Source: Bacteroidia bacterium (GTDB taxonomy: Bacteria > Bacteroidota > Bacteroidia > B-17B0 > Aurantibacillaceae). From it: a stretch of DNA of 61,530 nt. The stretch's first letter is position 1. Every line of letters starts with the position of its first letter. Below the pieces are notes generated by a model, which was not told the origin of the DNA, ran no database searches, and was given only the letters and a program-made list of their open reading frames with translations. Shown in pieces: positions 1-61,530 of the stretch. The DNA lies in contig JALHRL010000004.1 in NCBI GenBank assembly GCA_022841465.1, positions 114,608 to 176,137 on the forward strand, written 5' to 3'. The translations under genes and the position numbers were made by a program.

Positions 1-1
1 A

Positions 2-163
2 CCAAAAACATCCAGCAAAGTTTTAATTGATAATGCTTACCCTATAAATTCTTTACTTACCATTAATAAAGAAAGCATCAGTTTAAAAAGGTTAAGCGAT
101 TTTACACCACGCGAATGGGTTTTTGTAAAAGCTGATAATGAAGTAAGCAATGTAAACTACTAG
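2..163 (+). CDS. C-terminal fragment of an unidentified protein
   Basis: The second reading frame is open from the window edge to a TAG at 161-163 and gives about 53 residues ending in EVSNVNY. The 5' part lies outside the window. I do not recognise the family from this tail. Its stop overlaps the stop of the convergent threonylcarbamoyl-AMP synthase in a shared CTAG (160-163), so the two genes meet tail to tail with no spacer. That tight packing, together with the ordinary low-GC codon use, supports a real gene end rather than a chance open frame. Confidence 0.5.
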   Translation, partial: PKTSSKVLIDNAYPINSLLTINKESISLKRLSDFTPREWVFVKADNEVSNVNY

Positions 164-1113
164 TTAGATGCACGCCTCAACCTGTCGTTAATTGCTTTCC
201 CCAGCCCTTCCTCAGGCAAAATTTCCGTGATAATTACTTCACAATCATTTTCATCTAATTCACGTAAAATAGAAAACAAATTTAAGGCCGCTTCTTTCAA
301 ATTTTTACTCTCTGATAAAGTAAAATAATTTAAATTCTGTTTATCTGGTGGGCAGCTTCCAAAAACAATTGCAGCTTTTTTAAGCGCATCGTTTTCTTTA
401 ATCAACTGAGTTAAATTACCAAGCAAAAGTTTTTTGCGAGGCGCATAATGGTTTTTTAATTGGCCGGGTGCCTTAGGATTGCTGGATAAATTCAGTTTTA
501 AATGTACTTTACCCACTACTTTTTCTATTTCTTCCATTTCTAAGCCCCCCAAGCGGTAAACACAAAGGTTACCCTCTTCCATTCCAATAATGGTAGATTC
601 TATTCCCACATCACATTTACCACCATCTAATATATAATCAACTTTATTGCCCAATTGTTTATTAACGTGTTCGGGTAAAGTTGGACTGATATATCCAAAT
701 GGGTTGGCACTGGGCGCTGCCAAAGGAAAATCTATTAATTGAAGTAAGTTTAATGTTAAAGGATGATTAGGAATTCTAACGGCTACATTAGCTAAACCCG
801 ATGTTACTAAATCCGGTACTACTTCAAACTTTGGCAACAACAAGGTTAAAGGCCCTGGCCAAAAAGCCTCAGCTAGCTTAATAAGTCTTGAATCGTTTAA
901 TGCTGCATACTTTTTAATTTGCTGAACATTGGCAAAGTGAAGAATTAAAGGATCGAAAAAGGGGCGGTTTTTAGCCTCAAAAATCTTTAAAACTGCCTGG
1001 GTATTTAAAGCATTTGCTGCTAAACCATACACCGTTTCGGTAGGAATTGCAACTAAATTGCCTGCTTTCAGCAATTGCGCAGCTTTTTCTATATCCTTAC
1101 CCATTATTGCCAT
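160..1113 (-). CDS. Threonylcarbamoyl-AMP synthase (Sua5/YwlC type)
   Basis: This enzyme makes threonylcarbamoyl-AMP from threonine, bicarbonate and ATP, the first step of t6A37 modification of ANN-decoding tRNAs. The YrdC/Sua5 domain fills the first 200 residues, with PTETVYGLAAN near 24-34, the basic cleft residues around KNR (48-50) and APSANPFG near 133-140. A linker with APGQLKNHYAP (about 215-225) leads into a shorter C-terminal Sua5 domain. The 317-aa length fits the long Sua5 form rather than short YrdC. A TAnnTTTG box on the minus strand at 1125-1118 sits only a few bases before the first ATG, so translation may instead begin at the fourth codon (Met at 1104) or on a leaderless transcript. 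The gene diverges from hpt. Confidence 0.93.
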   Translation of the reverse strand: MAIMGKDIEKAAQLLKAGNLVAIPTETVYGLAANALNTQAVLKIFEAKNRPFFDPLILHFANVQQIKKYAALNDSRLIKLAEAFWPGPLTLLLPKFEVVPDLVTSGLANVAVRIPNHPLTLNLLQLIDFPLAAPSANPFGYISPTLPEHVNKQLGNKVDYILDGGKCDVGIESTIIGMEEGNLCVYRLGGLEMEEIEKVVGKVHLKLNLSSNPKAPGQLKNHYAPRKKLLLGNLTQLIKENDALKKAAIVFGSCPPDKQNLNYFTLSESKNLKEAALNLFSILRELDENDCEVIITEILPEEGLGKAINDRLRRASN

Positions 1114-1117
1114 GGCA

Positions 1118-1125
1118 CAAATATA
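1118..1125 (-). promoter_or_regulatory. -7 box of the threonylcarbamoyl-AMP synthase promoter
   Basis: Minus-strand TATATTTG is an exact match to the Bacteroidota -7 element TAnnTTTG and lies 5 bases upstream of the annotated ATG. No clear -33 TTTG is seen. It is back to back with a second exact match serving hpt. Confidence 0.5.
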
Positions 1126-1144
1126 CGAATAGCCGGAAAACCCC

Positions 1145-1152
1145 TATATTTG
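1145..1152 (+). promoter_or_regulatory. -7 box of the hpt promoter
   Basis: TATATTTG matches TAnnTTTG exactly and ends 10 bases before the hpt ATG. This implies a very short leader, as is common in Bacteroidota. The -33 element is not obvious. Confidence 0.55.
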
Positions 1153-1162
1153 TTACCCCTTA

Positions 1163-1702
1163 ATGGAACAAATAATTACCATAAAAGATAAAAAATTTAA
1201 ACCCTTTATTGAAGATTCAGTAATAGCAAAGGCTGTAGACAGTATTGCCCAAAAAATAAATTCAGAACTATCTCACGAATTTCCGGTTTTTTTAGTAGTT
1301 TTAAATGGTTCTTTTATGTTTGCCTCCGATTTATTAAAGAAAGTTAGCATTCCATGTGAAATTTCTTTTATAAAAGTTGCCAGTTACCACGGTACCACCA
1401 GCACAGGAAGTGTTACCGAATTAATTGGGTTAACAGAAAATATTGCAAACAGAACGGTTGTAATTGTTGAAGACATTGTAGATACCGGCGTTACCCTTGA
1501 AAAACTGGTAAGTGTTTTAAAAGGTAAAAACGTAAAACAAATAAAGGTGGCCTCTGCTCTTTTAAAACCCGAATCGTACAAAAAAGACATAGCAGTAGAT
1601 TATGTAGGAATTGAAATAAAAAACGAGTTTGTGATAGGTTACGGATTAGATTACGATGGATTGGGTAGAAATTTGAAAGACATTTATGTACTTGCTGAAT
1701 AA
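1163..1702 (+). CDS. hpt: Hypoxanthine phosphoribosyltransferase
   Basis: A purine-salvage enzyme that joins hypoxanthine or guanine to PRPP, giving IMP or GMP in the cytoplasm. The type I phosphoribosyltransferase PRPP motif VVIVEDIVDTGVT spans residues 99-111. The flexible catalytic loop is SYHGTTSTG (74-82), and LNGSFMFASDL near 48-57 forms the first PRPP contact loop. At 179 aa it has normal length for the family. It is the first gene of a plus-strand run with adk 19 bases downstream, so purine salvage and adenylate balance are probably co-transcribed. Confidence 0.93.
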   Translation: MEQIITIKDKKFKPFIEDSVIAKAVDSIAQKINSELSHEFPVFLVVLNGSFMFASDLLKKVSIPCEISFIKVASYHGTTSTGSVTELIGLTENIANRTVVIVEDIVDTGVTLEKLVSVLKGKNVKQIKVASALLKPESYKKDIAVDYVGIEIKNEFVIGYGLDYDGLGRNLKDIYVLAE

Positions 1703-1721
1703 TTGATTAATTTTATAAACT

Positions 1722-2867
1722 ATGGAAATGTTAAACCTTGTTTTGTTTGGCCCTCCGGGAGCCGGTAAGGGCACTCAGTCAGAAAATTTAATAAATAAAT
1801 ACGGACTTGTTCACTTAAGTACCGGCGATTTATTACGCAGTGAAATTGCAAGAGGAACCACACTTGGGCTTCAGGCAAAATCTATTATGGATAGAGGTGA
1901 TTTAGTAAGCGATGAAATTGTTATTGGTATGATTGAATCGAAACTGGATCAAAACCCTAACGTAAAAGGTTTTATTTTTGATGGCTTTCCTAGAACTGCT
2001 GCACAAGCAGAAGCCTTGGATGATTTGTTACAGAAAAAAGGAACTGCTATACACGCTATGCTAGCCCTTGAAGTGGATAACGAAGAGTTGGTGAAACGAT
2101 TATTAATGCGCGGACAAGATAGCGGCCGTGAAGATGATAAAAACGAAGGGATTATTAGAAACCGAATTAATGAATACAATAACAAAACACTTCCTTTAAA
2201 AGAATATTACAGCGCGCAAGGTAAATTTCATTCTATAAAAGGAATTGGTTCTGTAGATGAAATTTTTCAGAGTTTGGTTGATAGAATAGTTTTTATTAAT
2301 GCAGAAGTTGATTTAACCGGATTAGAAACAGATTTAGAACATTTAGATTTAACCGTTAACGATTTTGAAGAAGCAAAAGAAATTGAACCACACTTGCTTT
2401 TAGAAATTGATGCCATTAAACGATTAGAAGCAGAAGAGGAAGAAGAACGTAAAGAAGCATCGGTAAGTAAAAGCGCAGCAAAAGTTGCCAGCGTAAAAGC
2501 AGAAATAAAACTTAGTCAAAAAGCTAGCGGAACAAAAAAATCTGCACCGGCTAAAAAATCAAAACCGGCTGCAAATAAAAAAGCATCCCCTGCGAAAAAG
2601 AAAATTGTAAAAAAAGCTGCGAAAAAAAATGCAAAAAAAACCAAGAAGCTTGTAAAAACAAAAACTAAAAAAACAGCACCAAAAAAAGCGGTGAAAAAAG
2701 TAGTGAAAAAAGCAAGTAAAAAAATTGCGAAAAAAACTATAAAAAAAGTAGCGAAAAAAGTAAATAAAAAACAAATTAAAAAGGCGATTAAAAAAGTAGT
2801 GAAAAAAGTAACTGCAAAAAAATCAATTAAAAAAGTCGCGAAAAAAAGCGCGAAAAAACGTAAGTAA
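1722..2867 (+). CDS. adk: Adenylate kinase with lysine/alanine-rich histone-like C-terminal tail
   Basis: Residues 1-190 are a complete short-LID adenylate kinase (ATP + AMP = 2 ADP). The P-loop GPPGAGKGT is at 10-18, the AMP-site TGDLLR near 34-39, FDGFPRT near 86-92, and the LID region GQDSGREDD near 131-139. Then comes an acidic, helical linker (about 191-245, with EAEEEEERKE), followed by about 130 residues made almost entirely of Lys, Ala, Val, Ser and Thr in AKK/KKV/KKA repeats, like eukaryotic H1 or bacterial histone-like tails. Ordinary adenylate kinases of this type end near residue 190. The open frame runs unbroken to TAA at 2865-2867 and a terminator follows, so the tail looks genuine. 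Nucleic-acid binding is inferred from composition only. Confidence 0.9.
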   Translation: MEMLNLVLFGPPGAGKGTQSENLINKYGLVHLSTGDLLRSEIARGTTLGLQAKSIMDRGDLVSDEIVIGMIESKLDQNPNVKGFIFDGFPRTAAQAEALDDLLQKKGTAIHAMLALEVDNEELVKRLLMRGQDSGREDDKNEGIIRNRINEYNNKTLPLKEYYSAQGKFHSIKGIGSVDEIFQSLVDRIVFINAEVDLTGLETDLEHLDLTVNDFEEAKEIEPHLLLEIDAIKRLEAEEEEERKEASVSKSAAKVASVKAEIKLSQKASGTKKSAPAKKSKPAANKKASPAKKKIVKKAAKKNAKKTKKLVKTKTKKTAPKKAVKKVVKKASKKIAKKTIKKVAKKVNKKQIKKAIKKVVKKVTAKKSIKKVAKKSAKKRK

Positions 2868-2881
2868 TTATTAACTCATAT

Positions 2882-2912
2882 AAGCCTGTATTGCAATAAA
2901 TACAGGCTTTTC
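2882..2912 (+). terminator. Rho-independent terminator after adk
   Basis: AAGCCTGTATT pairs with AATACAGGCTT across a short loop and is followed by TTTCT. It lies just after the adk stop and just before the GTG start of obg, so obg may be partly uncoupled from hpt-adk. Confidence 0.75.
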
Positions 2913-2925
2913 TATTTCTGAAACT

Positions 2926-3933
2926 GTGGATACCAATTTTGTTGATTATGTAAAAATTTGCTGCCGAAGCGGTAAAGGAGGCGCCGGCTCTATTCACCTC
3001 CACCGCGATAAATTTACGGCCTTTGGCGGACCTGATGGAGGTAACGGTGGGCGTGGCGGACATGTAATTGTGCGTGGAAATAAACAATTGTGGACTCTTT
3101 TGCATTTAAAATTTCGAAAACATGTAATTGCCGAAGAAGGTGAAGGCGGTTCTAGTTCCAACTCATCGGGCAAACAAGGGAAAGATGAAATTTTAGAAGT
3201 TCCTTTAGGTACCGTGGCACGCGATGCAGAAACCGGCGAAATACATTTTGAAATTACCGAAGATGGAGAAGAAAAAGTTTTAGTTTCAGGCGGACGCGGA
3301 GGATTGGGTAATGCTAACTTTAAATCATCTACCATGCAAACACCGCGCTTTGCACAACCCGGTGAAGAAGGTAAAATTGAATGGAAAATTTTAGAATTAA
3401 AAATTTTGGCCGATGTAGGTTTGGTGGGTTTCCCCAATGCAGGAAAATCTACATTGCTATCTGTTGTTAGTGCCGCAAAACCCGAAATTGCAAATTACCC
3501 CTTTACAACACTAGTGCCTAATTTAGGAATTGTAAAATACCGCGATTATAAAAGTTTTGTAATGGCAGATATCCCCGGAATTATTGAAGGCGCGCACGAA
3601 GGAAAAGGATTAGGTTTACGCTTTTTGCGACATATAGAAAGAAATTCGTTGTTGCTTTTTATGGTAAGCTGCGATAGCCCAGATATTGTTGACGAATATA
3701 AAGTGCTTTTGAACGAATTGGAATTATACAACCCCGAATTACTTTTAAAACAACGCATTTTAGCCATTACCAAAAGCGATTTAATGGATGCAGAACTGGA
3801 AGAAGAAATGAAAAAAGATTTAAATAAACGCCTAAAAGGAAAAAACAAAGTTCCGTTTATTTTTATTTCTGCTGCTGCTAACAAAAACATTATGGAGTTA
3901 AAAGACCTTTTGTGGCAACACTTAAACGGTTAA
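2926..3933 (+). CDS. obg: Ribosome-assembly GTPase Obg/CgtA
   Basis: An essential GTPase involved in maturation of the large ribosomal subunit. The N-terminal glycine-rich Obg fold (residues 1-155) has [13 protein letters not shown] and GGRGGLGN turns. The G domain follows, with Walker A GFPNAGKS at 168-175, the DIPG G3 motif near 214-217, the TKSD G4 motif near 287 and an SAA G5 near 318. At 335 aa it lacks a C-terminal OCT domain, as usual in Bacteroidota. The start is GTG, 14 bases after the adk terminator. The next gene begins 4 bases after its stop, suggesting an operon with the Mom-like gene and miaA. Confidence 0.95.
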
Positions 3934-3937
3934 TGTA

Positions 3938-4696
3938 TTGAAAGCTGACCAAAAAATAATTGAACAATTTATTTTTAGCTTAAAAAAACATTTTTCAAAC
4001 TCAGTTAAAACTCATTTAAAAAATAATGTATTAGAAATTAAAGCTGCAAACACTAGTTTACGGCTCTTTTTTTTTAAAGAACAACCGGAAATAAATTCAT
4101 CAGATAATTCTGCATTATACATTGCATTGGATCAAATGGCTGTAAAAGAAAATCAACTTATCTCCATCATCCAATCGAAACTACAACTGAATAAAAAAGT
4201 TTTTGCCCGAAAATGTTTGGTAAAAAAAATTAATTCGCCCGAAGCAAAAGTATTTTTAAATAAGTATCATTTTATGGGCTACGCGCAATCTGCCTACCAC
4301 ATTGGTTTGTTTTTAAATGATGAATTAATAAGTGTTGCCGCTTTTTCTAAAGGCAGAAAAATGAATCGCTTAAATGCAGAACAACGTTCGTTTGAAATGG
4401 TAAGGTATTGCAGTAAAGATGGATTAACTATTACCGGAGGCCTATCGCGCTTACTAAAATATTTTATTGACGATAAAAAACCGGGAGATATTATGACCTA
4501 CATTGACAAACAATTTGGTGGCGGCAAATCGTACTTAAAATATGGTTTTAAAATACACAGCGAAAAAGAAAAGCAAACTTTTTTAGTAAACAAAAACACT
4601 TTTGAAAGAATACCTTTTGCAGCAGCTTTTGACAAAAAGGTATTTTATAAAACAGAGAATTGCGGAAATTTAAAATTGGTTTATAAAGTTGAATAA
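3938..4696 (+). CDS. GNAT-fold, Mom-like / phage homing-endonuclease-associated protein
   Basis: A 252-aa protein between obg and miaA with a TTG start 4 bases after obg. Its C-terminal two thirds resemble phage proteins of the Mom-like GNAT group. Recognisable segments are VFARKCLVKKI (87-97), FLNKYHFMGY (about 105-114), HIGLFLNDELIS, FEMVRYCSK, GGLSRLLKYF and YLKYGFKI. In phage such domains are linked to unusual base modification or act as accessory domains beside homing nucleases. I see no nuclease motif here. The N-terminal 85 residues are unassigned. The 8-base overlap with miaA makes it part of a translation-factor operon, an odd place for a phage-type protein. The family call rests on pattern memory, so confidence is moderate. 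Confidence 0.55.
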   Translation: MKADQKIIEQFIFSLKKHFSNSVKTHLKNNVLEIKAANTSLRLFFFKEQPEINSSDNSALYIALDQMAVKENQLISIIQSKLQLNKKVFARKCLVKKINSPEAKVFLNKYHFMGYAQSAYHIGLFLNDELISVAAFSKGRKMNRLNAEQRSFEMVRYCSKDGLTITGGLSRLLKYFIDDKKPGDIMTYIDKQFGGGKSYLKYGFKIHSEKEKQTFLVNKNTFERIPFAAAFDKKVFYKTENCGNLKLVYKVE

Positions 4697-5609
4697 TTAC
4701 AATTGCATAGTTGTTCTTGGCCCCACCGCCTCCGGCAAAACAAAATTTGCCTGTAATTTGGCTTTTTATTTAAACGGAGAAATTATTAGCGCCGACTCCA
4801 GACAGGTTTATAAGCACCTGAACATTGGTACAGGAAAAGATTTGGAAGAATACACAGTAAAAGGTACAAAAATTCCAAACCATTTATTAGATGTGTGCGA
4901 ACCCAACGAACAGTTTTTTTTGCATGATTTTGTAAAGCTGCTGCATGAAAGTTTTACCGATATACAAAGCAGAAATAAATTACCCATTATTTGCGGAGGC
5001 ACCGGTTTGTATTTAGATGCCTTGCATACCGATTATAGTTTTACCCAGGTACCTGAGAATTATAATTTGCGTGAGAAATTAAATCAATTGAGCAAAGCTG
5101 AATTAATTGAACTACTGAAACAATACCCTTCTGAAGAAAACAGAAAACAAGAGGTTGATTTAAATTCGGTAAAACGAATTATTAGAGGAATTGAAATTGC
5201 AGATTATTTTAAAACGCATAAGGAAATCCAAAAAACCAAATTACCCTATAAACCAAAATATTTTGGAATAAAGGTTAGCAAAGAAGTAAGAAACAAAAGA
5301 ATTGACGAGCGCTTAAAACAACGTTTACAAAATGGATTAATTGAAGAAGTAGAAGGTTTATTAAAAAATGGAATTACACATCAACGATTAGAGTTTTTGG
5401 GATTGGAATATAAATTTATCTCCTATTATTTGCAAAAACTTATTACAAAAGAAGATTTATACACGCAACTTTCTACAGCCATACATCAATATGCAAAAAG
5501 GCAAATGACCTGGTACCGACGTATGGAAAAAAACGGAACTAAAATAGAATGGGTTGATGCAAATGAAGTGGATAAAGTGGCATCTTCTCTCATAAAATCA
5601 ACGGACTAA
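4689..5609 (+). CDS. miaA: tRNA dimethylallyltransferase
   Basis: Adds a dimethylallyl group to N6 of A37 in tRNAs that read UNN codons. The P-loop GPTASGKT is at residues 11-18, followed by the substrate-contact segment ISADSRQVYK (about 33-42). Further family marks are GGTGLYLDAL near 101-110 and RRMEKN near the C-terminus. At 306 aa the length is normal. The start is TTG, inside the last codons of the upstream gene, and no ATG fits the conserved N-terminus. This is the second A37-modifying function in the first 6 kb, along with the t6A enzyme at 160-1113. Confidence 0.93.
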   Translation: MNNYNCIVVLGPTASGKTKFACNLAFYLNGEIISADSRQVYKHLNIGTGKDLEEYTVKGTKIPNHLLDVCEPNEQFFLHDFVKLLHESFTDIQSRNKLPIICGGTGLYLDALHTDYSFTQVPENYNLREKLNQLSKAELIELLKQYPSEENRKQEVDLNSVKRIIRGIEIADYFKTHKEIQKTKLPYKPKYFGIKVSKEVRNKRIDERLKQRLQNGLIEEVEGLLKNGITHQRLEFLGLEYKFISYYLQKLITKEDLYTQLSTAIHQYAKRQMTWYRRMEKNGTKIEWVDANEVDKVASSLIKSTD

Positions 5610-5617
5610 TGTTTTTT

Positions 5618-5800
5618 CATCCGAAAAAAAACGGATGCCGCGCCAACGATTGAAGCGGAAAGCCCTGCGCGGTATTTTGCGTAATGTTTGCGGGGCGAGG
5701 GAGGCTGCGCCATTTTTGGCGGAGACTCCCGCAGCACCACAAACATAGCAAAGTACAAGCAGGCTTGCAGCGGAAAGCGTGCCCGGGCGCCCAAAAACTC
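5618..5800. repeat. GC-rich structured intergenic element
   Basis: This stretch is far richer in G and C than anything around it and holds nested inverted repeats. CATCCG/CGGATG pairs at 5618-5637. In the centre, ATGTTTG (5684-5690) pairs with CAAACAT (5740-5746), enclosing GGGAG/CTCCC (5699-5703/5726-5730) and CGCC/GGCG (5708-5711/5718-5721). The word GCGGAAAGC occurs twice. Similar elements with GCTTTCCGCTTCAATCG-like words are, from memory, dispersed between genes in many Bacteroidota. It may be a non-coding RNA, a folded transcription end or a dispersed repeat. The two short open frames inside it look like composition artefacts. Confidence 0.6.
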
Positions 5801-5845
5801 ATTACTAATTTTTTACGCTAATAAATAGAAGGTGCAATAAAAGAT

Positions 5846-5853
5846 TATCTTTG
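5846..5853 (+). promoter_or_regulatory. -7 box upstream of the MATE gene
   Basis: TATCTTTG is an exact TAnnTTTG match. Its last three bases are the TTG that would otherwise be taken as a start codon. Transcription would begin several bases later, so the ATG at 5863 is the better start. Confidence 0.6.
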
Positions 5854-5862
5854 CAGCCGCAT

Positions 5863-7212
5863 ATGCTTAAACAAAGTCTGCAAAATAAACATTTAAAAGA
5901 AACCATTAGCCTTGCATGGCCACTCATACTTACACAGGTGGGCCACATTGTCACGGGTATGGTTGATACCATTTTTCTAGGTCAAATTGGTGTTGCAGAA
6001 CAAGCTGCCGGAATTTTTGCTAACAACATTTATTTTTTAATTCTGGTTTTTGGTATTGGTTTAAGTTTTGCAAGTACGCCTTTGATTACCAAAGCGCATG
6101 AAGAAAATAATGGCTTGGCAAAAGCATCGTTATTTAAAAACTCGTTGTATTTAAACAGCATTACAGCCATTGTGTTGTTTGTAATTATGTATTTATTTAC
6201 ACCCTACCTTCATTTATTAAAGCAACCCGAAGATGTGGTACGCTTAACCATTCCGTTTTATGAAATTATTGTTTTTTCAATGGTTCCTTTATCTGTTTTT
6301 TTTACTTGCAAGCAATATTGTGAGGGAATAAGCAATACTAAAGCGGCATTGTACATTAGCATATTGGGTAATGTTTTAAATATTGTTTTAAATTATTTAC
6401 TTATTAACGGCTATTGTGGCTTACCAAAACTGGGGTATTTAGGTGTGGCCTGGGGTACTTTTTTCTCGCGCTTTTTTATGGGCTTTGGTTTTTTATTTTT
6501 AATATACAAAACACCTGCATTAAACGAGGTTTTTAAATTGTACAACAAAGTAAAATTAAACACCAAACATTTAAAAGAATTAGCAAAATTGGGTTTTAAC
6601 ACCGGACTGCAATTTACATTTGAAGTTGCTGCATTTGTGGTAGCCGGGTTTATGGCGGGTTCGTTTGGTAAAGAGCAAATAGATGCGCATGGTATTGCAT
6701 TGCACATTGCAGCCTTTACCTATATGTTTGGCAGTGGTATTGCAAGTGCGGCTACCATTAGAGTGGGTATTTACCAATCACAAAACAATTGGCTTGAAGT
6801 AAAAAAAGCAGGCTTAAAAGCAATACAATTGGTAATGTTGTTTATGCTAAGCGCTGCAATATTATTTTTAATACTAAGAAATTATTTACCCCTAATTTTT
6901 AGTAACGAAGAAAAAGTAATTGAACTGGCTTCGCAACTTTTAATTATTGCAGCCTTCTTTCAAATTTTTGATGGATTACAAGTAACTGCAATAGGGATTT
7001 TACGTGGATTAGAAGATGTAAAATATGCTACCTACACTACCCTAATTGGTTACTGGGTTATATCATTAAGCATTTGTTACTTTTTAGCATTTCCATTAAA
7101 ATTAGAAATTATTGGAATTTGGATTGGCCTATTAGCCGGTTTAATTTTTGTGGGCCTTACCTTGTTTTTTAGGTTTAGAAGTATTTATAAGAAGAATTTA
7201 GCAGGTAATTAA
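5863..7212 (+). CDS. MATE family efflux transporter
   Basis: A 449-aa inner-membrane protein of the multidrug and toxic compound extrusion superfamily, predicted to exchange Na+ or H+ for organic cations. It has about 12 hydrophobic segments in two similar halves. The first helix carries the family pattern SLAWPLILTQVGHIVTGMVDTIFLG-type sequence, in which the conserved polar positions precede the first loop. The ATG at 5863 is chosen because a -7 promoter box overlaps the earlier TTG. A GC-rich structured element lies upstream and a pair of direct repeats downstream, so it is probably a single-gene transcript. The substrate cannot be told from sequence. Confidence 0.88.
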   Translation: MLKQSLQNKHLKETISLAWPLILTQVGHIVTGMVDTIFLGQIGVAEQAAGIFANNIYFLILVFGIGLSFASTPLITKAHEENNGLAKASLFKNSLYLNSITAIVLFVIMYLFTPYLHLLKQPEDVVRLTIPFYEIIVFSMVPLSVFFTCKQYCEGISNTKAALYISILGNVLNIVLNYLLINGYCGLPKLGYLGVAWGTFFSRFFMGFGFLFLIYKTPALNEVFKLYNKVKLNTKHLKELAKLGFNTGLQFTFEVAAFVVAGFMAGSFGKEQIDAHGIALHIAAFTYMFGSGIASAATIRVGIYQSQNNWLEVKKAGLKAIQLVMLFMLSAAILFLILRNYLPLIFSNEEKVIELASQLLIIAAFFQIFDGLQVTAIGILRGLEDVKYATYTTLIGYWVISLSICYFLAFPLKLEIIGIWIGLLAGLIFVGLTLFFRFRSIYKKNLAGN

Positions 7213-7238
7213 TTTTCTTTTTGTTATTCATTTTTTTA

Positions 7239-7364
7239 AGTGAAGGGTTTGTTTATTAGTTAAACACGCGAAAGGATTCGCGCGGGAGCGGGGGTTATTC
7301 GGTATTTTTTTGAGTGAAGGGCTTGTTTACTAGTTAAACACGCGAAAGGATTCGGGCTGGAGCG
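7239..7364. repeat. Two direct repeats of about 52 bases
   Basis: Copies at 7239-7290 and 7313-7364, 74 bases apart, differ at only a few positions. Each begins AGTGAAGGG, includes TAGTTAAACACGCG and ends with GGAGCG. Each contains the small hairpin CGCGAA-AGGA-TTCGCG (imperfect in copy 2). The second half recurs near 58243. This fills most of the gap 7213-7463, where I see no gene. Confidence 0.75.
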
Positions 7365-7463
7365 TTGCTCTTTGAATGTAGGTTTCATTTACTTCTCTAA
7401 TCTTCAGAAGGCGTCGAGCGGGGGGATAATGCATTATGAAAATAATTCTTATAATTCATAATA

Positions 7464-8123
7464 TTAATAATAGGTAATTATAGCATTCTTTTCTTTGCGC
7501 TTAATATCCGGAACTTTTACATCTACAGCAGGATAACCAATCGGAATTAATAAAAATGGCTTTTCATTTACAGGACGATTTAATAAACTACATAAAAAAT
7601 TCATTGGGCTTGGTGTATGTGTTAAAGCAACCAAACCACATTGATGTATTGCTTGTAATAAAAAACCACAGGCCAATCCAACAGATTCAGAAACATAATA
7701 ATTATTCTTTTTAATGTCATTTTCCAAATCATACGATTTTTTAAATACTATTATTAGTGCCGGTGCATCTTCTAAAAATGGTTTATGCCAGTCTGTACCT
7801 AAATAACTCAAATCGTTGAGCCATTCTTGTGGCATGCGCCCATTATAGCTTTCGTATTCTTCCTTTTCAGCCGCCACTCTTATTTTTGATTTTAATTCAG
7901 CATCAGTAACAACACAAAACATCCACGGTTGTTTATTAGCACCAGATGGAGCCGTTGATGCAGCCATAATAATATTATCAATAACTTCCATAGAAATCTG
8001 CTCTTTAGAAAACTCTCGAACTGATCGTCTAGTTTCCATAAATTGATAATGCCTTATACTTTCTAATTTTAATTCTTCTCCTTTTAGGAGTTTTTTTGAG
8101 TAGGGGATGAATTTCGCTTCCAT
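7464..8123 (-). CDS. Iodotyrosine deiodinase-like nitroreductase-family flavoprotein
   Basis: An FMN-dependent nitroreductase-fold enzyme. It contains RRSVREFS (32-39) and APSGANKQPW (58-67), the FMN phosphate and flavin contacts. It is closer to iodotyrosine deiodinase than to generic nitroreductases. The lid region around residues 85-120 aligns by eye with the animal enzyme and keeps the three substrate-binding residues that grip the amino-acid part of halotyrosine: Glu89, Tyr93 and Lys114, with the same spacings of 4 and 21. The C-terminal HTPSPMNFL and PIGYPAVD segments also fit. At 219 aa it matches bacterial homologues that lack the membrane anchor. The probable reaction is reductive dehalogenation of iodo- or bromotyrosine. 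It stands alone between repeat-rich gaps. Confidence 0.8.
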   Translation of the reverse strand: MEAKFIPYSKKLLKGEELKLESIRHYQFMETRRSVREFSKEQISMEVIDNIIMAASTAPSGANKQPWMFCVVTDAELKSKIRVAAEKEEYESYNGRMPQEWLNDLSYLGTDWHKPFLEDAPALIIVFKKSYDLENDIKKNNYYVSESVGLACGFLLQAIHQCGLVALTHTPSPMNFLCSLLNRPVNEKPFLLIPIGYPAVDVKVPDIKRKEKNAIITYY

Positions 8124-8421
8124 ATTAAATCTTGTTACATTATATAATTATCCGATTCATTTTCTAAATATATTAATATTTAAAATAGCAAATACACCCC
8201 CTATATTTAGCCGAGGCTCTCGCGGATTACAAATTGGCAAAAGCAGCATGTTCTCGACTCCCGCTCGAACGAACATTGGAAATCCGTTACCCTGAGCTTG
8301 ACTAAGGGTCTCAGTTCTAAAAAGCCAAATCTCACAAAGCTATCAATACCCCTATCTTAATAAAAAACACATTTTAACTTTAAACAGGTGCAATTAAATA
8401 TTAAATTTACTTCAGTTTAAC
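8124..8421. other. Intergenic gap with repeat-like words
   Basis: No gene is supported in these 298 bases. The segment 8203-8312 is richer in GC than its surroundings. It holds an imperfect CGCGGATTACAAAT element and the interrupted palindrome CCCTGAGCTTGACTAAGGG (8290-8308), a type of word often dispersed between bacterial genes. The rest is AT-rich leader for gldA. Confidence 0.4.
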
Positions 8422-9324
8422 ATGAGTATTCTAGTAGAAAATATTACCAAACTCTATAAAGAGCAAAAGGCTTTAAACAATGTTTCGTTTAATGTAAATG
8501 AAAATGAAATTGTAGGGTTTTTGGGACCCAATGGTGCCGGAAAAAGTACCATGATGAAAATTATCACCTGCTACATTCCCCCTACTTCAGGCAATGTAAA
8601 AGTATGCGGTTATGATATTCATGAACAAAGCATTGAGGTTAGAAAAAACATTGGTTACTTACCCGAACACAATCCTTTGTATTTGGATATGTACGTAAAA
8701 GAATTCCTTGCTTTTGTGGGTGGTTTGTACAAAGTAAAAAACATTGCCCAACGTGTTAAAGAAATGATTGATTTAACCGGACTGCAAGTAGAACAAAATA
8801 AAAAAATTGGCGCTTTAAGTAAAGGTTACCGTCAACGTGTAGGTTTAGCACAAGCCATGATTCACAACCCTAAGGTTTTAATTATGGATGAGCCTACTAC
8901 AGGATTAGATCCTAATCAATTAGAAGAAATACGTTCGCTAATAAAAAAACTAGGTAAAGAAAAAACGGTAATGCTTAGCACACACATTATGCAAGAGGTG
9001 GAAGCGGTTTGCGACAGAGTAATTATTATTAATAAAGGAGAAATTGTTGCCAACGATACCACTCAATCGTTAAAACAAAACAAAGTAAAACAAATTATTG
9101 TTGTTGAATTTGATAATGCAATAGAAGAGCAATTGCTGAAAAACATTGCCGGAGTTGAATTGGTTTCAACTATTGGAGGAAATAAATACAAGATTGTTGC
9201 TACCGAAGAAAGAGATATTAGAAAAGATATTTTTAACCTGGCCGTAGAAAAAAACATTGGTGTTCTTACCTTAAACAAAGAAGAACAAAAAATGGAAGAC
9301 GTGTTTAAGGAATTAACAAAATAA
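8422..9324 (+). CDS. gldA: ABC transporter ATP-binding protein, GldA type
   Basis: The ATPase subunit of an ABC-2 exporter. Walker A GPNGAGKST is at residues 35-43, the Q-loop region GYLPEHNPLY near 79-88, the signature LSKGYRQRVGLAQA near 133, Walker B VLIMDEPTTGLDP near 152, and the H-loop STHIM near 184. The long C-terminal extension after residue 215 and the overall pattern match GldA, which with GldF and GldG is needed for gliding in some flavobacteria. Neither gldF nor gldG lies nearby, so a role in gliding is not shown and the membrane partner must be encoded elsewhere. It converges with the heptose adenylyltransferase with a 2-base gap. Confidence 0.82.
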   Translation: MSILVENITKLYKEQKALNNVSFNVNENEIVGFLGPNGAGKSTMMKIITCYIPPTSGNVKVCGYDIHEQSIEVRKNIGYLPEHNPLYLDMYVKEFLAFVGGLYKVKNIAQRVKEMIDLTGLQVEQNKKIGALSKGYRQRVGLAQAMIHNPKVLIMDEPTTGLDPNQLEEIRSLIKKLGKEKTVMLSTHIMQEVEAVCDRVIIINKGEIVANDTTQSLKQNKVKQIIVVEFDNAIEEQLLKNIAGVELVSTIGGNKYKIVATEERDIRKDIFNLAVEKNIGVLTLNKEEQKMEDVFKELTK

Positions 9325-9326
9325 AA

Positions 9327-9818
9327 TTAGCCTTTTAATTTTTGAACCAAGGAAGTAGTAGAATACCCTTCCACAAAAGGTATAGTTAGTACTTCCCCAC
9401 CTCTGGCTTTAACTACATCATAGCCCACAATTTTTTCAGGAACATAATCTCCGCCTTTAACTAAAATATCAGGTTGTACCTTTTTAATTAATTCAAGCGG
9501 TGTTTCTTCGTTAAAAAAAGTAATTACATCAACACAACCCAATGCCGCTAAAACCTTGGCACGATTATCTTCATTATTAATTGGCCTATCATCACCCTTA
9601 CCCTGCATTTTTACAGAGGCATCCGTATTTAAACCAACAACTAATATACCTCCTAAATCTCGGGCCTGCGTTAAGTATTGAACATGACCAGTGTGTAAAA
9701 TATCAAAGCAACCGTTTGTAAAAACAACTTTTTTACCGGTTAATCGTAAAGAGTTTACATATCTTGAAACTTCATTTAGACCAACAATTTTTGATTTCAA
9801 TAATTTATGAAACGACAT
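9327..9818 (-). CDS. rfaE2: D-glycero-beta-D-manno-heptose 1-phosphate adenylyltransferase
   Basis: Transfers AMP to heptose 1-phosphate to make the ADP-heptose precursor of the LPS inner core. The nucleotidyltransferase signature TNGCFDILHTGHVQYL begins near residue 34 and contains the HxGH motif. NNEDNRAKVLAALGCVD and KGGDY are further family marks. The ATG at 9818 is preferred over a TTG ten codons earlier because it gives the usual N-terminus and a shorter overlap (14 bases) with the upstream flippase-like gene. It is a single-domain protein without the kinase half found in fused HldE. Co-transcription with the membrane protein upstream suggests an envelope role for both. Confidence 0.9.
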   Translation of the reverse strand: MSFHKLLKSKIVGLNEVSRYVNSLRLTGKKVVFTNGCFDILHTGHVQYLTQARDLGGILVVGLNTDASVKMQGKGDDRPINNEDNRAKVLAALGCVDVITFFNEETPLELIKKVQPDILVKGGDYVPEKIVGYDVVKARGGEVLTIPFVEGYSTTSLVQKLKG

Positions 9819-10818
9819 TTTTATTCTTATTAATAATTGGCAATACAATTAAACTTGCAACACCTAATAACAATAGAATTGCAAATTGGCTGGTCCAGCT
9901 TAACCAAGGTAAAGCAAAAGAGGATATTTCATCAACACCATAGGTTCCTGTTAATATACCTCCCAAAATTAAAGGATAAGCGCCTAATCCACCCGGCGAA
10001 AATATAACGCCAAAGGTTCCGAACAATAATAAAGTTAAGGCTTCAGAGTGGCCCAAGTGTTTTGTTCCTTCAATGGCAAAAAAACAAAAATATAAAGAGT
10101 AGAAATAGCAAGCCCAAATTAAAAAACTTAATACAATAAACTGAAATGGTTTTTTTGTTTTACGTATAGAACCTAAACCTTCACCCAACCCTTTAACTAC
10201 GCCGCCTAACTTCCCCTTTAACAAACCTGATATTTTTTTTCTGAAAATAAAAAAGGCACTCACTAAAAGCAATAATACAATTCCAATTACAATAAGTTTT
10301 GTTGGACTATGGGCAATACCTGTTAGTTTTGTTTTTAATCCGCTTACAATATAATAATCAACCAAATTAATCAGTTCTTTAAACTGAACCAAAAGTGTAA
10401 GTAAAAATATAATTAAAAACAAAGCCGTATCAATTATACGTTCTGTAATTACGGTTCCAAAACCAACCTGAAAAGGAACATCATCGTACTTTGCAGCAGA
10501 AGTACAACGAGTAACTTCGCCCATACGCGGTATTCCGTAATTAGCAAAATACCCAATTAAAACATGGCAATTAGAATTTATAAATTTCACTTTATAACCC
10601 AATGGTTCCAATAAATAATTCCAACGGTAGGCACGTAAAACATGACTTAATACTGAGACTACAATAGAAATAAATACCCAAAAATAATCGGCGTTTGCAA
10701 ATGAATTAATAATATTATCCTTTTGAGGAGCAACCGCCCGTAATGATAACCACACTAACAATATCCCTATTGCAAACAGAATTACAAATTGCAAAATGGA
10801 TTTTGTTTTCTTCTGCAT
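9805..10818 (-). CDS. Flippase-like lysylphosphatidylglycerol-synthase TM family protein
   Basis: A 337-aa integral membrane protein with about eight hydrophobic helices. It matches the transmembrane domain shared by lysylphosphatidylglycerol synthases and related putative flippases. YRWNYLLEPLGYKV near residue 65, a GYFANYGIPRMGEVTRC segment near 90-106, and a late FSPGGLGAYPLILGG segment near 275 are typical. There is no C-terminal aminoacyl-transferase domain, so lipid lysinylation is not expected and lipid or polyprenyl-linked substrate movement is more likely. The ATG at 10818 follows panD by 6 bases; a TTG one codon earlier is less likely. It overlaps rfaE2 by 14 bases. Confidence 0.8.
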   Translation of the reverse strand: MQKKTKSILQFVILFAIGILLVWLSLRAVAPQKDNIINSFANADYFWVFISIVVSVLSHVLRAYRWNYLLEPLGYKVKFINSNCHVLIGYFANYGIPRMGEVTRCTSAAKYDDVPFQVGFGTVITERIIDTALFLIIFLLTLLVQFKELINLVDYYIVSGLKTKLTGIAHSPTKLIVIGIVLLLLVSAFFIFRKKISGLLKGKLGGVVKGLGEGLGSIRKTKKPFQFIVLSFLIWACYFYSLYFCFFAIEGTKHLGHSEALTLLLFGTFGVIFSPGGLGAYPLILGGILTGTYGVDEISSFALPWLSWTSQFAILLLLGVASLIVLPIINKNKNVVS

Positions 10819-10824
10819 CAATAA

Positions 10825-11175
10825 TTATTTTAATTTATTTGTTGCGGTATCAGGGAAAATAACCCAAGGACGAAACGATTTTGCTTTTTCAAAATCCATA
10901 TTGGCATAAGAAATTACAATAAGCTCATCACCAACTTTTACTTTAAGCGCAGCAGGACCATTCAAACATATTACCCCACTTCCTCTGTTTCCTTTTAAAA
11001 CATAGGTGATTAAACGTTCGCCATTATTTTTATTTAATACGTGAACTTGTTCGTTTTCTATTAAGTTTGCTGCGTCCATTAAATCTTCATCAATGGTAAT
11101 ACTACCAATATAGTGCAACTCTGCTTGAGTAACAGTTACACCATGAAGTTTTGATTTCATAACCTGAATTTCCAT
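10825..11175 (-). CDS. panD: Aspartate 1-decarboxylase proenzyme
   Basis: Makes beta-alanine from aspartate for pantothenate and coenzyme A. It is a pyruvoyl enzyme made by self-cleavage between Gly and Ser in YIGSITID (residues 22-29), which forms the catalytic pyruvoyl at Ser25. The N-terminus [20 protein letters not shown] is standard and supports the first ATG. Also present is the NGERLITYV segment (about 50-58), with [15 protein letters not shown] following. At 116 aa the length is normal. It is upstream of the flippase-like gene with a tight spacing. Other pantothenate genes are not in the window. Confidence 0.95.
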
Positions 11176-11213
11176 ATCGCCTGCAAAGGTAAGTTTATTT
11201 TTTAAATATTTAC

Positions 11214-11720
11214 TTATTTTGGGGCTTTGTATAAAGGCACTGTACTGCAGGGTTCGCCATACATAATGCTTTTAACAAGCGGTTTTAATTTAGCCGTTAA
11301 ATTCAGATACACATTTACTGGAATTGCTTTTTCACCACAGCCTTTAATAACAATTCGGGCATCTTTAAATTTGATTAAATCTAATTTTTCAAGCTTTTGG
11401 GTAAACAGTTCATTCTCTAAAAACTCTAAATTACCAAACACTATTTTTTTAGCGAAGGGTTCAAGCGCTAAAGTTAATAGCATATACGCCCAAGTAGGAA
11501 CAATTGCATCAGCAGTACAAACAATGGCTACAAATTTATTTTTGTATTGTTCCCAATTATGTGTTTTAATGTATTCTCTAAAATCTTTCTCTTTTAATAT
11601 TAACTCCTGAAACAACAATGGTTTTATGTCCAACAATATACGTTCCCCGGGAGTATAATACTCTTCCAAATCAATGGTTATAATTCCACTATTGGCTACT
11701 TTATTTGTTATTTCTTCCAT
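11214..11720 (-). CDS. DUF2480 family protein
   Basis: A 168-aa soluble protein with no signal peptide or membrane segment. The pattern ITIDLEEYY near the start, [34 protein letters not shown]-type sequence in the middle, and [15 protein letters not shown] near the end match the DUF2480 family, found almost only in Bacteroidota. Its function is unknown. It often lies close to SUF genes, as here: sufT is 130 bases upstream on the same strand. The gap between them is filled with simple repeats, so a shared transcript is possible but not clear. Confidence 0.8.
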
Positions 11721-11850
11721 TACCTTTAGTCGTTAGTCGTAAGATGTTAGTCGCGAATCGTATTTCTTAATTCTTGATTCATAATTCTTATTTCTTATAC
11801 TTTTTTCTTATACTTTTTTCTTATACTTACTCCTTATACTTTCCACGTTA
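11721..11850. repeat. Simple tandem repeats between sufT and the DUF2480 gene
   Basis: Two repeat types lie here. One is TTAGTCGTTAGTCGTAAG-like (11725-11760), the same word family as 12181-12290. The other is tandem copies of TTCTTATACTTTT (about 11787-11840). No open frame or promoter stands out. Confidence 0.6.
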
Positions 11851-12180
11851 TCACATAAAACCCAATTCCAGCTGTGCTACTTCGCTCATCATTTCTTTTT
11901 CCCAAGGTGGTTCAAAGGTAAGTTTAAGTTCGGTAGATTTAATTCCTGCAAGTAACCTACATTTATTTTCCACTTCTGCCGGTAAGCTTTCTGCGGCGGG
12001 ACAATTTGGTGAGGTTAATGTCATAACTATTTTTAAATTATTATCATCATCTAAATGCAATTCATATATTAAACCCAGCTCCCATACATCAACAGGGATT
12101 TCCGGATCGAAACAAGTTTTGATTTCATCAATAACCCGTTGCATTAATTCAGTGTTTTTAGTTACAATAATTGCTGCCAT
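11851..12180 (-). CDS. sufT: SUF-system Fe-S assembly protein (MIP18/DUF59, SufT-like)
   Basis: A 109-aa protein of the MIP18/DUF59 family that helps mature iron-sulfur proteins. The family motif FDPEIPVDVWELGLIYEL (24-41) and the TLTSPNCPAAESLP segment with its single conserved cysteine (about 55-68) are clear. The tail VELxFxPPW-like LTFEPPWEKEMMSEVAQLELG is typical of this group. It is the last recognisable SUF gene on the minus strand. A repeat-filled 238-base gap separates it from sufE, so it may have its own promoter. Confidence 0.88.
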   Translation of the reverse strand: MAAIIVTKNTELMQRVIDEIKTCFDPEIPVDVWELGLIYELHLDDDNNLKIVMTLTSPNCPAAESLPAEVENKCRLLAGIKSTELKLTFEPPWEKEMMSEVAQLELGFM

Positions 12181-12418
12181 TTTAAATTAGTCGTAAGTCG
12201 TTAGATATTAGTCGTAAGTCGCGAGATGCACGTTGTAAGTCGTTAGATATTAATCGTAAGTCGCTAAATGCAAGTACCGAGAAAATGGATGATAATTTAT
12301 ATTTGTTAGCTATTATCATTTTTTTAAATAATTAATTAAACCACTTATTGTTTTTCTATTTCTCAATTAAATTTCTAACACTCCTTTTATCTTTAGACTA
12401 GCTTCTAACGACTAGTCT
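12181..12418. repeat. Repeat-rich gap between sufE and sufT
   Basis: The stretch 12188-12275 is built from imperfect copies of TTAGTCGTAAGTCG, TTAGATAT and related words. A further degenerate, partly inverted piece lies at 12398-12425 (TTCTAACGACTAGTC). No gene is seen. Confidence 0.6.
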
Positions 12419-12835
12419 CTAGCGACTAAATTTTACCGAGTCCATTTTCATTCTATTTATCATACTTACCAAACCATTTGCTCTGGTTGGTGATAAGTGC
12501 TCTTTTAAGCCAATCTTATTAATGAATTCCAGTTTTGTTTCAATAATATCTTTTGCTGTTTGTCCGTTTAATACTCTAATCATAAGTGCTACCATTCCTT
12601 TGGTAATAATGGCGTCACTATCTGCTGTAAAGTAAACTTTTCCATCTTTTAATTCAGAATGCATCCAAACTCTACTCTGGCAACCTTTTATAATATTTTC
12701 CTCAATTTTATACTTTTCGTCAATTAAGGGCAATGATTTTCCTAAATCAATTAAATGCTCGTATTTGCTTTCCCAATCATCCCCAAAAAGAGAAAACTCT
12801 TCAACTATTTCATTCTCTATTTCTGAAATTTTCAT
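12419..12835 (-). CDS. sufE: Cysteine desulfuration protein SufE
   Basis: Accepts sulfur from SufS as a persulfide and passes it to the SufBCD scaffold. The acceptor cysteine lies in the motif IIKGCQSRVW (residues 48-57, Cys52). ITKGMVALMIRVLNGQT and HLSPTRANGL are other family signatures. At 138 aa the length is normal. It overlaps the MORN-repeat gene upstream by 4 bases (12832-12835), so the two are translationally coupled even though the MORN protein is not a known SUF component. Confidence 0.94.
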   Translation of the reverse strand: MKISEIENEIVEEFSLFGDDWESKYEHLIDLGKSLPLIDEKYKIEENIIKGCQSRVWMHSELKDGKVYFTADSDAIITKGMVALMIRVLNGQTAKDIIETKLEFINKIGLKEHLSPTRANGLVSMINRMKMDSVKFSR

Positions 12836-13401
12836 TCTTGTTTTTTAGCGCTATTAATAACTTTTCCACTACTATCCCATTCGGTAAAAACAACTTTACC
12901 GTCTTTAGATTTTGCTGCTTTAATTCGTTGTTGTCCGTTTTCAAACCATTCTTCGAACACATCTGTTTTTTTTCCTTCACTAAAACTGATGATGTACCAT
13001 TTATTACCGTTTTCATACCAGTAGGTATTGGTGCCCTCTATTTCAGTTTTTCCGTTCTTAAAATATTCTTCCTTTTTTTTATTCCCATTTTCATACCAGG
13101 TTATTTCAATTCCTTCTTGTTTTCCATTTACTATTGTTCCTGTTGATTTTTTATTTCCATTTTCGTACCACTCAACCCAACTGCTATCCGCTACACCATT
13201 TTTAAAAAACACTTCTTGTTTTTTATTCCCATTATTATAATACTCTGTCCATTTTCCTTCTCTCTTATTATTTATTAGCCAACCTTCTTCCTTTTTTACT
13301 TTCTTAGTTTCGTCCCAATACTTTACACTTAAATTTTCTTGAGCAGTTATGCTCGTAAAAAAGAATAACAATAAAAATATGTTGCATTTAAATTGAAACA
13401 T
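12832..13401 (-). CDS. MORN-repeat (YwqK-like) exported protein inside the suf operon
   Basis: A 189-aa protein with a signal-peptide-like N-terminus (about 1-20, ending TSITAQ) and then at least five MORN-variant repeats of the form W-E-NGNKK-x-x-F-NG (for example YYNNGNKKQEVFFKNG and YENGNKKKEEYFKNG). Such proteins are often labelled toxin-antitoxin YwqK-family antitoxins, but in Bacteroidota they are usually exported proteins of unknown role. It shares one base with the sufS stop and overlaps sufE, so it is co-translated with SUF genes. I see no reason in the sequence for a role in Fe-S assembly. It may be a passenger. Confidence 0.75.
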   Translation of the reverse strand: MFQFKCNIFLLLFFFTSITAQENLSVKYWDETKKVKKEEGWLINNKREGKWTEYYNNGNKKQEVFFKNGVADSSWVEWYENGNKKSTGTIVNGKQEGIEITWYENGNKKKEEYFKNGKTEIEGTNTYWYENGNKWYIISFSEGKKTDVFEEWFENGQQRIKAAKSKDGKVVFTEWDSSGKVINSAKKQE

Positions 13402-14612
13402 TATGAAAGCATTTTTATTGCCTTTTTTAAACCCAAAATAAAAACATCTATTTCTTCAAATGTATTATACATAGCAAACGAAGCTCTAATAGTTCCGGAA
13501 ATATTATAATAATTCATTAAAGGCTGAGTGCAATGATGGCCGGTTCTAACCGCCACACCGTATTTATCTAATAAAGTACCCACATCAAAAGGATGTTGGT
13601 TTTTAACATTAAATGAAATAACTGCTGCTTTGTTTAAATGATTAGCGTAAACTTCTACCTCCGGTATTTCTGCCAATTTACTTTGCGCATAGCCTAGCAA
13701 CTCATGCTCGTATTGTGCAATTTTTTCAATTCCAATTGAATCAATATATTTTACTGCTGCGCTTAAGGCAATAACTCCTTCAATGTTTGGTGTGCCGGGT
13801 TCAAACTTTAAAGGCCCATCTACGTATTCTGTTTTTTCAAAAGAAACCGTTTTAATAGTACCTCCTCCACTTGCAGAAAGTTGTAATTGATTAAATACAT
13901 TTTTCTTTACATATAACACACCTGTTCCGGTTGGCCCATACATTTTATGACCGCTAAAAACAAAAAAATCACAATCTAAATCTTTTACATCTATTTTTAA
14001 ATGCGGTACCGATTGTGCACCATCTATTACAATTAATGTATTCGAATTTAATTTTCTTATCTCAGAAATAATTTCTTTAATAGGATTTATAACTCCCAGG
14101 GTATTTGAAACATGAGTAATAGAAACTACTTTGGTTTTTTTACTTACTAAATTTTTTAAATTTTCTAGCTGCAAAGTTCCATCTTCATGAATTGGAACTA
14201 CTTTTAATTTCGCATTATTTTTTTGAGCATTTAATTGCCAAGGTAAAATATTACTGTGGTGTTCTAATTGCGTTAAAAGAATTTCAGAATCTTTTTCAAA
14301 ACTTAAACCGTTTGCAATTAAATTAATGGAGTGTGTAGTTCCGGAAGTAAAAATAAGTTCTGACTCTTCTGCATTAATAAAATGGGCTACTGTTTTTCTG
14401 GCCTCTTCAAACAACTCGGTTGCTTCTCTGCTTAAAGCATGAACACCGCGGTGAATATTGGCATTTTGTTTTGTGTAATATTCTGTAATTGCATTAATAA
14501 CTGCTAATGGTTTTTGTGTTGTTGCTCCATTGTCGAAATACACTAAAGGATTATTGTTTACAGTTTTCTGTAAAATGGGAAAATGAGTACGTATAGCTTT
14601 TATATCAAGCAT
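13401..14612 (-). CDS. sufS: Cysteine desulfurase SufS
   Basis: A PLP enzyme that removes sulfur from cysteine as a protein persulfide. It is class V aminotransferase fold, group II. The PLP lysine lies in FSGHKMYGPTGTG (about 219-231), the cofactor aspartate region in VIDGAQSVPH (about 197-206), and the catalytic cysteine in RTGHHCTQP (about 352-360). The conserved N-terminal YFDNGATTQKP (24-34) fits as well. At 403 aa the length is normal. Its start overlaps the sufD stop by a single base, so the two are translationally coupled. Confidence 0.95.
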   Translation of the reverse strand: MLDIKAIRTHFPILQKTVNNNPLVYFDNGATTQKPLAVINAITEYYTKQNANIHRGVHALSREATELFEEARKTVAHFINAEESELIFTSGTTHSINLIANGLSFEKDSEILLTQLEHHSNILPWQLNAQKNNAKLKVVPIHEDGTLQLENLKNLVSKKTKVVSITHVSNTLGVINPIKEIISEIRKLNSNTLIVIDGAQSVPHLKIDVKDLDCDFFVFSGHKMYGPTGTGVLYVKKNVFNQLQLSASGGGTIKTVSFEKTEYVDGPLKFEPGTPNIEGVIALSAAVKYIDSIGIEKIAQYEHELLGYAQSKLAEIPEVEVYANHLNKAAVISFNVKNQHPFDVGTLLDKYGVAVRTGHHCTQPLMNYYNISGTIRASFAMYNTFEEIDVFILGLKKAIKMLS

Positions 14613-15892
14613 TAAAATGAAGTGTTTAATTCAGTTTCAATTTCTTCTTTTAATGATTCTATTTCTATTTTATCAATTACTTCGTTGGCAAATGCTCTTA
14701 ATAACAATTTTTTTGCGCTGGCATCGCCAATTCCTCTTGCCTTTAAATAAAACAAAGCGGCATCATCAATTTTACCGGTACTGGTTCCATGAGAACATTT
14801 TACATCATTCGCGTAAATTTCTAACTGAGGCTTTGCATTTATAGCACCATCATCACTTAATAAAATATTTTTACTGCTTTGAAAAGCGTTGGTTTTTTGT
14901 GCGTCTTTTCTCACAAATATTTTTCCGTTAAACACTCCTGTACTTTTATCGTTAACTACACCTTTATACAGTTCGTTGCTTTCACAATTGGGAACCTGAT
15001 GATCCATTAAAGTGTGGTTATCTACCAATTGTGTACCGCCGGTAAAAAACAATCCGTTTAAATGCGCTACAGAATTTTCTCCAATTAAAACAGCGTGATG
15101 ATTGTTTCTAACTACTTGTCCGCTTAAAGTAATGGTTGTATTATCGTAAACCGAATTACTTTTTAAATGAACCTGGTTGGTATTCACCGAATAAGTTAAA
15201 CTGCCTTCTTGCTGAATAGTATAAGAAATTAATTTGGCATTTTCTTCAATAAGTTTTTCACTTAAAAAATTAGAAAATACTTTGGCTTTTCCAATGTTTA
15301 CAAATCTTTCAGTTAACGTAAGTTCAGCGTTTTTTTGCAGGTGAACAAAACTACGCGGACTAACCCACGAATCTTCTAACGCACAATTCACATAAATTAT
15401 TTGAACCGGCATAGGAATTACATTTGCATTTTCAACTTCCAAATAAATACCATTTCCGCTAAAGGCATTAGAAAAAGCAACAAAAGCATCTGTATTTGAT
15501 TTTGCAATGCTTGCAATTGGAGTTAAATTATTCCCTGAAAAATTTTGAAGGTTTTTTATGGTAATTCCTTTTACAATAATCTTATCACTTAAGGCTTCAT
15601 TGTAATTGCCATTTAAAACAACCAGATTAATGGCTTCATTTAATTTATACTTCTTAATTTCCGAAGCAGCAACCTCTGTAAACTTTTGATAAAAATTTTT
15701 AAACTCTTTTTTTAAAATGCCATCAAAATTACAATATTTATATTCTTCGTGCTTTGCATTGGGTATGCCTTTGTTTTCAAGATAAGTAAAGGCTTCTTCT
15801 ACTTCATTACCCGAAATAAAATTTACTTTTTGTGCACTTGCACTTATACTATCTATAATTTTTTGAGCAGTTTGAGATTTTTCAGCAATCAT
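14612..15892 (-). CDS. sufD: Fe-S cluster assembly protein SufD
   Basis: A subunit of the SufBC2D scaffold and a paralogue of SufB with a right-handed beta-helix core. Family marks are the N-terminal helical part with GIPNAKHEEYKYCN (about 52-65), the core segment HLKSNSVYDNTTITL, then HLNGLFFTGGTQLVDNHTLMDH, and CSHGTSTGKIDDAALFYLKARGI near the C-terminus, which holds the cysteine and histidine linked to cluster assembly. At 426 aa the length is normal. It is followed directly by sufS and preceded by sufC with a 9-base gap. Confidence 0.94.
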   Translation of the reverse strand: MIAEKSQTAQKIIDSISASAQKVNFISGNEVEEAFTYLENKGIPNAKHEEYKYCNFDGILKKEFKNFYQKFTEVAASEIKKYKLNEAINLVVLNGNYNEALSDKIIVKGITIKNLQNFSGNNLTPIASIAKSNTDAFVAFSNAFSGNGIYLEVENANVIPMPVQIIYVNCALEDSWVSPRSFVHLQKNAELTLTERFVNIGKAKVFSNFLSEKLIEENAKLISYTIQQEGSLTYSVNTNQVHLKSNSVYDNTTITLSGQVVRNNHHAVLIGENSVAHLNGLFFTGGTQLVDNHTLMDHQVPNCESNELYKGVVNDKSTGVFNGKIFVRKDAQKTNAFQSSKNILLSDDGAINAKPQLEIYANDVKCSHGTSTGKIDDAALFYLKARGIGDASAKKLLLRAFANEVIDKIEIESLKEEIETELNTSF

Positions 15893-15901
15893 TTTTTTAC
15901 T

Positions 15902-16657
15902 TTATATAGTTTCAAACTTACTTTTAATTTCGTCGTATCCCTTTGCTTCTAGTTCAAGAGCTAGTTCTTTTGTTCCGCTTTTTACAATTTTTCCGTTATA
16001 CAGAATATGCACAAAATCAGGAACAATATAATCTAACAAACGTTGGTAATGAGTAATAACCATAAAGGCATTATTGTTGGTTTTTAATTTGTTTACACCG
16101 TTGGCTACAATTTTTAAAGCGTCAATATCTAAGCCACTGTCTGTTTCATCTAATATTGCAAAGGTTGGTTCAAGCATTGCCATTTGAAAAATTTCATTTC
16201 TTTTTTTCTCACCACCGCTAAAACCTTCGTTCACACTTCTGTTGGTTAACTTAGCATCTAATTCAACCAACTTTTGTTTTTCTTTCACTAAGGCTAAAAA
16301 ATCTTTTGCTTCTATAGGCTCTTGTCCTTTGTAAGAACGTATTTCGTTGATGGCGGTTTTTAAAAAATTGATGTTGCTTACACCCGGAATTTCTATTGGG
16401 TATTGAAAGGCCAAAAACAACCCTTCTCTTGCTCTGTCTTCGGGCGACATTTCCAATAAATTTTTACCGTTAAAAAAAACTTCGCCCTCGGTTACTTCAT
16501 AATCTTCTTTACCTGCTAAAACACTTGATAAAGTTGATTTTCCGGAACCATTAGGACCCATTATTGCATGAATTTCTCCGGCCTTAATTTCCAGATTAAT
16601 TCCTTTTAAAATTTCTTTGCCGTTCACTGAGGCATGTAGGTTTTTTATTGATATCAT
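15902..16657 (-). CDS. sufC: Fe-S cluster assembly ATPase SufC
   Basis: An ABC-type ATPase that drives the SufBC2D complex; it is not a membrane transporter. Walker [10 protein letters not shown] (35-43), a Q-loop [12 protein letters not shown] segment typical of SufC (about 86-97), the signature [12 protein letters not shown] (about 150-161), Walker [12 protein letters not shown] (about 172-182) and the H-loop [10 protein letters not shown] (about 204-213) are all present. At 251 aa the length is normal. A four-helix-bundle gene sits between it and sufB, an unusual break in the standard order. Confidence 0.95.
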
Positions 16658-16675
16658 AATATAAAGTTTAACCAG

Positions 16676-17071
16676 TTATGAAAGTTTAGAAAGTTGTGCT
16701 TGCTTCCTTTGCATTTTTAAATAAGAAACAAAACCACCTATTGTTTTTCCAACTTCAATAACTTTATTATTCAATTCTTCAAATTCTTCTTTAGTAATAT
16801 AATTTTGATTTTTTGCTATATAAATTTGAGACCTTAACTCTCCAGCAGAAGCTTTTGCAATTAACAGAAAGTAAATAAACTGATTATTACTTTCGCGTTC
16901 AAAACCTTCCGCAATATTCGACACAACAGAAACTGACGCTCTCCTTATTTGGTCTTTTAAACCAAAATCCTTTGAAAACAATTCTTTATTTGTTTTTGCA
17001 TAAATTAAATCACAAAGCTCCAAAGCCTTTTGCCAAGCAATAATATCTTCAAACTTTTCAATCTTCGCCAT
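16676..17071 (-). CDS. Four-helix bundle (S23/IVP-like) protein inserted in the suf operon
   Basis: A 131-aa all-helical protein of the family first seen in 23S rRNA intervening sequences. It carries the signature FEDIIAWQKALEL (7-19) and LKDQIRRASVSVVSNIAEGFER (about 38-59), then FLLIAKASAGELRSQI. Its function is unknown; relatives are scattered in Bacteroidota genomes and one subgroup pairs with diversity-generating retroelements, of which there is no sign here. Both flanks carry short words of the AACTTTC/TTAACT type (16664-16690 and 17096-17140), suggesting it moved here as a unit. It separates sufC from sufB without breaking either. Confidence 0.85.
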   Translation of the reverse strand: MAKIEKFEDIIAWQKALELCDLIYAKTNKELFSKDFGLKDQIRRASVSVVSNIAEGFERESNNQFIYFLLIAKASAGELRSQIYIAKNQNYITKEEFEELNNKVIEVGKTIGGFVSYLKMQRKQAQLSKLS

Positions 17072-17095
17072 TAATTTCTTTTTTAATTCTTCTAC

Positions 17096-17141
17096 CTATT
17101 TAACTTTCTTAACTGACTAACTTTCCCAACTGATTAACTTT
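17096..17141. repeat. Short AACTTTC/TTAACT repeats beside the four-helix bundle gene
   Basis: Three imperfect units of about 17 bases containing TAACTTTC and AACTGA. On the other side of the gene (16664-16692) the complementary words AAGTTTAACCAGTT and GAAAGTTTAGAAAGTT occur, so the gene is flanked by inverted copies of the same word family. Confidence 0.5.
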
Positions 17142-17145
17142 TAAA

Positions 17146-18600
17146 TTACCCTACCGATCCCTCTAAACTAACTGCTAACAATTTTTGTGCTTCCACAGCA
17201 AACTCCATTGGCAATTTATTTAATACTTCTTTGCAATATCCGTTTACAATAAGAGCAACTGCTTTTTCTGTTTCAATACCTCGTTGCTTACAATAAAAAA
17301 GCTGATCCTCACCAATTTTACTGGTAGTAGCTTCGTGTTCAACAATGGCACTTTTATCTTTTATTTCAATATACGGGAAAGTATGAGCCCCGCATTTATC
17401 GCCCATCAATAAACTATCACATTGTGAAAAGTTACGCGCATTTTTTGCTCCCTTGCGTATTTGTACCAATCCACGATAACTGTTGTTGCTGAAACCTGCG
17501 GAAATTCCTTTGGAAATAATTGTGCTTCTTGTGTTTTTACCTATGTGAATCATTTTTGTTCCGGTATCTGCTTCTTGTTTATTATTAGTAACGGCTACCG
17601 AATAAAATTCTCCAACAGAATTATCGCCTTTTAAAATAACCGATGGGTATTTCCAGGTAATGGCCGAACCGGTTTCTACCTGTGTCCAACTTATTTTAGA
17701 ATTTTCTTCTAAACAAATTCCACGTTTAGTAACAAAATTATAAATACCGCCTTTTCCGTCTTTATCACCCGGATACCAATTTTGAACCGTGCTGTATTTT
17801 ACTTCGGCACCTTTGTGTGCAATAATTTCAACAACAGCAGCGTGCAATTGATTTTCGTCGCGTTGCGGAGCAGTACATCCTTCTAAATAACTCACGTAAC
17901 TATCTTCATCGGCAACAATTAAAGTGCGTTCAAATTGTCCGGTTCCGCTTGCGTTAATTCTAAAATAAGTACTTAATTCCATTGGGCAACGAACGCCTTT
18001 TGGAATGTAACAAAACGAGCCATCGCTAAACACGGCACTGTTTAATGCTGCATAATAATTATCGGTGGCAGGAACAACCATGCTCATGTATTTTTTAATA
18101 AGTTCAGGATGTTCTTGAACCGCTTCGCTAAACGAACAAAAGATTACTCCTTTTTCTGCCAAGGTTTCTCTGAAGGTGGTTTTTACAGATACACTATCAA
18201 ACACCGCGTCAACCGCAATGTTTGACTGAACGCCGGTTAAACGTTTTTGTTCTTCTAAAGAGATTCCTAATTTTTCGAAAGTTTTTAAAAGTTCAGGATC
18301 CACTTCATCTAAACTTTTTATTTCGGGTTTTACTTTTGGCGCAGAGTAATAACTAATGTCTTGAAAATTAATTTTCGGATAAGTAATATGTGCCCATTGT
18401 TCGGGCTCGGGCAAGTTTTTCCAAAAACGAAAAGCTTTTAATCTGTATTCCAAAAGCCATTCAGGTTCGTTTTTCTTTTTAGATAATGCGCGTACAACAT
18501 CTTCATTTAATCCTTTGGCAAAAGTATCGGTTTCAATATTGGTAGTAAAACCATATTTGTAATCGCCTTGTATATGTTCTTCTAAAATGTCGTTTGACAT
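17146..18600 (-). CDS. sufB: Fe-S cluster assembly protein SufB
   Basis: The main scaffold subunit of SufBC2D, where new clusters form. Recognisable blocks include [18 protein letters not shown] (14-31), [35 protein letters not shown]-type sequence (about 187-221), [19 protein letters not shown], and [14 protein letters not shown] followed by HTFPYIE near residues 390-420, which includes the conserved cysteine. At 484 aa it matches the usual length. sufA lies 14 bases upstream; the downstream partner sufC is displaced by the inserted four-helix bundle gene. Confidence 0.96.
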
Positions 18601-18614
18601 ACTTTATTTTTTAA

Positions 18615-18941
18615 TTAAACTGAAAATGATTCTCCGCAACCACAAGTGCGTGATGCGTTTGGGTTATTAAAAACAAAACCTTTGCCGTTTAGTCCACCGG
18701 AGTATTGCAACTCGGTACCTACCAAATACAAAAAACTTTTTCTATCTACCACAATTTTTATTCCTTTATCTTCAAATGTTTGGTCGCCTTCTTTCATTTG
18801 GTTATCAAATTCAAGTTTATAAGACAAACCGCTGCAACCGCCACCTTCTACTCCCACTCTTATAAATGAATTTTCTGGACAATTTTCTGCTTTCATTAAT
18901 TCTAAAGCATGGCTTTTTGCTTCTTCTGAAACTGTTATCAT
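18615..18941 (-). CDS. sufA: A-type Fe-S carrier protein (SufA/IscA/HesB family)
   Basis: Carries nascent iron-sulfur clusters to target proteins. The three conserved cysteines are in GGGCSGLSY (about 32-40) and RTCGCGESF (about 99-107, a CGC pair). At 108 aa the length is typical. It is the first gene of the minus-strand suf operon, with a promoter region rich in palindromes just upstream (18986-19040). Confidence 0.94.
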   Translation of the reverse strand: MITVSEEAKSHALELMKAENCPENSFIRVGVEGGGCSGLSYKLEFDNQMKEGDQTFEDKGIKIVVDRKSFLYLVGTELQYSGGLNGKGFVFNNPNASRTCGCGESFSV

Positions 18942-18985
18942 AGCTTATAATATTGATTTACAAATGTTTAAATTGATATGTTTAA

Positions 18986-19000
18986 TTAGATTAAATCTAA
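18986..19000. promoter_or_regulatory. Perfect palindrome at the expected suf transcription start
   Basis: TTAGATT-A-AATCTAA, with 7-base arms, lies 45-59 bases before the sufA ATG. It sits immediately downstream of a minus-strand -7 box, where a repressor would block initiation. Its shape recalls DtxR/IdeR-type metal-regulator sites, but this is inference. Confidence 0.5.
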
Positions 19001-19008
19001 ATTCACTA

Positions 19009-19040
19009 CAAAAATACCATATTTATGGTATTCAAACAAA
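19009..19040 (-). promoter_or_regulatory. Promoter of the suf operon with an internal palindrome
   Basis: On the minus strand the -7 box TATTTTTG (19016-19009) exactly matches TAnnTTTG. A TTTG at 19040-19037 lies 20 bases upstream, in the place of the -33 element. The spacer contains the perfect inverted repeat AATACCATA-TT-TATGGTATT (19013-19032), which overlaps the -7 box and could be a second operator. Confidence 0.55.
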
Positions 19041-19216
19041 AATATTAACAATAGTTTTCTTCTAATGTTGCGCAATATTGCCGTTTTGGCAAAGTATTTG
19101 ATCTAAAACCATGTAAATGTTATAAAGGAACTTTAGATAATTAACACTAGTGTGCTGATAACCATTTGTTTTTTACAGATATACATGAAATTAAATGCCA
19201 AAATTTATATCATCAT

Positions 19217-20011
19217 TTGAAAATACTTAAATACATATTTATTTGTTGGCTTTTAACAACGCAATTAATAAGTCAGAACACCATTAATGTTAACTATTTA
19301 GCGAGGCCTCCGTTTACAATAAAAGACACCACTTCGCCAACCGGAATTGAAATTGATATTATAAATGAATACTTGTTATGGCTTAAAAGCGTAAAGAAAA
19401 AAGATTTTGACATAAAATACAGTGCTTTTACAGATGTTGAATTATTTAAAACGGCAACAGTAAAAAACGCAATAGGATTAGGAGCCTTTATTACAACCAA
19501 TGATAAATACAGTGAATACGATTACAGTGTTCCGTACATGAAAAATTTATCTTTTTGCATTACAAACGGAAATGCTCCTGATATTAAAAACAAAAATCAA
19601 ACAGAAGTATACAGAGCTTTGGCAAGCATGCAAGCCTTAACCATAGATAAAACCAATTTAAATAATTGTGTTTTAGATGTAAAGAAAACTTTTTTGAAAG
19701 ATTTAAAAATAAATTATGTGAACTCTCAATTTGAAATATTAAATGGTATTGCAAAAAATGTTCTGGTATTTGGTTATGTTGACGCAATAGAATTTTGGTA
19801 TTTTTTAAAGAACAACCCAAATAAGTTTTTAAAGGTTCAGAAAAGCATGGAGCAAGCAAAAGAAAATTATAGTTTTATTTTTCCAAAAGGCAGCGAACAT
19901 AAGTTATTGTTTAATGAGTTTTTCTTAAACTTTAAAAACGGCCTTAAATACAAAAGCATCCTTGAAAAGTACATGGGTGGATTTATGGGCCAAAACATGG
20001 CTGTAAAATAA
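19217..20011 (+). CDS. Periplasmic solute-binding-like protein (SBP family 3 fold)
   Basis: An exported protein of about 264 aa. The TTG at 19217 is chosen because it gives a clean signal peptide (KILKYIFICWLLTTQLISQ), whereas the earlier TTG at 19166 adds a polar stretch in front of it. The mature part begins INVNYLARPPFTI, continues with PTGIEIDIINEYL and FITTNDKYSEYDYSVPYMKN, and has a later SFIFPKGSEHKLLFNEFF segment. All are typical of family 3 extracellular solute-binding domains. No permease or ATPase lies next to it, so it may be a free-standing sensor-like or ligand-binding protein. The ligand is unknown. Confidence 0.7.
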   Translation: MKILKYIFICWLLTTQLISQNTINVNYLARPPFTIKDTTSPTGIEIDIINEYLLWLKSVKKKDFDIKYSAFTDVELFKTATVKNAIGLGAFITTNDKYSEYDYSVPYMKNLSFCITNGNAPDIKNKNQTEVYRALASMQALTIDKTNLNNCVLDVKKTFLKDLKINYVNSQFEILNGIAKNVLVFGYVDAIEFWYFLKNNPNKFLKVQKSMEQAKENYSFIFPKGSEHKLLFNEFFLNFKNGLKYKSILEKYMGGFMGQNMAVK

Positions 20012-20044
20012 AATCACTACCTTTATTTTCTGAATATTACCCGA

Positions 20045-20620
20045 ATGATTGCCATTGATAACACCTTAATTTCTGAAGACGTTGTAGAAAAAAAATTTGT
20101 TTGCGATTTAAACGCTTGCAAAGGCGCTTGTTGTGTTGCCGGAGATAGTGGCGCACCCTTAGAGAAAGATGAACTTAAAATCATCGACTCTATTTTAGAA
20201 AAAGTAAAACCTTTTATGGTTAAAAAAGGAATAAAGGCAATTGAAAAAAACGGAGCTTATGTAATAGACGGTGACGGAGATTATACCACTACACTAGTTT
20301 CTCCGGGTGCTGAATGTGCTTTTGTTTATTTTGATGAAAATAAAATTGCCAAGTGTGCCATAGAAAAAGCTTATTTAGAAAAAATAATTGATTGGAAAAA
20401 ACCGATCAGTTGTCATTTATATCCTATACGCATTACCAAACACAAAAGCTACGATGCCGTAAACTACGATAAATGGTCGGTTTGCGCCCCAGCATGCGCT
20501 TGTGGTGAAAAATTGGATGTTCCGGTTTACAAATTTTTAAAAGAACCTTTAATAAGAAAATATGGGAAAGAATGGTTTAAGCAATTAGAAAAAAGTGCTA
20601 AACTACTCATCAAAAAATAG
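20045..20620 (+). CDS. DUF3109 family cysteine-rich protein
   Basis: A 191-aa soluble protein with a set of conserved cysteines. They are seen in FVCDLNACKGACCVAGDSGAPL (about 18-39), GAECAFVYF, AKCAIEKAY, ISCHLYPIRI and CAPACACGEKL. The pattern matches DUF3109, related to the YkgJ/FliB zinc- or iron-cluster-binding family. The biochemical role is not known. It lies 6 bases upstream of the sugar-nucleotide reductase-like gene and may share its transcript. Confidence 0.85.
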   Translation: MIAIDNTLISEDVVEKKFVCDLNACKGACCVAGDSGAPLEKDELKIIDSILEKVKPFMVKKGIKAIEKNGAYVIDGDGDYTTTLVSPGAECAFVYFDENKIAKCAIEKAYLEKIIDWKKPISCHLYPIRITKHKSYDAVNYDKWSVCAPACACGEKLDVPVYKFLKEPLIRKYGKEWFKQLEKSAKLLIKK

Positions 20621-20625
20621 TATTC

Positions 20626-21552
20626 ATGAAAAAAATTTTAATTACCGGTTCAAACGGATTATTAGGGCAAAAATTAGTTTATAAATTAGTAAATCATCCG
20701 GAATTTAAATTAATTGCCACCGCTCGCGGAGAAAATAGATTGGTAAAAAAAGAGGGTTATATTTATGAAACCCTTGATATTACAAGCAAAGAACAAACAG
20801 AAAATATTTATTCGAAATATTTACCCGATATTATTATAAATACAGCGGCTATGACCAACGTAGATGCCTGCGAAACCGAAAAAGAAAATGCAATGAATAT
20901 GAATGCGCATTCGGTGAAATATCAGGTACAAACATTAGAAACATTAAAGAAAAGAAACCCCAATTACGATCCGCATTACATTCATTTAAGTACCGATTTT
21001 ATTTTCGACGGTACTCATGGCCCGCTAGATGAAAACGAAAAACCAAATCCATTAAGTTATTATGCCGAAACAAAATTAGAAGCCGAAAAAATTGTAATGA
21101 CCAGCTCTTTAAAATGGGCCATTGCCAGAACCGTTTTGGTTTATGGTATTGTAGATAATATGAGCAGAAGTAATATTGTACTTTGGGTAAAAAACAATTT
21201 AGAACAAGGAAAAACCATTAACGTTGTTGACGATCAGTTTAGAACCCCTACGCTTGCCGAAGACCTTGCGGATGGCTGCTTATTAATTGCACAAAAAGGT
21301 GCAACCGGAATTTATAATATTAGCGGCAAAGATTACATGAGTATTTTAACTTTAGCGCATCGTGTTGCCGATTATTATAAATTAGACAAAACATTAATTA
21401 AACCAAGCAAAAGTATCGATATTAAGCAACCTGCTAAGCGCCCACCCAATACAGGTTTTATAATAGATAAAGCCATAAAAGAATTAGGTTATAAGCCACA
21501 CAGCTTCGAAGAAGGTATTGCTCTTTTGGAAGAACAACTTAAAAAAAATTAA
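20626..21552 (+). CDS. RmlD-like NAD(P)-dependent sugar-nucleotide reductase/epimerase
   Basis: A 308-aa extended short-chain dehydrogenase. The cofactor glycine motif is TGSNGLLG (residues 7-14). NTAAMTNVDACE (about 72-83) and HLSTDFIFDG (about 121-130) are typical of dTDP-4-dehydrorhamnose reductases, and the catalytic Tyr-Lys pair is in SYYAETKLEAEK (about 145-156). No other rhamnose-pathway gene is nearby, so the exact substrate is uncertain; related proteins also act as methionine adenosyltransferase regulatory subunits or generic NDP-sugar reductases. Its 3' end overlaps the convergent HAD gene by 4 bases. Confidence 0.82.
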   Translation: MKKILITGSNGLLGQKLVYKLVNHPEFKLIATARGENRLVKKEGYIYETLDITSKEQTENIYSKYLPDIIINTAAMTNVDACETEKENAMNMNAHSVKYQVQTLETLKKRNPNYDPHYIHLSTDFIFDGTHGPLDENEKPNPLSYYAETKLEAEKIVMTSSLKWAIARTVLVYGIVDNMSRSNIVLWVKNNLEQGKTINVVDDQFRTPTLAEDLADGCLLIAQKGATGIYNISGKDYMSILTLAHRVADYYKLDKTLIKPSKSIDIKQPAKRPPNTGFIIDKAIKELGYKPHSFEEGIALLEEQLKKN

Positions 21553-22175
21553 TTTAACAAACCTGATAAATGGCTAATAAACTCTTCCCCTTTAGGAAGT
21601 AGAATAGTATTTAAACCCAATTGTTTTGCAGCGTTAATATGAATAAAGGTATCGTCAATAAAAACAGTCTGTTCTTTTAGTAAATTATTTTCCTTTAATA
21701 CCAATTCAAATATTTCAAGTTCGGGTTTACGCATTCCTATTCTACAAGAATAATAAGCTTTATTAAAAAAAGAATCTAAATTATTAATACTGTGTTCTTT
21801 TTGAAGTATTTCTTCAAAAGCCTTAATATGTGTTTCGTTTGTATTGCTTAATAAAAAGGTATTGTAATTTGATTTAAGTTGCAACAATTCATCTAACCTT
21901 TGCTTCGGAAAATCAAGCAACATTAAATTCCAGGCATTTTTTAACTCAATTATGCTTTTATTTAAATTAAACTCTGTTTTAATTCCGGTAAAAAAATCAT
22001 TTTCAGAAATGGTACCTTTATCAAAAGCATCAAATATTTTTGTTTGCGAAAACTGATTGTAGGTATTTCTAAAATCAGGGATTCCCATTGCTTCAAACGA
22101 ATTAATGGTTCTGGCCATATCTAAATTGATGATTACCCCACCTAAATCAAAAATAATATTCTTAATTTTTTTCAT
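21549..22175 (-). CDS. HAD-family hydrolase (haloacid dehalogenase-like phosphatase)
   Basis: A 208-aa cytoplasmic protein. The N-terminal motif I IIFDLGGVIINLD (8-20) has the nucleophile Asp and a second aspartate replaced by Gly-Val as in the YihX/GS1 subgroup. Motif II is LLSNTNETH (about 108-116), a lysine follows in RKPELEIFE, and motif III is VFIDDTFIHI (about 170-179). Members remove phosphate from small sugar phosphates such as glucose 1-phosphate; the substrate here is not known. The gene is 3 bases downstream of the Rieske gene and probably co-transcribed with it. Confidence 0.85.
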   Translation of the reverse strand: MKKIKNIIFDLGGVIINLDMARTINSFEAMGIPDFRNTYNQFSQTKIFDAFDKGTISENDFFTGIKTEFNLNKSIIELKNAWNLMLLDFPKQRLDELLQLKSNYNTFLLSNTNETHIKAFEEILQKEHSINNLDSFFNKAYYSCRIGMRKPELEIFELVLKENNLLKEQTVFIDDTFIHINAAKQLGLNTILLPKGEEFISHLSGLLN

Positions 22176-22178
22176 AAA

Positions 22179-22523
22179 CTAAAGTTCCCACCATTTGGCT
22201 TTTATACCAACAAAAACACCATTGCTCTTTTCTTCAATAGGAAATGTATTTAATGCATATCCACTGCCTGCAGTTGCTTTACCACTTTTTAAATTAAATT
22301 TATAACGATGAATGGGGCAAACAATTTCATTTTCTTCGGTACAAAAACCACTACCTAATGAGGCGCCATTATGCGGACATTTATCCTGAACCGCAAAAAT
22401 ACCATCGGCAGTATGTGCAATGCAAATTTTCTCTCCTTTAAAATTAAAAACTACTGTTTTACCAAGTGTAATGTTGTTTTTAAGCGCTTCTAAACTATCG
22501 TATATTTTAAACCAATGGTACAT
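22179..22523 (-). CDS. Small Rieske [2Fe-2S] protein
   Basis: A 114-aa soluble Rieske ferredoxin-like protein. The two cluster-binding boxes are CPHNGASLG (residues about 48-56, Cys and His ligands) and CPIHRYKF (about 70-77). Similar small proteins are electron carriers for oxygenases or resemble the NirD subunit of nitrite reductase, but no oxygenase or nitrite reductase is nearby. No signal peptide or membrane anchor is seen. It may depend on the SUF system encoded upstream, though there is no direct link. Confidence 0.88.
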   Translation of the reverse strand: MYHWFKIYDSLEALKNNITLGKTVVFNFKGEKICIAHTADGIFAVQDKCPHNGASLGSGFCTEENEIVCPIHRYKFNLKSGKATAGSGYALNTFPIEEKSNGVFVGIKAKWWEL

Positions 22524-22599
22524 TATTCACAAATTTAGGCAAATTAATGCTCATTACTTGTTTTGGCAAATACTCTTCAAATTTGTATTTTTAGCACTT

Positions 22600-25065
22600 A
22601 TGCCAACCAATAAGTTGCTTGTGTTTTTGTTTATTTTTAGCTTCCAATTAGCTAAAAGTCAACAGTACACTATTTCCGGTAAAATTTACGAAGCAGAAAC
22701 AAAAGAACCATTGCCGTTTGTGCCTGTTATTATAAAGGGTACGACCATAGGTGCGCAAAGTGATTTTGATGGGAATTTTGTGATTAAAACCGATAAACTG
22801 GGCGATTCACTTATTGCCTCGTATGTAGGTTATAAAAAATTGGCACGTCCGATTAATAAAACGCTAAAGGTTCAGGAAATAAATATGCCCATGGCCAATG
22901 GCGGAATTTCATTAGAAGAAGTTGTTGTTGTTATGGGAGAAAATCCGGCACACAGAATTATTAGAAATGCCGTAAAAGTAAAAGAAAAAAATAACCGAGC
23001 TAATTTAACTTCATACCAATATGAAACGTACAATAAATTAGAATTTGACCTAACACGTATACCAAAAGAAATGCGTGAAAAGAAACTTTTAAAACCCATT
23101 CAATTTATTTTTGAAAATGTTGATAGCACCAACAGTGGTGAAAGACCTTCCCTTCCCTTTTTTATGATTGAAAGTATTTCTGAATTATATTACAAAAGCA
23201 ACCCGCCTAGAAAAAAAGAAGTAATTAAAGCAAGTAAAATTACAGGTGTTGAAAACGCAAGTATATCTCAGGTTTTAGGTGATATGTATCAAAACATAAA
23301 CATCTACAACAACAATGTAATTGCCTTTAATAAACAAATACCCAGCCCCATTGGTGAAAATGCATTGTTTTATTATAAGTTTTATTTAGAAGACAGTTTG
23401 TTTCAAGACAATCATTACGTTTATCACATCCGCTTTAAACCTAAACGTACACAAGAATTATCTTTTACCGGCAATATGTGGATTGCCGACACTACCTGGG
23501 GTATTAAAAAATTAGAAATGAGTATGCCAAAAGATGCCAATTTAAATTTTATTAATACCGCCAATGTAATTCAAGAATACACGTATACTGATAGCACCTG
23601 GATGTTGAAGAAAGACAGATTAGTGGTTGATTTTGCGCCTACAAAAAATTCTATTGGTTTTTATGGAAGAAAAACTACTTCCTACAAAAACATTACCATA
23701 AATAAACCCAAAGAAGATAAATTTTATGAATTTGGAGATGCAATTGTTGTAGAAGATAGTGCCACAAAAAAAACAGATGAATTTTGGGCAGAAAACAGAC
23801 ACGATAGTTTAACAGCGCGCGAATTAAAAATATTTAAAATGATTGACACCATACAATCATTACCCATTTACAGAACCTGGGTAGATTTCTTTTACATGGT
23901 TATTGTTGGTTATAAAAAATTCAACAATTTTGAAATTGGTCCATATTCAAACTTAGTTTCCTATAATAGATTAGAAGGCTGGCGTTTAAGGTTTGGCGGA
24001 AGAACAAGTGATTTATTCAGTAAATGGTATGAATTAAACGGATATGTTGCCTATGGATTAAAAGATGAGAAATTTAAATATTCGCTTGGTTTTAAATCAT
24101 TTTTAACCAAACGCCCTAGTAGGCAATTAGTAGGAATGCGTTATAAAAGCGATTACGAAATTTTAGGACAAAGCACAAACGGTTTCTCGCAAGATAATGT
24201 TTTAGCTTCTTTTTTTAGAGTTAACCCTTTAACTAACTTAACGCGGGTTAGCCAAGCTGAGGCATGGTATGAAAGAGAATGGTTTCCGGGCTTAATCACC
24301 AGAACAACTTTGGTTGGAAGGCAATTTATACCTCTAGGAACAAATAAATACGAAGCTTATACCCGTGATGGATCTATTGGAGAAGTAGAAAGCATTAACA
24401 ATACGGAATTAAGAATGAACATTAGATTTGCATGGAAAGAAAAGTACGTTGGAGAAGGGTTTACCAGAGCTTCTATTGGTACAACATATCCCATTGTTCA
24501 ATTAAATTATTCTAAAAGTTTAAGAAACGCATTTAAAGGCGAATACGATTATCATAAATTTTCTGTTCGTGTAACTGATAGAATTAGAATTACCCCAATT
24601 ATTGGATACACCGATTTAACGCTTGAAGCAGGAAAAATATATGGAACATTGCCTTACCCGCTAATGGAATTACACGGAGGAAATGAAACACTGATTTACG
24701 ATGAACTGGCATATAACATGATGAATTATTACGAATTTGCGAGCGACCAATTTGCATCTGTTGGTATTTATCACCATTTCGACGGATTGTTTTTTAATAA
24801 ATTACCATTGTTGCGTAAAGCCAAATTACGCGAAGTAGTAACCATGAAAGCCGTAATAGGAAGTGTAGAAGCTAAAAATAAAACCTCCTTAATTTTCCCC
24901 AACACCTTGCGGGATTTAAGTAACGGACCCTATGTTGAGGCAACAGCAGGTATTGAAAATATTTTAAGAGTTTTTAGAGTGGATGCCCTATGGCGCCTAA
25001 CCTACCGATCGCCAAACGCATTAGATAATTTTGGAATAAAATTTACTTTCCAGTTTATGCTTTAA
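22600..25065 (+). CDS. DUF5686 outer-membrane protein with carboxypeptidase-like regulatory domain
   Basis: About 821 aa. The ATG at 22600 gives a signal peptide (LLVFLFIFSFQLAKSQ) and lies beyond the divergent Rieske gene, unlike the longer open frame that begins inside it. The N-terminal domain (about 20-110) is a CarboxypepD_reg-like beta-sandwich (TISGKIYEAETKEPLPFVPV, then FVIKTDKLGDSLIASYVGY). The remainder matches DUF5686, with a C-terminal part rich in alternating aromatic strands ending in FGIKFTFQFML, typical of an outer-membrane barrel. The function of the family is unknown; an envelope role is likely. lptB follows 52 bases later. Confidence 0.85.
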   Translation: MPTNKLLVFLFIFSFQLAKSQQYTISGKIYEAETKEPLPFVPVIIKGTTIGAQSDFDGNFVIKTDKLGDSLIASYVGYKKLARPINKTLKVQEINMPMANGGISLEEVVVVMGENPAHRIIRNAVKVKEKNNRANLTSYQYETYNKLEFDLTRIPKEMREKKLLKPIQFIFENVDSTNSGERPSLPFFMIESISELYYKSNPPRKKEVIKASKITGVENASISQVLGDMYQNINIYNNNVIAFNKQIPSPIGENALFYYKFYLEDSLFQDNHYVYHIRFKPKRTQELSFTGNMWIADTTWGIKKLEMSMPKDANLNFINTANVIQEYTYTDSTWMLKKDRLVVDFAPTKNSIGFYGRKTTSYKNITINKPKEDKFYEFGDAIVVEDSATKKTDEFWAENRHDSLTARELKIFKMIDTIQSLPIYRTWVDFFYMVIVGYKKFNNFEIGPYSNLVSYNRLEGWRLRFGGRTSDLFSKWYELNGYVAYGLKDEKFKYSLGFKSFLTKRPSRQLVGMRYKSDYEILGQSTNGFSQDNVLASFFRVNPLTNLTRVSQAEAWYEREWFPGLITRTTLVGRQFIPLGTNKYEAYTRDGSIGEVESINNTELRMNIRFAWKEKYVGEGFTRASIGTTYPIVQLNYSKSLRNAFKGEYDYHKFSVRVTDRIRITPIIGYTDLTLEAGKIYGTLPYPLMELHGGNETLIYDELAYNMMNYYEFASDQFASVGIYHHFDGLFFNKLPLLRKAKLREVVTMKAVIGSVEAKNKTSLIFPNTLRDLSNGPYVEATAGIENILRVFRVDALWRLTYRSPNALDNFGIKFTFQFML

Positions 25066-25117
25066 TACTTAACAATTTTTATTAATCCAGTTACAATAAT
25101 AATACCGAAGTTTAAGT

Positions 25118-25843
25118 ATGATTTTACGCTCAGAAAACCTGGTTAAAAAATATAAAAACAGAACCGTTGCAAATAACGTTAGTGTTCAGGTAGAGCAAGG
25201 TGAAATTGTAGGTTTACTTGGTCCTAATGGCGCAGGAAAAACAACTTCGTTTTATATGATTGTAGGAATGATTAAACCCAATAGCGGTAAAATTTTTCTG
25301 GATGATTTAGATATTACAAAAGAACCCATGTACCGAAGAGCGCAATTGGGTGTAGGTTACTTACCACAGGAGGCCTCGGTTTTTAGAAAATTAAGCATAG
25401 AAGATAATTTAAGAGCTGTGCTGGAAATGACAAAGCTTACCAAAAAAGAACAAGAAGCAAAAGTAGAAAGTTTATTAGATGAGTTTGCTTTGCATCATGT
25501 AAGAAAAAACCTGGGCGACCAATTAAGTGGTGGAGAAAGAAGAAGAACAGAAATTGCAAGAGCATTAGCAACCGACCCTAAATTTATTTTGTTAGATGAG
25601 CCTTTTGCGGGTGTTGACCCAATTGCTGTAGAGGATATACAAAATGTGGTTAGAAAATTAAAAGAAAAAAACATTGGGATATTAATTACCGACCATAACG
25701 TACACGAAACATTAAGCATAACAGATAGAGCCTATTTATTGTATTCAGGCAGTGTAATTAAAAGCGGAACTGCTGAAGATTTAGCAAATGATGAGCAGGT
25801 TCGTAAAGTTTATTTGGGTCAGAATTTTGAATTAAGAAAGTAA
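25118..25843 (+). CDS. lptB: LPS export ABC transporter ATP-binding protein LptB
   Basis: The cytoplasmic ATPase that powers LPS extraction by LptFGC. Walker [10 protein letters not shown] is at 35-43, with the Q-loop [13 protein letters not shown] (about 82-94), signature [15 protein letters not shown] (about 134-148), Walker [14 protein letters not shown] (about 156-168) and H-loop [10 protein letters not shown] (about 189-198). The motif set and 241-aa length are typical of LptB rather than other ABC ATPases. It shares one base with the rdgB start (TAATG), so the two are translationally coupled. Confidence 0.93.
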
Positions 25844-26442
25844 TGAATTTACTTTTCGCATCATCCAATAAAAATAAAATAAAAGAAATTCAGGCAATGA
25901 TGCCGCCAAACATTCATTTGATTGGTTTAAGCGATATTCATTTTTCAGAAGAAATTCCTGAAACCTCGCCCACCATAAAGGAAAATGCCATTCAAAAAGC
26001 AGCGTTTATTTATGATTACCTAAAAAACAATCCGGCATCTATGGATATTAACGGAGTTTTTGCTGATGATAGCGGTTTAGAAGTAGAAGCTTTAGGCGGA
26101 GCCCCCGGCGTTTACTCTGCCCGATTTGCCGGTGAACAAAAAAACGATGGGGCAAATAATAAAAAATTATTACAAGAACTAAAGAACACAACACATAGAA
26201 ACGCGCAATTTAAAACGGTTATTGCATTTATTAATGCAAAGGGCTTACAAACAATTGAAGGAATAATAAAAGGTACTATTGCTTATGAAGAAAGAGGCAA
26301 AAATGGTTTTGGCTACGACCCACTATTTATACCAACAGGCTATCGCTCTACTTTTGCCGAATTAGATTTTGGAATTAAAAATTCTATTTCACACCGTGCA
26401 AATGCCATAAAAAACTTACTTAATTTATTGCAACATCGCTAG
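25843..26442 (+). CDS. rdgB: XTP/dITP diphosphatase (Ham1/RdgB)
   Basis: Removes non-canonical purine nucleotides (ITP, dITP, XTP) from the pool. The N-terminal LFASSNKNKIKEI (3-15), the metal-binding FADDSGLEVEALGGAPGVYSARFAG segment (about 65-89) and FGYDPLFIPTGY (about 155-166), then SHRANAIKNL, are all family signatures. At 199 aa the length is normal. Its last 23 bases overlap the end of the convergent DUF2490 gene. Confidence 0.95.
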   Translation: MNLLFASSNKNKIKEIQAMMPPNIHLIGLSDIHFSEEIPETSPTIKENAIQKAAFIYDYLKNNPASMDINGVFADDSGLEVEALGGAPGVYSARFAGEQKNDGANNKKLLQELKNTTHRNAQFKTVIAFINAKGLQTIEGIIKGTIAYEERGKNGFGYDPLFIPTGYRSTFAELDFGIKNSISHRANAIKNLLNLLQHR

Positions 26443-27154
26443 TTTTTAGAATTGGTAAGGCGCCTCCTGACTTCTTATTAAAATCAATATTACACATCCA
26501 GGCTAATTGTAAATAATGATTAGATTTTGTGTTCACGTATTGATTTAAATAACCTATTTGAAAATTTAAGGCGGAACTAATTTGATAACCTACTGCACCA
26601 TATAAACGATTTCTATCAAAAACTTCTTTTTTAAAATTTAAAAACGTTTCGTTATATGCACTTATGTATATAGTTTTGTTTTGTATTTTATCTGAATTAA
26701 TAGGTAAATTAAAACGCAGCAGATACCTGAACCTATCCAAATAATTTACGGTATTTTCTTTAATCCATCGCTGTTCCAGTCTTAATCGATGCTCAAAAAA
26801 CAAAACTGATAACTTATGCCTCACAATTACTTGCTCCCAAATTCTGTTTTCATCGCATAATAAAGCATCACTTAAATGCTTATCCATTCCAAAATTTAAA
26901 ATTTTACCATACCCTGCGGCAAAATAAAGATTGTTTTTAGCCTGATATATTAACCCTACTCTTAACAATAATTGCTCTACATTCGGCTTAATTTCATAGC
27001 TTCTGTATTGAAACTCGTTGTGTAAATACCAATTTCCTTTCACTCTAAATTGTCCGAAATACATACCCCAATTACCCAAGGCAATATCTGATTGGGCATT
27101 GGCACCAAAGCAAAATACATGAGTTACTAATAAATAAAACACAATACGTTTCAT
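26420..27154 (-). CDS. DUF2490 outer-membrane-like protein
   Basis: A 244-aa exported protein with signal peptide (RIVFYLLVTHVFCFGANA). The body has alternating strands with many aromatic residues (GNWYLHNEFQYRSYEI, LLLRVGLIYQAKNNLYFAAGYG) and matches DUF2490, a small outer-membrane barrel family of Bacteroidota. Its function is unknown. It converges with rdgB with a 23-base overlap. Confidence 0.8.
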   Translation of the reverse strand: MKRIVFYLLVTHVFCFGANAQSDIALGNWGMYFGQFRVKGNWYLHNEFQYRSYEIKPNVEQLLLRVGLIYQAKNNLYFAAGYGKILNFGMDKHLSDALLCDENRIWEQVIVRHKLSVLFFEHRLRLEQRWIKENTVNYLDRFRYLLRFNLPINSDKIQNKTIYISAYNETFLNFKKEVFDRNRLYGAVGYQISSALNFQIGYLNQYVNTKSNHYLQLAWMCNIDFNKKSGGALPILKTSDVAIN

Positions 27155-27214
27155 TTTCGTACAATAAATAATGAATTACTTCCCTTTAGTAAATTAAAGT
27201 AAAATGGAGTTGAC

Positions 27215-27853
27215 TTACACTAAATGATAAACGCTATGTAAGTCTTTAGTACATGTAAAAGTTACTCCTAAATCTTTTATTATTCCTTCGCTAATATCGT
27301 ACACCCAACCATGAATATGTAATTCCTGATTATTACTCCAGGCCTTTTGTACAATAGACGTTTTTCCTAAATCATGAACTTGTTCTATTACATTTAATTC
27401 AACAAATCTTCTGGCACGTTCATTCTCATCTTTAATAGCATCTAATTCGTTATGATGATATCGATAAACATCTTTAATATGACGTAACCAATTATCTATT
27501 AATCCAAATTGCTTATTACCCATAGCTGCAATAACACCTCCGCAACCATAATGACCGCAAACAATAATGTGTTTAACCTTTAATACTTCAACCGCATAAG
27601 AAAGTACACTCAATAAATTCATATCACTATGTACTACCATGTTGGCAATATTACGATGCACAAACATTTCACCCGGCAAGGTTCCGGTAATTTCATTCGC
27701 AGGTACTCTGCTATCTGAACAACCTATCCATAAATACTCAGGTGATTGACCTAATGCCAATTTTTTAAAATAATCAGGGTCTTCATTTAATTTTGAACTA
27801 ACCCACTCTTTATTGTTTTTTAATAAGCGATTGTATGATTCTTCTATTTTCAT
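27215..27853 (-). CDS. can: Beta-class carbonic anhydrase
   Basis: Interconverts CO2 and bicarbonate. The zinc-binding residues lie in [10 protein letters not shown] (about 42-51, Cys with the Asp-Arg dyad) and CGHYGCGGV (about 99-107, His and Cys). At 212 aa it fits the family. It is 12 bases downstream of a SulP anion transporter, on the same strand, suggesting coupled bicarbonate uptake and hydration. Confidence 0.94.
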
Positions 27854-27865
27854 AATTTAAAATTT

Positions 27866-29254
27866 TTAATGATTTGATTTACTTGCTTTTTTAAAAAACA
27901 ATTTTGTTACCAGAAAATAAATAATTAAAGCCGATAATACTCCTGTTAAAAAATCTGTTAACGGAACCATAATTGCAGTATACAACATAATTGAGGTTTC
28001 AAACTTTCCTTCGGCTTTAATTTCCTTAATTTCAGAAGGCTTAATCATATTACTTGCTACCCATAACAAAATACCACCAATACAGGCCATTGGAACACTC
28101 TCTAAAAATGGTGCAACATAAAAAGCCAAAGCAATTTTAAGCACTCCTTTAAAATAACCTGCAAGAGGAGTTACAGCACCTGCTTTAATGCTTGTTGCTG
28201 TTCTTGCCAATGCACCGGTACATGGAAAGCCATTTACCAAAGGTGTAATAATTTGAACAAGGCCTTGACCAAAAAATTCTTTATCAGGATTAAAAAGCGT
28301 TCCTTTATTTTTAGCTAGTTTATCGGCCATAGATGAACACAAAATACTTTCAACACCTGATACAAAAACAATCGCGAATACATAATAAAATATATCCATA
28401 ACAACACTAAAGTTTACATGAGGCAATAACGGGCCAGTAAAAACAAAAAAATCGTTTGGTATACTTCCATACAAATCCTTTACCAAAATCAAACCTTTAT
28501 CGTTTAAAAGAGTTTGCGAAAGAAAAGTGGCAGTTGCAATGGCAATTAAAGGAGCCGGGATAAAAATAGAAACCTTTAGTAATAATCGAGTCATGAAGAA
28601 GGTTAACAAACCAATAAAAACCGACCAAAGATTAATTTTATCCAGATTACCAAAAGCCAAATAAATGTTATGAATTAATCCTCCTTTTAAATCTTCATCT
28701 TGGCCTAATATTTCATTAAAATCTTCAATACCTAATATATCTTCCAAATTAGTTAACGCTATTGCAAAGGCAATACCAACAGTAAAACCTACAATTATTG
28801 AGTTAGGTACAAGCTTGGCAAATTTACCCATACCCGCAATTCCCAGTATTATCAATACTATACCTGCAATTATAGATACCAATACCAAAAAACCGTGTGC
28901 TTGAGCAGCGTTACCTCCATTGGTTTCACCATACTTAAGCATTAAACTAGCTATTAGTGGAATAAACGCTGCTGTTGGCCCGTACACTTGATACTTAGAG
29001 CCCCCAAAGGTTCTTCCAACAATACAAGCTAATGCTCCGGCAATAATTCCTTGTTCGGGCCTCAAGCCCATAGCCATTGCAAAACCCATTGCCATAGGAA
29101 TGGCCGTGAGTGCAACAATTAAACCAGCACTTAAGTCGCGGTAAACAATAGATTTCCAGTTGTCTTTTTTTAAATCTTCAAATCTGCTATCAAAAAATGT
29201 GAAGAAAAGTTTTAATCTCCCTTTAACTCCTAAATTGGTTGTTTGTGTTTTCAT
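27866..29254 (-). CDS. SulP-family anion transporter without STAS domain
   Basis: A 462-aa inner-membrane transporter with about 12-14 helices. Family marks are RDLSAGLIVALTAIPMAMGFAMAMGLRPEQG-type sequence at about 45-75, GPTAAFIPLIASL near 115, and a late GFPCTGALARTATSIKAGA block near 343-361. It ends soon after the last helix, so the cytoplasmic STAS domain typical of many SulP proteins is absent. The adjacent carbonic anhydrase suggests bicarbonate as substrate; sulfate or another anion is possible. Confidence 0.9.
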   Translation of the reverse strand: MKTQTTNLGVKGRLKLFFTFFDSRFEDLKKDNWKSIVYRDLSAGLIVALTAIPMAMGFAMAMGLRPEQGIIAGALACIVGRTFGGSKYQVYGPTAAFIPLIASLMLKYGETNGGNAAQAHGFLVLVSIIAGIVLIILGIAGMGKFAKLVPNSIIVGFTVGIAFAIALTNLEDILGIEDFNEILGQDEDLKGGLIHNIYLAFGNLDKINLWSVFIGLLTFFMTRLLLKVSIFIPAPLIAIATATFLSQTLLNDKGLILVKDLYGSIPNDFFVFTGPLLPHVNFSVVMDIFYYVFAIVFVSGVESILCSSMADKLAKNKGTLFNPDKEFFGQGLVQIITPLVNGFPCTGALARTATSIKAGAVTPLAGYFKGVLKIALAFYVAPFLESVPMACIGGILLWVASNMIKPSEIKEIKAEGKFETSIMLYTAIMVPLTDFLTGVLSALIIYFLVTKLFFKKASKSNH

Positions 29255-29326
29255 GAAATTTAAATAATCAAAATAAAATGAGCGTAATGCTCAAACAATT
29301 TGCTCTAGTAAAAAACTTTTAAGTTT

Positions 29327-29638
29327 TTAACCCTTATTTAAATTAAATTCCGGAGGGGGGGTTACTTTAGCAGGATTGTACTGCAGTTTGTAAGAAAAAT
29401 ACTGTTTTTTAATAAAACTATTTAATGAAATGTATTTAAAATGCGGGTAATTTACGGTTTCAATAAATTCATCAAAACCATCTTTAGCATTTTTTTCTGT
29501 TTCATCTTCTTCTTCCGTTATATCATTATAATTTAATACAACTTCTTTTGTTAACGACTTACTTATGGAGGAAATGGTTAATGTAAGGTTAAAGTAAAAA
29601 AAACCAATTAAAACAACTATGATGATAATTCTATTCAC
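29327..29638 (-). CDS. Small membrane-anchored protein of unknown function
   Basis: A 103-aa product with a GTG start. The first 20 residues form a hydrophobic helix (IIIIVVLIGFFYFNLTLTI), either an uncleaved signal or a single membrane anchor. An acidic stretch (NDITEEEDETEKNAKDGFDEF) follows, then a C-terminal part rich in aromatic residues and proline. I do not recognise the family. It lies between rsmE and the SulP gene on the same strand. Confidence 0.6.
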   Translation of the reverse strand: MNRIIIIVVLIGFFYFNLTLTISSISKSLTKEVVLNYNDITEEEDETEKNAKDGFDEFIETVNYPHFKYISLNSFIKKQYFSYKLQYNPAKVTPPPEFNLNKG

Positions 29639-29692
29639 GAAGATTTACGAATTTACTAATAATTTAAGATTTATCCTTGAAATAAAACCAAT

Positions 29693-30385
29693 CTATGTTA
29701 AAATTGATACAGCCTGCACTGCGTATAAGCCAGCCGTCTCTGTTCTTAGTCTGTTTTTACCCAAATCTAATGAAACAAACAAACTTTTATTAGCTAATGC
29801 AACTTCTTCTTCCGTAAAATCGCCTTCGGGCCCAATTAAGACAAGAATATTTTTACCTGAAAAATCATAATTACTTAATGATTTCTTTTCTCCATGAAAA
29901 CAATGTGCTATCAACTTTAAATCGGCTGTGCATTTAACAATGTTTTTAAAGTCGGTTAATTCATTTATTTTGGGAATATAAGCTTGTTTACTTTGTTTAA
30001 CAGCACTTTCAACTATACTTCTTACTCGTTCAGTTTTTACAACAGTACGCTCGCTATTTTTACATTTAATAAACGAAATTTCATCTATTCCTATTTCAAC
30101 AGCTTTCTCTATCAACCATTCTATTCTATCCATTTGTTTAGTGGGCGCTATGGCAAGATGAAGATAATAATTTCGTTTTTCTTGTATAATTGGCGCCCCA
30201 ACAATTTCAGCAGTGCATTTTTTTTCTGACACAAAATTTAGAACTCCTTTGTAAAAATTACCCTTACCATCAATTAAATTTACCTCGTCATTCACTCTAT
30301 AACGAAGCACCTTAAAACAATGGCGACTTTCCTCTGCATTTAATGTAGCTAAACCGTTATTTATTTCGGCAATAAAAATTTGCAT
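29693..30385 (-). CDS. rsmE: 16S rRNA (uracil-1498-N3)-methyltransferase RsmE
   Basis: A SPOUT methyltransferase that modifies U1498 of 16S rRNA. The N-terminal PUA-like part includes ESRHCFKVLRYRVNDEVNLIDGKG (about 19-42). The knotted SAM-binding region includes VLIGPEGDFTEEE (about 184-196) and the C-terminal LGKNRLRTETAGL (about 209-221). At 230 aa the length is normal. It diverges from acpH with only 26 bases between the starts. Confidence 0.94.
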   Translation of the reverse strand: MQIFIAEINNGLATLNAEESRHCFKVLRYRVNDEVNLIDGKGNFYKGVLNFVSEKKCTAEIVGAPIIQEKRNYYLHLAIAPTKQMDRIEWLIEKAVEIGIDEISFIKCKNSERTVVKTERVRSIVESAVKQSKQAYIPKINELTDFKNIVKCTADLKLIAHCFHGEKKSLSNYDFSGKNILVLIGPEGDFTEEEVALANKSLFVSLDLGKNRLRTETAGLYAVQAVSILT

Positions 30386-30411
30386 CCTATAAATTTATTA
30401 ATTTAGCACAT

Positions 30412-30984
30412 ATGAATTACCTGGCTCATGCATATTTTTCTAACAATGATGATCACTTATTAATTGGGAATTTTATTGCCGACCATATTAGAGGTAACAA
30501 TTTGAGCAGTTACAATACAGGTATAATAAAAGGAATTGAGCTACACCGGGCAATTGACACTTTTACAGATAATCATCCTGCCTTTAAAGCGAGTAAAAGA
30601 TTATTTTATTCAGGCTTTGAGAAACATAGCGGTATTTTAATTGATATTTACCTCGATCATTATTTAGCAAATAACTTTACTCATTTTTCTAACATTAATT
30701 TAACTGAATTTACTAAAAGTACTTATACTGTATATGAAAATAACAGATCTGTTTTACCGGAAAGCAGCAATATGTTTTTAGATTATGTAATTAAAAATAA
30801 TATTTACCAAGCTTATGCACAAATAGAGGGAATTGAAAAAGTGTTATATCATTTATCGCATAGAATTAAACACAATACTTGGTTAAACAAATCAGTAAAC
30901 TTATTTATAGAAAATAAACCTGAACTGGAAAGTAACTTTGAGCTTATATTTAACGACGCCAGAAAAAAATTTTTAAATAAATAA
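30412..30984 (+). CDS. ACP phosphodiesterase (AcpH/DUF479 family)
   Basis: A 190-aa HD-like hydrolase that may remove the 4'-phosphopantetheine arm from acyl carrier protein. It begins MNYLAHAYFS, then GNFIADHIRGN (about 21-31) and KGIELHRAIDTFTDNHP (about 40-56), with FSGFEKHSGILIDIYLDHYLA-type sequence following. These His/Asp-rich segments are the family signature. The gene ends in a terminator shared with the convergent TonB-plug gene. Confidence 0.85.
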   Translation: MNYLAHAYFSNNDDHLLIGNFIADHIRGNNLSSYNTGIIKGIELHRAIDTFTDNHPAFKASKRLFYSGFEKHSGILIDIYLDHYLANNFTHFSNINLTEFTKSTYTVYENNRSVLPESSNMFLDYVIKNNIYQAYAQIEGIEKVLYHLSHRIKHNTWLNKSVNLFIENKPELESNFELIFNDARKKFLNK

Positions 30985-31010
30985 AACGCCGGAACTTAAC
31001 CCGGCGTTTT
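30983..31010. terminator. Bidirectional terminator between acpH and the plug gene
   Basis: AAAACGCCGG (30983-30992) pairs with CCGGCGTTTT (31001-31010) across an 8-base loop. It has A and T tracts on both sides, so it can end transcription from either direction. Confidence 0.85.
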
Positions 31011-31013
31011 AGT

Positions 31014-31832
31014 TTAATTATAAATTATACCGCTTGCCTTTTCCAGTGCTTCTTCTTCTGCAAGCTTTTTTGCCTCTCTTTTTTCTTTAGCTCTTGCTTC
31101 CCTAATTCTTTTCTCTCTTATTCCCGAAAAATAACTTTTAGTAGTTAAAATTACCACCCCGCTAGTTACATCGCCATACATTGCCGGAACACCTCCGCTA
31201 AACACGGTAAGATTTTCTATAGCTAAGCCGGGCACAACACTCATATCCATTACCCTAATCCCATCTACATAAAATCCATTTGCATCACTTCTTGAACCTC
31301 TGAAATGCAACTCACCGTCTTTACCAACCACCACATCTGAAACCATTGCCGGTATTGCTGTCATTAAATTACCTCGTTCAAAGGAAGCAGATTGCAATAA
31401 ATCCTTCCCATCAATACTTGCCATGCTGTACATACTGGAATTACAACCCGATTGAGAATAATCCTCTTCATGAACATAGGTAACCGTAACAGTTTCCAAT
31501 GTATTCAACTCAAGTTTAATGTTCAGGTAGGTTGGTTGATTAGGGTTCACCTTTACACCATTTATTTGTTTGGTTTGGTGACCCGATTCAAACACAATTA
31601 CATCATAATTACCGGGTGCTAGTGGTTTGTACTTATAATCGCCATTTTCATCTGTTTGCACACCTCCAATTAGTTCTTTTTCGCGTGTAATTTTTACGGT
31701 AGCAAAAGGAACCGTTTGTTTCTCATTGTTTTTAATGGTTCCTCGTATTTCACCGTACCCATCTTGAGAAAGGCCCACCATTACCGGCATCATCGCCAAT
31801 AGTAACAGTCGAATTATTTTAATTGTTTTCAT
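31014..31832 (-). CDS. TonB-receptor plug-like protein with carboxypeptidase-regulatory domain and no barrel
   Basis: A 272-aa exported protein. After a signal peptide (about 1-23) there is a CarboxypepD_reg-like domain (EIRGTIKNNEKQTVPFATVKI, then TDENGDYKYKPLAPGNYDVIV, about 28-110). A TonB-dependent receptor plug follows, with LHFRGSRSDANGFYVDGIRV near 177-196, then IENLTVFSGGVPAMYGDVTSGVVILTTK-type sequence. The usual barrel of several hundred residues is missing; instead a charged, basic helical tail (SGIREKRIREARAKEKREAKKL) ends the protein. The stop is backed by a terminator, so truncation within this window is not due to a late frameshift. It faces the ECF sigma factor gene across a 140-base gap. 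Confidence 0.8.
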   Translation of the reverse strand: MKTIKIIRLLLLAMMPVMVGLSQDGYGEIRGTIKNNEKQTVPFATVKITREKELIGGVQTDENGDYKYKPLAPGNYDVIVFESGHQTKQINGVKVNPNQPTYLNIKLELNTLETVTVTYVHEEDYSQSGCNSSMYSMASIDGKDLLQSASFERGNLMTAIPAMVSDVVVGKDGELHFRGSRSDANGFYVDGIRVMDMSVVPGLAIENLTVFSGGVPAMYGDVTSGVVILTTKSYFSGIREKRIREARAKEKREAKKLAEEEALEKASGIIYN

Positions 31833-31972
31833 AATTTAAATTTTAATTGGTTAAGTATTAATTAAAGCGCTTTGATGAATAGACGTATAAGAAAACTTTT
31901 TCCATAAAATCATCACAAAATATTCTTTTATGGAATTTATTAAATCCAACGTCTTATATTTAAGGTTGATTT

Positions 31973-32560
31973 ATGTGGCTTTTTAAAAAGAAAACATATT
32001 TAAGCGATGAGGAACTGGTAAAGGCTTATAAAGAAACCGGTAATAATAAAGCCTTTGGCGAATTGTTTGAAAAACATGTGAAGGTAGTATATGGCGCCTG
32101 TTTGTTTTACTTTAAAAATAAAAGTGAAGCGCAAGATGTTACCATGCAAATTTTTGAAAAACTAATGGCTGAGTTAAGAAAAAAGGAAATAAACTATTTT
32201 AAAGGCTGGTTAAGTTTTGTGGTAAGAAATCATTGCATTACTATACTGCGCCAAAACAAAAGAAGTGTTCCGTTTGATGAAAAATACATGGAATTTGAAC
32301 ACCAACTACCGGAAGAAAAATTAGAAAACCAAATAAACAACATTAAGGAAGAAGAAGTACTTGAAAATTTACCAAAATTTTTAAACCAATTAAAAGAAAA
32401 GCAAAAAACTTGTTTAACACAGTTTTTTATTGAAAACAAAAGCTATCAGGAAATTTCAGATAAAACAGGTTATTCTGTTAACGAAGTAAAAAGTTATTTA
32501 CAAAACGGAAAAAGAAATTTAAAGCAATTAATACTTGATTTTAAAAATGAAAACAAATAA
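31973..32560 (+). CDS. ECF-type RNA polymerase sigma factor
   Basis: A 195-aa sigma-70 family protein. Region 2 spans about 18-85 (AFGELFEKHVKVVYGACLFY, then SEAQDVTMQIFEKLM and FKGWLSFVVRNHCITILR). Region 4 is near 135-185 (LKEKQKTCLTQFFIENKSYQEISDKTGYSVNEVKSYLQNGKRNLK in type), an HTH that reads the -35 box. The downstream membrane protein overlaps its end by 14 bases and is a plausible regulator, though it has no clear anti-sigma domain. It diverges from the plug-only protein. Confidence 0.88.
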   Translation: MWLFKKKTYLSDEELVKAYKETGNNKAFGELFEKHVKVVYGACLFYFKNKSEAQDVTMQIFEKLMAELRKKEINYFKGWLSFVVRNHCITILRQNKRSVPFDEKYMEFEHQLPEEKLENQINNIKEEEVLENLPKFLNQLKEKQKTCLTQFFIENKSYQEISDKTGYSVNEVKSYLQNGKRNLKQLILDFKNENK

Positions 32561-33518
32561 AAACATACCGGATGATTTAAATTATCTCTCTGAATTGGGT
32601 TACGAGCAATTTCCTAATGCAGAAACCGATTTAAAACAACTGAAAAAAAGATTTTCAGAAAAAAAAGGCATTCCAGTTTCCGGTACTTTTATTTCGTTAA
32701 CAATAGGTTTATTTTTAGGTTTAACCTTAATGTTTAGTATTTTAAATAAACCAAATTTAGGAACACCCCTAACAGAAACATTTAATTTAATAACCGAAAA
32801 TAGTATAGTTAAAGCTGACACCATTCAATTGGATACGGTGACCGTAAACAAAACAGCTTCTAATAAAATAACTTATGAAAAATACGAAGAACATAATATA
32901 AACACTCACGAAACCAATGTAATTATGGGTGAAACGTTGGAAAAAGTAAACGCTACCCATATTTTAAGCTCAAACACCAATCAAGATAAACTTAGGTTTT
33001 CTGAAAATGCTCCTGTCATTTTTTTACACGACTTAAAAGTGGCTAACTATCATTTGTATTATTTTAAGGGGCAAAGTTTGGTTAACATTCAACGCAACGT
33101 TGAGGCTGCATATCAAAATGCAGGCGAAAAAAGTAGCAATGTTACAAGTTCAAATAAAATGTATTATTTACACAATGCCATTAATGATTTAATGTTAAAT
33201 TTTAAGAAGCAAAAATTTCAGAATTGCTTAACCTTAATTGAAACCATTAAAAAATACAATGCAGATGACGTTAACTGCCTTTTTTATGAAAGCATGTGTT
33301 ATTACCAATTAAAAAACTACAAAAAAGCTATGGAACAGTTTAATAGTGTTAGAACACATAATGTTAATATTTTTAAAGAAGAGGCCGATTATTATTATGC
33401 TCTTTGTTGCATTAAAACCAATGCCATAAAAGAAGCAAAAGAAATTTTAAATGAAATTGTAATTAACGAAGGTTTTTATGCATCTAGAGCTAAAGAACAG
33501 CTTTTAGTGCTAAAATAA
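32547..33518 (+). CDS. Single-pass membrane protein with TPR-like C-terminus, partner of the sigma factor
   Basis: About 323 aa from the ATG at 32547, which overlaps the sigma gene by 14 bases; a TTG four codons earlier is the alternative. The N-terminal 45 residues are cytoplasmic, then one membrane helix (about 47-68, GTFISLTIGLFLGLTLMFSIL). The extracytoplasmic part ends with helical repeats resembling TPRs (CLTLIETIKKYNADDVNCLFYESMCYYQLKNYKKAMEQF in type). The topology fits a membrane regulator of an ECF sigma factor, but I see no ZAS or FecR motif. A role as anti-sigma is inference from position. Confidence 0.7.
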   Translation: MKTNKNIPDDLNYLSELGYEQFPNAETDLKQLKKRFSEKKGIPVSGTFISLTIGLFLGLTLMFSILNKPNLGTPLTETFNLITENSIVKADTIQLDTVTVNKTASNKITYEKYEEHNINTHETNVIMGETLEKVNATHILSSNTNQDKLRFSENAPVIFLHDLKVANYHLYYFKGQSLVNIQRNVEAAYQNAGEKSSNVTSSNKMYYLHNAINDLMLNFKKQKFQNCLTLIETIKKYNADDVNCLFYESMCYYQLKNYKKAMEQFNSVRTHNVNIFKEEADYYYALCCIKTNAIKEAKEILNEIVINEGFYASRAKEQLLVLK

Positions 33519-33524
33519 TTTTTG

Positions 33525-33532
33525 TACCTTTG
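33525..33532 (+). promoter_or_regulatory. -7 box before the 33541 gene
   Basis: TACCTTTG, an exact TAnnTTTG match, ends 8 bases before the ATG at 33541. No good -33 element is seen. Confidence 0.45.
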
Positions 33533-33540
33533 TTTTTTCT

Positions 33541-34260
33541 ATGAACAAGTTAAAACTTTATTGGCTTACTTTTATTTTCTTTTTCATTTGCCTTCAATTT
33601 AAAGGGCAAAGTCTTTATTACAAATCCTTAAACGATTCTATTCTTAATACTTTTAATAAAGATACGTGTAGAGTTGTAATTAACGAAAATGATGAGCTTT
33701 ATAAGTATAAAAACTATTTTAATTATGTTTTGTGTCTTTATCCAAAAATTACATACAAACGACTTTACATTTCATCAAAAAAATCTAATAAAATAAGTCA
33801 TTTAAAGACCAAATTGCTTTCAATAATTTCCACGCCAGAAGATAGAAATTACTTTATATATTTCAGTAAAAAAGCAGAATCGACTTTAGATACCGTAAGT
33901 TTTTTTAATTTAACAACCGATTCAAAAATTGCCTTAATCAGTAAACAAATAAGCATGGTTGAAGTGTGTGGCAACAGTGGTTTTTTTGATATGATTGGTT
34001 TGTATTTTAAAAAGCGCTCTATTAAACGTTCTAAAGATTTAAATAAAGACATTAATTTAAAATCTATTGAAGCAGGTTTAGGTTACCAACTATTAGATTA
34101 CACCTTAGAGGTAAAAGAAAAATTAGATTTTGAAAACTGGGCCGATAAAAAATTGCATAAAAAATATTACTTAAAAAACACCTACCATTTGATGGAATAC
34201 GATGCCATTAAAACCTACATGTACGATTACCCTGTATACCTGCAGAATAATTACAAATAA
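33541..34260 (+). CDS. Exported protein of unknown function
   Basis: A 239-aa protein with a signal peptide (LYWLTFIFFFICLQFKGQS, about 5-23). The mature part is mixed, with many Lys, Tyr and Ser residues and no motif that I recognise. It ends exactly before the convergent POT transporter stop. Its own -7 box suggests separate transcription from the sigma pair, although the three genes are on one strand and close together. Confidence 0.65.
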   Translation: MNKLKLYWLTFIFFFICLQFKGQSLYYKSLNDSILNTFNKDTCRVVINENDELYKYKNYFNYVLCLYPKITYKRLYISSKKSNKISHLKTKLLSIISTPEDRNYFIYFSKKAESTLDTVSFFNLTTDSKIALISKQISMVEVCGNSGFFDMIGLYFKKRSIKRSKDLNKDINLKSIEAGLGYQLLDYTLEVKEKLDFENWADKKLHKKYYLKNTYHLMEYDAIKTYMYDYPVYLQNNYK

Positions 34261-35898
34261 TTAGTGGTTATCAAAAACTTTATTCAAGCGTTTTAATAAA
34301 AAGAAAAGCACAAAAGCCGCCAACATTAATAATGCAAAATTTAACCAAAAGTAATTGGCTTTATTATCAAATTTATCCCAGTTTTTAGCCAATACTCCGC
34401 TTAATTTGTTCCCAATAGATGTAGCTAAACTCCAGCCTCCCATCATTAAAGCCGTAAGCTTTACGGGCGATAATTTTGAAACCATAGACAATCCCATTGG
34501 GCTTAAGCACAACTCACCCACTGTTACCACGCCATAGCTAATAATTAACCACCACGGACTGGCTTTTTGCATACCATTATCTGTTGCATATACCGCAAAA
34601 ACCATTACTACAGTTGATAAAGCACTAATTAGCAAACCATAGGCAATTTTTGTTGCCGTAGTAGGCTCTTTTCCTCTTTTTCGTAATGCAGAAAAAAACA
34701 TAATTAACAATGGAGTTAAAGACACCACAAAAAACGGGTTTATAGATTGGAAAAGTTCTGTATTGTATAAATAAAGACTTTCGCCTTTTTTAGGATACCT
34801 GTCTGCATCCAAATTTTTAAAGTAAGGGGGATAATCCATGCATTTAATTACATTCCCACTTTCATCTTTAATTCTTCTGAACTGTTCATCGTATTGATCG
34901 CGTTCTTTGTTTTCGGCTTTCAATTCTTCTGTTTGCTCCATTGGCTTCATTATTTGTGCCATTTCGGTAGAAGCCTCTCTGTCTGTATAATACTCGGCGT
35001 AGGTTGTTAAAGCGGTGCCATTTTGTTTAAATACGGCCCAAAATAAAATCACTATAAAAAATATAGTGAACATTGTTTTTAAATTTGGTTTTTCGACTTC
35101 AGAAGCAGATTTATAAACGGTATAATAAAAATAAATTACAGGAATACATGCTAGAAAAAAGGCATCAGTACTATCACTCCCCATTACGTTACCCGGTATA
35201 ATCCAACCAACAATACCGGCTACAACTGCAATTCCTAATACAGATGCAAAACGCATTAACAATGGCTTATCTTCCGGCTTAGGTTCTCTGCGCACATCTA
35301 CATGTTTGTAATGTTTGTTTCCAAACCAAAAGGTAATTACTCCAATAAACATTCCTATACCGGCTGCGGTAAAAGCTCCTCCCCACCCATATTTGTTTCG
35401 CATGTACGCGGCAACAAAATTGCAAATTAAGGCGCCTGCATTTATACCCATGTAAAAAATATTGTAGCCCAAATCTTTTTTTGCTTTGTATTTTGGGTCG
35501 TTATACAAATTCCCTAATAAGGTAGATATGTTTGGTTTAAAAAATCCGTTACCAACAATCATTACAATCAAAGCAGTGTAAAAGGCCCATTTTTCGTGTA
35601 CACCCAATAAAATATACCCAATACCCATTAATGTTCCGCCAAGGGTAATAGAAAATCGGTAACCCAATTTTAAATCAGCTAACAAACCTCCCATAAAAGG
35701 AGTTAAGTACACCAAAGCAATAAAAGTTCCGTAAATATCGGCGCCGGTTGCGTTATCCCATCCCCAACCCCCATCGTCTGTTGGCTTGGTCATGTACAGC
35801 ATAAAAATGCCAATCATTAAATAGTATCCAAAACGCTCCCAGAACTCGGTAAAAACCAAATAATACAGCCCTGCCGGATATTTTCTTTCTTTTGCCAT
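34261..35898 (-). CDS. POT-family proton-dependent oligopeptide transporter
   Basis: A 545-aa inner-membrane MFS protein that imports di- and tripeptides with protons. The helix 1 motif EFWERFGYY (17-25) is the ExxERFxYY signature, and GNGFFKPNISTLLG (about 116-129) is the second POT family signature. About 14 helices are seen, with a long loop near 315-375 (AENKERDQYDEQF and PPYFKNLDADRYP). The gene stands alone; a possible promoter upstream has TATCTTTA near the start. Confidence 0.93.
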   Translation of the reverse strand: MAKERKYPAGLYYLVFTEFWERFGYYLMIGIFMLYMTKPTDDGGWGWDNATGADIYGTFIALVYLTPFMGGLLADLKLGYRFSITLGGTLMGIGYILLGVHEKWAFYTALIVMIVGNGFFKPNISTLLGNLYNDPKYKAKKDLGYNIFYMGINAGALICNFVAAYMRNKYGWGGAFTAAGIGMFIGVITFWFGNKHYKHVDVRREPKPEDKPLLMRFASVLGIAVVAGIVGWIIPGNVMGSDSTDAFFLACIPVIYFYYTVYKSASEVEKPNLKTMFTIFFIVILFWAVFKQNGTALTTYAEYYTDREASTEMAQIMKPMEQTEELKAENKERDQYDEQFRRIKDESGNVIKCMDYPPYFKNLDADRYPKKGESLYLYNTELFQSINPFFVVSLTPLLIMFFSALRKRGKEPTTATKIAYGLLISALSTVVMVFAVYATDNGMQKASPWWLIISYGVVTVGELCLSPMGLSMVSKLSPVKLTALMMGGWSLATSIGNKLSGVLAKNWDKFDNKANYFWLNFALLMLAAFVLFFLLKRLNKVFDNH

Positions 35899-36217
35899 AA
35901 TACAATTTTGTTAAAGATAAGAATCCGTTTTAATTTATGAAATAGCCACAATGCCGTCAACAAAAACGCAAATGTAAACACCAAGGTAATACCATATAAC
36001 CTTTAAAAATTTAATTATTTAACTAATGAAAAGCAGATAAATAATTACTAAACTAAAGGCTTTTAAAGAAATAAATAATTTACATTTGTAACAACTTTAA
36101 GGAATAAAAAAGAGAAGAATACACCCTAAAAACCACAAATTACTAGTATCTTTGACCTCACTTAAAACATTTATTTAAGTTGAAGTTTGGTTTTTTAAAT
36201 TAAAAACATGAATTAAT
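35899..36217. promoter_or_regulatory. Divergent promoter region, POT and MMPL genes
   Basis: This 319-base AT-rich gap has no gene. An exact TAnnTTTG match (TATCTTTG, 36147-36154) lies 64 bases before the MMPL ATG and gives the likely transcription start of that gene. The rest shows nothing distinct. Confidence 0.45.
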
Positions 36218-38569
36218 ATGTGGAGATGGTTCTCGGGCACTTTGCTAAGAAATAAACTTATTTTTACCCTGGGGGTAATTCTTTCTACTTTGTTTATGGG
36301 TTACCAGGCTTCTAAAATTGAGCTTTCATATGAATTTGCGAAAATTTTACCTGCTAACGATCCTATATTTTTAGAATACCAAGACTTTAAGAAAAAATTT
36401 GGAGAAGATGGCAACGTAATGGTGTTGGCATTTGAAGATAAAGACTTTTTTACTTTAAACAAGTTTAACGATTGGTATCATTTAAGTAAGTCTATTAAAA
36501 TAATTCCCGGTATAAAAGAAGTATTATCAGTACCTACAGCATATAATTTAAAAAGAAATGATAGTTTAAATAAATTTGATTTTGAACCTTTAATTACTAA
36601 AATTCCCAGAACTCAGGCAGATGTAGATAGTTTAAAAAACGAGTTTTTAAAATTAAGCTTTTACGAAGGTATTATATTTAAAAAAGAATCGAATGCCACT
36701 ATTATGGCAATTACCTTTAATAATGCCAGTTTAAATTCAAAACGAAGGTTAGAGCTGGTTAAAGAAATTAAAGTATTAACAGAAGGCTTTGCCACCAAGC
36801 ATGATGTTAATATGCATTATTCGGGTATGCCTTATATCCGTTCGCAAATGATGGAAAAAATTTCGCACGAAATGATTTTGTTTTTAATTCTTGCGATAAT
36901 AATTACCGGTGTTATTTTGTGGTTGTTTTTCAGATCAGCACTAAATGTGTTTTTCTCCTTAATAATTGTAGCCATTGGCGTTATTTGGTCGCTTGGTGTT
37001 TTACAACTATTCGGCTATAAAATTACAGTACTCACAGGCTTGGTTGCTCCTTTAATTTTGGTAATTGGAATTCCTAATTGCATTTTTTTAATTAATAAAT
37101 ATCAAAGCGAATTCATTATTCATAAAAACAGGGTTAAAGCATTATCAAGAATGATTGAAACCATTGGTGTAAGTTTATTTTTAGCCAACATTACCACTTC
37201 TATTGGGTTTGCTGTTTTGTATTTCACCAACAGTTCTATGTTGGTAGAATTTGGTGTTGTAGCCGCAATAAGCGTAATGGCAACTTACTTTATTACCTTA
37301 ATTTTAGTGCCGGTAATTTTATTTTTACTTCCTCTACCTAAGGCAAAACATACCAAGCATTTAGAAGGGAAACGCATTAATAAAATGCTGGCTACGGTTG
37401 ATAAACTGGTACACAACAACAGAAAGGCAATTTATTTAACTACAATAATAGTAACATTACTCGGTATTGCAGGCATGTTTAAAATAAGTTTTATAGGGTA
37501 TGTAGTAGATGATTTTCCGGAAAAAGATCCTATTTATACCGATTTGCATTATTTTGAAAAAACATTTAATGGTGTTTTACCTTTTGAAATTTCTGTTGAC
37601 ACAAAAAAAGAAAACGGATTATTTGCTGAAAATGCCAAAGCACTTTACAAAATAAAAGCAATGCAAGCTTTGTTTGCAGAGTATAAAGAGTTTTCTAAAC
37701 CATTATCTATAGTTGAAGCAATTAAATTTTCATACCAAGCTTATAAAGGTGGTAATCCCAAATTTTACAGAGTGCCAACCATTACCGATTTAAAAACTCT
37801 TTCAGAATATTCCGGTTCGTTAAATGGGCAAAACAACCGTTTGAAAAATTTTATTGACACAACAAAAAGCTATACACGTATAAGTTATCAGATGGCCGAT
37901 GTGGGATCGCAACGAATTAAAGAATTAATGAATGAAATTAAACCACGAGTAGATTCTATTTTACCGCCGCAAGATTATAAGGTGAGTTATACCGGTTTTA
38001 GTTTGGTTTTCTTAAAGAGTAACGATTACCTTTTATACAATTTATTGGAAAGTTTAATTATTGAAATAATTTTAATTGCCGTTGTAGGAATGTTTTTATT
38101 TCGTGCAGTTAGCATTATTCTACTTTCTAAACTTCCTTGTTTAATTCCATTAGTTATTACAGCGGGGGTAATGGGCTTTTTAGATATCCGTTTTAAACCT
38201 TCCACCATTTTAATTTTTAGTATAGCCTTTGGCATATCCTCCGATGGCACCATTTATTTTTTAACCAAATACCGTCAAGAATTAAAAAAACGAGCCGGAA
38301 ACGCAGCGGAGGCAATTTCTGCAGCTATAAAAGACACAGGTTTAAGCATGATTTACACTTCTGTTATTTTATTTTTTGGATTCTCTATTTTTTCAGTTTC
38401 AAGTTTTGGCGGTACTGCGGCTTTAGGAGTATTAATTTCTTTAACCTTATTAATGTCGCTTTTTACAAACTTAATTTTATTGCCTGCCATACTTCTTACA
38501 CTTGCCACAAAAAAGCAAAACAAAGAACTTATGAAAGCATCTATAATTGAGTTGGGAGATGAAGAATAA
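36218..38569 (+). CDS. MMPL/RND-superfamily transporter
   Basis: A 783-aa inner-membrane protein with 12 predicted helices in two halves: one helix, a large periplasmic loop of about 200 residues, then a block of five helices, repeated twice. The first block includes LWLFFRSALNVFFSLIIVAIGVIWSLG near 235, and the second includes FSIAFGISSDGTIYFLTKYRQEL near 665-690, where Asp in the helix is the usual proton-relay position. It belongs to the patched/MMPL-like branch that moves lipids or hydrophobic compounds rather than the AcrB branch. No partner adaptor or channel gene lies nearby. The substrate is unknown. Confidence 0.88.
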   Translation: MWRWFSGTLLRNKLIFTLGVILSTLFMGYQASKIELSYEFAKILPANDPIFLEYQDFKKKFGEDGNVMVLAFEDKDFFTLNKFNDWYHLSKSIKIIPGIKEVLSVPTAYNLKRNDSLNKFDFEPLITKIPRTQADVDSLKNEFLKLSFYEGIIFKKESNATIMAITFNNASLNSKRRLELVKEIKVLTEGFATKHDVNMHYSGMPYIRSQMMEKISHEMILFLILAIIITGVILWLFFRSALNVFFSLIIVAIGVIWSLGVLQLFGYKITVLTGLVAPLILVIGIPNCIFLINKYQSEFIIHKNRVKALSRMIETIGVSLFLANITTSIGFAVLYFTNSSMLVEFGVVAAISVMATYFITLILVPVILFLLPLPKAKHTKHLEGKRINKMLATVDKLVHNNRKAIYLTTIIVTLLGIAGMFKISFIGYVVDDFPEKDPIYTDLHYFEKTFNGVLPFEISVDTKKENGLFAENAKALYKIKAMQALFAEYKEFSKPLSIVEAIKFSYQAYKGGNPKFYRVPTITDLKTLSEYSGSLNGQNNRLKNFIDTTKSYTRISYQMADVGSQRIKELMNEIKPRVDSILPPQDYKVSYTGFSLVFLKSNDYLLYNLLESLIIEIILIAVVGMFLFRAVSIILLSKLPCLIPLVITAGVMGFLDIRFKPSTILIFSIAFGISSDGTIYFLTKYRQELKKRAGNAAEAISAAIKDTGLSMIYTSVILFFGFSIFSVSSFGGTAALGVLISLTLLMSLFTNLILLPAILLTLATKKQNKELMKASIIELGDEE

Positions 38570-38654
38570 AAAATCATCTATTATAATTCCTTAATTAGAA
38601 ACTTACGCCAGCTTTCACTAAAGGTTATTAGAACAGAAAACTCCTCCGATATTT

Positions 38655-38811
38655 CACTAAAGGGCTTTTCTGCTTTAGTGGATAATTACTATCTAAAATG
38701 ACTCTTAATTTAAAACTCCTGAAGTAGAAATTCGTAACCTCATTTCACTTCAGGCCACTAAAGCGAAAAGCCTCTCCGAAAAATATCGGAAAGGCTTTTC
38801 TGCTTTAGTGG
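38655..38811. repeat. Cluster of inverted repeats next to a tRNA remnant
   Basis: Three overlapping hairpins lie here. CACTAAAG/CTTTAGTG is at 38655-38680. CCTGAAGT (38718-38725) pairs with ACTTCAGG (38747-38754). A strong hairpin has CCACTAAAGC at 38755 pairing with GCTTTAGTGG ending at 38811, with GAAAAGCC/GGCTTTTC and CCGA/TCGG inside. The 19-base word GGCTTTTCTGCTTTAGTGG occurs twice, at 38663-38681 and 38793-38811. This lies in the gene-free gap 38570-39054. Confidence 0.75.
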
Positions 38812-38833
38812 TGGTACCTCCAGGAATCGAACC
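38809..38833 (-). other. 3' end of a tRNA gene, probable attachment-site remnant
   Basis: Read on the minus strand, these 25 bases give a T-loop GGTTCGATTCC, a T-stem arm CCTGG, an acceptor arm AGGTACC, a discriminator A and CCA. The 5' side of the T-stem is degenerate, and no D-arm or anticodon arm can be found in the following 100 bases. It is therefore not a working tRNA. It is what a tRNA-3'-end attachment site left by an integrating element would look like. Confidence 0.7.
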
Positions 38834-39054
38834 ATAGGCTTTAAATAGCTGATTTTCTACATCTTATGATAAACAAAACTCATCAGGTGAAACAAAACTG
38901 AAACACTATTTCAATTTATTAAAAGAAATTAACCATTAACGAAAACTTAGCAATTTAGACAAAAATTAATCGATTTAATGTGAATTTGAAAATTGATTTA
39001 CGCCATTTCATTCACGCAATTATAACTTTCAAGATAGTTTAATACTACCTTCGT

Positions 39055-39237
39055 TTATTCCTTCTTTTCACTTTTATCTTCAACTTCAGAAACACTCTCC
39101 AATACCGCATCAATATCTTTACGAGATGATAAAATTATTTCTTCTAACAGTGCATAATTATTATTGTCATGCAATACATTATTCACTTCTTGCAACATAG
39201 CTATAAATTTTAGCTCCATTTCACTTTTAATTTCCAC
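39055..39237 (-). CDS. Small acidic protein of unknown function
   Basis: A 60-aa product, mostly helical and acidic, ending EVEDKSEKKE. The start is GTG at 39237, overlapping the DUF3606 gene by 11 bases, or ATG at 39219, leaving a 7-base gap. I do not recognise it. Close coupling with a recognisable small gene supports it being real. Confidence 0.45.
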   Translation of the reverse strand: MEIKSEMELKFIAMLQEVNNVLHDNNNYALLEEIILSSRKDIDAVLESVSEVEDKSEKKE

Positions 39238-39412
39238 TTGTTTTGTTTCTTTTATCAGAACTTTTTCTATTCAATTCCAAAATTAATTGAACTGATTTTG
39301 CCTTATTACCAATTTTATAAACTGCATCAATCAAATCTTGTTTTTTGCAGTTAAAAATAAGACACCATTTTTCAATACTTTTATCATCTTCAATATTTAT
39401 ATAACCACTCAT
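39227..39412 (-). CDS. DUF3606-like small protein
   Basis: A 61-aa protein with the pattern INIEDDKSIEKWCLIFNCKKQDLIDAVYKIG (about 5-35), which fits DUF3606, a small helical family with an acidic start, a central KWxxxF segment and a VxxVG turn. Its function is unknown. It diverges from the two-component module; the shared upstream region has palindromic repeats (39466-39526). Confidence 0.65.
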   Translation of the reverse strand: MSGYINIEDDKSIEKWCLIFNCKKQDLIDAVYKIGNKAKSVQLILELNRKSSDKRNKTSGN

Positions 39413-39465
39413 AATTTTAATATTTTGTTGCTAACTAAATTACACCACCCTGCATAGCTGAATCA

Positions 39466-39530
39466 AGAGTAGAAACACTCTATTTTTTTAGCGTATTTCT
39501 ACTTTTAAAAAGAGTATAAATACTCTTTTT
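39466..39530. promoter_or_regulatory. Pair of 16-base palindromes upstream of the two-component module
   Basis: AGAGTAGAAACACTCT (39466-39481) and AGAGTATAAATACTCT (39511-39526) are two copies of one dyad, 45 bases apart from start to start. Each is followed by a T-tract. A second pair lies at 42223-42259, past the response regulator. They are candidate operators for it or for an unseen regulator. Confidence 0.6.
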
Positions 39531-39657
39531 TTGGAGTTAATAAGTTAGCTATATCGTTGATTATCAAGGTTACTAAAATATCTAAAAAAATCATATCTTG
39601 TGAAATGTTAAATAAAAAAAATAGCTTAGCACAATATAAATCCTTAAAAAAACAACC

Positions 39658-39972
39658 ATGAAATTTGACCCAAATGCAGGCAGTTTAATTCCATTAGAAG
39701 AAGCTGCGGAAATGACCAGAACTTATCGAGATTTGAATCCCGATGACACCATTGCTCATTATTTTTCGAGAGAAATTATTGATGAGCTTTTGCGTGATAA
39801 TAGTTTAGTAGGAATAAGAATGTATTATGGCCTCGACCCCAACAACGAAAAAGCAAAAGAACTAATTTTAGTTGGCGTTGATCGTGATGGAAATGATGTT
39901 ACAAGTAAGGTGGCGGATAAAGGAACTAAATGTCCTATTGTTTGTAGCAATGCTAACGAACTTAATTCATAG
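39658..39972 (+). CDS. Small conserved protein of a two-component module
   Basis: A 104-aa soluble protein beginning MKFDPNAGSLIPLEEAAEMTR, with a central IRMYYGLDPNNEKAKELILVGVDRDGNDV-type segment (about 56-84) and a closing CPIVCS with two cysteines. I recall many such proteins in Bacteroidota, usually unnamed, but no established function. Its stop is directly followed by the TTG start of the membrane protein, so it is the first gene of a four-gene operon. It may be the signal-sensing or output partner of the kinase. Confidence 0.7.
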   Translation: MKFDPNAGSLIPLEEAAEMTRTYRDLNPDDTIAHYFSREIIDELLRDNSLVGIRMYYGLDPNNEKAKELILVGVDRDGNDVTSKVADKGTKCPIVCSNANELNS

Positions 39973-40614
39973 TTGACATATATTCAGATAATTAGTTATT
40001 GTTCAACGGCAAGCACCCTAATACCATTGGGTGTTTTGCTTTTTTATTTTAAAGAGCTTAATAAACCACTAAAAATTCTAACTACTCTTTTGCTAGTTAG
40101 TTTGATTTGTGACATTATCAATTTAGTTATTGCAATTAAACATCTCAATAACACCCCAATATTCACTTTATATACATATTTAGAGGGTTTAATTTTAATT
40201 TTCTTTTATTACAACGTTTTCGAAAAACAAATACTTAAAAAAATCTCATTAATTCTTTTAATACCATTAACTTTCGCTTTATTAATTGGCACATTATATA
40301 CTAAAAACATTTTCATTGTTAACACAATTAATAACGTAACAGAAATTATAATTTTAATAGCACTTTCACTTCTCTTTTTCTACAATTTATTGAAAGACTT
40401 AATTATCTTAAACTTGTATTCCTATTATCTTTTTTGGATCAATTCTGGAATATTAATAATTTCATCGCTAAGTTTATTCTTTTTTCTTTTTGAACAGAAA
40501 ATTGAAGGTAACTTGTCATTAGCCTACCTCTGGCTTATTTTTTATTTCGTTAATATCATTTTTAGATTACTTTTACTAATAGGAATATGCAAGTATATAA
40601 AACAGAAGACATAG
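39973..40614 (+). CDS. Seven-helix membrane protein, probable sensor partner of the kinase
   Basis: A 213-aa integral membrane protein with about seven hydrophobic helices and short loops. The start is TTG with no gap after the preceding gene. It has no recognised domain. The histidine kinase gene begins within its last 28 bases, and that kinase has only one membrane helix and no sensor domain, so this protein may supply the sensing part. That role is inferred from position. Confidence 0.65.
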   Translation: MTYIQIISYCSTASTLIPLGVLLFYFKELNKPLKILTTLLLVSLICDIINLVIAIKHLNNTPIFTLYTYLEGLILIFFYYNVFEKQILKKISLILLIPLTFALLIGTLYTKNIFIVNTINNVTEIIILIALSLLFFYNLLKDLIILNLYSYYLFWINSGILIISSLSLFFFLFEQKIEGNLSLAYLWLIFYFVNIIFRLLLLIGICKYIKQKT

Positions 40615-41390
40615 CAATAGTTATATTTATTGGTACTGGTGCTTTTGCTTTGGTTATTATTGCACTCTTTCTTTTTATTAGACTTTATCAAACTCGAATG
40701 CGCGATAAAGAAAATCAACTTTTACAATTAGAAAGTGATAGTAGATTGAAGTTGCTAAAAAGCGTAATGGAGGCGGAAGAAAAGCAAAAAGAAATTATCT
40801 CAAAAAACTTACACGATGAAATTGGCACAGCTCTTACCGTTTTAAAAATGAATATTAATAATTTAGGTGATGAATTAACTCCATCTAATTCAACAGAAAT
40901 AGAATTATTAAATAATAGTATTGATAATGTGATAAGCGATATTAGAGCAGTTTATCGCGATTTGATTCCCCGCGAATTGAGTATATTTGGATTAAACAAA
41001 GCGCTCACGCAATTCTGCAACACTTCTAGTGAGACTACTAAATTGAAATTAACTTTAGAAAGTTATTACAATGCCTTTTTTAAAAACCAAACAAACGAAT
41101 TAATTTATTTTAGGCTTTTTAAAGAAGTACTTAATAATATCATGAAGCACTCGAAAGCCACAATTATTGATTGTAAAATACAACAAAATGGAAATGTTTT
41201 AACAACAACCTATTTATACAACGGAAAAGGTACAAGCAATTCGGAAATAGAAGATATTAAAAAAAACACAACCGGCATTGGCTTAAGCAGTATTGATAGT
41301 AGATTAATGGTTTTAAATGGGCACATTAATTACACAACAATTCCACAAGGTAATTTAATTAAAATAACAATACACAACAATGGCCTCTGA
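40587..41390 (+). CDS. Sensor histidine kinase (NarL-type, HisKA_3)
   Basis: A 267-aa kinase. One membrane helix (about 8-30) is followed by a short coiled coil. The dimerisation/phosphoacceptor motif SKNLHDEIGTALTVLK is near 71-86, with the phosphate-accepting His in LHDEIG. The ATP-binding domain has FKEVLNNIMKHSKAT (N-box, about 177-191) and a G-box TGIGLSSIDSRL near 228-239. No input domain is present. It overlaps the membrane protein upstream and the response regulator downstream, so all are translationally coupled. Confidence 0.9.
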   Translation: MQVYKTEDIAIVIFIGTGAFALVIIALFLFIRLYQTRMRDKENQLLQLESDSRLKLLKSVMEAEEKQKEIISKNLHDEIGTALTVLKMNINNLGDELTPSNSTEIELLNNSIDNVISDIRAVYRDLIPRELSIFGLNKALTQFCNTSSETTKLKLTLESYYNAFFKNQTNELIYFRLFKEVLNNIMKHSKATIIDCKIQQNGNVLTTTYLYNGKGTSNSEIEDIKKNTTGIGLSSIDSRLMVLNGHINYTTIPQGNLIKITIHNNGL

Positions 41391-42063
41391 TTATATTATA
41401 AAGGTAGCAATTGCCGAAGACCATGATTTGGTTCGCGAGGGAATTAAAAAACTAATTGAAAAAAATAAACGATTAAAAGTTATTGTTACGTCGGGTAACG
41501 GAGCTGAACTCTTAAACAGTTTGATTATATCGCCTGTAGATGTTGTTATTTGTGATATTGATATGCCGATTATGAATGGTAAAGAGGCCTTAATTGAAAT
41601 TATAAGATTACATAAAAACACGAAAGTAATTATGCTTAGCATGTATTTTCAGGATTCGTATGTGGAAGAATTTACAGTTTTGGGAGCTAAGGGATTTTTA
41701 CCAAAAAACATAACCAGTAAAATTTTAAATGATGCCATTTTAATGGTGCACGAAAAAGGGCATTACTTTCATGAAGAAACATCTAAATTACTTTTGGCAC
41801 GTTTAATGCAAGAAAAAAAATTAGTTCCAATTGTACAGGCATTTGATTTATCTGAACAGGAAAAAAGTGTGTTAAAATTAATTTGTGAAGAAAAAAACTC
41901 AGGCGAAATTGCAGAAGTACTTTGCTTAAGTAAACGTACCATTGAAAACATACGTGCTAATTTATTAGATAAAACCAATAGTAAAAATTTAGCCGGCCTT
42001 GTTATATATGCTTTGCGCCATAAAATTGTTGATATTTCTAATTTTGAAAAAAAGAAATTTTAA
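41380..42063 (+). CDS. NarL/FixJ-family response regulator
   Basis: A 227-aa DNA-binding regulator. The receiver domain (about 6-125) has AEDHDLVREGI, the phospho-acceptor Asp in VVICDIDMPIMNGKE (about 54-68), and Lys in FLPKNI. The LuxR-type HTH (about 155-215) has LSEQEKSVLKLICEEKNSGEIAEVLCLSKRTIENIRANL in type. It is the cognate partner of the kinase with which it overlaps by 11 bases. The palindromes on both sides of the operon (39466-39526, 42223-42259) are plausible targets. Confidence 0.92.
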   Translation: MASDYIIKVAIAEDHDLVREGIKKLIEKNKRLKVIVTSGNGAELLNSLIISPVDVVICDIDMPIMNGKEALIEIIRLHKNTKVIMLSMYFQDSYVEEFTVLGAKGFLPKNITSKILNDAILMVHEKGHYFHEETSKLLLARLMQEKKLVPIVQAFDLSEQEKSVLKLICEEKNSGEIAEVLCLSKRTIENIRANLLDKTNSKNLAGLVIYALRHKIVDISNFEKKKF

Positions 42064-42581
42064 CTCCTCTCTATAATACGTTATTGATTTTTATTATCTG
42101 TTATGCTAATCAATAATAATCCTTGCACACTAAAGAAAATCACTTCCTTACAATAATTATTTATTGCTAAAACCAAGATGCTTTTAAATTTATCTTTATT
42201 GCTAAACAAGAAGCACAAATAAAGAGTATTTATACTCCATTTTAGAGTATAAATACTCTATTTTTTGGGTTAATAAAGTTATTATTATACTGATCGTCAA
42301 TAGAACTAAAAAAACTAAAGAAATGGCTATTATTGAAATATTAAAATAAAAAAAAGAGATTTATTAATAATTAAGGTATCAAAAAATGTTCAATTTGGAA
42401 TAACCAAATAATATTTAGAATAAATGAGTTTTACATAAGTTAATTGATAATAAAAATGAAAAACATAAGTAAGCTATAAAATTTAATCTAAATGCCGCTT
42501 CTAATTCAAATTCCAAAAAATCAATAAAATAAAATAAAACCAAAAGGAACCAATGATTCAAAATTAAAATATATTATCAAA
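42064..42581. promoter_or_regulatory. Gene-free region with a second pair of palindromes
   Basis: AGAGTATTTATACTCC (42223-42238) and AGAGTATAAATACTCT (42244-42259) form a pair 21 bases apart. The next 55 bases resemble those after the pair at 39511 (T-tract, GG, GTTAATAA, GTTA, then ACTAAAA), so the two regions look like copies of one promoter. Here only a tiny open frame (from 42323, eight codons) follows. Nothing else is recognised before the next gene at 42582. Confidence 0.55.
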
Positions 42582-43598
42582 ATGGAAGATAAGAATACCG
42601 TAGAACAAGAAATTGCAATACTTGTAAAACAACGTGATACTCTCAAAAGTGAAATTGAAGCTTACAAAAGCGACATTAATATAGCTACAGAAGGTAAACC
42701 AACTTTAAATGAACTAATGACATCTCGACTTTCGAATATGGAGTTAGCAATTATAACTATTTCGGATAATATTGATAAAATCAACGCATTTCATAACGAA
42801 CTACTCATTCCAAAAGAGGGGCAATCAAAATCACAACTTGAATTTTTTAATGAAACATTAGATAAAATTTCTACTGACAAAACAAAATCAGAAACAGAAT
42901 TAAAAGCTATTGAAAGTTTTAAAACAGAAGTATTTGGCGATTCTGAAAAAAACATCATTGGACAAAAACAACGGATTGATATACTCGAAGAAGAAATTAA
43001 AAAGAATAAAAAGACTTGGGAAGAAAACGCAGAAACGCTATTTAAAAAAATTGAAGGGCTTTTACCTGGGGCTACAGCTTCTGGATTGGCAAAAGCATAT
43101 CAAGATCAAAGAGTTTCTTATAACAAGCCGTATTGGTTGTGGGCAACCGTTTTCGTTCTAACCATGTGTGGAACAATTTTATTTGCAGTTTGCAATATAC
43201 ATGATGCTAGCTCTGTTGAAGATGCATTTATGAAAATAATTTCAAGACTTCCATTTTTCATACCTGCATTTTGGCTTGCGATTTTCGCAAGTAAACAACA
43301 AAGTCAAAATAAGAGGTTACAGCAAGAATATGCATACAAAGAAGCATTAACAAAGTCCTATGAGGCAGACAAAAGGGAAATTGAAAAACTACCTGCTTCG
43401 CCCGAAAAAGATAAACTTTCAACAAAACTATTAGAAACAATGATTGATGCTGCAAATTATAATCCAAGTGAAACATTAGGCAGTAAAACACACAATGATG
43501 AACCACCAAGCATATTTGAATTGTTTAAAATAAATTTACTAAAAAAATTAACTAACGGCGAATTATTAAAACAAACTTTAAACTCAACAAAATCATAA
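42582..43598 (+). CDS. Coiled-coil membrane protein of unknown function, partner of the amidohydrolase
   Basis: A 338-aa protein. Residues 1-165 are almost all charged helix with heptad-like spacing (coiled coil). A short conserved-looking segment GLLPGATASGLAKAYQDQR (about 158-176) follows. Two membrane helices come next (about 183-204 WLWATVFVLTMCGTILFAV and 220-238 LPFFIPAFWLAIFA), then another helical cytoplasmic tail with Pro-rich ends. I do not know a named family. The amidohydrolase gene starts 19 bases after it, so the two form an operon inside a defence-rich island. Confidence 0.7.
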   Translation: MEDKNTVEQEIAILVKQRDTLKSEIEAYKSDINIATEGKPTLNELMTSRLSNMELAIITISDNIDKINAFHNELLIPKEGQSKSQLEFFNETLDKISTDKTKSETELKAIESFKTEVFGDSEKNIIGQKQRIDILEEEIKKNKKTWEENAETLFKKIEGLLPGATASGLAKAYQDQRVSYNKPYWLWATVFVLTMCGTILFAVCNIHDASSVEDAFMKIISRLPFFIPAFWLAIFASKQQSQNKRLQQEYAYKEALTKSYEADKREIEKLPASPEKDKLSTKLLETMIDAANYNPSETLGSKTHNDEPPSIFELFKINLLKKLTNGELLKQTLNSTKS

Positions 43599-43617
43599 TA
43601 GTAAATTGAAGAACAAT

Positions 43618-44982
43618 ATGAAATTCACAAGCGAACAAATAGATTTTATTGCTAAAGCCAACCAAACAATTAGTGATGATCCGAAATCAAGAATAAGTCA
43701 GGTAGTAAGAGATGTATTAAACGAAAACAATTACGTTTTTGATGCACATTGCCATATTTTTGATGGCGATTGCATTAATGTAAAATATTTAGCCACACGA
43801 ATGATTGCCGGTGCCTACGGACGGTTCAAAGCTTGGATTTGGAGATTGGTAACCGGTGAACAATACTCATCAAATAAATCTATTTTATCAACGGAACAAA
43901 TGATAGATTTGATTTACGAAGACCCAAAAATCTTGCCAGATAAGGATTTAGCTTCTGCGATAAGTCGCATGGAAAAAGAACTTGACTTAATGGAAGAAGA
44001 AGCTAAAAACATGAAAAGTGCAATGGCTTTTGATTTAATTGAATTCATTAAAAGATACAAAACCATTATTTGGTTGTTGAGGAGTGGAAGTATGGAAAGT
44101 GTTTACAAGGTTTTTGAAACAAACTATGCAATTCACCAGGTTATTAATTACCGAACTAATGGAAACAAAAAACTACTAACCGTTGCATTAGGCATGGATT
44201 TAAATAGTGGCTGGGAAGGAAGTATTCCAAAAACCTGGGAAGAACAAAATAAAGAGCTCGCCGCAGTATCAAAAAACTATCCTATTCTACCCTATTTTCC
44301 AATAGATCCAAGACGAACAAATTTGTATTATGAGTTTCTAAAGGCGTTTAATGAAAATAATCCACAATTTTTTGGTGTTAAGTGTTACCCGGCTCTTGGA
44401 TACCTTCCATCTGACGAACGTTTAATGCCTATTTTTCAAATATGTGAAGAAAAGAATATACCAATTATGACACACTGTGGTGGGGAAATCATTTCAACTT
44501 TTGAAAATCCAATTAAAGTGAACAGACTTGGTGAAATTATAACCATCAATGATTCGAATAGAAAAGACCGAGCCCGAAAATTAAATGAACCTAAAGAATG
44601 GATACCTGTATTAAACCAATATAAAAAACTAAGACTTTGCTTGGGGCATTACGGGGGTGGAGCTGCCTGGGAAAATAAACCAAGTACTGCACATAGAATA
44701 CCGGAAATTTTAGATATGATGAAGCAGTATAATAATCTTTACGCTGATTTTTCATTTAACCTTGAGTCTTTAACTGCAATTCGTAATTTCAGGAATAAAT
44801 TATTTAAAGATGATGACCATGGCAAATTAATGAAAGAAAGATCATTATTTGGAACAGATTTTTGGGTAATACTTCCACTTTCTGATTTGATAACAGACCA
44901 ACATAATTTTATTGTTGAAACAGATGATTTAATAAATGAACTTGTAAAAACAAATGTTTTGAAGTATTTAAGCCTTGTGTAA
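43618..44982 (+). CDS. Amidohydrolase-fold metal-dependent hydrolase in a defence-rich island
   Basis: About 454 aa from the ATG at 43618 (a TTG four codons earlier is less likely). All parts of an amidohydrolase TIM-barrel site can be seen: HxH in FDAHCHIFDGD (about 37-47), a Lys in FFGVKCYPALGY (about 252-263), His in PIMTHCGGE (about 290-298), His in LCLGHYGGG (about 343-351) and Asp in LFGTDFWV (about 418-425). A region between 60 and 170, after the first motif, is a helical insert unlike small amidohydrolases. The substrate is not known. Coupling to a coiled-coil membrane protein and position next to Septu and CBASS suggest an antiphage role, which is inference. Confidence 0.8.
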   Translation: MKFTSEQIDFIAKANQTISDDPKSRISQVVRDVLNENNYVFDAHCHIFDGDCINVKYLATRMIAGAYGRFKAWIWRLVTGEQYSSNKSILSTEQMIDLIYEDPKILPDKDLASAISRMEKELDLMEEEAKNMKSAMAFDLIEFIKRYKTIIWLLRSGSMESVYKVFETNYAIHQVINYRTNGNKKLLTVALGMDLNSGWEGSIPKTWEEQNKELAAVSKNYPILPYFPIDPRRTNLYYEFLKAFNENNPQFFGVKCYPALGYLPSDERLMPIFQICEEKNIPIMTHCGGEIISTFENPIKVNRLGEIITINDSNRKDRARKLNEPKEWIPVLNQYKKLRLCLGHYGGGAAWENKPSTAHRIPEILDMMKQYNNLYADFSFNLESLTAIRNFRNKLFKDDDHGKLMKERSLFGTDFWVILPLSDLITDQHNFIVETDDLINELVKTNVLKYLSLV

Positions 44983-45133
44983 GAATTTTTAGTTCTAGAA
45001 TATACTCATACAAGTGTTACAACAACCGTTTAAAAACTTAATTTTCATTTTAACATTAAAAAGAATAAATTTAATGGAGTAGGATTAAATATTATTTTAA
45101 TAAAAATAAATTTATAGTAGCACTTATACACTA

Positions 45134-45142
45134 GTTAGTGGC
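45134..45142 (+). repeat. Left cassette-like end, GTTAGTGGC
   Basis: The 9-base word GTTAGTGGC, 18 bases before the PtuA ATG, is the exact complement of GCCACTAAC at 47042-47050, right after PtuB. That matches how the ends of an integron cassette pair, though the classic attC consensus is not met. Confidence 0.45.
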
Positions 45143-45159
45143 AACCCTAAACGACAACA

Positions 45160-46395
45160 ATGGAAAATAATAACTTTAAACATATGACAATTTCTGACTG
45201 GAAACAGTTTGAAAAAGTGGATATAAATTTTCATCCTCAATTGACAGTATTAACTGGAGCAAATGGAAGTGGCAAAACGACAATTTTAAATTTGCTTTCA
45301 AGACATTTTGGGTGGAATCATTCTGAATTGGCAACTCCTGCTAAAGAGGAATCGACAGGTATTTTTAAATTTTTTCAAAGATTTTTCAAAGCTCCAAGTG
45401 CAAGCACAGAAAATAAAATCGGAGAATTGAATTATTCAAATGGTAAAAAAGCAGACCTGACAATTAATAATAATAATTCTGCTCAATACTCTGTAAATAT
45501 TCCGGGACAACAAACAATACAAGGCATTAGTATTCCATCTCATAGACCAAGCTACTTTTACAAACCAGTTTCACAAATTCAAACTACCAAACGAACAAAA
45601 AGGAATGCACACGATTTAGCTTATGGCAGTTCACAAAACTATTATTTCGGTGGTGGTGGACAATCAAGCAATTATTATATAAAGGAAACTCTGTTAAATT
45701 GGGCTATTGGCGGTAGTGGAAATGAGTTTATTGTTGCAGACATAGAACTTAAAGAGCATTTCTTAGGATTTCAGATAGTCTTAAAAAAGGTGTTACCCAA
45801 AACTCTTGGATTTAAGGAAATTTCAATAAGAAATTATGAAATAGTTTTGATTACAGACTCAGGAGATTTTATGTTGGATGCTGTTTCTGGTGGAGTAAGT
45901 GCAATTATTGATTTGGCTTGGCAGATATACACCTATACAAACAAAGGAGACGAATTTATGACTGTTCTAATTGACGAAGTAGAGAATCATCTCCATCCAA
46001 ATATGCAACGTTCCATATTGCCCGATTTACTTTCTGCTTTTCCAAATATTCAATTCATTGTTTCTACTCATAGCCCTTTAGTAGTTGGTTCGGTAAAAAA
46101 CTCTAACGTTTACGCATTTAGACACAAAAACGTTGAAGGTAAGTTTAGAGTTGTAAATGAAAAATTAGACCTTGTAAATAAGGCAAGGACTGCAACAGAA
46201 ATTTTAAACGAAGTTTTAGGTGTTCCTTTTACAATGCCGCTTTGGGTGGAAGACAAACTTAATGAACTTGTAACAAAATATACACAGCAAGAAATTACAG
46301 AAAATACTTTTGATAATATGCGTGCCGAATTAAAAGAAATAGGATTAGAAGAATTAATGCCTGAGGCAATGAAAAAAACTTTGAACAAAAAATGA
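45160..46395 (+). CDS. ptuA: Septu defence ATPase PtuA-like
   Basis: A 411-aa AAA/SMC-like ATPase, related to the RecF/OLD group but without a TOPRIM nuclease domain. Walker A is GANGSGKTT (33-41), the signature is VSGGVS (242-247), Walker B is TVLIDEVENH (268-277) and the switch His is in VSTHSP (301-306). The insert (about 55-190) is rich in Ser, Asn and Gly and poorly conserved. Its 3' end overlaps an HNH nuclease gene by 4 bases (ATGA). Together they form the two-gene Septu antiphage system, in which PtuA recognises the threat and PtuB cuts nucleic acid. Confidence 0.87.
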   Translation: MENNNFKHMTISDWKQFEKVDINFHPQLTVLTGANGSGKTTILNLLSRHFGWNHSELATPAKEESTGIFKFFQRFFKAPSASTENKIGELNYSNGKKADLTINNNNSAQYSVNIPGQQTIQGISIPSHRPSYFYKPVSQIQTTKRTKRNAHDLAYGSSQNYYFGGGGQSSNYYIKETLLNWAIGGSGNEFIVADIELKEHFLGFQIVLKKVLPKTLGFKEISIRNYEIVLITDSGDFMLDAVSGGVSAIIDLAWQIYTYTNKGDEFMTVLIDEVENHLHPNMQRSILPDLLSAFPNIQFIVSTHSPLVVGSVKNSNVYAFRHKNVEGKFRVVNEKLDLVNKARTATEILNEVLGVPFTMPLWVEDKLNELVTKYTQQEITENTFDNMRAELKEIGLEELMPEAMKKTLNKK

Positions 46396-47036
46396 TTAAG
46401 TTAAATAAAGGAAATGAACCAGCTGTTTTAGCAGCCAACAAAGTTAACTGGACAGCTCAGTTGAGAGCATTGCAAAATGCAAATCAAGTTGTTCCGAAAT
46501 CTTTAGCGACTTCCTATAACCAAGATGAAGTTAAAGATGCCTTGAGGGTTGAATGCTACAGTAAGTGTATGTATTGTGAAAGTAAAGTTGAACATATTTC
46601 CGACCTACATATTGAACATATTAAACCAAAGGCAAAGGACAAATTCCCTGACCTGACCTTTGAATATGAAAATTTAGGACTTGCTTGTCCTGTGTGTAAT
46701 CGTGGGAAATCAGACACATATGACAATATGCTTCCTTTTATAAATCCTTACGTGGACGACCCGACAAATCACTTTTACGCTGTTGGTGCATTCGTATGGG
46801 CAAAGCCAGGTGACCAGAGGGCTAAATTGACAGAAAATGAAATTGATTTAAATAGAAGCGATTTAATCGAGACAAGAGGAGAAAGAATGAAAACTATTAG
46901 GGAATTAATAGACTCATTTCATAGTCAAACAAATCAAACATTAAAAGAATCAATTAAAAAACAAATTTTAAAAGAGGTGGACAAAGACAAAATTTACTCT
47001 TTTTGTTGCAAGACTTTAGTTGACAGTGCGACATAA
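46392..47036 (+). CDS. ptuB: Septu defence HNH endonuclease PtuB-like
   Basis: A 214-aa protein with an HNH domain. The first zinc cysteines are CMYC (59-62). The catalytic HIEHIKPK follows (73-80, with His as the general base), then Asn94 in YENLGLAC, and CPVCN (99-103) closes the metal site. The C-terminal 90 residues are helical. It is translated together with PtuA. The pairing of a lone ABC-type ATPase and a small HNH protein is the defining layout of Septu. Confidence 0.87.
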   Translation: MIKLNKGNEPAVLAANKVNWTAQLRALQNANQVVPKSLATSYNQDEVKDALRVECYSKCMYCESKVEHISDLHIEHIKPKAKDKFPDLTFEYENLGLACPVCNRGKSDTYDNMLPFINPYVDDPTNHFYAVGAFVWAKPGDQRAKLTENEIDLNRSDLIETRGERMKTIRELIDSFHSQTNQTLKESIKKQILKEVDKDKIYSFCCKTLVDSAT

Positions 47037-47041
47037 GAGCA

Positions 47042-47201
47042 GCCACTAACACGGGTTTGGCAAAAGTGGCGGTTCAGTGCTCCGCAAACACATTTGAGGT
47101 TAATCAAAGTTTGGTTCTCCGCATCAAAATTTGTGGTGAAAATCGCCACCTTCGCCAAGCCCGAAACTATTACCGGCAAGGCTTGGGCGAGAGTGTTAAC
47201 A
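47042..47201. repeat. Cassette-like recombination site with long imperfect inverted repeat
   Basis: GCCACTAAC (47042-47050) is followed by CGGGTTTGGCAAAAGTGGCG (47052-47071). The latter pairs at 17 of 20 positions with the complement of CGCCACCTTCGCCAAGCCCG (47144-47163). The unit ends near GTTAAC (47195-47200). It is richer in GC than its surroundings and codes for nothing. The layout resembles an attC site, although the terminal words differ from the textbook consensus. Confidence 0.55.
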
Positions 47202-47251
47202 TTGAACGAACATCATAAATCAAACATTGACAAACAAAAAATTATTAAAAA

Positions 47252-48127
47252 ATGGCAAACCTACACTCACAGTTCAAAAAGTTTGAAGAACGAATTTCTT
47301 TAACAGCTACACAAAGAGATTTGATTGTAAAGCGACATTCAGCATTAAGGACAGTAATAATAAATTACTTTAAACAGAAAAATGGAGTTTCGGTTCCTGA
47401 CTTTTTTATTCAGGGTTCATACAAGATGAACACAATGGTTCAAAAGAAAGATGGGAGTTTTGATGTTGACTTAGGTGTCTTCTTTCCTCAAAAACCAACT
47501 CTTACTCCTACTACAATGCAATCAAATGTTCTTGAAGCGGTAAGAAACCAAACAACAAATGGGGCACAGCATTTAAGAAAATGTATAAGAGTAAATTATG
47601 TTGGCGAGTTTAACGCAGACTTACCTGTTTACTATCAAGTTGGGACTAACGGACAAGCATACATCGCTGTAAAAAACGGTGACTGGATAAAGGACGACCC
47701 AGAAAAATTTGTGAATTGGGTAAATGGTATTCGTAAGACTAAAGAAGTAGGAAATGATGGACAACATTTGCGAGTAATTAAATATTTAAAGAGATGGGCT
47801 AACCTTTTACCTTTTAAAACTCCAAGCGGAGTAGCACTTACTGTTTGGATTACAAACAATTTTTCCGCAAGTAGAGATAGAGATGATGATGCCTTACTAA
47901 AAACAATTAACGGTATCTATTCAGGTTTTTGGTGGTCAGTTTCTTGTCAATGTCCAGTAGAGCCATTTGACGACTTGCTAAGTAATTTGGATAGCTCTCA
48001 AAAAGATAAATTTAAAGAAGCACTTGGAAAACTTAAGGACGATGCAGCAAAAGCATTAAGTGCAACTGATACAAATTTAGCTGTTTCCTATTTGGCAAAA
48101 CATTTTGGGGACAAGTTTAAAGTATAA
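47252..48127 (+). CDS. CBASS cyclic-nucleotide synthase (CD-NTase)
   Basis: A 291-aa nucleotidyltransferase of the cGAS/DncV-like superfamily, which makes a cyclic dinucleotide or oligonucleotide signal after phage infection. The active site is GSYKMNT (55-61), FDVDLGV (70-76, with Asp71 and Asp73 binding metal) and the third acid in NADLPVY (121-127, Asp123). The helical second half contains LRVIKYLKRWANLLPFKTPSG (about 173-193), typical of the family. Its partner is a TIR-STING effector; STING-linked CD-NTases are known to make c-di-GMP, so that product is expected here. It is the first of a two-gene operon with a 3-base gap. No Cap2/Cap3 ancillary genes are seen. Confidence 0.88.
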   Translation: MANLHSQFKKFEERISLTATQRDLIVKRHSALRTVIINYFKQKNGVSVPDFFIQGSYKMNTMVQKKDGSFDVDLGVFFPQKPTLTPTTMQSNVLEAVRNQTTNGAQHLRKCIRVNYVGEFNADLPVYYQVGTNGQAYIAVKNGDWIKDDPEKFVNWVNGIRKTKEVGNDGQHLRVIKYLKRWANLLPFKTPSGVALTVWITNNFSASRDRDDDALLKTINGIYSGFWWSVSCQCPVEPFDDLLSNLDSSQKDKFKEALGKLKDDAAKALSATDTNLAVSYLAKHFGDKFKV

Positions 48128-48130
48128 AAA

Positions 48131-49075
48131 ATGGCAGACTATAAAAAGAAAATATTTATTGGTTCTTCATCAGAAGAACTAACCCTTGCAGAAGAAGTAA
48201 GAAACCAATTACTGACTAACTATGATGTTACCATTTGGAATGAAAAAGTTTGGGACACTTCTGTTTTTAAAATCAACCAAAACTTTCTTGCTGACTTACT
48301 AAAAGCTTCGCTTCAATTTGATTTTGGAATATTAATCGGAACAACAGATGACAAGGTAGTTTTCCGTGACGAAGTGGTGATGCAACCAAGAGATAATGTA
48401 ATTTTTGAACTTGGTTTATTTACTGGAAGACTAGGGACTTCAAAATGTGCTTTCCTAATTGAAAAAGATGTAAAGTTGCTTTCAGACTTTAAAGGACTTA
48501 CGCTTGCATACTTTGACAAAGCATCGTCTTCTTCGCTTGAAAATGCAGTCAAAGGAATTGAAGAAATGTTCTTTGCAAGTGCTGATGATGAAATAAATTT
48601 TTTTCCTTCAGCAACATTAGCATCAGTTTACTTTACTAATCTTATAACTCCAGTTTGCCGACATATAATAGAAAACGGTGGATTTACAATTAAAGATACT
48701 ACTTACAAAAAGTGTAAAGTCAATGTAATTGTGCCTGACAAAATAAATGATGATGTCAATCTTCAATTTGAAAAGTTAAAATCGAGTAAAACAACTGAGA
48801 CTGTTTCTTTCAATTATGCTGGCAGACCAAGAAGTATAATTATAGATGCACAAATAGAAAATGAAACAGTTGTGTTTCTAGAGTTTCCTACAATCATTGC
48901 AGGCATTAACCATAGTATTTCAAATTTACTTCCTCACGACTTCAACAAACAAAGCCCTGACTATAATTCAATACTTGAAAGAGAATTGAGAAGGTTTATT
49001 ACAACACTTAAAAAATTGCTCATACGCAACTCGTTTGACGAGTTGGTAATTGTAAAACGTGAAAGTGAAATATGA
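48131..49075 (+). CDS. TIR-STING effector of a CBASS system
   Basis: A 314-aa two-domain effector. Residues 5-155 form a TIR domain of the type found in bacterial STING fusions: KKIFIGSSSEELTLAEEV (6-23), then MQPRDNVIFELGLFTGRLG (84-102), where Glu93 is in the place of the NAD+-cleaving glutamate. Residues about 159-311 match the prokaryotic STING domain, with FPSATLASVYFTNLITPVC (158-176), CKVNVIVPDKINDD (195-208) and a late ERELRRFITTLKKLLIRNS (283-301). I recall the same order in the Sphingobacterium TIR-STING. Binding of the cyclic nucleotide would drive filament formation and NAD+ depletion. It has no membrane helix, unlike animal STING. Confidence 0.88.
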   Translation: MADYKKKIFIGSSSEELTLAEEVRNQLLTNYDVTIWNEKVWDTSVFKINQNFLADLLKASLQFDFGILIGTTDDKVVFRDEVVMQPRDNVIFELGLFTGRLGTSKCAFLIEKDVKLLSDFKGLTLAYFDKASSSSLENAVKGIEEMFFASADDEINFFPSATLASVYFTNLITPVCRHIIENGGFTIKDTTYKKCKVNVIVPDKINDDVNLQFEKLKSSKTTETVSFNYAGRPRSIIIDAQIENETVVFLEFPTIIAGINHSISNLLPHDFNKQSPDYNSILERELRRFITTLKKLLIRNSFDELVIVKRESEI

Positions 49076-49284
49076 AAACAGGTAACGAGCCATTCTATAA
49101 AAGAGAAACCACAAACGTGATGACAGACAGTAGCCCAGACGGTAACAGCACTTACCCAAAATTATGGGAACTTCAAATACGAAAATTTGTGTTTCAAACA
49201 AACTTTGATGTGTATAGATATTTTGTAGGATATAATTCTAAAGACATAGACATTAGGTTTTACAAATTTGATCTGGTAAAATAA
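49072..49284 (+). CDS. Possible small protein after the CBASS pair
   Basis: A 70-aa open frame whose ATG overlaps the TIR-STING stop (ATGA). The first half is polar; the second half (FVFQTNFDVYRYFVGYNSKDIDIRFYKF) looks protein-like with regular aromatic residues. I do not recognise it. It may be a real small gene, an antisense-free leftover of a lost gene, or chance. Confidence 0.35.
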   Translation: MKTGNEPFYKRETTNVMTDSSPDGNSTYPKLWELQIRKFVFQTNFDVYRYFVGYNSKDIDIRFYKFDLVK

Positions 49285-49306
49285 TTAATTGATAATAAAT
49301 CTAAAA

Positions 49307-49957
49307 ATGGAAAATCAAATAAAATATAACCCAAAAAGTGTAATAGCTCACCCGTTTAAATTGTTTGCAGACTATAATTCTAATTTTTTAATAATTGGTT
49401 CCTTTCCTACAACAACTAATCGAATTTCGTTTGACTTCTATTATCCGAATTCAAATAATAAGTTTTGGAAAATCTTGTATAAAGTATTTCCAAAAAGTAA
49501 AACCAAATTAAATCTAGAGGTATCAGTTAAAGATAACCCTCTTGTAAAAGCTAAAAACAAAAAAGACAGAGAGCTTTTTTGTAAGGAAAACAAAATAGCA
49601 ATTACAGACATTATTGCCTCCTGCATAAGAATGAATAATAACTCAAAGGATAGTCAGTTGCTAGTTCATCAATATACTGATATTATCGAAATTTTAAAAA
49701 AGCACAAATCAATAAAAAGAATAATTATAACAGCAAAAAGTTTGGGTTCATCTGCTAATCATCACTTTTATCAGTACTTGACAATGAAAGAAATAGAGTT
49801 TAACATAGACTCTTCTGGAGAATTCCCAGAAGGATTGATAGAAGTTGATGGTAGGAAAATTAGTGTTGTAAGTTTAGATTCGACATCAAATCGCAACACT
49901 CATGTTAATTCAAATGAATTAATTCGATTTTACAAAAAAGCTTTTAATAGTATTTAA
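49307..49957 (+). CDS. Uracil-DNA-glycosylase-like protein near CBASS
   Basis: About 216 aa from the ATG at 49307; a TTG six codons earlier is the alternative. The pattern FLIIGSFPTTT (27-37), then FYYPNSNNKFWKILYKVF (44-61), KIAITDIIASC (about 95-105) and a C-terminal LDSTSNRNTHVN segment fits the uracil-DNA glycosylase fold, closest to the hypoxanthine/mismatch branch with GSMP...FWP-like motifs. It lies on the same strand 229 bases after the TIR-STING gene. It may be a DNA repair gene, or a base-excision defence factor. The family call is moderately sure; the role is unknown. Confidence 0.6.
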   Translation: MENQIKYNPKSVIAHPFKLFADYNSNFLIIGSFPTTTNRISFDFYYPNSNNKFWKILYKVFPKSKTKLNLEVSVKDNPLVKAKNKKDRELFCKENKIAITDIIASCIRMNNNSKDSQLLVHQYTDIIEILKKHKSIKRIIITAKSLGSSANHHFYQYLTMKEIEFNIDSSGEFPEGLIEVDGRKISVVSLDSTSNRNTHVNSNELIRFYKKAFNSI

Positions 49958-49961
49958 CCCC

Positions 49962-50471
49962 CTACTTCCTCACCACAATTTTTTCTTTGCCGAAGCTGGC
50001 TATAAGTTCGTTGTTGTCGAAGCTTTTAAATAAAATGCCGTCGAAGGTTTCGTTGGCTTTTATTATGCGCGATTGGCCGTTGATAGATACAATTGCAGTA
50101 GAAAAACCACTGCTGCTGTTTTTTACAATTCCTAGATATTTAATATCAGGCAAAGCTGCTTTTACCGGTTCCGGCTTTTTTATGGGTTCTTGCTTGGGCG
50201 CAACTTGCTTTGGTTGGTTTTGAGAAACAAAGTTGCTGCCTCCATAATTTTTTTGTGCAGCCTGTTTTTTCAAAAAGGGATCGGGGTATTTTAAATTTAA
50301 TTTATAGGCAATAGAATCTTTGGTAACTTCTAATTTAATTCCCTGCGATGATTGTTGGGTTAAAGGTTCATCATAAGCGTAGTAAGCCGAAATAAAACGG
50401 TAAATAAAAAATCCCCAAATAAGAATATTTAAAGGAATTAAAATATATACAGCCTTTTTTCCTTTTAACAT
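49962..50471 (-). CDS. GspC/PilP-like inner-membrane protein
   Basis: A 169-aa protein with one membrane helix near the N-terminus (about 8-27, VYILIPLNILIWGFFIYRFI). A Pro/Lys/Gln-rich linker (about 75-107) follows, then a small beta domain (108-169, DIKYLGIVKNSSSGFSTAIVSINGQSRIIKANETF in type) like the HR domain of GspC or PilP. In type II secretion and type IV pili this domain links the inner-membrane platform to the secretin. It is the last gene of the minus-strand operon, with the secretin four genes upstream. It marks the end of the accessory island. Confidence 0.65.
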   Translation of the reverse strand: MLKGKKAVYILIPLNILIWGFFIYRFISAYYAYDEPLTQQSSQGIKLEVTKDSIAYKLNLKYPDPFLKKQAAQKNYGGSNFVSQNQPKQVAPKQEPIKKPEPVKAALPDIKYLGIVKNSSSGFSTAIVSINGQSRIIKANETFDGILFKSFDNNELIASFGKEKIVVRK

Positions 50472-50472
50472 A

Positions 50473-51432
50473 CTAAGGATTTAATTGAAATTTTAATTGA
50501 TTGCTATAAACCGAACGATTACCAACCGAATCAACCGACCGTAACTTCCACCAATAAACCGTGCTGGTGGCCGGAGGTGGATTGGTTAATGCATTAATAC
50601 TTATGCTTTGCAAATGCGTTTTGGTTTTGCTAATGATGTTATTAAACAACGAATCGCTGGCAACAAATACACTGTCGTATTTTGCATCGGGTGCCCCTAC
50701 TCTGTTCCACGATAAATTATTGGTTGGGCTTACCACTGCCCCATTAAACGGAGAAATTAAAACAGGTGCCGCGGGAGCCGTTAAATCTATTGTAAAAGTT
50801 AAAGGTGTGTTGTATTGAGAAATACTAAAATCATTCATTGCTCTAACTCTCCATGAATAGGTACCCTGCCCGGCAAAAGTATAGGTGTAGGTAATTAAAG
50901 CGGTGGTAGTATCTTTAATAACACCATTACTTGCGTTCAATAACACAATTTGATAATTATCCGCTGCATTTAAGGTATTCCAGCTAAAGTTTACTCGTTT
51001 GTTACCCGTTAAAAAATCATTGGCGGGCTCAATAGTGCTTACAAACAAACTGCTTAAGTTACTGGTGGTGTCAACCGTTAAATTATAGGTTTGGTAAGCG
51101 GTACTGCCACCCGCATTCATGGCTTTAATTCGCCACTGATATACACCGGGCTGTAGGGTTAAATTGTATTTTAAACCTGTAATGTTTGTATCGGCTATTA
51201 TTTGCGTAATGCTTGCAAAATTTGGTTTTACTACTTGTACATTGTATCGCTCTGCCCCGCTAAGTTCTTCCCACCAAAATGTTATTTGATTGCTTGTCGT
51301 AAGCAAATTATTAGCCGGAGAGATTACGGTAATGCTTTTATTTTTTATATCCTCTACAATAAAATCTTTTGTACAGGATGCTACCAGCATTAGCATATAA
51401 CTTAAATAAAAACTATTTCTAATTATTTTCAT
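50473..51432 (-). CDS. Lipoprotein with Fn3-like domains in the secretion operon
   Basis: About 319 aa from the ATG at 51432, chosen because it gives a lipoprotein signal (MKIIRNSFYLSYMLMLVASC, lipobox cysteine at the end); a TTG five codons earlier is less likely. The mature part has three similar beta-sandwich units of about 90-95 residues with the pattern ISPANN...FWWEELSGAERYNVQV...YQWRIKAMN, resembling fibronectin III or SusE/F-like repeats. It overlaps the PilO-like gene upstream by 14 bases, so it is made with the secretion machine. A role as a surface or periplasmic accessory is inference. Confidence 0.7.
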   Translation of the reverse strand: MKIIRNSFYLSYMLMLVASCTKDFIVEDIKNKSITVISPANNLLTTSNQITFWWEELSGAERYNVQVVKPNFASITQIIADTNITGLKYNLTLQPGVYQWRIKAMNAGGSTAYQTYNLTVDTTSNLSSLFVSTIEPANDFLTGNKRVNFSWNTLNAADNYQIVLLNASNGVIKDTTTALITYTYTFAGQGTYSWRVRAMNDFSISQYNTPLTFTIDLTAPAAPVLISPFNGAVVSPTNNLSWNRVGAPDAKYDSVFVASDSLFNNIISKTKTHLQSISINALTNPPPATSTVYWWKLRSVDSVGNRSVYSNQLKFQLNP

Positions 51433-51961
51433 GCGCTTTTTGTTCAAATGATTGGGTTATAATGGTTAGGTACAAACTTTTTTTCTTAGCCTGTAAATCG
51501 GTAATGGTATAAAATTTGGCCGACATAATTTTTGCTACATACTTGTAATCACTTTCCAGATAATTTAAAAGCGTAAGCAATTCATGAAAACCGCCTTTAA
51601 TGGTAAATGTGTTGGTTTGCACGTTTAAATTATCGTTTTTAAAAGAGGAGTTGCTTGGTATTTCGGTAACCAGGCAGGCCCTTTGCTCGGCAAATTCAGA
51701 AATAAAGGCGGTTAATTTATCTCGTACTGCCAGTGAATCGCCTTTAGCATACGCCTTTTCAAACTCGGCCATTTTTGCTTTTAACTGTGGTAATTCTTTT
51801 TCCTTTTCTTTTAACCAACTTAGTTTCTCTTCCTTCTCTGCAATTTCTGTTTTTAAAACAAAAGTGTCAGAAAAACTAAACTTGTAACCAATAAACAAAA
51901 ACAAAATAAGGCCTAAAAACAAGCCCATGCATTTTTGATTATAATTTAATTTATTCAGCAT
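51419..51961 (-). CDS. PilO/GspM-like inner-membrane protein
   Basis: A 180-aa protein with one membrane helix (about 12-28, GLFLGLILFLFIGYKFS), a coiled-coil (about 35-80, EKEEKLSWLKEKEKELPQLKAKM in type) and a C-terminal alpha-beta part (about 100-170, NTFTIKGGFHELLTLLNYLES in type) like the ferredoxin fold of PilO. It is coupled to the PilM/N-like gene by a single-base overlap. It probably forms the platform with that protein. Confidence 0.7.
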   Translation of the reverse strand: MLNKLNYNQKCMGLFLGLILFLFIGYKFSFSDTFVLKTEIAEKEEKLSWLKEKEKELPQLKAKMAEFEKAYAKGDSLAVRDKLTAFISEFAEQRACLVTEIPSNSSFKNDNLNVQTNTFTIKGGFHELLTLLNYLESDYKYVAKIMSAKFYTITDLQAKKKSLYLTIITQSFEQKAHENN

Positions 51962-53178
51962 TAATTGGTAATTACTTTAATTTCAAAATTGGGTTGTATA
52001 CCATCTTTGTTATAATTAAACTTTTCTAAACTTACGTCTCTTACAAACTTTTGCATTTTTAAAACATTCACCCATTCGTTAATAACCAAACTTTTATTGC
52101 AATTTCCCTTAAGAATTAATTGTTTTGAATTAAACTTTACCAAGCTATCCTCACTCTCTATGTTTTCATCTTTTGGGTTAAAATACATGGTAGTTAAAAT
52201 TACTTCTTCCGGTAGTGTGCCTCCTATTCTATCGGCATACTCGCTTAAATTATTTTTATTAAGCACACCGGCGTTCTCTATTAAACCCTTTTTACTTTGG
52301 TAATCGTTTAATAATTTATTTATTTGATCGTATTTGCCCTGATAAACGGAAAGCTCGGTTTCCAGCTTGTTGTTTTTATCAAAGTAAGTGGTATAAAACA
52401 GCACATTGGTTATAGCAATAACAAAGGCAATGGCTACGCAAACAATGGTGTAAAACCTGAGTTTGTTACTCTCCTTATGTTTTGTAAGTAAGTTTGATAG
52501 GGTTGCCTCCTCCTGCTCTGCCAATTTATTTTGAATTAAATAACTGAAACCTCCTGAAAATCCTAAAACGTAATTAGCGTCTATTTGAATCTCGTCGATT
52601 TTAAAAGTATCCTTTTCAGTATTTCTTAATTTAAATTCTTCAATTGCTTCGTTGGTTAACAAGGCTTCCTGCGTGCTGAATGTTATTTTGTTTAAACTAT
52701 TCCAAAGTGGCTTTACACCTAATACAGCGGGGGGGCCAATTAAAACATCTGCGACTTCTATTTTAGCGTTTGAAGCATCTTTTATGATGTTATCTACCTG
52801 TTCTTTTCTGCATAAGCTTAAAAAAGCGCTATTGTTATCTTGCCTAAACAATTGAATGTAAAATTCATCTTTATTTATGGTTGGTAGGTTTTGGTTAATT
52901 AGCGTTGCTAAATCATAGTCATTTAACTCCATTACTCTTTTTACAATAATTCCCTTCCCGTTAATAATAACTACTATAGGAGCTTTTGCTTTTAGAATTT
53001 GTTTGGGCAAATCAGAAAAACTATTCATTATGCCGGTTTCATGAACGCTTAAGCCTTTGCCTTTGTTTTTTAACCAGGTATAATAAAATATTGTGCTATC
53101 GTCTTTCAACAAAACTTCAATAGCACAAACTTCTTGTTTTACTAAAAACTTATTTGGTATCCACTTATCTAAAAACAT
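51961..53178 (-). CDS. PilM/PilN- or GspL-like fused platform protein
   Basis: A 405-aa protein. The first 230 residues are mixed alpha/beta with the ASKHA-like feel of PilM/GspL cytoplasmic domains. One membrane helix follows (about 242-264, FYTIVCVAIAFVIAITNVLFYTT), then a coiled-coil and a periplasmic ferredoxin-like part with SEYADRIGGTLPEEVILTTMYFNP (about 315-338), as in PilN. The fusion of M and N functions is the GspL plan. It lies between the secretin and the PilO-like gene. Confidence 0.72.
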   Translation of the reverse strand: MFLDKWIPNKFLVKQEVCAIEVLLKDDSTIFYYTWLKNKGKGLSVHETGIMNSFSDLPKQILKAKAPIVVIINGKGIIVKRVMELNDYDLATLINQNLPTINKDEFYIQLFRQDNNSAFLSLCRKEQVDNIIKDASNAKIEVADVLIGPPAVLGVKPLWNSLNKITFSTQEALLTNEAIEEFKLRNTEKDTFKIDEIQIDANYVLGFSGGFSYLIQNKLAEQEEATLSNLLTKHKESNKLRFYTIVCVAIAFVIAITNVLFYTTYFDKNNKLETELSVYQGKYDQINKLLNDYQSKKGLIENAGVLNKNNLSEYADRIGGTLPEEVILTTMYFNPKDENIESEDSLVKFNSKQLILKGNCNKSLVINEWVNVLKMQKFVRDVSLEKFNYNKDGIQPNFEIKVITN

Positions 53179-53180
53179 TA

Positions 53181-55079
53181 TTATCCGTAAATAACAATTG
53201 GTTTAATAAATATGGTTAGTTTATTTTCTGACTTAGATTTGGTTCTGTTACCAAAAATCCATTTTAAAAAAGGAACACGAGCCAAAAACGGCAAACCGCT
53301 TCCTGAATTATTAATCTGATTTTCTTCTAAGCCACCCAACATAATCATTTCTCCGTTTTTAACCCTTACTAATGATTGAAAATCTCTATTGATAGAGCCG
53401 GGAGGAGCGGTATTTGAAACACGTTCTGTAAAGCTTGACTGTTTCACATTAATAGTCATAGTAATTTGTTCATCGCCCGAAACCTGCGGATCAATAGTAA
53501 TGGATAAATCTGCATTCACCGGTTTCCAGTTTTGGGTTTGTAAAATGTTTTGCTGTTGATTTAAATTGTTCACCAAATTATTATTCACTTCTAAGTAATA
53601 TTGAGTTTGACCAACACTTAATTTAGCTTCGTGTCCGTTTAGCGTTGCAATTTGTGGTGTAGACCTTAATTTTAAAATACCATTAGATTCCATTGCTTTT
53701 AAACTGAGGTAAAAGTTTGGCGTAACATTACCGAGGTTTATTAAACCGAAACCATTAATTCCGCTAATTAGATTGTTGATTGATTTTGAATTGAGGGTAA
53801 CATTATAATCGGGCAATAAGGTTCCACCGGTAGTCCCGGTACCGGCACCCAAGCCGGCTGAAATACCTGCTGATAACGAATTACTTTTTCTTACATCGGC
53901 AATTATAACTTCAATTAAAACCATAGGAACCACAACATCAAGCTGACGTAAAAAAGTTTCTAATTCATTTATACGCGGTTGCGAGCCCGAAACAATAACC
54001 CCGTTTAAATCTTCAAATATTTTTAACTCTACACCTTTCTTTAATTCAGCGGGTATAAAATCCAAAACTTTTTCAATGGTTCTGTTTTTTAGTGTAATTA
54101 ATTTACTTTGTCTTAAGCCTTCCAGATTTCTATCACCAAACATGTAAACACTTCCATCTTTTTTAAAGGTTAAATCGGTACCATTAAACAAAAGTTTAAG
54201 AAATTCATCGTAGGGGGCATCTTCCACTTTTAATGTAGTACTTCCTTTCAAGTCATTAAATAAAAAATAATTTTTTCCTAATTCTTTAGATACCGTACTT
54301 ACAATTTCGTTTATGGCCATATTCTGAACATCCATACTTATTAAGCCGTCTCTAATTTCAATGTTTTTATTTTTTCCTTTATTCTTTTTACTTTCATTAT
54401 CTGTATTGGTGTTTACATTAGTTCCTCCTAATGTATTTTGTGGAGCCTGTTTCTTTTCAAAAACATAAAAACCATCTTCGGTTTTTGTGACTTTTAAATC
54501 GTTTGCAAAAGCCAATTTTTCAAGTGCTGATTCATAAGATGCGTTTTGAATAAAACCACTTACCGTTTTACTAACCAAATCTGGTGTGAAAATTATATTT
54601 TTACCGCTTTGTTTTGTTATTTCTTTTGTAACATTTCCTAATGTATCGCCTGCCAAATCATAACTTAACAAATCTGCATTTTTCTCGTACAATACATTTA
54701 CTTTTTTTATAGCAATTTTTTTCTCTTCAATAGGTTGAGTAAACTTCACAAATGTCATAATAGGCCCAACAAACTGGATATCCAAATCGTATCGTTTGCA
54801 TAAAAACAAAAACACTTCTTTTGCTGTAACCTTACTGAAATTATTGGAGAGTTTAATATCAAGCGTTGGTTCTACATTTACATTTAAGTTATTGCTGGCT
54901 CCAATTGCTTTTATGTATTCTTGAATAGTTGCGCCACTCATAGAAAGATCTACCTTATCATTTATTCCCGGGTACGATTTAGCTAACTGATTTAATTTCT
55001 CATCAATTACATCTAACCTATCCTGCGCTTGAACAGTAAAAGCTAAAATTAAAAGCAGGCCAATTAGATAATTTTTCAT
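53181..55079 (-). CDS. Secretin of a type II secretion/type IV pilus-like system
   Basis: About 632 aa from the ATG at 55079, which yields a standard signal peptide (MKNYLIGLLLILAFTVQAQ); the longer open frame overlaps GspE. Several small N-domains (about 35-380) include NLNVNVEPTLDIKLSNNFSK and DLNGVIVSGSQPRINELETFLRQLD (N0- and N1-like). The secretin domain (about 390-632) carries VPMVLIEVIIADVRKS, then TPQIATLNGHEAKLSVG, and the final PFLARVPFLKWIFGNRTKS signature. It forms the outer-membrane pore of the system. Confidence 0.9.
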   Translation of the reverse strand: MKNYLIGLLLILAFTVQAQDRLDVIDEKLNQLAKSYPGINDKVDLSMSGATIQEYIKAIGASNNLNVNVEPTLDIKLSNNFSKVTAKEVFLFLCKRYDLDIQFVGPIMTFVKFTQPIEEKKIAIKKVNVLYEKNADLLSYDLAGDTLGNVTKEITKQSGKNIIFTPDLVSKTVSGFIQNASYESALEKLAFANDLKVTKTEDGFYVFEKKQAPQNTLGGTNVNTNTDNESKKNKGKNKNIEIRDGLISMDVQNMAINEIVSTVSKELGKNYFLFNDLKGSTTLKVEDAPYDEFLKLLFNGTDLTFKKDGSVYMFGDRNLEGLRQSKLITLKNRTIEKVLDFIPAELKKGVELKIFEDLNGVIVSGSQPRINELETFLRQLDVVVPMVLIEVIIADVRKSNSLSAGISAGLGAGTGTTGGTLLPDYNVTLNSKSINNLISGINGFGLINLGNVTPNFYLSLKAMESNGILKLRSTPQIATLNGHEAKLSVGQTQYYLEVNNNLVNNLNQQQNILQTQNWKPVNADLSITIDPQVSGDEQITMTINVKQSSFTERVSNTAPPGSINRDFQSLVRVKNGEMIMLGGLEENQINNSGSGLPFLARVPFLKWIFGNRTKSKSENKLTIFIKPIVIYG

Positions 55080-55089
55080 GTTTATGGTT

Positions 55090-56529
55090 TTAATTTTCAT
55101 TTATTAAGTACGGGTAAATTTCTTCTAATGTTGTTTCGCCTTGTATAAAAAGTTGTAAAGCATTTTCTGAAAGCTTATCAATTTTGTTGGTTTTTAAATA
55201 AGCATCAATAGTGGTGGAATTATTTTTTATTTCTTCCGTTAATTCTTTGGTAATATTGATTACTTCGTAAATAGCTTTACGGCCTTTAAAGCCGGTAAAA
55301 TGACATTGATTGCAACCAACAGCTTTGTAATGATGATTTATGTTAAGTTTGCGGTAATTCTCCGGCAATTCATTTTTATCCAGTTCTGTTTGCTGTTTGC
55401 AATGCGGGCACAATACACGCAATAAACGTTGAGCCACTGATAGATTTAAGGTACTTGCCAACAAATAAGGCGCCACACCCATATCTACCAAACGGGAAAC
55501 AGTACCCCAAGCTGAATTGGTATGAATGGTAGATAACACCAAATGCCCGGTTAATGCAGCGCGAATAGCCATTTGTGCTGTTTGTGCATCGCGAATTTCT
55601 CCAAGCATAATAATATCAGGGTCTTGACGCAAAAACGTACGCAAGGCTTCAGTATACGTTAAACCAATTTCTTCTTTTAATTGTACTTGATTAACTCCAT
55701 CTAAAGTATATTCAATAGGATCTTCAATGGTTAAAATATTATTGGTAGGTTTATTTAACTTTTTTAATGTTGCATACAGTGTGGTAGTTTTTCCTGAGCC
55801 TGTGGGTCCGCTTATTAAAATAATTCCATTGGGTTTTTTAACAGCTAACTCATACCTCTCTAATTCTTCCTTCGTAAATCCTAATTTTTCTATTTGAATA
55901 TGGCTTGCATCGCTTCCTAATAAGCGAAGTACAATTTTCTCTCCGTAAAGGGTTGGAAGAATGGAAACCCTAATATCTAAATTTGAATTATTGAATTTAA
56001 AACGAATGCGTCCATCTTGAGGCATACGTTTTTCGGCGATATCGCAAGAAGCTGCAATTTTAATTTTATTAATTAAGGTGGGGTATTCTGCCTTGTTTAA
56101 TTTGTGCCTGTCAATTAAAACACCGTCAACTCGCAAGCGAACTCTGCATTTTTCGCCATAGGTTTCAATATGTATATCTGAACTGTTTAAACTTTTTGCT
56201 TCTTTTACCAGTGTTTCTAAAAAACCGGAATCGTTTACATTTAAGCGATAGGTTTCGTTAGAAGCTGAATTTAAATTTATTTCTGCTTGTGATTTTGGAT
56301 AATAATTAGAAATTAATTTTTCTAAGGTTAAAGCTTCTTCCGGAATTAATTTTATTTTTTTACCTAAAACAATTTCGAGCTCGTTTTTTAGCTCTTCGCT
56401 GTTTTTTGATTTATCGTAATTTAAAAACAAAACACCTTCTTCAATTTTGCAGGGTATAATTTTGTAATACCAGGCTTGTTGAATGGTAATTTGATTTTTT
56501 AGTTCTGAAATATTTAATGTGTCGGCCAA
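55090..56529 (-). CDS. GspE/PilB-type secretion ATPase
   Basis: A 479-aa hexameric ATPase that powers pseudopilus or pilus assembly. The N-terminal domain (1-95) is MshEN-like and short. The catalytic core has SSDIHIETYGEKCRVRLRVDGVL-type sequence (about 115-137), Walker A GPTGSGKTTT (about 242-251), Asp box TIEDPIEYTLDGVNQVQ (about 269-285), Walker B IIMLGEIRDAQTA (about 303-315) and His box. A zinc-binding tetracysteine set follows: CPHC (about 376-379) and CNQC (about 408-411). It starts with TTG. It is the first gene of the operon, with the secretin 10 bases downstream. Confidence 0.93.
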   Translation of the reverse strand: MADTLNISELKNQITIQQAWYYKIIPCKIEEGVLFLNYDKSKNSEELKNELEIVLGKKIKLIPEEALTLEKLISNYYPKSQAEINLNSASNETYRLNVNDSGFLETLVKEAKSLNSSDIHIETYGEKCRVRLRVDGVLIDRHKLNKAEYPTLINKIKIAASCDIAEKRMPQDGRIRFKFNNSNLDIRVSILPTLYGEKIVLRLLGSDASHIQIEKLGFTKEELERYELAVKKPNGIILISGPTGSGKTTTLYATLKKLNKPTNNILTIEDPIEYTLDGVNQVQLKEEIGLTYTEALRTFLRQDPDIIMLGEIRDAQTAQMAIRAALTGHLVLSTIHTNSAWGTVSRLVDMGVAPYLLASTLNLSVAQRLLRVLCPHCKQQTELDKNELPENYRKLNINHHYKAVGCNQCHFTGFKGRKAIYEVINITKELTEEIKNNSTTIDAYLKTNKIDKLSENALQLFIQGETTLEEIYPYLINEN

Positions 56530-56750
56530 AAATTAAAATGCTAAAAGGCGTAAAAGCCTTGTAAACATTACTAATTTAGCGAATTAAGAGGGCTGAAAAA
56601 ACCGGATAAAAATGGCTTAAAAAACAGCATTTCTACAAAGGTTTAACTTGCAATTAGTTAAAGAATATATCATAAAAAATACCTACGTGTTTGCGTGGGT
56701 GTTTTTAAGTATATCCTTAGGCAATTTATGCTAAACTGAAATATTGTATT
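56530..56750. other. Gap between the secretion operon and the toxin locus
   Basis: No gene is seen in these 221 bases. A terminator-like hairpin is at 56674-56706; the rest is AT-rich. The last 60 bases before 56529 on the minus strand should hold the secretion operon promoter, but only a near match (TAATTTTTG) is found. Confidence 0.4.
56674..56706 (-). terminator. Terminator at the end of the RHS/immunity locus
   Basis: ACCTACG pairs with CGTGGGT (one G-T wobble) around TGTTTG. An A-run on the plus strand gives a T-run at the end of the minus-strand transcript. It lies 45 bases beyond the last minus-strand gene. Confidence 0.6.
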
Positions 56751-57215
56751 TTAATAAAACGGCCCAAAACATAATTTTTTTCGAGAAAAATAGTTAGACC
56801 TAAGTTTAAATATTAATAGTAAATAATTAACAATAAAATAAAAAATAACATGAGAATCTAATATGAAAAGAAATATATTTAGTGGCAAGCCAAAAACGGC
56901 AATGTTTCTCCAACCAATAAAATTTTTAAAACCTAGTTTTTCATAATATGACACTAAAGGTTTAAGATAATCAGAGTAGAGCTCATAGGTTTCATGTGGT
57001 GTTAAACGAGTTGAGTTATTTCTAATTATATTTAAATAATCACTCAATTTTTTATATGCTAATTCATACTCATCACTTTTCAATTTATCTAAACTTGTAA
57101 TAAAATTATTTAATGTTCTCAAGCTAAACCTTCTGTAGTCTCTTTTATCAATTATAAGCTTTATTTCTTCTAATTCTTGGAATAGTGCCTTATTACTTTT
57201 TTCTATTTCAATCAT
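56751..57215 (-). CDS. Membrane protein homologous to the 58304 gene, probable immunity protein
   Basis: A 154-aa protein with a helical N-terminal 90 residues and two membrane helices near the C-terminus (about 105-145). It aligns by eye with the gene at 58304: both have an early helical region, LSDYLNIIRN / ISNYLNLIKD, then YLKPLVSYYEKLGFKNFIGW / YVEPIVSFYLAYGFKQALSW, and both end in -GPFY / -GPLY. Tandem related genes behind an RHS toxin are typical of immunity genes; membrane location suggests protection at the inner membrane. Confidence 0.6.
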   Translation of the reverse strand: MIEIEKSNKALFQELEEIKLIIDKRDYRRFSLRTLNNFITSLDKLKSDEYELAYKKLSDYLNIIRNNSTRLTPHETYELYSDYLKPLVSYYEKLGFKNFIGWRNIAVFGLPLNIFLFILDSHVIFYFIVNYLLLIFKLRSNYFSRKKLCFGPFY

Positions 57216-57337
57216 TTACTTCTTCTTTGAATATCTCCGCGCCAAGCTTTGTAAACTTTTTCACAAAAATACCAAATTAAATTTTTAAACCAGGTTTTGA
57301 TTAAATACAAATAGAAACAATTTATTGAATAATCTGT

Positions 57338-57592
57338 TCAATTATACAATTGATTCAATTTTTGTAATGCCTCTTTTATTTCAGAATGCAATTTTTCAAC
57401 TTCAAGCTCTCCACTTGAATTAAAACAATATTCAATATCATAAGCCAAATTCCATAATATTTCTTCTTGTTCTTCATTAGCTACCTCTCCCCTTTCTGAA
57501 TTAAATATAAAATTTTGGGATTTCTTTATTAATTCAACTTTCCCCTCCTTTTGACTTAAGATTTGATTTAAATTTTTCAAAATTTCTTTCAT
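57338..57592 (-). CDS. Small acidic protein, possible immunity or accessory protein
   Basis: An 84-aa soluble protein, mostly helical, with many Glu and Lys residues (ERGEVANEEQEEILWNLAYDIEYCFNS in type). No family is recognised. The composition and place between two putative immunity genes suggest an immunity gene for another RHS tip, but this is inference. Confidence 0.5.
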   Translation of the reverse strand: MKEILKNLNQILSQKEGKVELIKKSQNFIFNSERGEVANEEQEEILWNLAYDIEYCFNSSGELEVEKLHSEIKEALQKLNQLYN

Positions 57593-57736
57593 ATTTCAAA
57601 TATGATAAAAATTATAGCATAATATTTCTTAAAATTTAGCTTATAAAATTAATATCCTACATAACATATTAATTTTCTTCAAACTTTATGATTGTAATAA
57701 AAAGACGATTTATAAAACATGGAAATTAAAATTAAA

Positions 57737-58195
57737 TTAACTGTTTTCGAATTTTTTCAATACAGCCTTAATAAATTCCTTATTATTACTTTTATTTTCA
57801 AGTGCTAACTCAAGAGAAGAATGAAGCTCATTTAGTAATTTATCTGGCCACGGATAAGGTTCCTTAAATTCAATTATTATTTGTGCAGAACTCCACGCTG
57901 ATTCGTAATCCCCATTTATAACCCAGTTAACAAGTTGTTTTAAATATTTTTTACACTCGTTGTTTGAATACTCTCCGCAAACATATATTAAAGTTCCATT
58001 TGCTTTAGCAAAATCTTTACTATTCGAAATTTTCATTAAAGTTGGCACAAATCTAGGGTCACGGAAGTTACCAAGAAAAAACAACGCCAATTTATTCATC
58101 CTATTAAAATCCTTTGTTGATTTTAATTGTAGAAGGATATTATCAACCAATTTTTTCTTTTTTCTTTTAAGGTCTACTATTGAATAATTTCTCAT
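57737..58195 (-). CDS. HEAT-repeat-like protein, possible immunity protein
   Basis: About 152 aa from the ATG at 58195 (a TTG six codons earlier is the other choice). It has paired helices like HEAT repeats (FLGNFRDPRFVPTLMKISNSKDFAKANGTLIYVCGEY in type, then LVNWVINGDYESAWSSAQIIIEF). HEAT-like immunity proteins are common behind polymorphic toxins. No exact family is named. Confidence 0.55.
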   Translation of the reverse strand: MRNYSIVDLKRKKKKLVDNILLQLKSTKDFNRMNKLALFFLGNFRDPRFVPTLMKISNSKDFAKANGTLIYVCGEYSNNECKKYLKQLVNWVINGDYESAWSSAQIIIEFKEPYPWPDKLLNELHSSLELALENKSNNKEFIKAVLKKFENS

Positions 58196-58242
58196 ATACA
58201 AATTTAAATACAATTAAATACATAATATTATATCTTAAATAT

Positions 58243-58274
58243 ACACGCGAAAGGATTCGCGCGGAAGCGAGGGG
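58243..58274. repeat. Third copy of the CGCGAA-AGGA-TTCGCG element
   Basis: ACACGCGAAAGGATTCGCG at 58243 onward, followed by CGGAAGCGAGGGG, repeats the second half of the direct repeats at 7239-7364, more than 50 kb away. It forms a short hairpin. Confidence 0.7.
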
Positions 58275-58303
58275 AGCCAGGATACAAAAAAAACTTTTAA
58301 GAA

Positions 58304-58795
58304 CTAGTACAATGGGCCGTAAAGTTTATTATTCTTTCCAATGATAAATAAATATATTTTTAGAATTCCAAAGATAAAAACTATACTCATCAACCAATAA
58401 ATTGAAATTTTTAAGATAAACATGATTGGTAAAAGCAATATTAAAACAAAAAACAATATGCTCCAAGAAAGTGCTTGTTTAAATCCATAAGCTAAATAAA
58501 AAGAAACAATTGGTTCAACATAATTTTTATATAAATATTGACAATCAGATATTGTATGGGGAGGTTCTACATCTTTTATCAAATTTAAATAATTGGAAAT
58601 ACTAATAAAAACATCCTTTCTTAATTCTTCGGTCAAAAGATTGTAATTCAAAATACAGTTTTTTATAGTAAATAAACTATATTTTTTTAAATAGAATTTA
58701 GGAATGAATCTAATGTTAAAGCCTTTATCTTTATTTAGTTCTAAAAACCGAACTACATCTTGATATTGGCTTATCAATATTTCTCGTTCATCCAT
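58304..58795 (-). CDS. Membrane protein directly behind the RHS toxin, probable immunity protein
   Basis: A 163-aa protein with a helical N-terminal 95 residues and two or three membrane helices (about 108-155, with FFVLILLLPIMFILKISIYWLMSIVFIFGI-type sequence). It starts 8 bases after the RHS stop. It is homologous to the gene at 56751-57215 (shared SNYLNLI, YVEPIVSFY and -GPLY end). Placement right behind the toxin gene is the usual position of the cognate immunity gene. Confidence 0.68.
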   Translation of the reverse strand: MDEREILISQYQDVVRFLELNKDKGFNIRFIPKFYLKKYSLFTIKNCILNYNLLTEELRKDVFISISNYLNLIKDVEPPHTISDCQYLYKNYVEPIVSFYLAYGFKQALSWSILFFVLILLLPIMFILKISIYWLMSIVFIFGILKIYLFIIGKNNKLYGPLY

Positions 58796-58802
58796 AACTT
58801 AA

Positions 58803-61530
58803 TTAATCACCAATATCTGAAATTTTATCCATTCTTCTATACAATTCCAGTAATTTCTTAGTATCCTTTGAAATCTCCCTTGTTTTATCTTGATTTTTAC
58901 TTAGATAATCAGCAACTCTCTTTAAAGTAGCTGAACTTACTCCCGTTTTGGGAAGTGTTCTTAATAAATTTGAGATTGATGTTTGTATTAATTTATTATA
59001 GGCTCCATTTATATATGCGTATGTTTTTAACTGAACATATTCACTTGCTGCTGCTGCTTCACTTCCAATATTTACTATGCTCGCATATGAAATATACTCA
59101 GCTGCTACACCTGCCGTCAAAATCACAGCTGTAGCACCATAAGTAAATTTAACAGCGGCGTTTCCAAACTCATTTAATCCTTTGCCATACTGCTGCAATG
59201 TATTGTTATCCCAACCTTTTTGGTGGCCCTTTTGCAATAAACCGTTTTTTTGAAAGTCTTCATTTATTCCGTAGGCAGCAAAAATTTCTGATTTTGAATA
59301 AGTTACTGCATATACCTCCATAGATGCTCCTTTTTCATCTTCATTCGGTTTTCCATTTGCATCATAACCAAAACTATATCCGTAGGTAGTAGCAGAACCA
59401 ATAAATTCTCCATTTACATAAATATATTCGTGGTTATATAACAAATTATTTATTTGTGCGTCATAGATTTGCTGTTGTTGGCTATAAAAACTTCCATCAG
59501 CATTAACACCTCCACCCATAGAACCACTCATATGCGCCCAATCTCTTTCAGATTCAGACTGTGAAAACGCCCCAGAATTTTCTTTTTGAGAAATCCATTG
59601 TGTATATGACAAGCCAATGCTTGGGTCATAAACTCCACCAACGGTATTATCCCATCCCCCATTTGGGTCAACAAAATTAACTGGGTTGTTACTCATTGAT
59701 AAATAAGGTGAATTATGTTGTCCATAAGGATCAGGATTTAGCCAACGGCCTAATCTTGGATCCATTTGCCTTAATTCAAAATTAGTTAGGCCGGTCTCAG
59801 CATCTTTTTCTTGCCCCTGCACTGCAAATAGGTATGGTGTTCCGCTAACATAATTTCGCCCCGGTAATGGACCTCCGTGCGGGTAATAATCGGTACTTTG
59901 TTTTAATACAGGTGTTCCGGGAAATGTACCAATTGTGCCGGCATCCTGCAACACCATGCGTACATTACCCACTTGGTCGCTTAATTCAAAATCAATTGTT
60001 TTGCTTGTTTTGTCAAGTAATCCCTCTCTACCTTGCCCATACATTACCCATTTTGCTAACACAGGTGCACCAGGGTCTTGAACGGAAACATTCTGCTCAT
60101 AAAATGCAATTAATGCCCCTGCCGCGTTGTAAACATACCACGTTTTCGTTAAAGGATTTCCTGAACTATTAAAATTTGTTTTGGTATTTCGTAAGCCATG
60201 CTCATTGTAGGTAAATTCAACTATTTTTTTGTTATCAGAATTTTTTCGAACAACAGAAACTAAACCACCGTTATTGTACTCGTACTTTTGGTCATCCTGT
60301 ACATTATAATTCAACTCTCCAATTTGGTTGTAAGCATAATTTGATGTATTAGATTGGTTTGCAAAATCTGTCTCGGTATTAAAGCCATTGTTTGTAGTAA
60401 TAGCGTCAGTAACATAATTTAACCTATTTTTTAATGTTGAATGGTAATTGTAAGTTAAATCATCCATTAAAACCTGCCCGGTAGTTTTCTCGGCATACCT
60501 CTTTATTGTTTGTAAATTTCCATTCCTGTCATAACTCATGTTTTGCAATTTATATTGGCCAAGTGGTGTTGTAGAAAGCGTATATGGATCGCCACCACTT
60601 TGCGGATTATTTATTGTGTAATTACAAAACTGAGCACCAATTAAACGATACAATTCATCAAATTTATATTCATACATTAAGTAACCCGAAATATTTGGTG
60701 ATGGAACAGAATTTCCATTGCCGGGATCTGTAGCTTTGTACCAGCGTTGAGCATGCACTAAACCGGTGTAACTAACGTTTAAATCATTATATGCACTATT
60801 AACTTTTGTGTTGTTTAATAAGGAGTTGTTTCTTACATAATCTCCATAATAATATTCTAAACCAAGAGCGTACATATCAACCGGCAAACTATTCACTAAT
60901 CCATCATAGCCGGGGTCTAGCGTATTGTTACCATTGCTAACGGGGTTATTTATGCTTTTTAAAGAACCATTAAGTGTATAAATATAATCTAAGCCCTGTA
61001 TATTACGCCCAATAACTTTTCGTTTTAAAGGCCCGTGTTGGTAATAAGAATAAGATGCAATAGGCCCCATATCTGAATTTGATGCGGTACCAAGTCTAAA
61101 ATTAGCAGTTAACAAACGTTCATCAGAATCATAAGTATACTCATGGCTAAGCACATCATTTGAATTATTTCTTTGATAAACTGTTTTTGTTAAATTCCCT
61201 CTAAAATCATAGAAGTATTCCATTGTTTTTGCTTCATACCCTGCTAAATAATTAACTGTATGCAAAAGCTCACCCCTTTCATTATAACTATAATAAGTAG
61301 TTGTATTTGCATTCCATGTTGCACTTACCTTGCCCTGAGTATGCTTTTGAGCATATGAAGAACCAGCTAAATTTACCGCTGCAATATTTGCTTTATCATA
61401 AGAAATATAGTGTTGTTGTGTAAATCGTTGATTAGTGGTTGTTATATAAGAAATATCTGTATTATTAATCGCCATTTGATAAGTGCTTAACAAAAATGGG
61501 TTTGCCGGAGGCCCATTTTGAACGTAGCTA
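58803..61530 (-). CDS. RHS-repeat polymorphic toxin, 5' end outside the window
   Basis: The open frame continues past 61493 to the window edge without a stop (reading SYVQNGPPANPF just before the first internal TTG), so the N-terminal part is missing. The visible 908 or so residues hold many YD-type repeats (YDFRGNLTKTVYQ, YDRNGNLQTI, YNEHGLRNTK). The RHS core end follows: DQVGNVRMVLQD, YPHGGPLPGR, GQEKDAETGLTNFELRQMDP, RLGRWLNPDP, then SNNPVNFVDPNGG, after which the variable tip begins (from about residue 615 of the visible part). The tip (about 280 residues) has no toxin motif that I know; it includes a hydrophobic patch (AVKFTYGATAVILTAGVAAEYIS) and a Lys-rich helical end. Immunity-like genes follow. 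Confidence 0.82.
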   Translation of the reverse strand, partial: SYVQNGPPANPFLLSTYQMAINNTDISYITTTNQRFTQQHYISYDKANIAAVNLAGSSYAQKHTQGKVSATWNANTTTYYSYNERGELLHTVNYLAGYEAKTMEYFYDFRGNLTKTVYQRNNSNDVLSHEYTYDSDERLLTANFRLGTASNSDMGPIASYSYYQHGPLKRKVIGRNIQGLDYIYTLNGSLKSINNPVSNGNNTLDPGYDGLVNSLPVDMYALGLEYYYGDYVRNNSLLNNTKVNSAYNDLNVSYTGLVHAQRWYKATDPGNGNSVPSPNISGYLMYEYKFDELYRLIGAQFCNYTINNPQSGGDPYTLSTTPLGQYKLQNMSYDRNGNLQTIKRYAEKTTGQVLMDDLTYNYHSTLKNRLNYVTDAITTNNGFNTETDFANQSNTSNYAYNQIGELNYNVQDDQKYEYNNGGLVSVVRKNSDNKKIVEFTYNEHGLRNTKTNFNSSGNPLTKTWYVYNAAGALIAFYEQNVSVQDPGAPVLAKWVMYGQGREGLLDKTSKTIDFELSDQVGNVRMVLQDAGTIGTFPGTPVLKQSTDYYPHGGPLPGRNYVSGTPYLFAVQGQEKDAETGLTNFELRQMDPRLGRWLNPDPYGQHNSPYLSMSNNPVNFVDPNGGWDNTVGGVYDPSIGLSYTQWISQKENSGAFSQSESERDWAHMSGSMGGGVNADGSFYSQQQQIYDAQINNLLYNHEYIYVNGEFIGSATTYGYSFGYDANGKPNEDEKGASMEVYAVTYSKSEIFAAYGINEDFQKNGLLQKGHQKGWDNNTLQQYGKGLNEFGNAAVKFTYGATAVILTAGVAAEYISYASIVNIGSEAAAASEYVQLKTYAYINGAYNKLIQTSISNLLRTLPKTGVSSATLKRVADYLSKNQDKTREISKDTKKLLELYRRMDKISDIGD

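Follow-up and report, generated by a model that had tools for sequence, protein, structure and literature searches.

The amidohydrolase P0002, which is encoded in the 61.5-kb window (the whole stretch of DNA that was analysed), rather probably belongs to a rare family of immune effector enzymes that are protease-gated in those clades in which protease genes are linked to them, and on the same assessment P0002 and the membrane protein P0001 encoded directly upstream are separate items of a defence island and not a conserved pair. A preliminary description of this DNA had regarded the two genes as a candidate two-gene defence system and had named the separate occurrence of their homologues in other genomes as the observation that speaks against it. 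This is what the co-occurrence check across genomes revealed. A link to defence holds for the amidohydrolase, half of whose relatives adjoin CHAT or trypsin-like proteases, some of them in EAD11/NACHT loci and one in a type III-A CRISPR operon, but not with the partner that had been proposed.

Organization of the locus

As described before, P0001 is a 338-aa protein with two membrane segments, which a simple hydropathy scan places near residues 186 and 219, and P0002 follows on the same strand after a gap of 19 bases, with the P0001 stop ending at 43598 and the P0002 ATG at 43618 (Table 1). An alternative TTG start at 43606 would add four residues to P0002; the position of the ATG is the start in five of the seven orthologues of the clade to which P0002 belongs, termed window clade in the following. 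The earlier placement of the two genes upstream of Septu and CBASS was confirmed by the identification of PtuA, PtuB, a CD-NTase, and the TIR-STING effector Cap12. P0001 and P0002 are perhaps encoded on one transcript. At E-values up to 1, no family of PADLOC-DB 2.0.0 matched P0001 or P0002, and all NCBIfam matches of both proteins were far below cut-off.

Table 1. Features of the locus with their positions in the window
Feature	Position	Strand	Basis
P0001, 338-aa protein with two membrane segments (ATG start)	42582..43598	+	ORF and hydropathy
P0002, 454-aa amidohydrolase of the ACMSD-like / Amidohydro_2 kind	43618..44982	+	Pfam, alignment, fold model
P0002, N-terminal extension before the barrel (residues 1-38)	43618..43731	+	alignment by eye
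P0002, helical insert between b1 and b2 (residues about 55-182), candidate gate	43780..44163	+	fold model, topology
Septu PtuA, separate neighbouring system	45160..46395	+	PADLOC
Septu PtuB, separate neighbouring system	46392..47036	+	PADLOC
CBASS CD-NTase, separate neighbouring system	47252..48127	+	Pfam, PADLOC, NCBIfam
CBASS TIR-STING effector Cap12, separate neighbouring system	48131..49075	+	Pfam, PADLOC, NCBIfam

On the 3' side of the CBASS genes, a uracil/hypoxanthine-DNA-glycosylase-like gene was found at 49289-49957 with matches below curated cut-offs. On the other side of the locus, genes for a 104-aa protein, a 213-aa membrane protein, a histidine kinase, and a response regulator occupy positions 39658-42063, and a terminator-like element, consisting of a perfect inverted repeat of 14 bases, a loop of 7 bases, and a subsequent T run (42224-42266), lies between the response regulator gene and the P0001 gene. 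Look-alikes of the genes for the 104-aa protein, the 213-aa protein, and the histidine kinase flank the amidohydrolase loci L034 and L035, as judged by eye and for the 213-aa type also by search. This histidine-kinase cassette was dropped as a lead because its 213-aa protein type is common in the genus, with homologues in 24 of 40 genomes.

Fold and metal site of the amidohydrolase

P0002 matches the Pfam family Amidohydro_2 (PF04909) with 37.4 bits at a cut-off of 26.4, and the metal site is complete (HxH, Lys, His, His, Asp), as had been noticed earlier. The residues H46, K255, H286, H344, and D414 are invariant in all 17 family members, and H44 is conserved in 16 of them. The exception is a relative with 70% identity (L109:8995-10386), in which Tyr replaces this first metal-ligand His. 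The fold model of P0002 (pLDDT 90.4, pTM 0.91) is a TIM barrel that aligns with 4dlf (Z 20.9, 260 residues aligned, rmsd 3.0) and, with lower Z, with BB4693, LigW2, dihydroxybenzoate decarboxylases, IDCase, and ACMSD. The nearest solved folds of P0002 are catabolic decarboxylases and hydrolases (LigW, LigY, ACMSD, dihydroxybenzoate decarboxylases, IDCase), with which a metabolic role would be compatible. At the sequence level, solved structures gave one weak match for P0002 (3irs, E 0.14). TatD-type nucleases were absent among the best 50 structure matches listed, which excludes nothing.

The long helical insert seen earlier in the sequence is also found in the fold model, where about 128 residues, forming helices at about 55-182, lie between the strands b1 (39-46) and b2 (185-191). 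We take the b1-b2 loop of such barrels to be on the catalytic side, which defines the position of the insert by topology and makes it a candidate gate in the model. The segment from R61 to M159 comprises 96-100 residues in the window clade, with 142 in L114, compared to 71-80 residues in protease-linked members and 40 in the basal L124. The N-terminal extension of P0002 is common in part to most of the 17 family members in an alignment inspected by eye.

Coupling of the amidohydrolase family to proteases

Relatives of P0002 were collected by an alignment-based pattern scan of 84,980 species genomes, which requires exact peptide patterns, whereas a single-sequence pattern scan found none owing to the limit of its patterns. 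From the 18 resulting loci, L125 and L126 were excluded before counting because their matches were partial and distant, and 16 near-full-length relatives (L109-L124) were kept as the family sample. The family is rare, being found at E 1e-60 in 3 of 395 genomes of the class, own genome included. Viral scans revealed no amidohydrolase, and seven plasmid records match P0002 over less than half its length with about 22-31% identity.

Half of the relatives (8/16), which span several families and include a Bacteriovoracaceae MAG, Chryseobacterium sp. JM1 (L118), and Thermobacterium salinum (L122), have a protease gene directly upstream on the same strand, and the protease and amidohydrolase genes overlap or are at most about 50 bases apart. 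Six of the proteases are of the caspase-like CHAT type (L116, L117, L120, L121, L122, and L123) and two are trypsin-like (L118 and L119). For CHAT, the proteases of L116 and L122 exceed the Pfam cut-off and those of L117 and L123 fall just short of it, while the proteases of L120 and L121, which have no Pfam CHAT match, were assigned to this type by their similarity to the other partner proteins; they are 43% identical to each other, and each is about 41% identical to that of L117. All six CHAT proteases share the putative catalytic His and Cys, and both trypsin-like ones share His, Asp, and Ser; which of the residues are catalytic is assumed here from known motifs.

Some of these loci encode further components. 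The proteases of L116, L118, and L120 carry EAD11 domains with matches above cut-off, and NACHT-type ATPases are indicated by NACHT matches above cut-off in L120 and sub-threshold in L116 and by an NPHP3_N match above cut-off in L118. In L116, which originates from a Saprospiraceae MAG, all genes are on one strand in the order csm2, csm3, csm4, csm5, NACHT-like, EAD11-like, EAD11-CHAT, and amidohydrolase, with csm2-csm5 representing a type III-A CRISPR operon. The same protease models found nothing in 30 control loci with other amidohydrolases, several of which share one genus; because the models were built from the partner proteins, this control covers these protease types only.

In 395 genomes of the phylum, a partner-type CHAT model had only four matches at E 1e-15. 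One match corresponds to the L117 locus. Two others are accompanied by EAD11-SIR2 proteins and by the gene of a large ATPase, which looks STAND-like by eye, and the fourth is located near restriction-modification-like genes (by eye). As these CHAT proteins stand beside different neighbours, the effector slot next to them seems to be exchangeable. Adjoining genes for EAD11-SIR2, a large ATPase (STAND-like by eye), and a CHAT protease are found at L153:683-6021 and L155:3233-9276; the protease of L155 is an EAD11-CHAT protein, and both loci are apparent EAD11 immune cascades. With regard to possible unlinked activators, the window's own genome encodes two long CHAT proteins elsewhere and has no match to the partner-type CHAT model at E 1e-15. 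At L085:4919-7923 and L087:4519-7454, a gene identified by eye as that of a patatin-like phospholipase comes directly after, or overlaps, an amidohydrolase gene; the two may be a further enzyme pair.

In the phylogenetic tree, the 17 family rows form one clade (100/100) versus five outgroup amidohydrolases. The six CHAT-linked rows group together (90/88), as do the two trypsin-linked rows (97/96), and the eight-row window clade (100/99) joins the latter with modest support (87/87). Thus, the window clade is nested inside a family that is half protease-linked. The two protease models had no match in the window or in the other seven window-clade loci, of which L115 offers less than 1 kb of upstream sequence. 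Defence genes are located near three of the eight window-clade loci, namely the window, L114 (AbiEi/AbiEii and a type I methylase), and L111 (type I methylase); the other five were judged by eye except for one gene of L110, which was scanned. By eye, the genes around L112 and L113 look like housekeeping genes, and inspection of the seven other window-clade loci by eye revealed no shared metabolic neighbours.

Separate occurrence of P0001 and P0002

No P0001 homologue was found in any of the 16 loci of the amidohydrolase family by single-sequence search or with a family model (E limits 0.01, 0.1, and 1e-5), with only about 1 kb of upstream sequence present in L115 and L117. The P0001-free relatives include L110 and L109, which are 76% (over 454 columns) and 70% identical to P0002, respectively. 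Conversely, no amidohydrolase was found at E-values up to 1 among the 263 ORFs of 19 loci with P0001 homologues, of which L047 and L048 are the same gene, L032 and L033 contain weak homologues only, and four are from plasmids. The closest P0001 homologue, which is 73% identical and from the same genus, lacks an amidohydrolase in the 18.5 kb that were read, and a homologue with 44% identity (L031) is also without one. In a sample of 87 genomes of the order, four match P0001 and 15 match the amidohydrolase, mostly with other amidohydrolase kinds, and both genes were matched only in the window's own genome. Because homologues of the two genes occur apart in this way (0/16, 0/19, own genome only), the pair was rejected as a system. 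This case illustrates that genes of a defence island may be adjacent and closely spaced without forming a system.

Genes for a membrane protein and an amidohydrolase are paired repeatedly in other loci, but there the membrane protein is from an unrelated family and the amidohydrolases are more distant. Members of this other family have an N-terminal membrane segment and a C-terminal GAPFWF motif, and the three members scanned gave no significant Pfam match. In 7 of the 30 control loci, their genes immediately precede those of more distant long amidohydrolases, and a further copy lies near the window-clade member L111 (L034:9271-10524, L035:8795-10090, L036:8547-9851, L079:5781-6833, L098:7289-8290, L099:7029-8030, L100:7033-8082, and L111:842-2017). 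Six of eight copies in the 87 order genomes adjoin an amidohydrolase, and at L156:5479-7514 a copy immediately precedes a gene that was identified by eye as that of an ACMSD-like amidohydrolase.

Most likely, P0001 itself is an independent membrane effector of mobile elements whose position upstream of P0002 is incidental. Its homologues are found on nine viral contigs and in 34 plasmid records, and the region common to them is the C-terminal part with the two segments. From these 34 records, which include Vibrio and Agrobacterium plasmids, four regions with a homologue were read; in these four, the homologue is a hypothetical protein, and neither there nor on the viral contigs was a constant partner found. 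Two PHROG families of unknown function, 34659 and 30912, match P0001 or its homologues. In phage records, neither P0001 nor P0002 was found at E 1e-3. The sole Pfam match of P0001 is a sub-threshold one to DivIC (16.5 bits at a cut-off of 28.9), solved structures gave no sequence match, and long helices are seen only in a fold model of low confidence (pLDDT 66.8, pTM 0.31) that is too poor for a structure search. P0001 has no SLATT match in Pfam or PADLOC at E-values up to 1, and one homologue has a weak match to RTasSLATT of PADLOC (E 0.009); a SLATT family search had no signal in any genome, control genomes included.

Two homologues have distinct neighbours. At L031:8451-10085, the homologue with 44% identity follows 6 bases after a gene for a 184-aa protein with sub-threshold matches to PPPDE/LRAT peptidases. 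On an Acinetobacter plasmid (L021:3944-6711), a homologue is encoded behind TniB and TniQ, after a gene for a 479-aa protein without a Pfam match.

Comparison with known systems

In bacteria, activation of effector enzymes by proteases has recently been demonstrated for nucleases (Tuck et al. 2025, PMC12799240). In the pro-nuclease/protease pairs of Hachiman (HamM), AVAST, and Canu described there, blocking insertions are cleaved, which yields an active DNase. The amidohydrolase loci are similar to these pairs in that a hydrolase gene is combined with a gene for a trypsin-like or caspase-family protease in unrelated immune systems. The active-site-covering insertions of the nuclease could correspond to the b1-b2 helical insert of P0002, which the model and its topology place on the catalytic side. 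In contrast to the metallo-beta-lactamase-fold DNase of these pairs, the enzyme is an amidohydrolase TIM barrel, and the adjacent protease, which the pairs of Tuck et al. 2025 have, is present in 8 of the 16 relatives and missing from the window copy.

According to Kaur et al. 2020 (PMC7159879), effector-associated domains join proteases, NTPases, and effectors in EAD-linked conflict systems. EAD11, CHAT, trypsin, and NACHT, which are components of these systems, occur in amidohydrolase loci; the word amidohydrolase is absent from the main text of that paper. The plan of the pair suggested at first resembles the HAD hydrolase with a transmembrane protein and other membrane-partner systems from P2/P4 hotspots, as presented by Rousset et al. 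2022 (PMC9122126), but the HAD hydrolase belongs to another hydrolase class and the pairing of P0001 with P0002 is not conserved.

P0002 shares its fold and metal-site residues with ACMSD-like / Amidohydro_2 (PF04909) enzymes and is distinguished from them by the long b1-b2 insert, the N-terminal extension, and the immune-type neighbourhoods of its family. Among the matches listed for the open-licence PMC literature, no description of an amidohydrolase-protease immune pair was found, and the open-licence matches for EAD11 were unrelated by title. The new aspect is an amidohydrolase as a kind of candidate immune effector; this novelty lies in the protease-linked cousins of P0002, while the gene logic is already known.

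Proposed function and alternative explanations

Since the gene logic is the same as in the pro-nuclease/protease pairs, protease gating is by analogy taken as the likeliest mechanism for the protease-linked clades, in which the amidohydrolase is probably a gated proenzyme; for the window copy, a function as effector appears likeliest. In this model, a sensor, which may be a NACHT-type protein or a type III-A CRISPR complex tied in by EAD11 in some loci, would detect infection, and the CHAT or trypsin-like protease would be assembled and activated. The active protease would then cleave the helical insert or displace it from the catalytic face, and the amidohydrolase thus released would attack a cellular small molecule or macromolecule, thereby stopping growth. 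The window clade would have lost, or never had, the adjacent protease. Direct observations comprise the coupling of the genes, the conservation of catalytic residues, the fold, and, by topology, where the insert lies; the effector role, the gating, the cleavage, and the toxicity are inferred. A more far-reaching version, which we put forward tentatively, is that a protease-gated proenzyme with amidohydrolase fold is the killing arm of several unrelated immune systems (EAD11/NACHT, type III-A CRISPR) and that the window copy represents a later branch that works without a protease, possibly with a new connection to a membrane protein. The immune-effector function is opposed by the loss of one metal-ligand His in L109, by the window clade without protease, and by the catabolic nearest folds, and the family sample comprises 16 relatives.

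The catabolic folds would be explained if P0002 were a metabolic enzyme that decarboxylates or hydrolyses a small aromatic or heterocyclic acid and that reached the island by chance, with the protease links of its cousins reflecting another branch whose function has changed. Window-clade members without protease and the loci L112 and L113, in which no defence neighbours were seen by eye, agree with this. The lack of common metabolic neighbours in the seven other window-clade loci (by eye), the known defence genes near three of the eight clade loci, and the nesting of the clade in a half protease-linked family nevertheless render a metabolic function rather unlikely. An accessory regulator, e.g. 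a hydrolase that removes the signal molecule of a neighbouring immune system instead of killing, would suit the vicinity of signal-making systems (CBASS here and type III-A CRISPR in L116). It is very improbable given that inspection of the remaining 15 family loci by eye revealed no recognisable CBASS or CRISPR genes and that the recurrent partner is a protease.

A real pair, in which P0001 detects infection at the membrane and thereby activates the hydrolase, would have to be a young or rare two-gene system found so far only here, and P0001 would occupy the upstream slot that is held by a protease in sister clades. The common strand with its 19-base gap, the defence neighbours, the use of this slot by CHAT or trypsin-like proteases in 8 of 16 relatives, and the unrelated membrane family that immediately precedes other amidohydrolases in 7 of 30 control loci are compatible with such a pair. 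It is nonetheless improbable, as P0001 is missing near all 16 relatives, even those with 76% and 70% identity, and as the amidohydrolase is missing from all 19 loci with P0001 homologues, among them the one with 73% identity from the same genus. The preferred explanation is therefore that of an effector enzyme standing separately from P0001.

In the amidohydrolase family, protease coupling extends to an enzyme class other than nucleases. The operon in L116 would connect type III-A CRISPR to a cascade of NACHT, EAD, and caspase-like proteins, and the protease-linked amidohydrolases suggest a new kind of protease-switched immune weapon.
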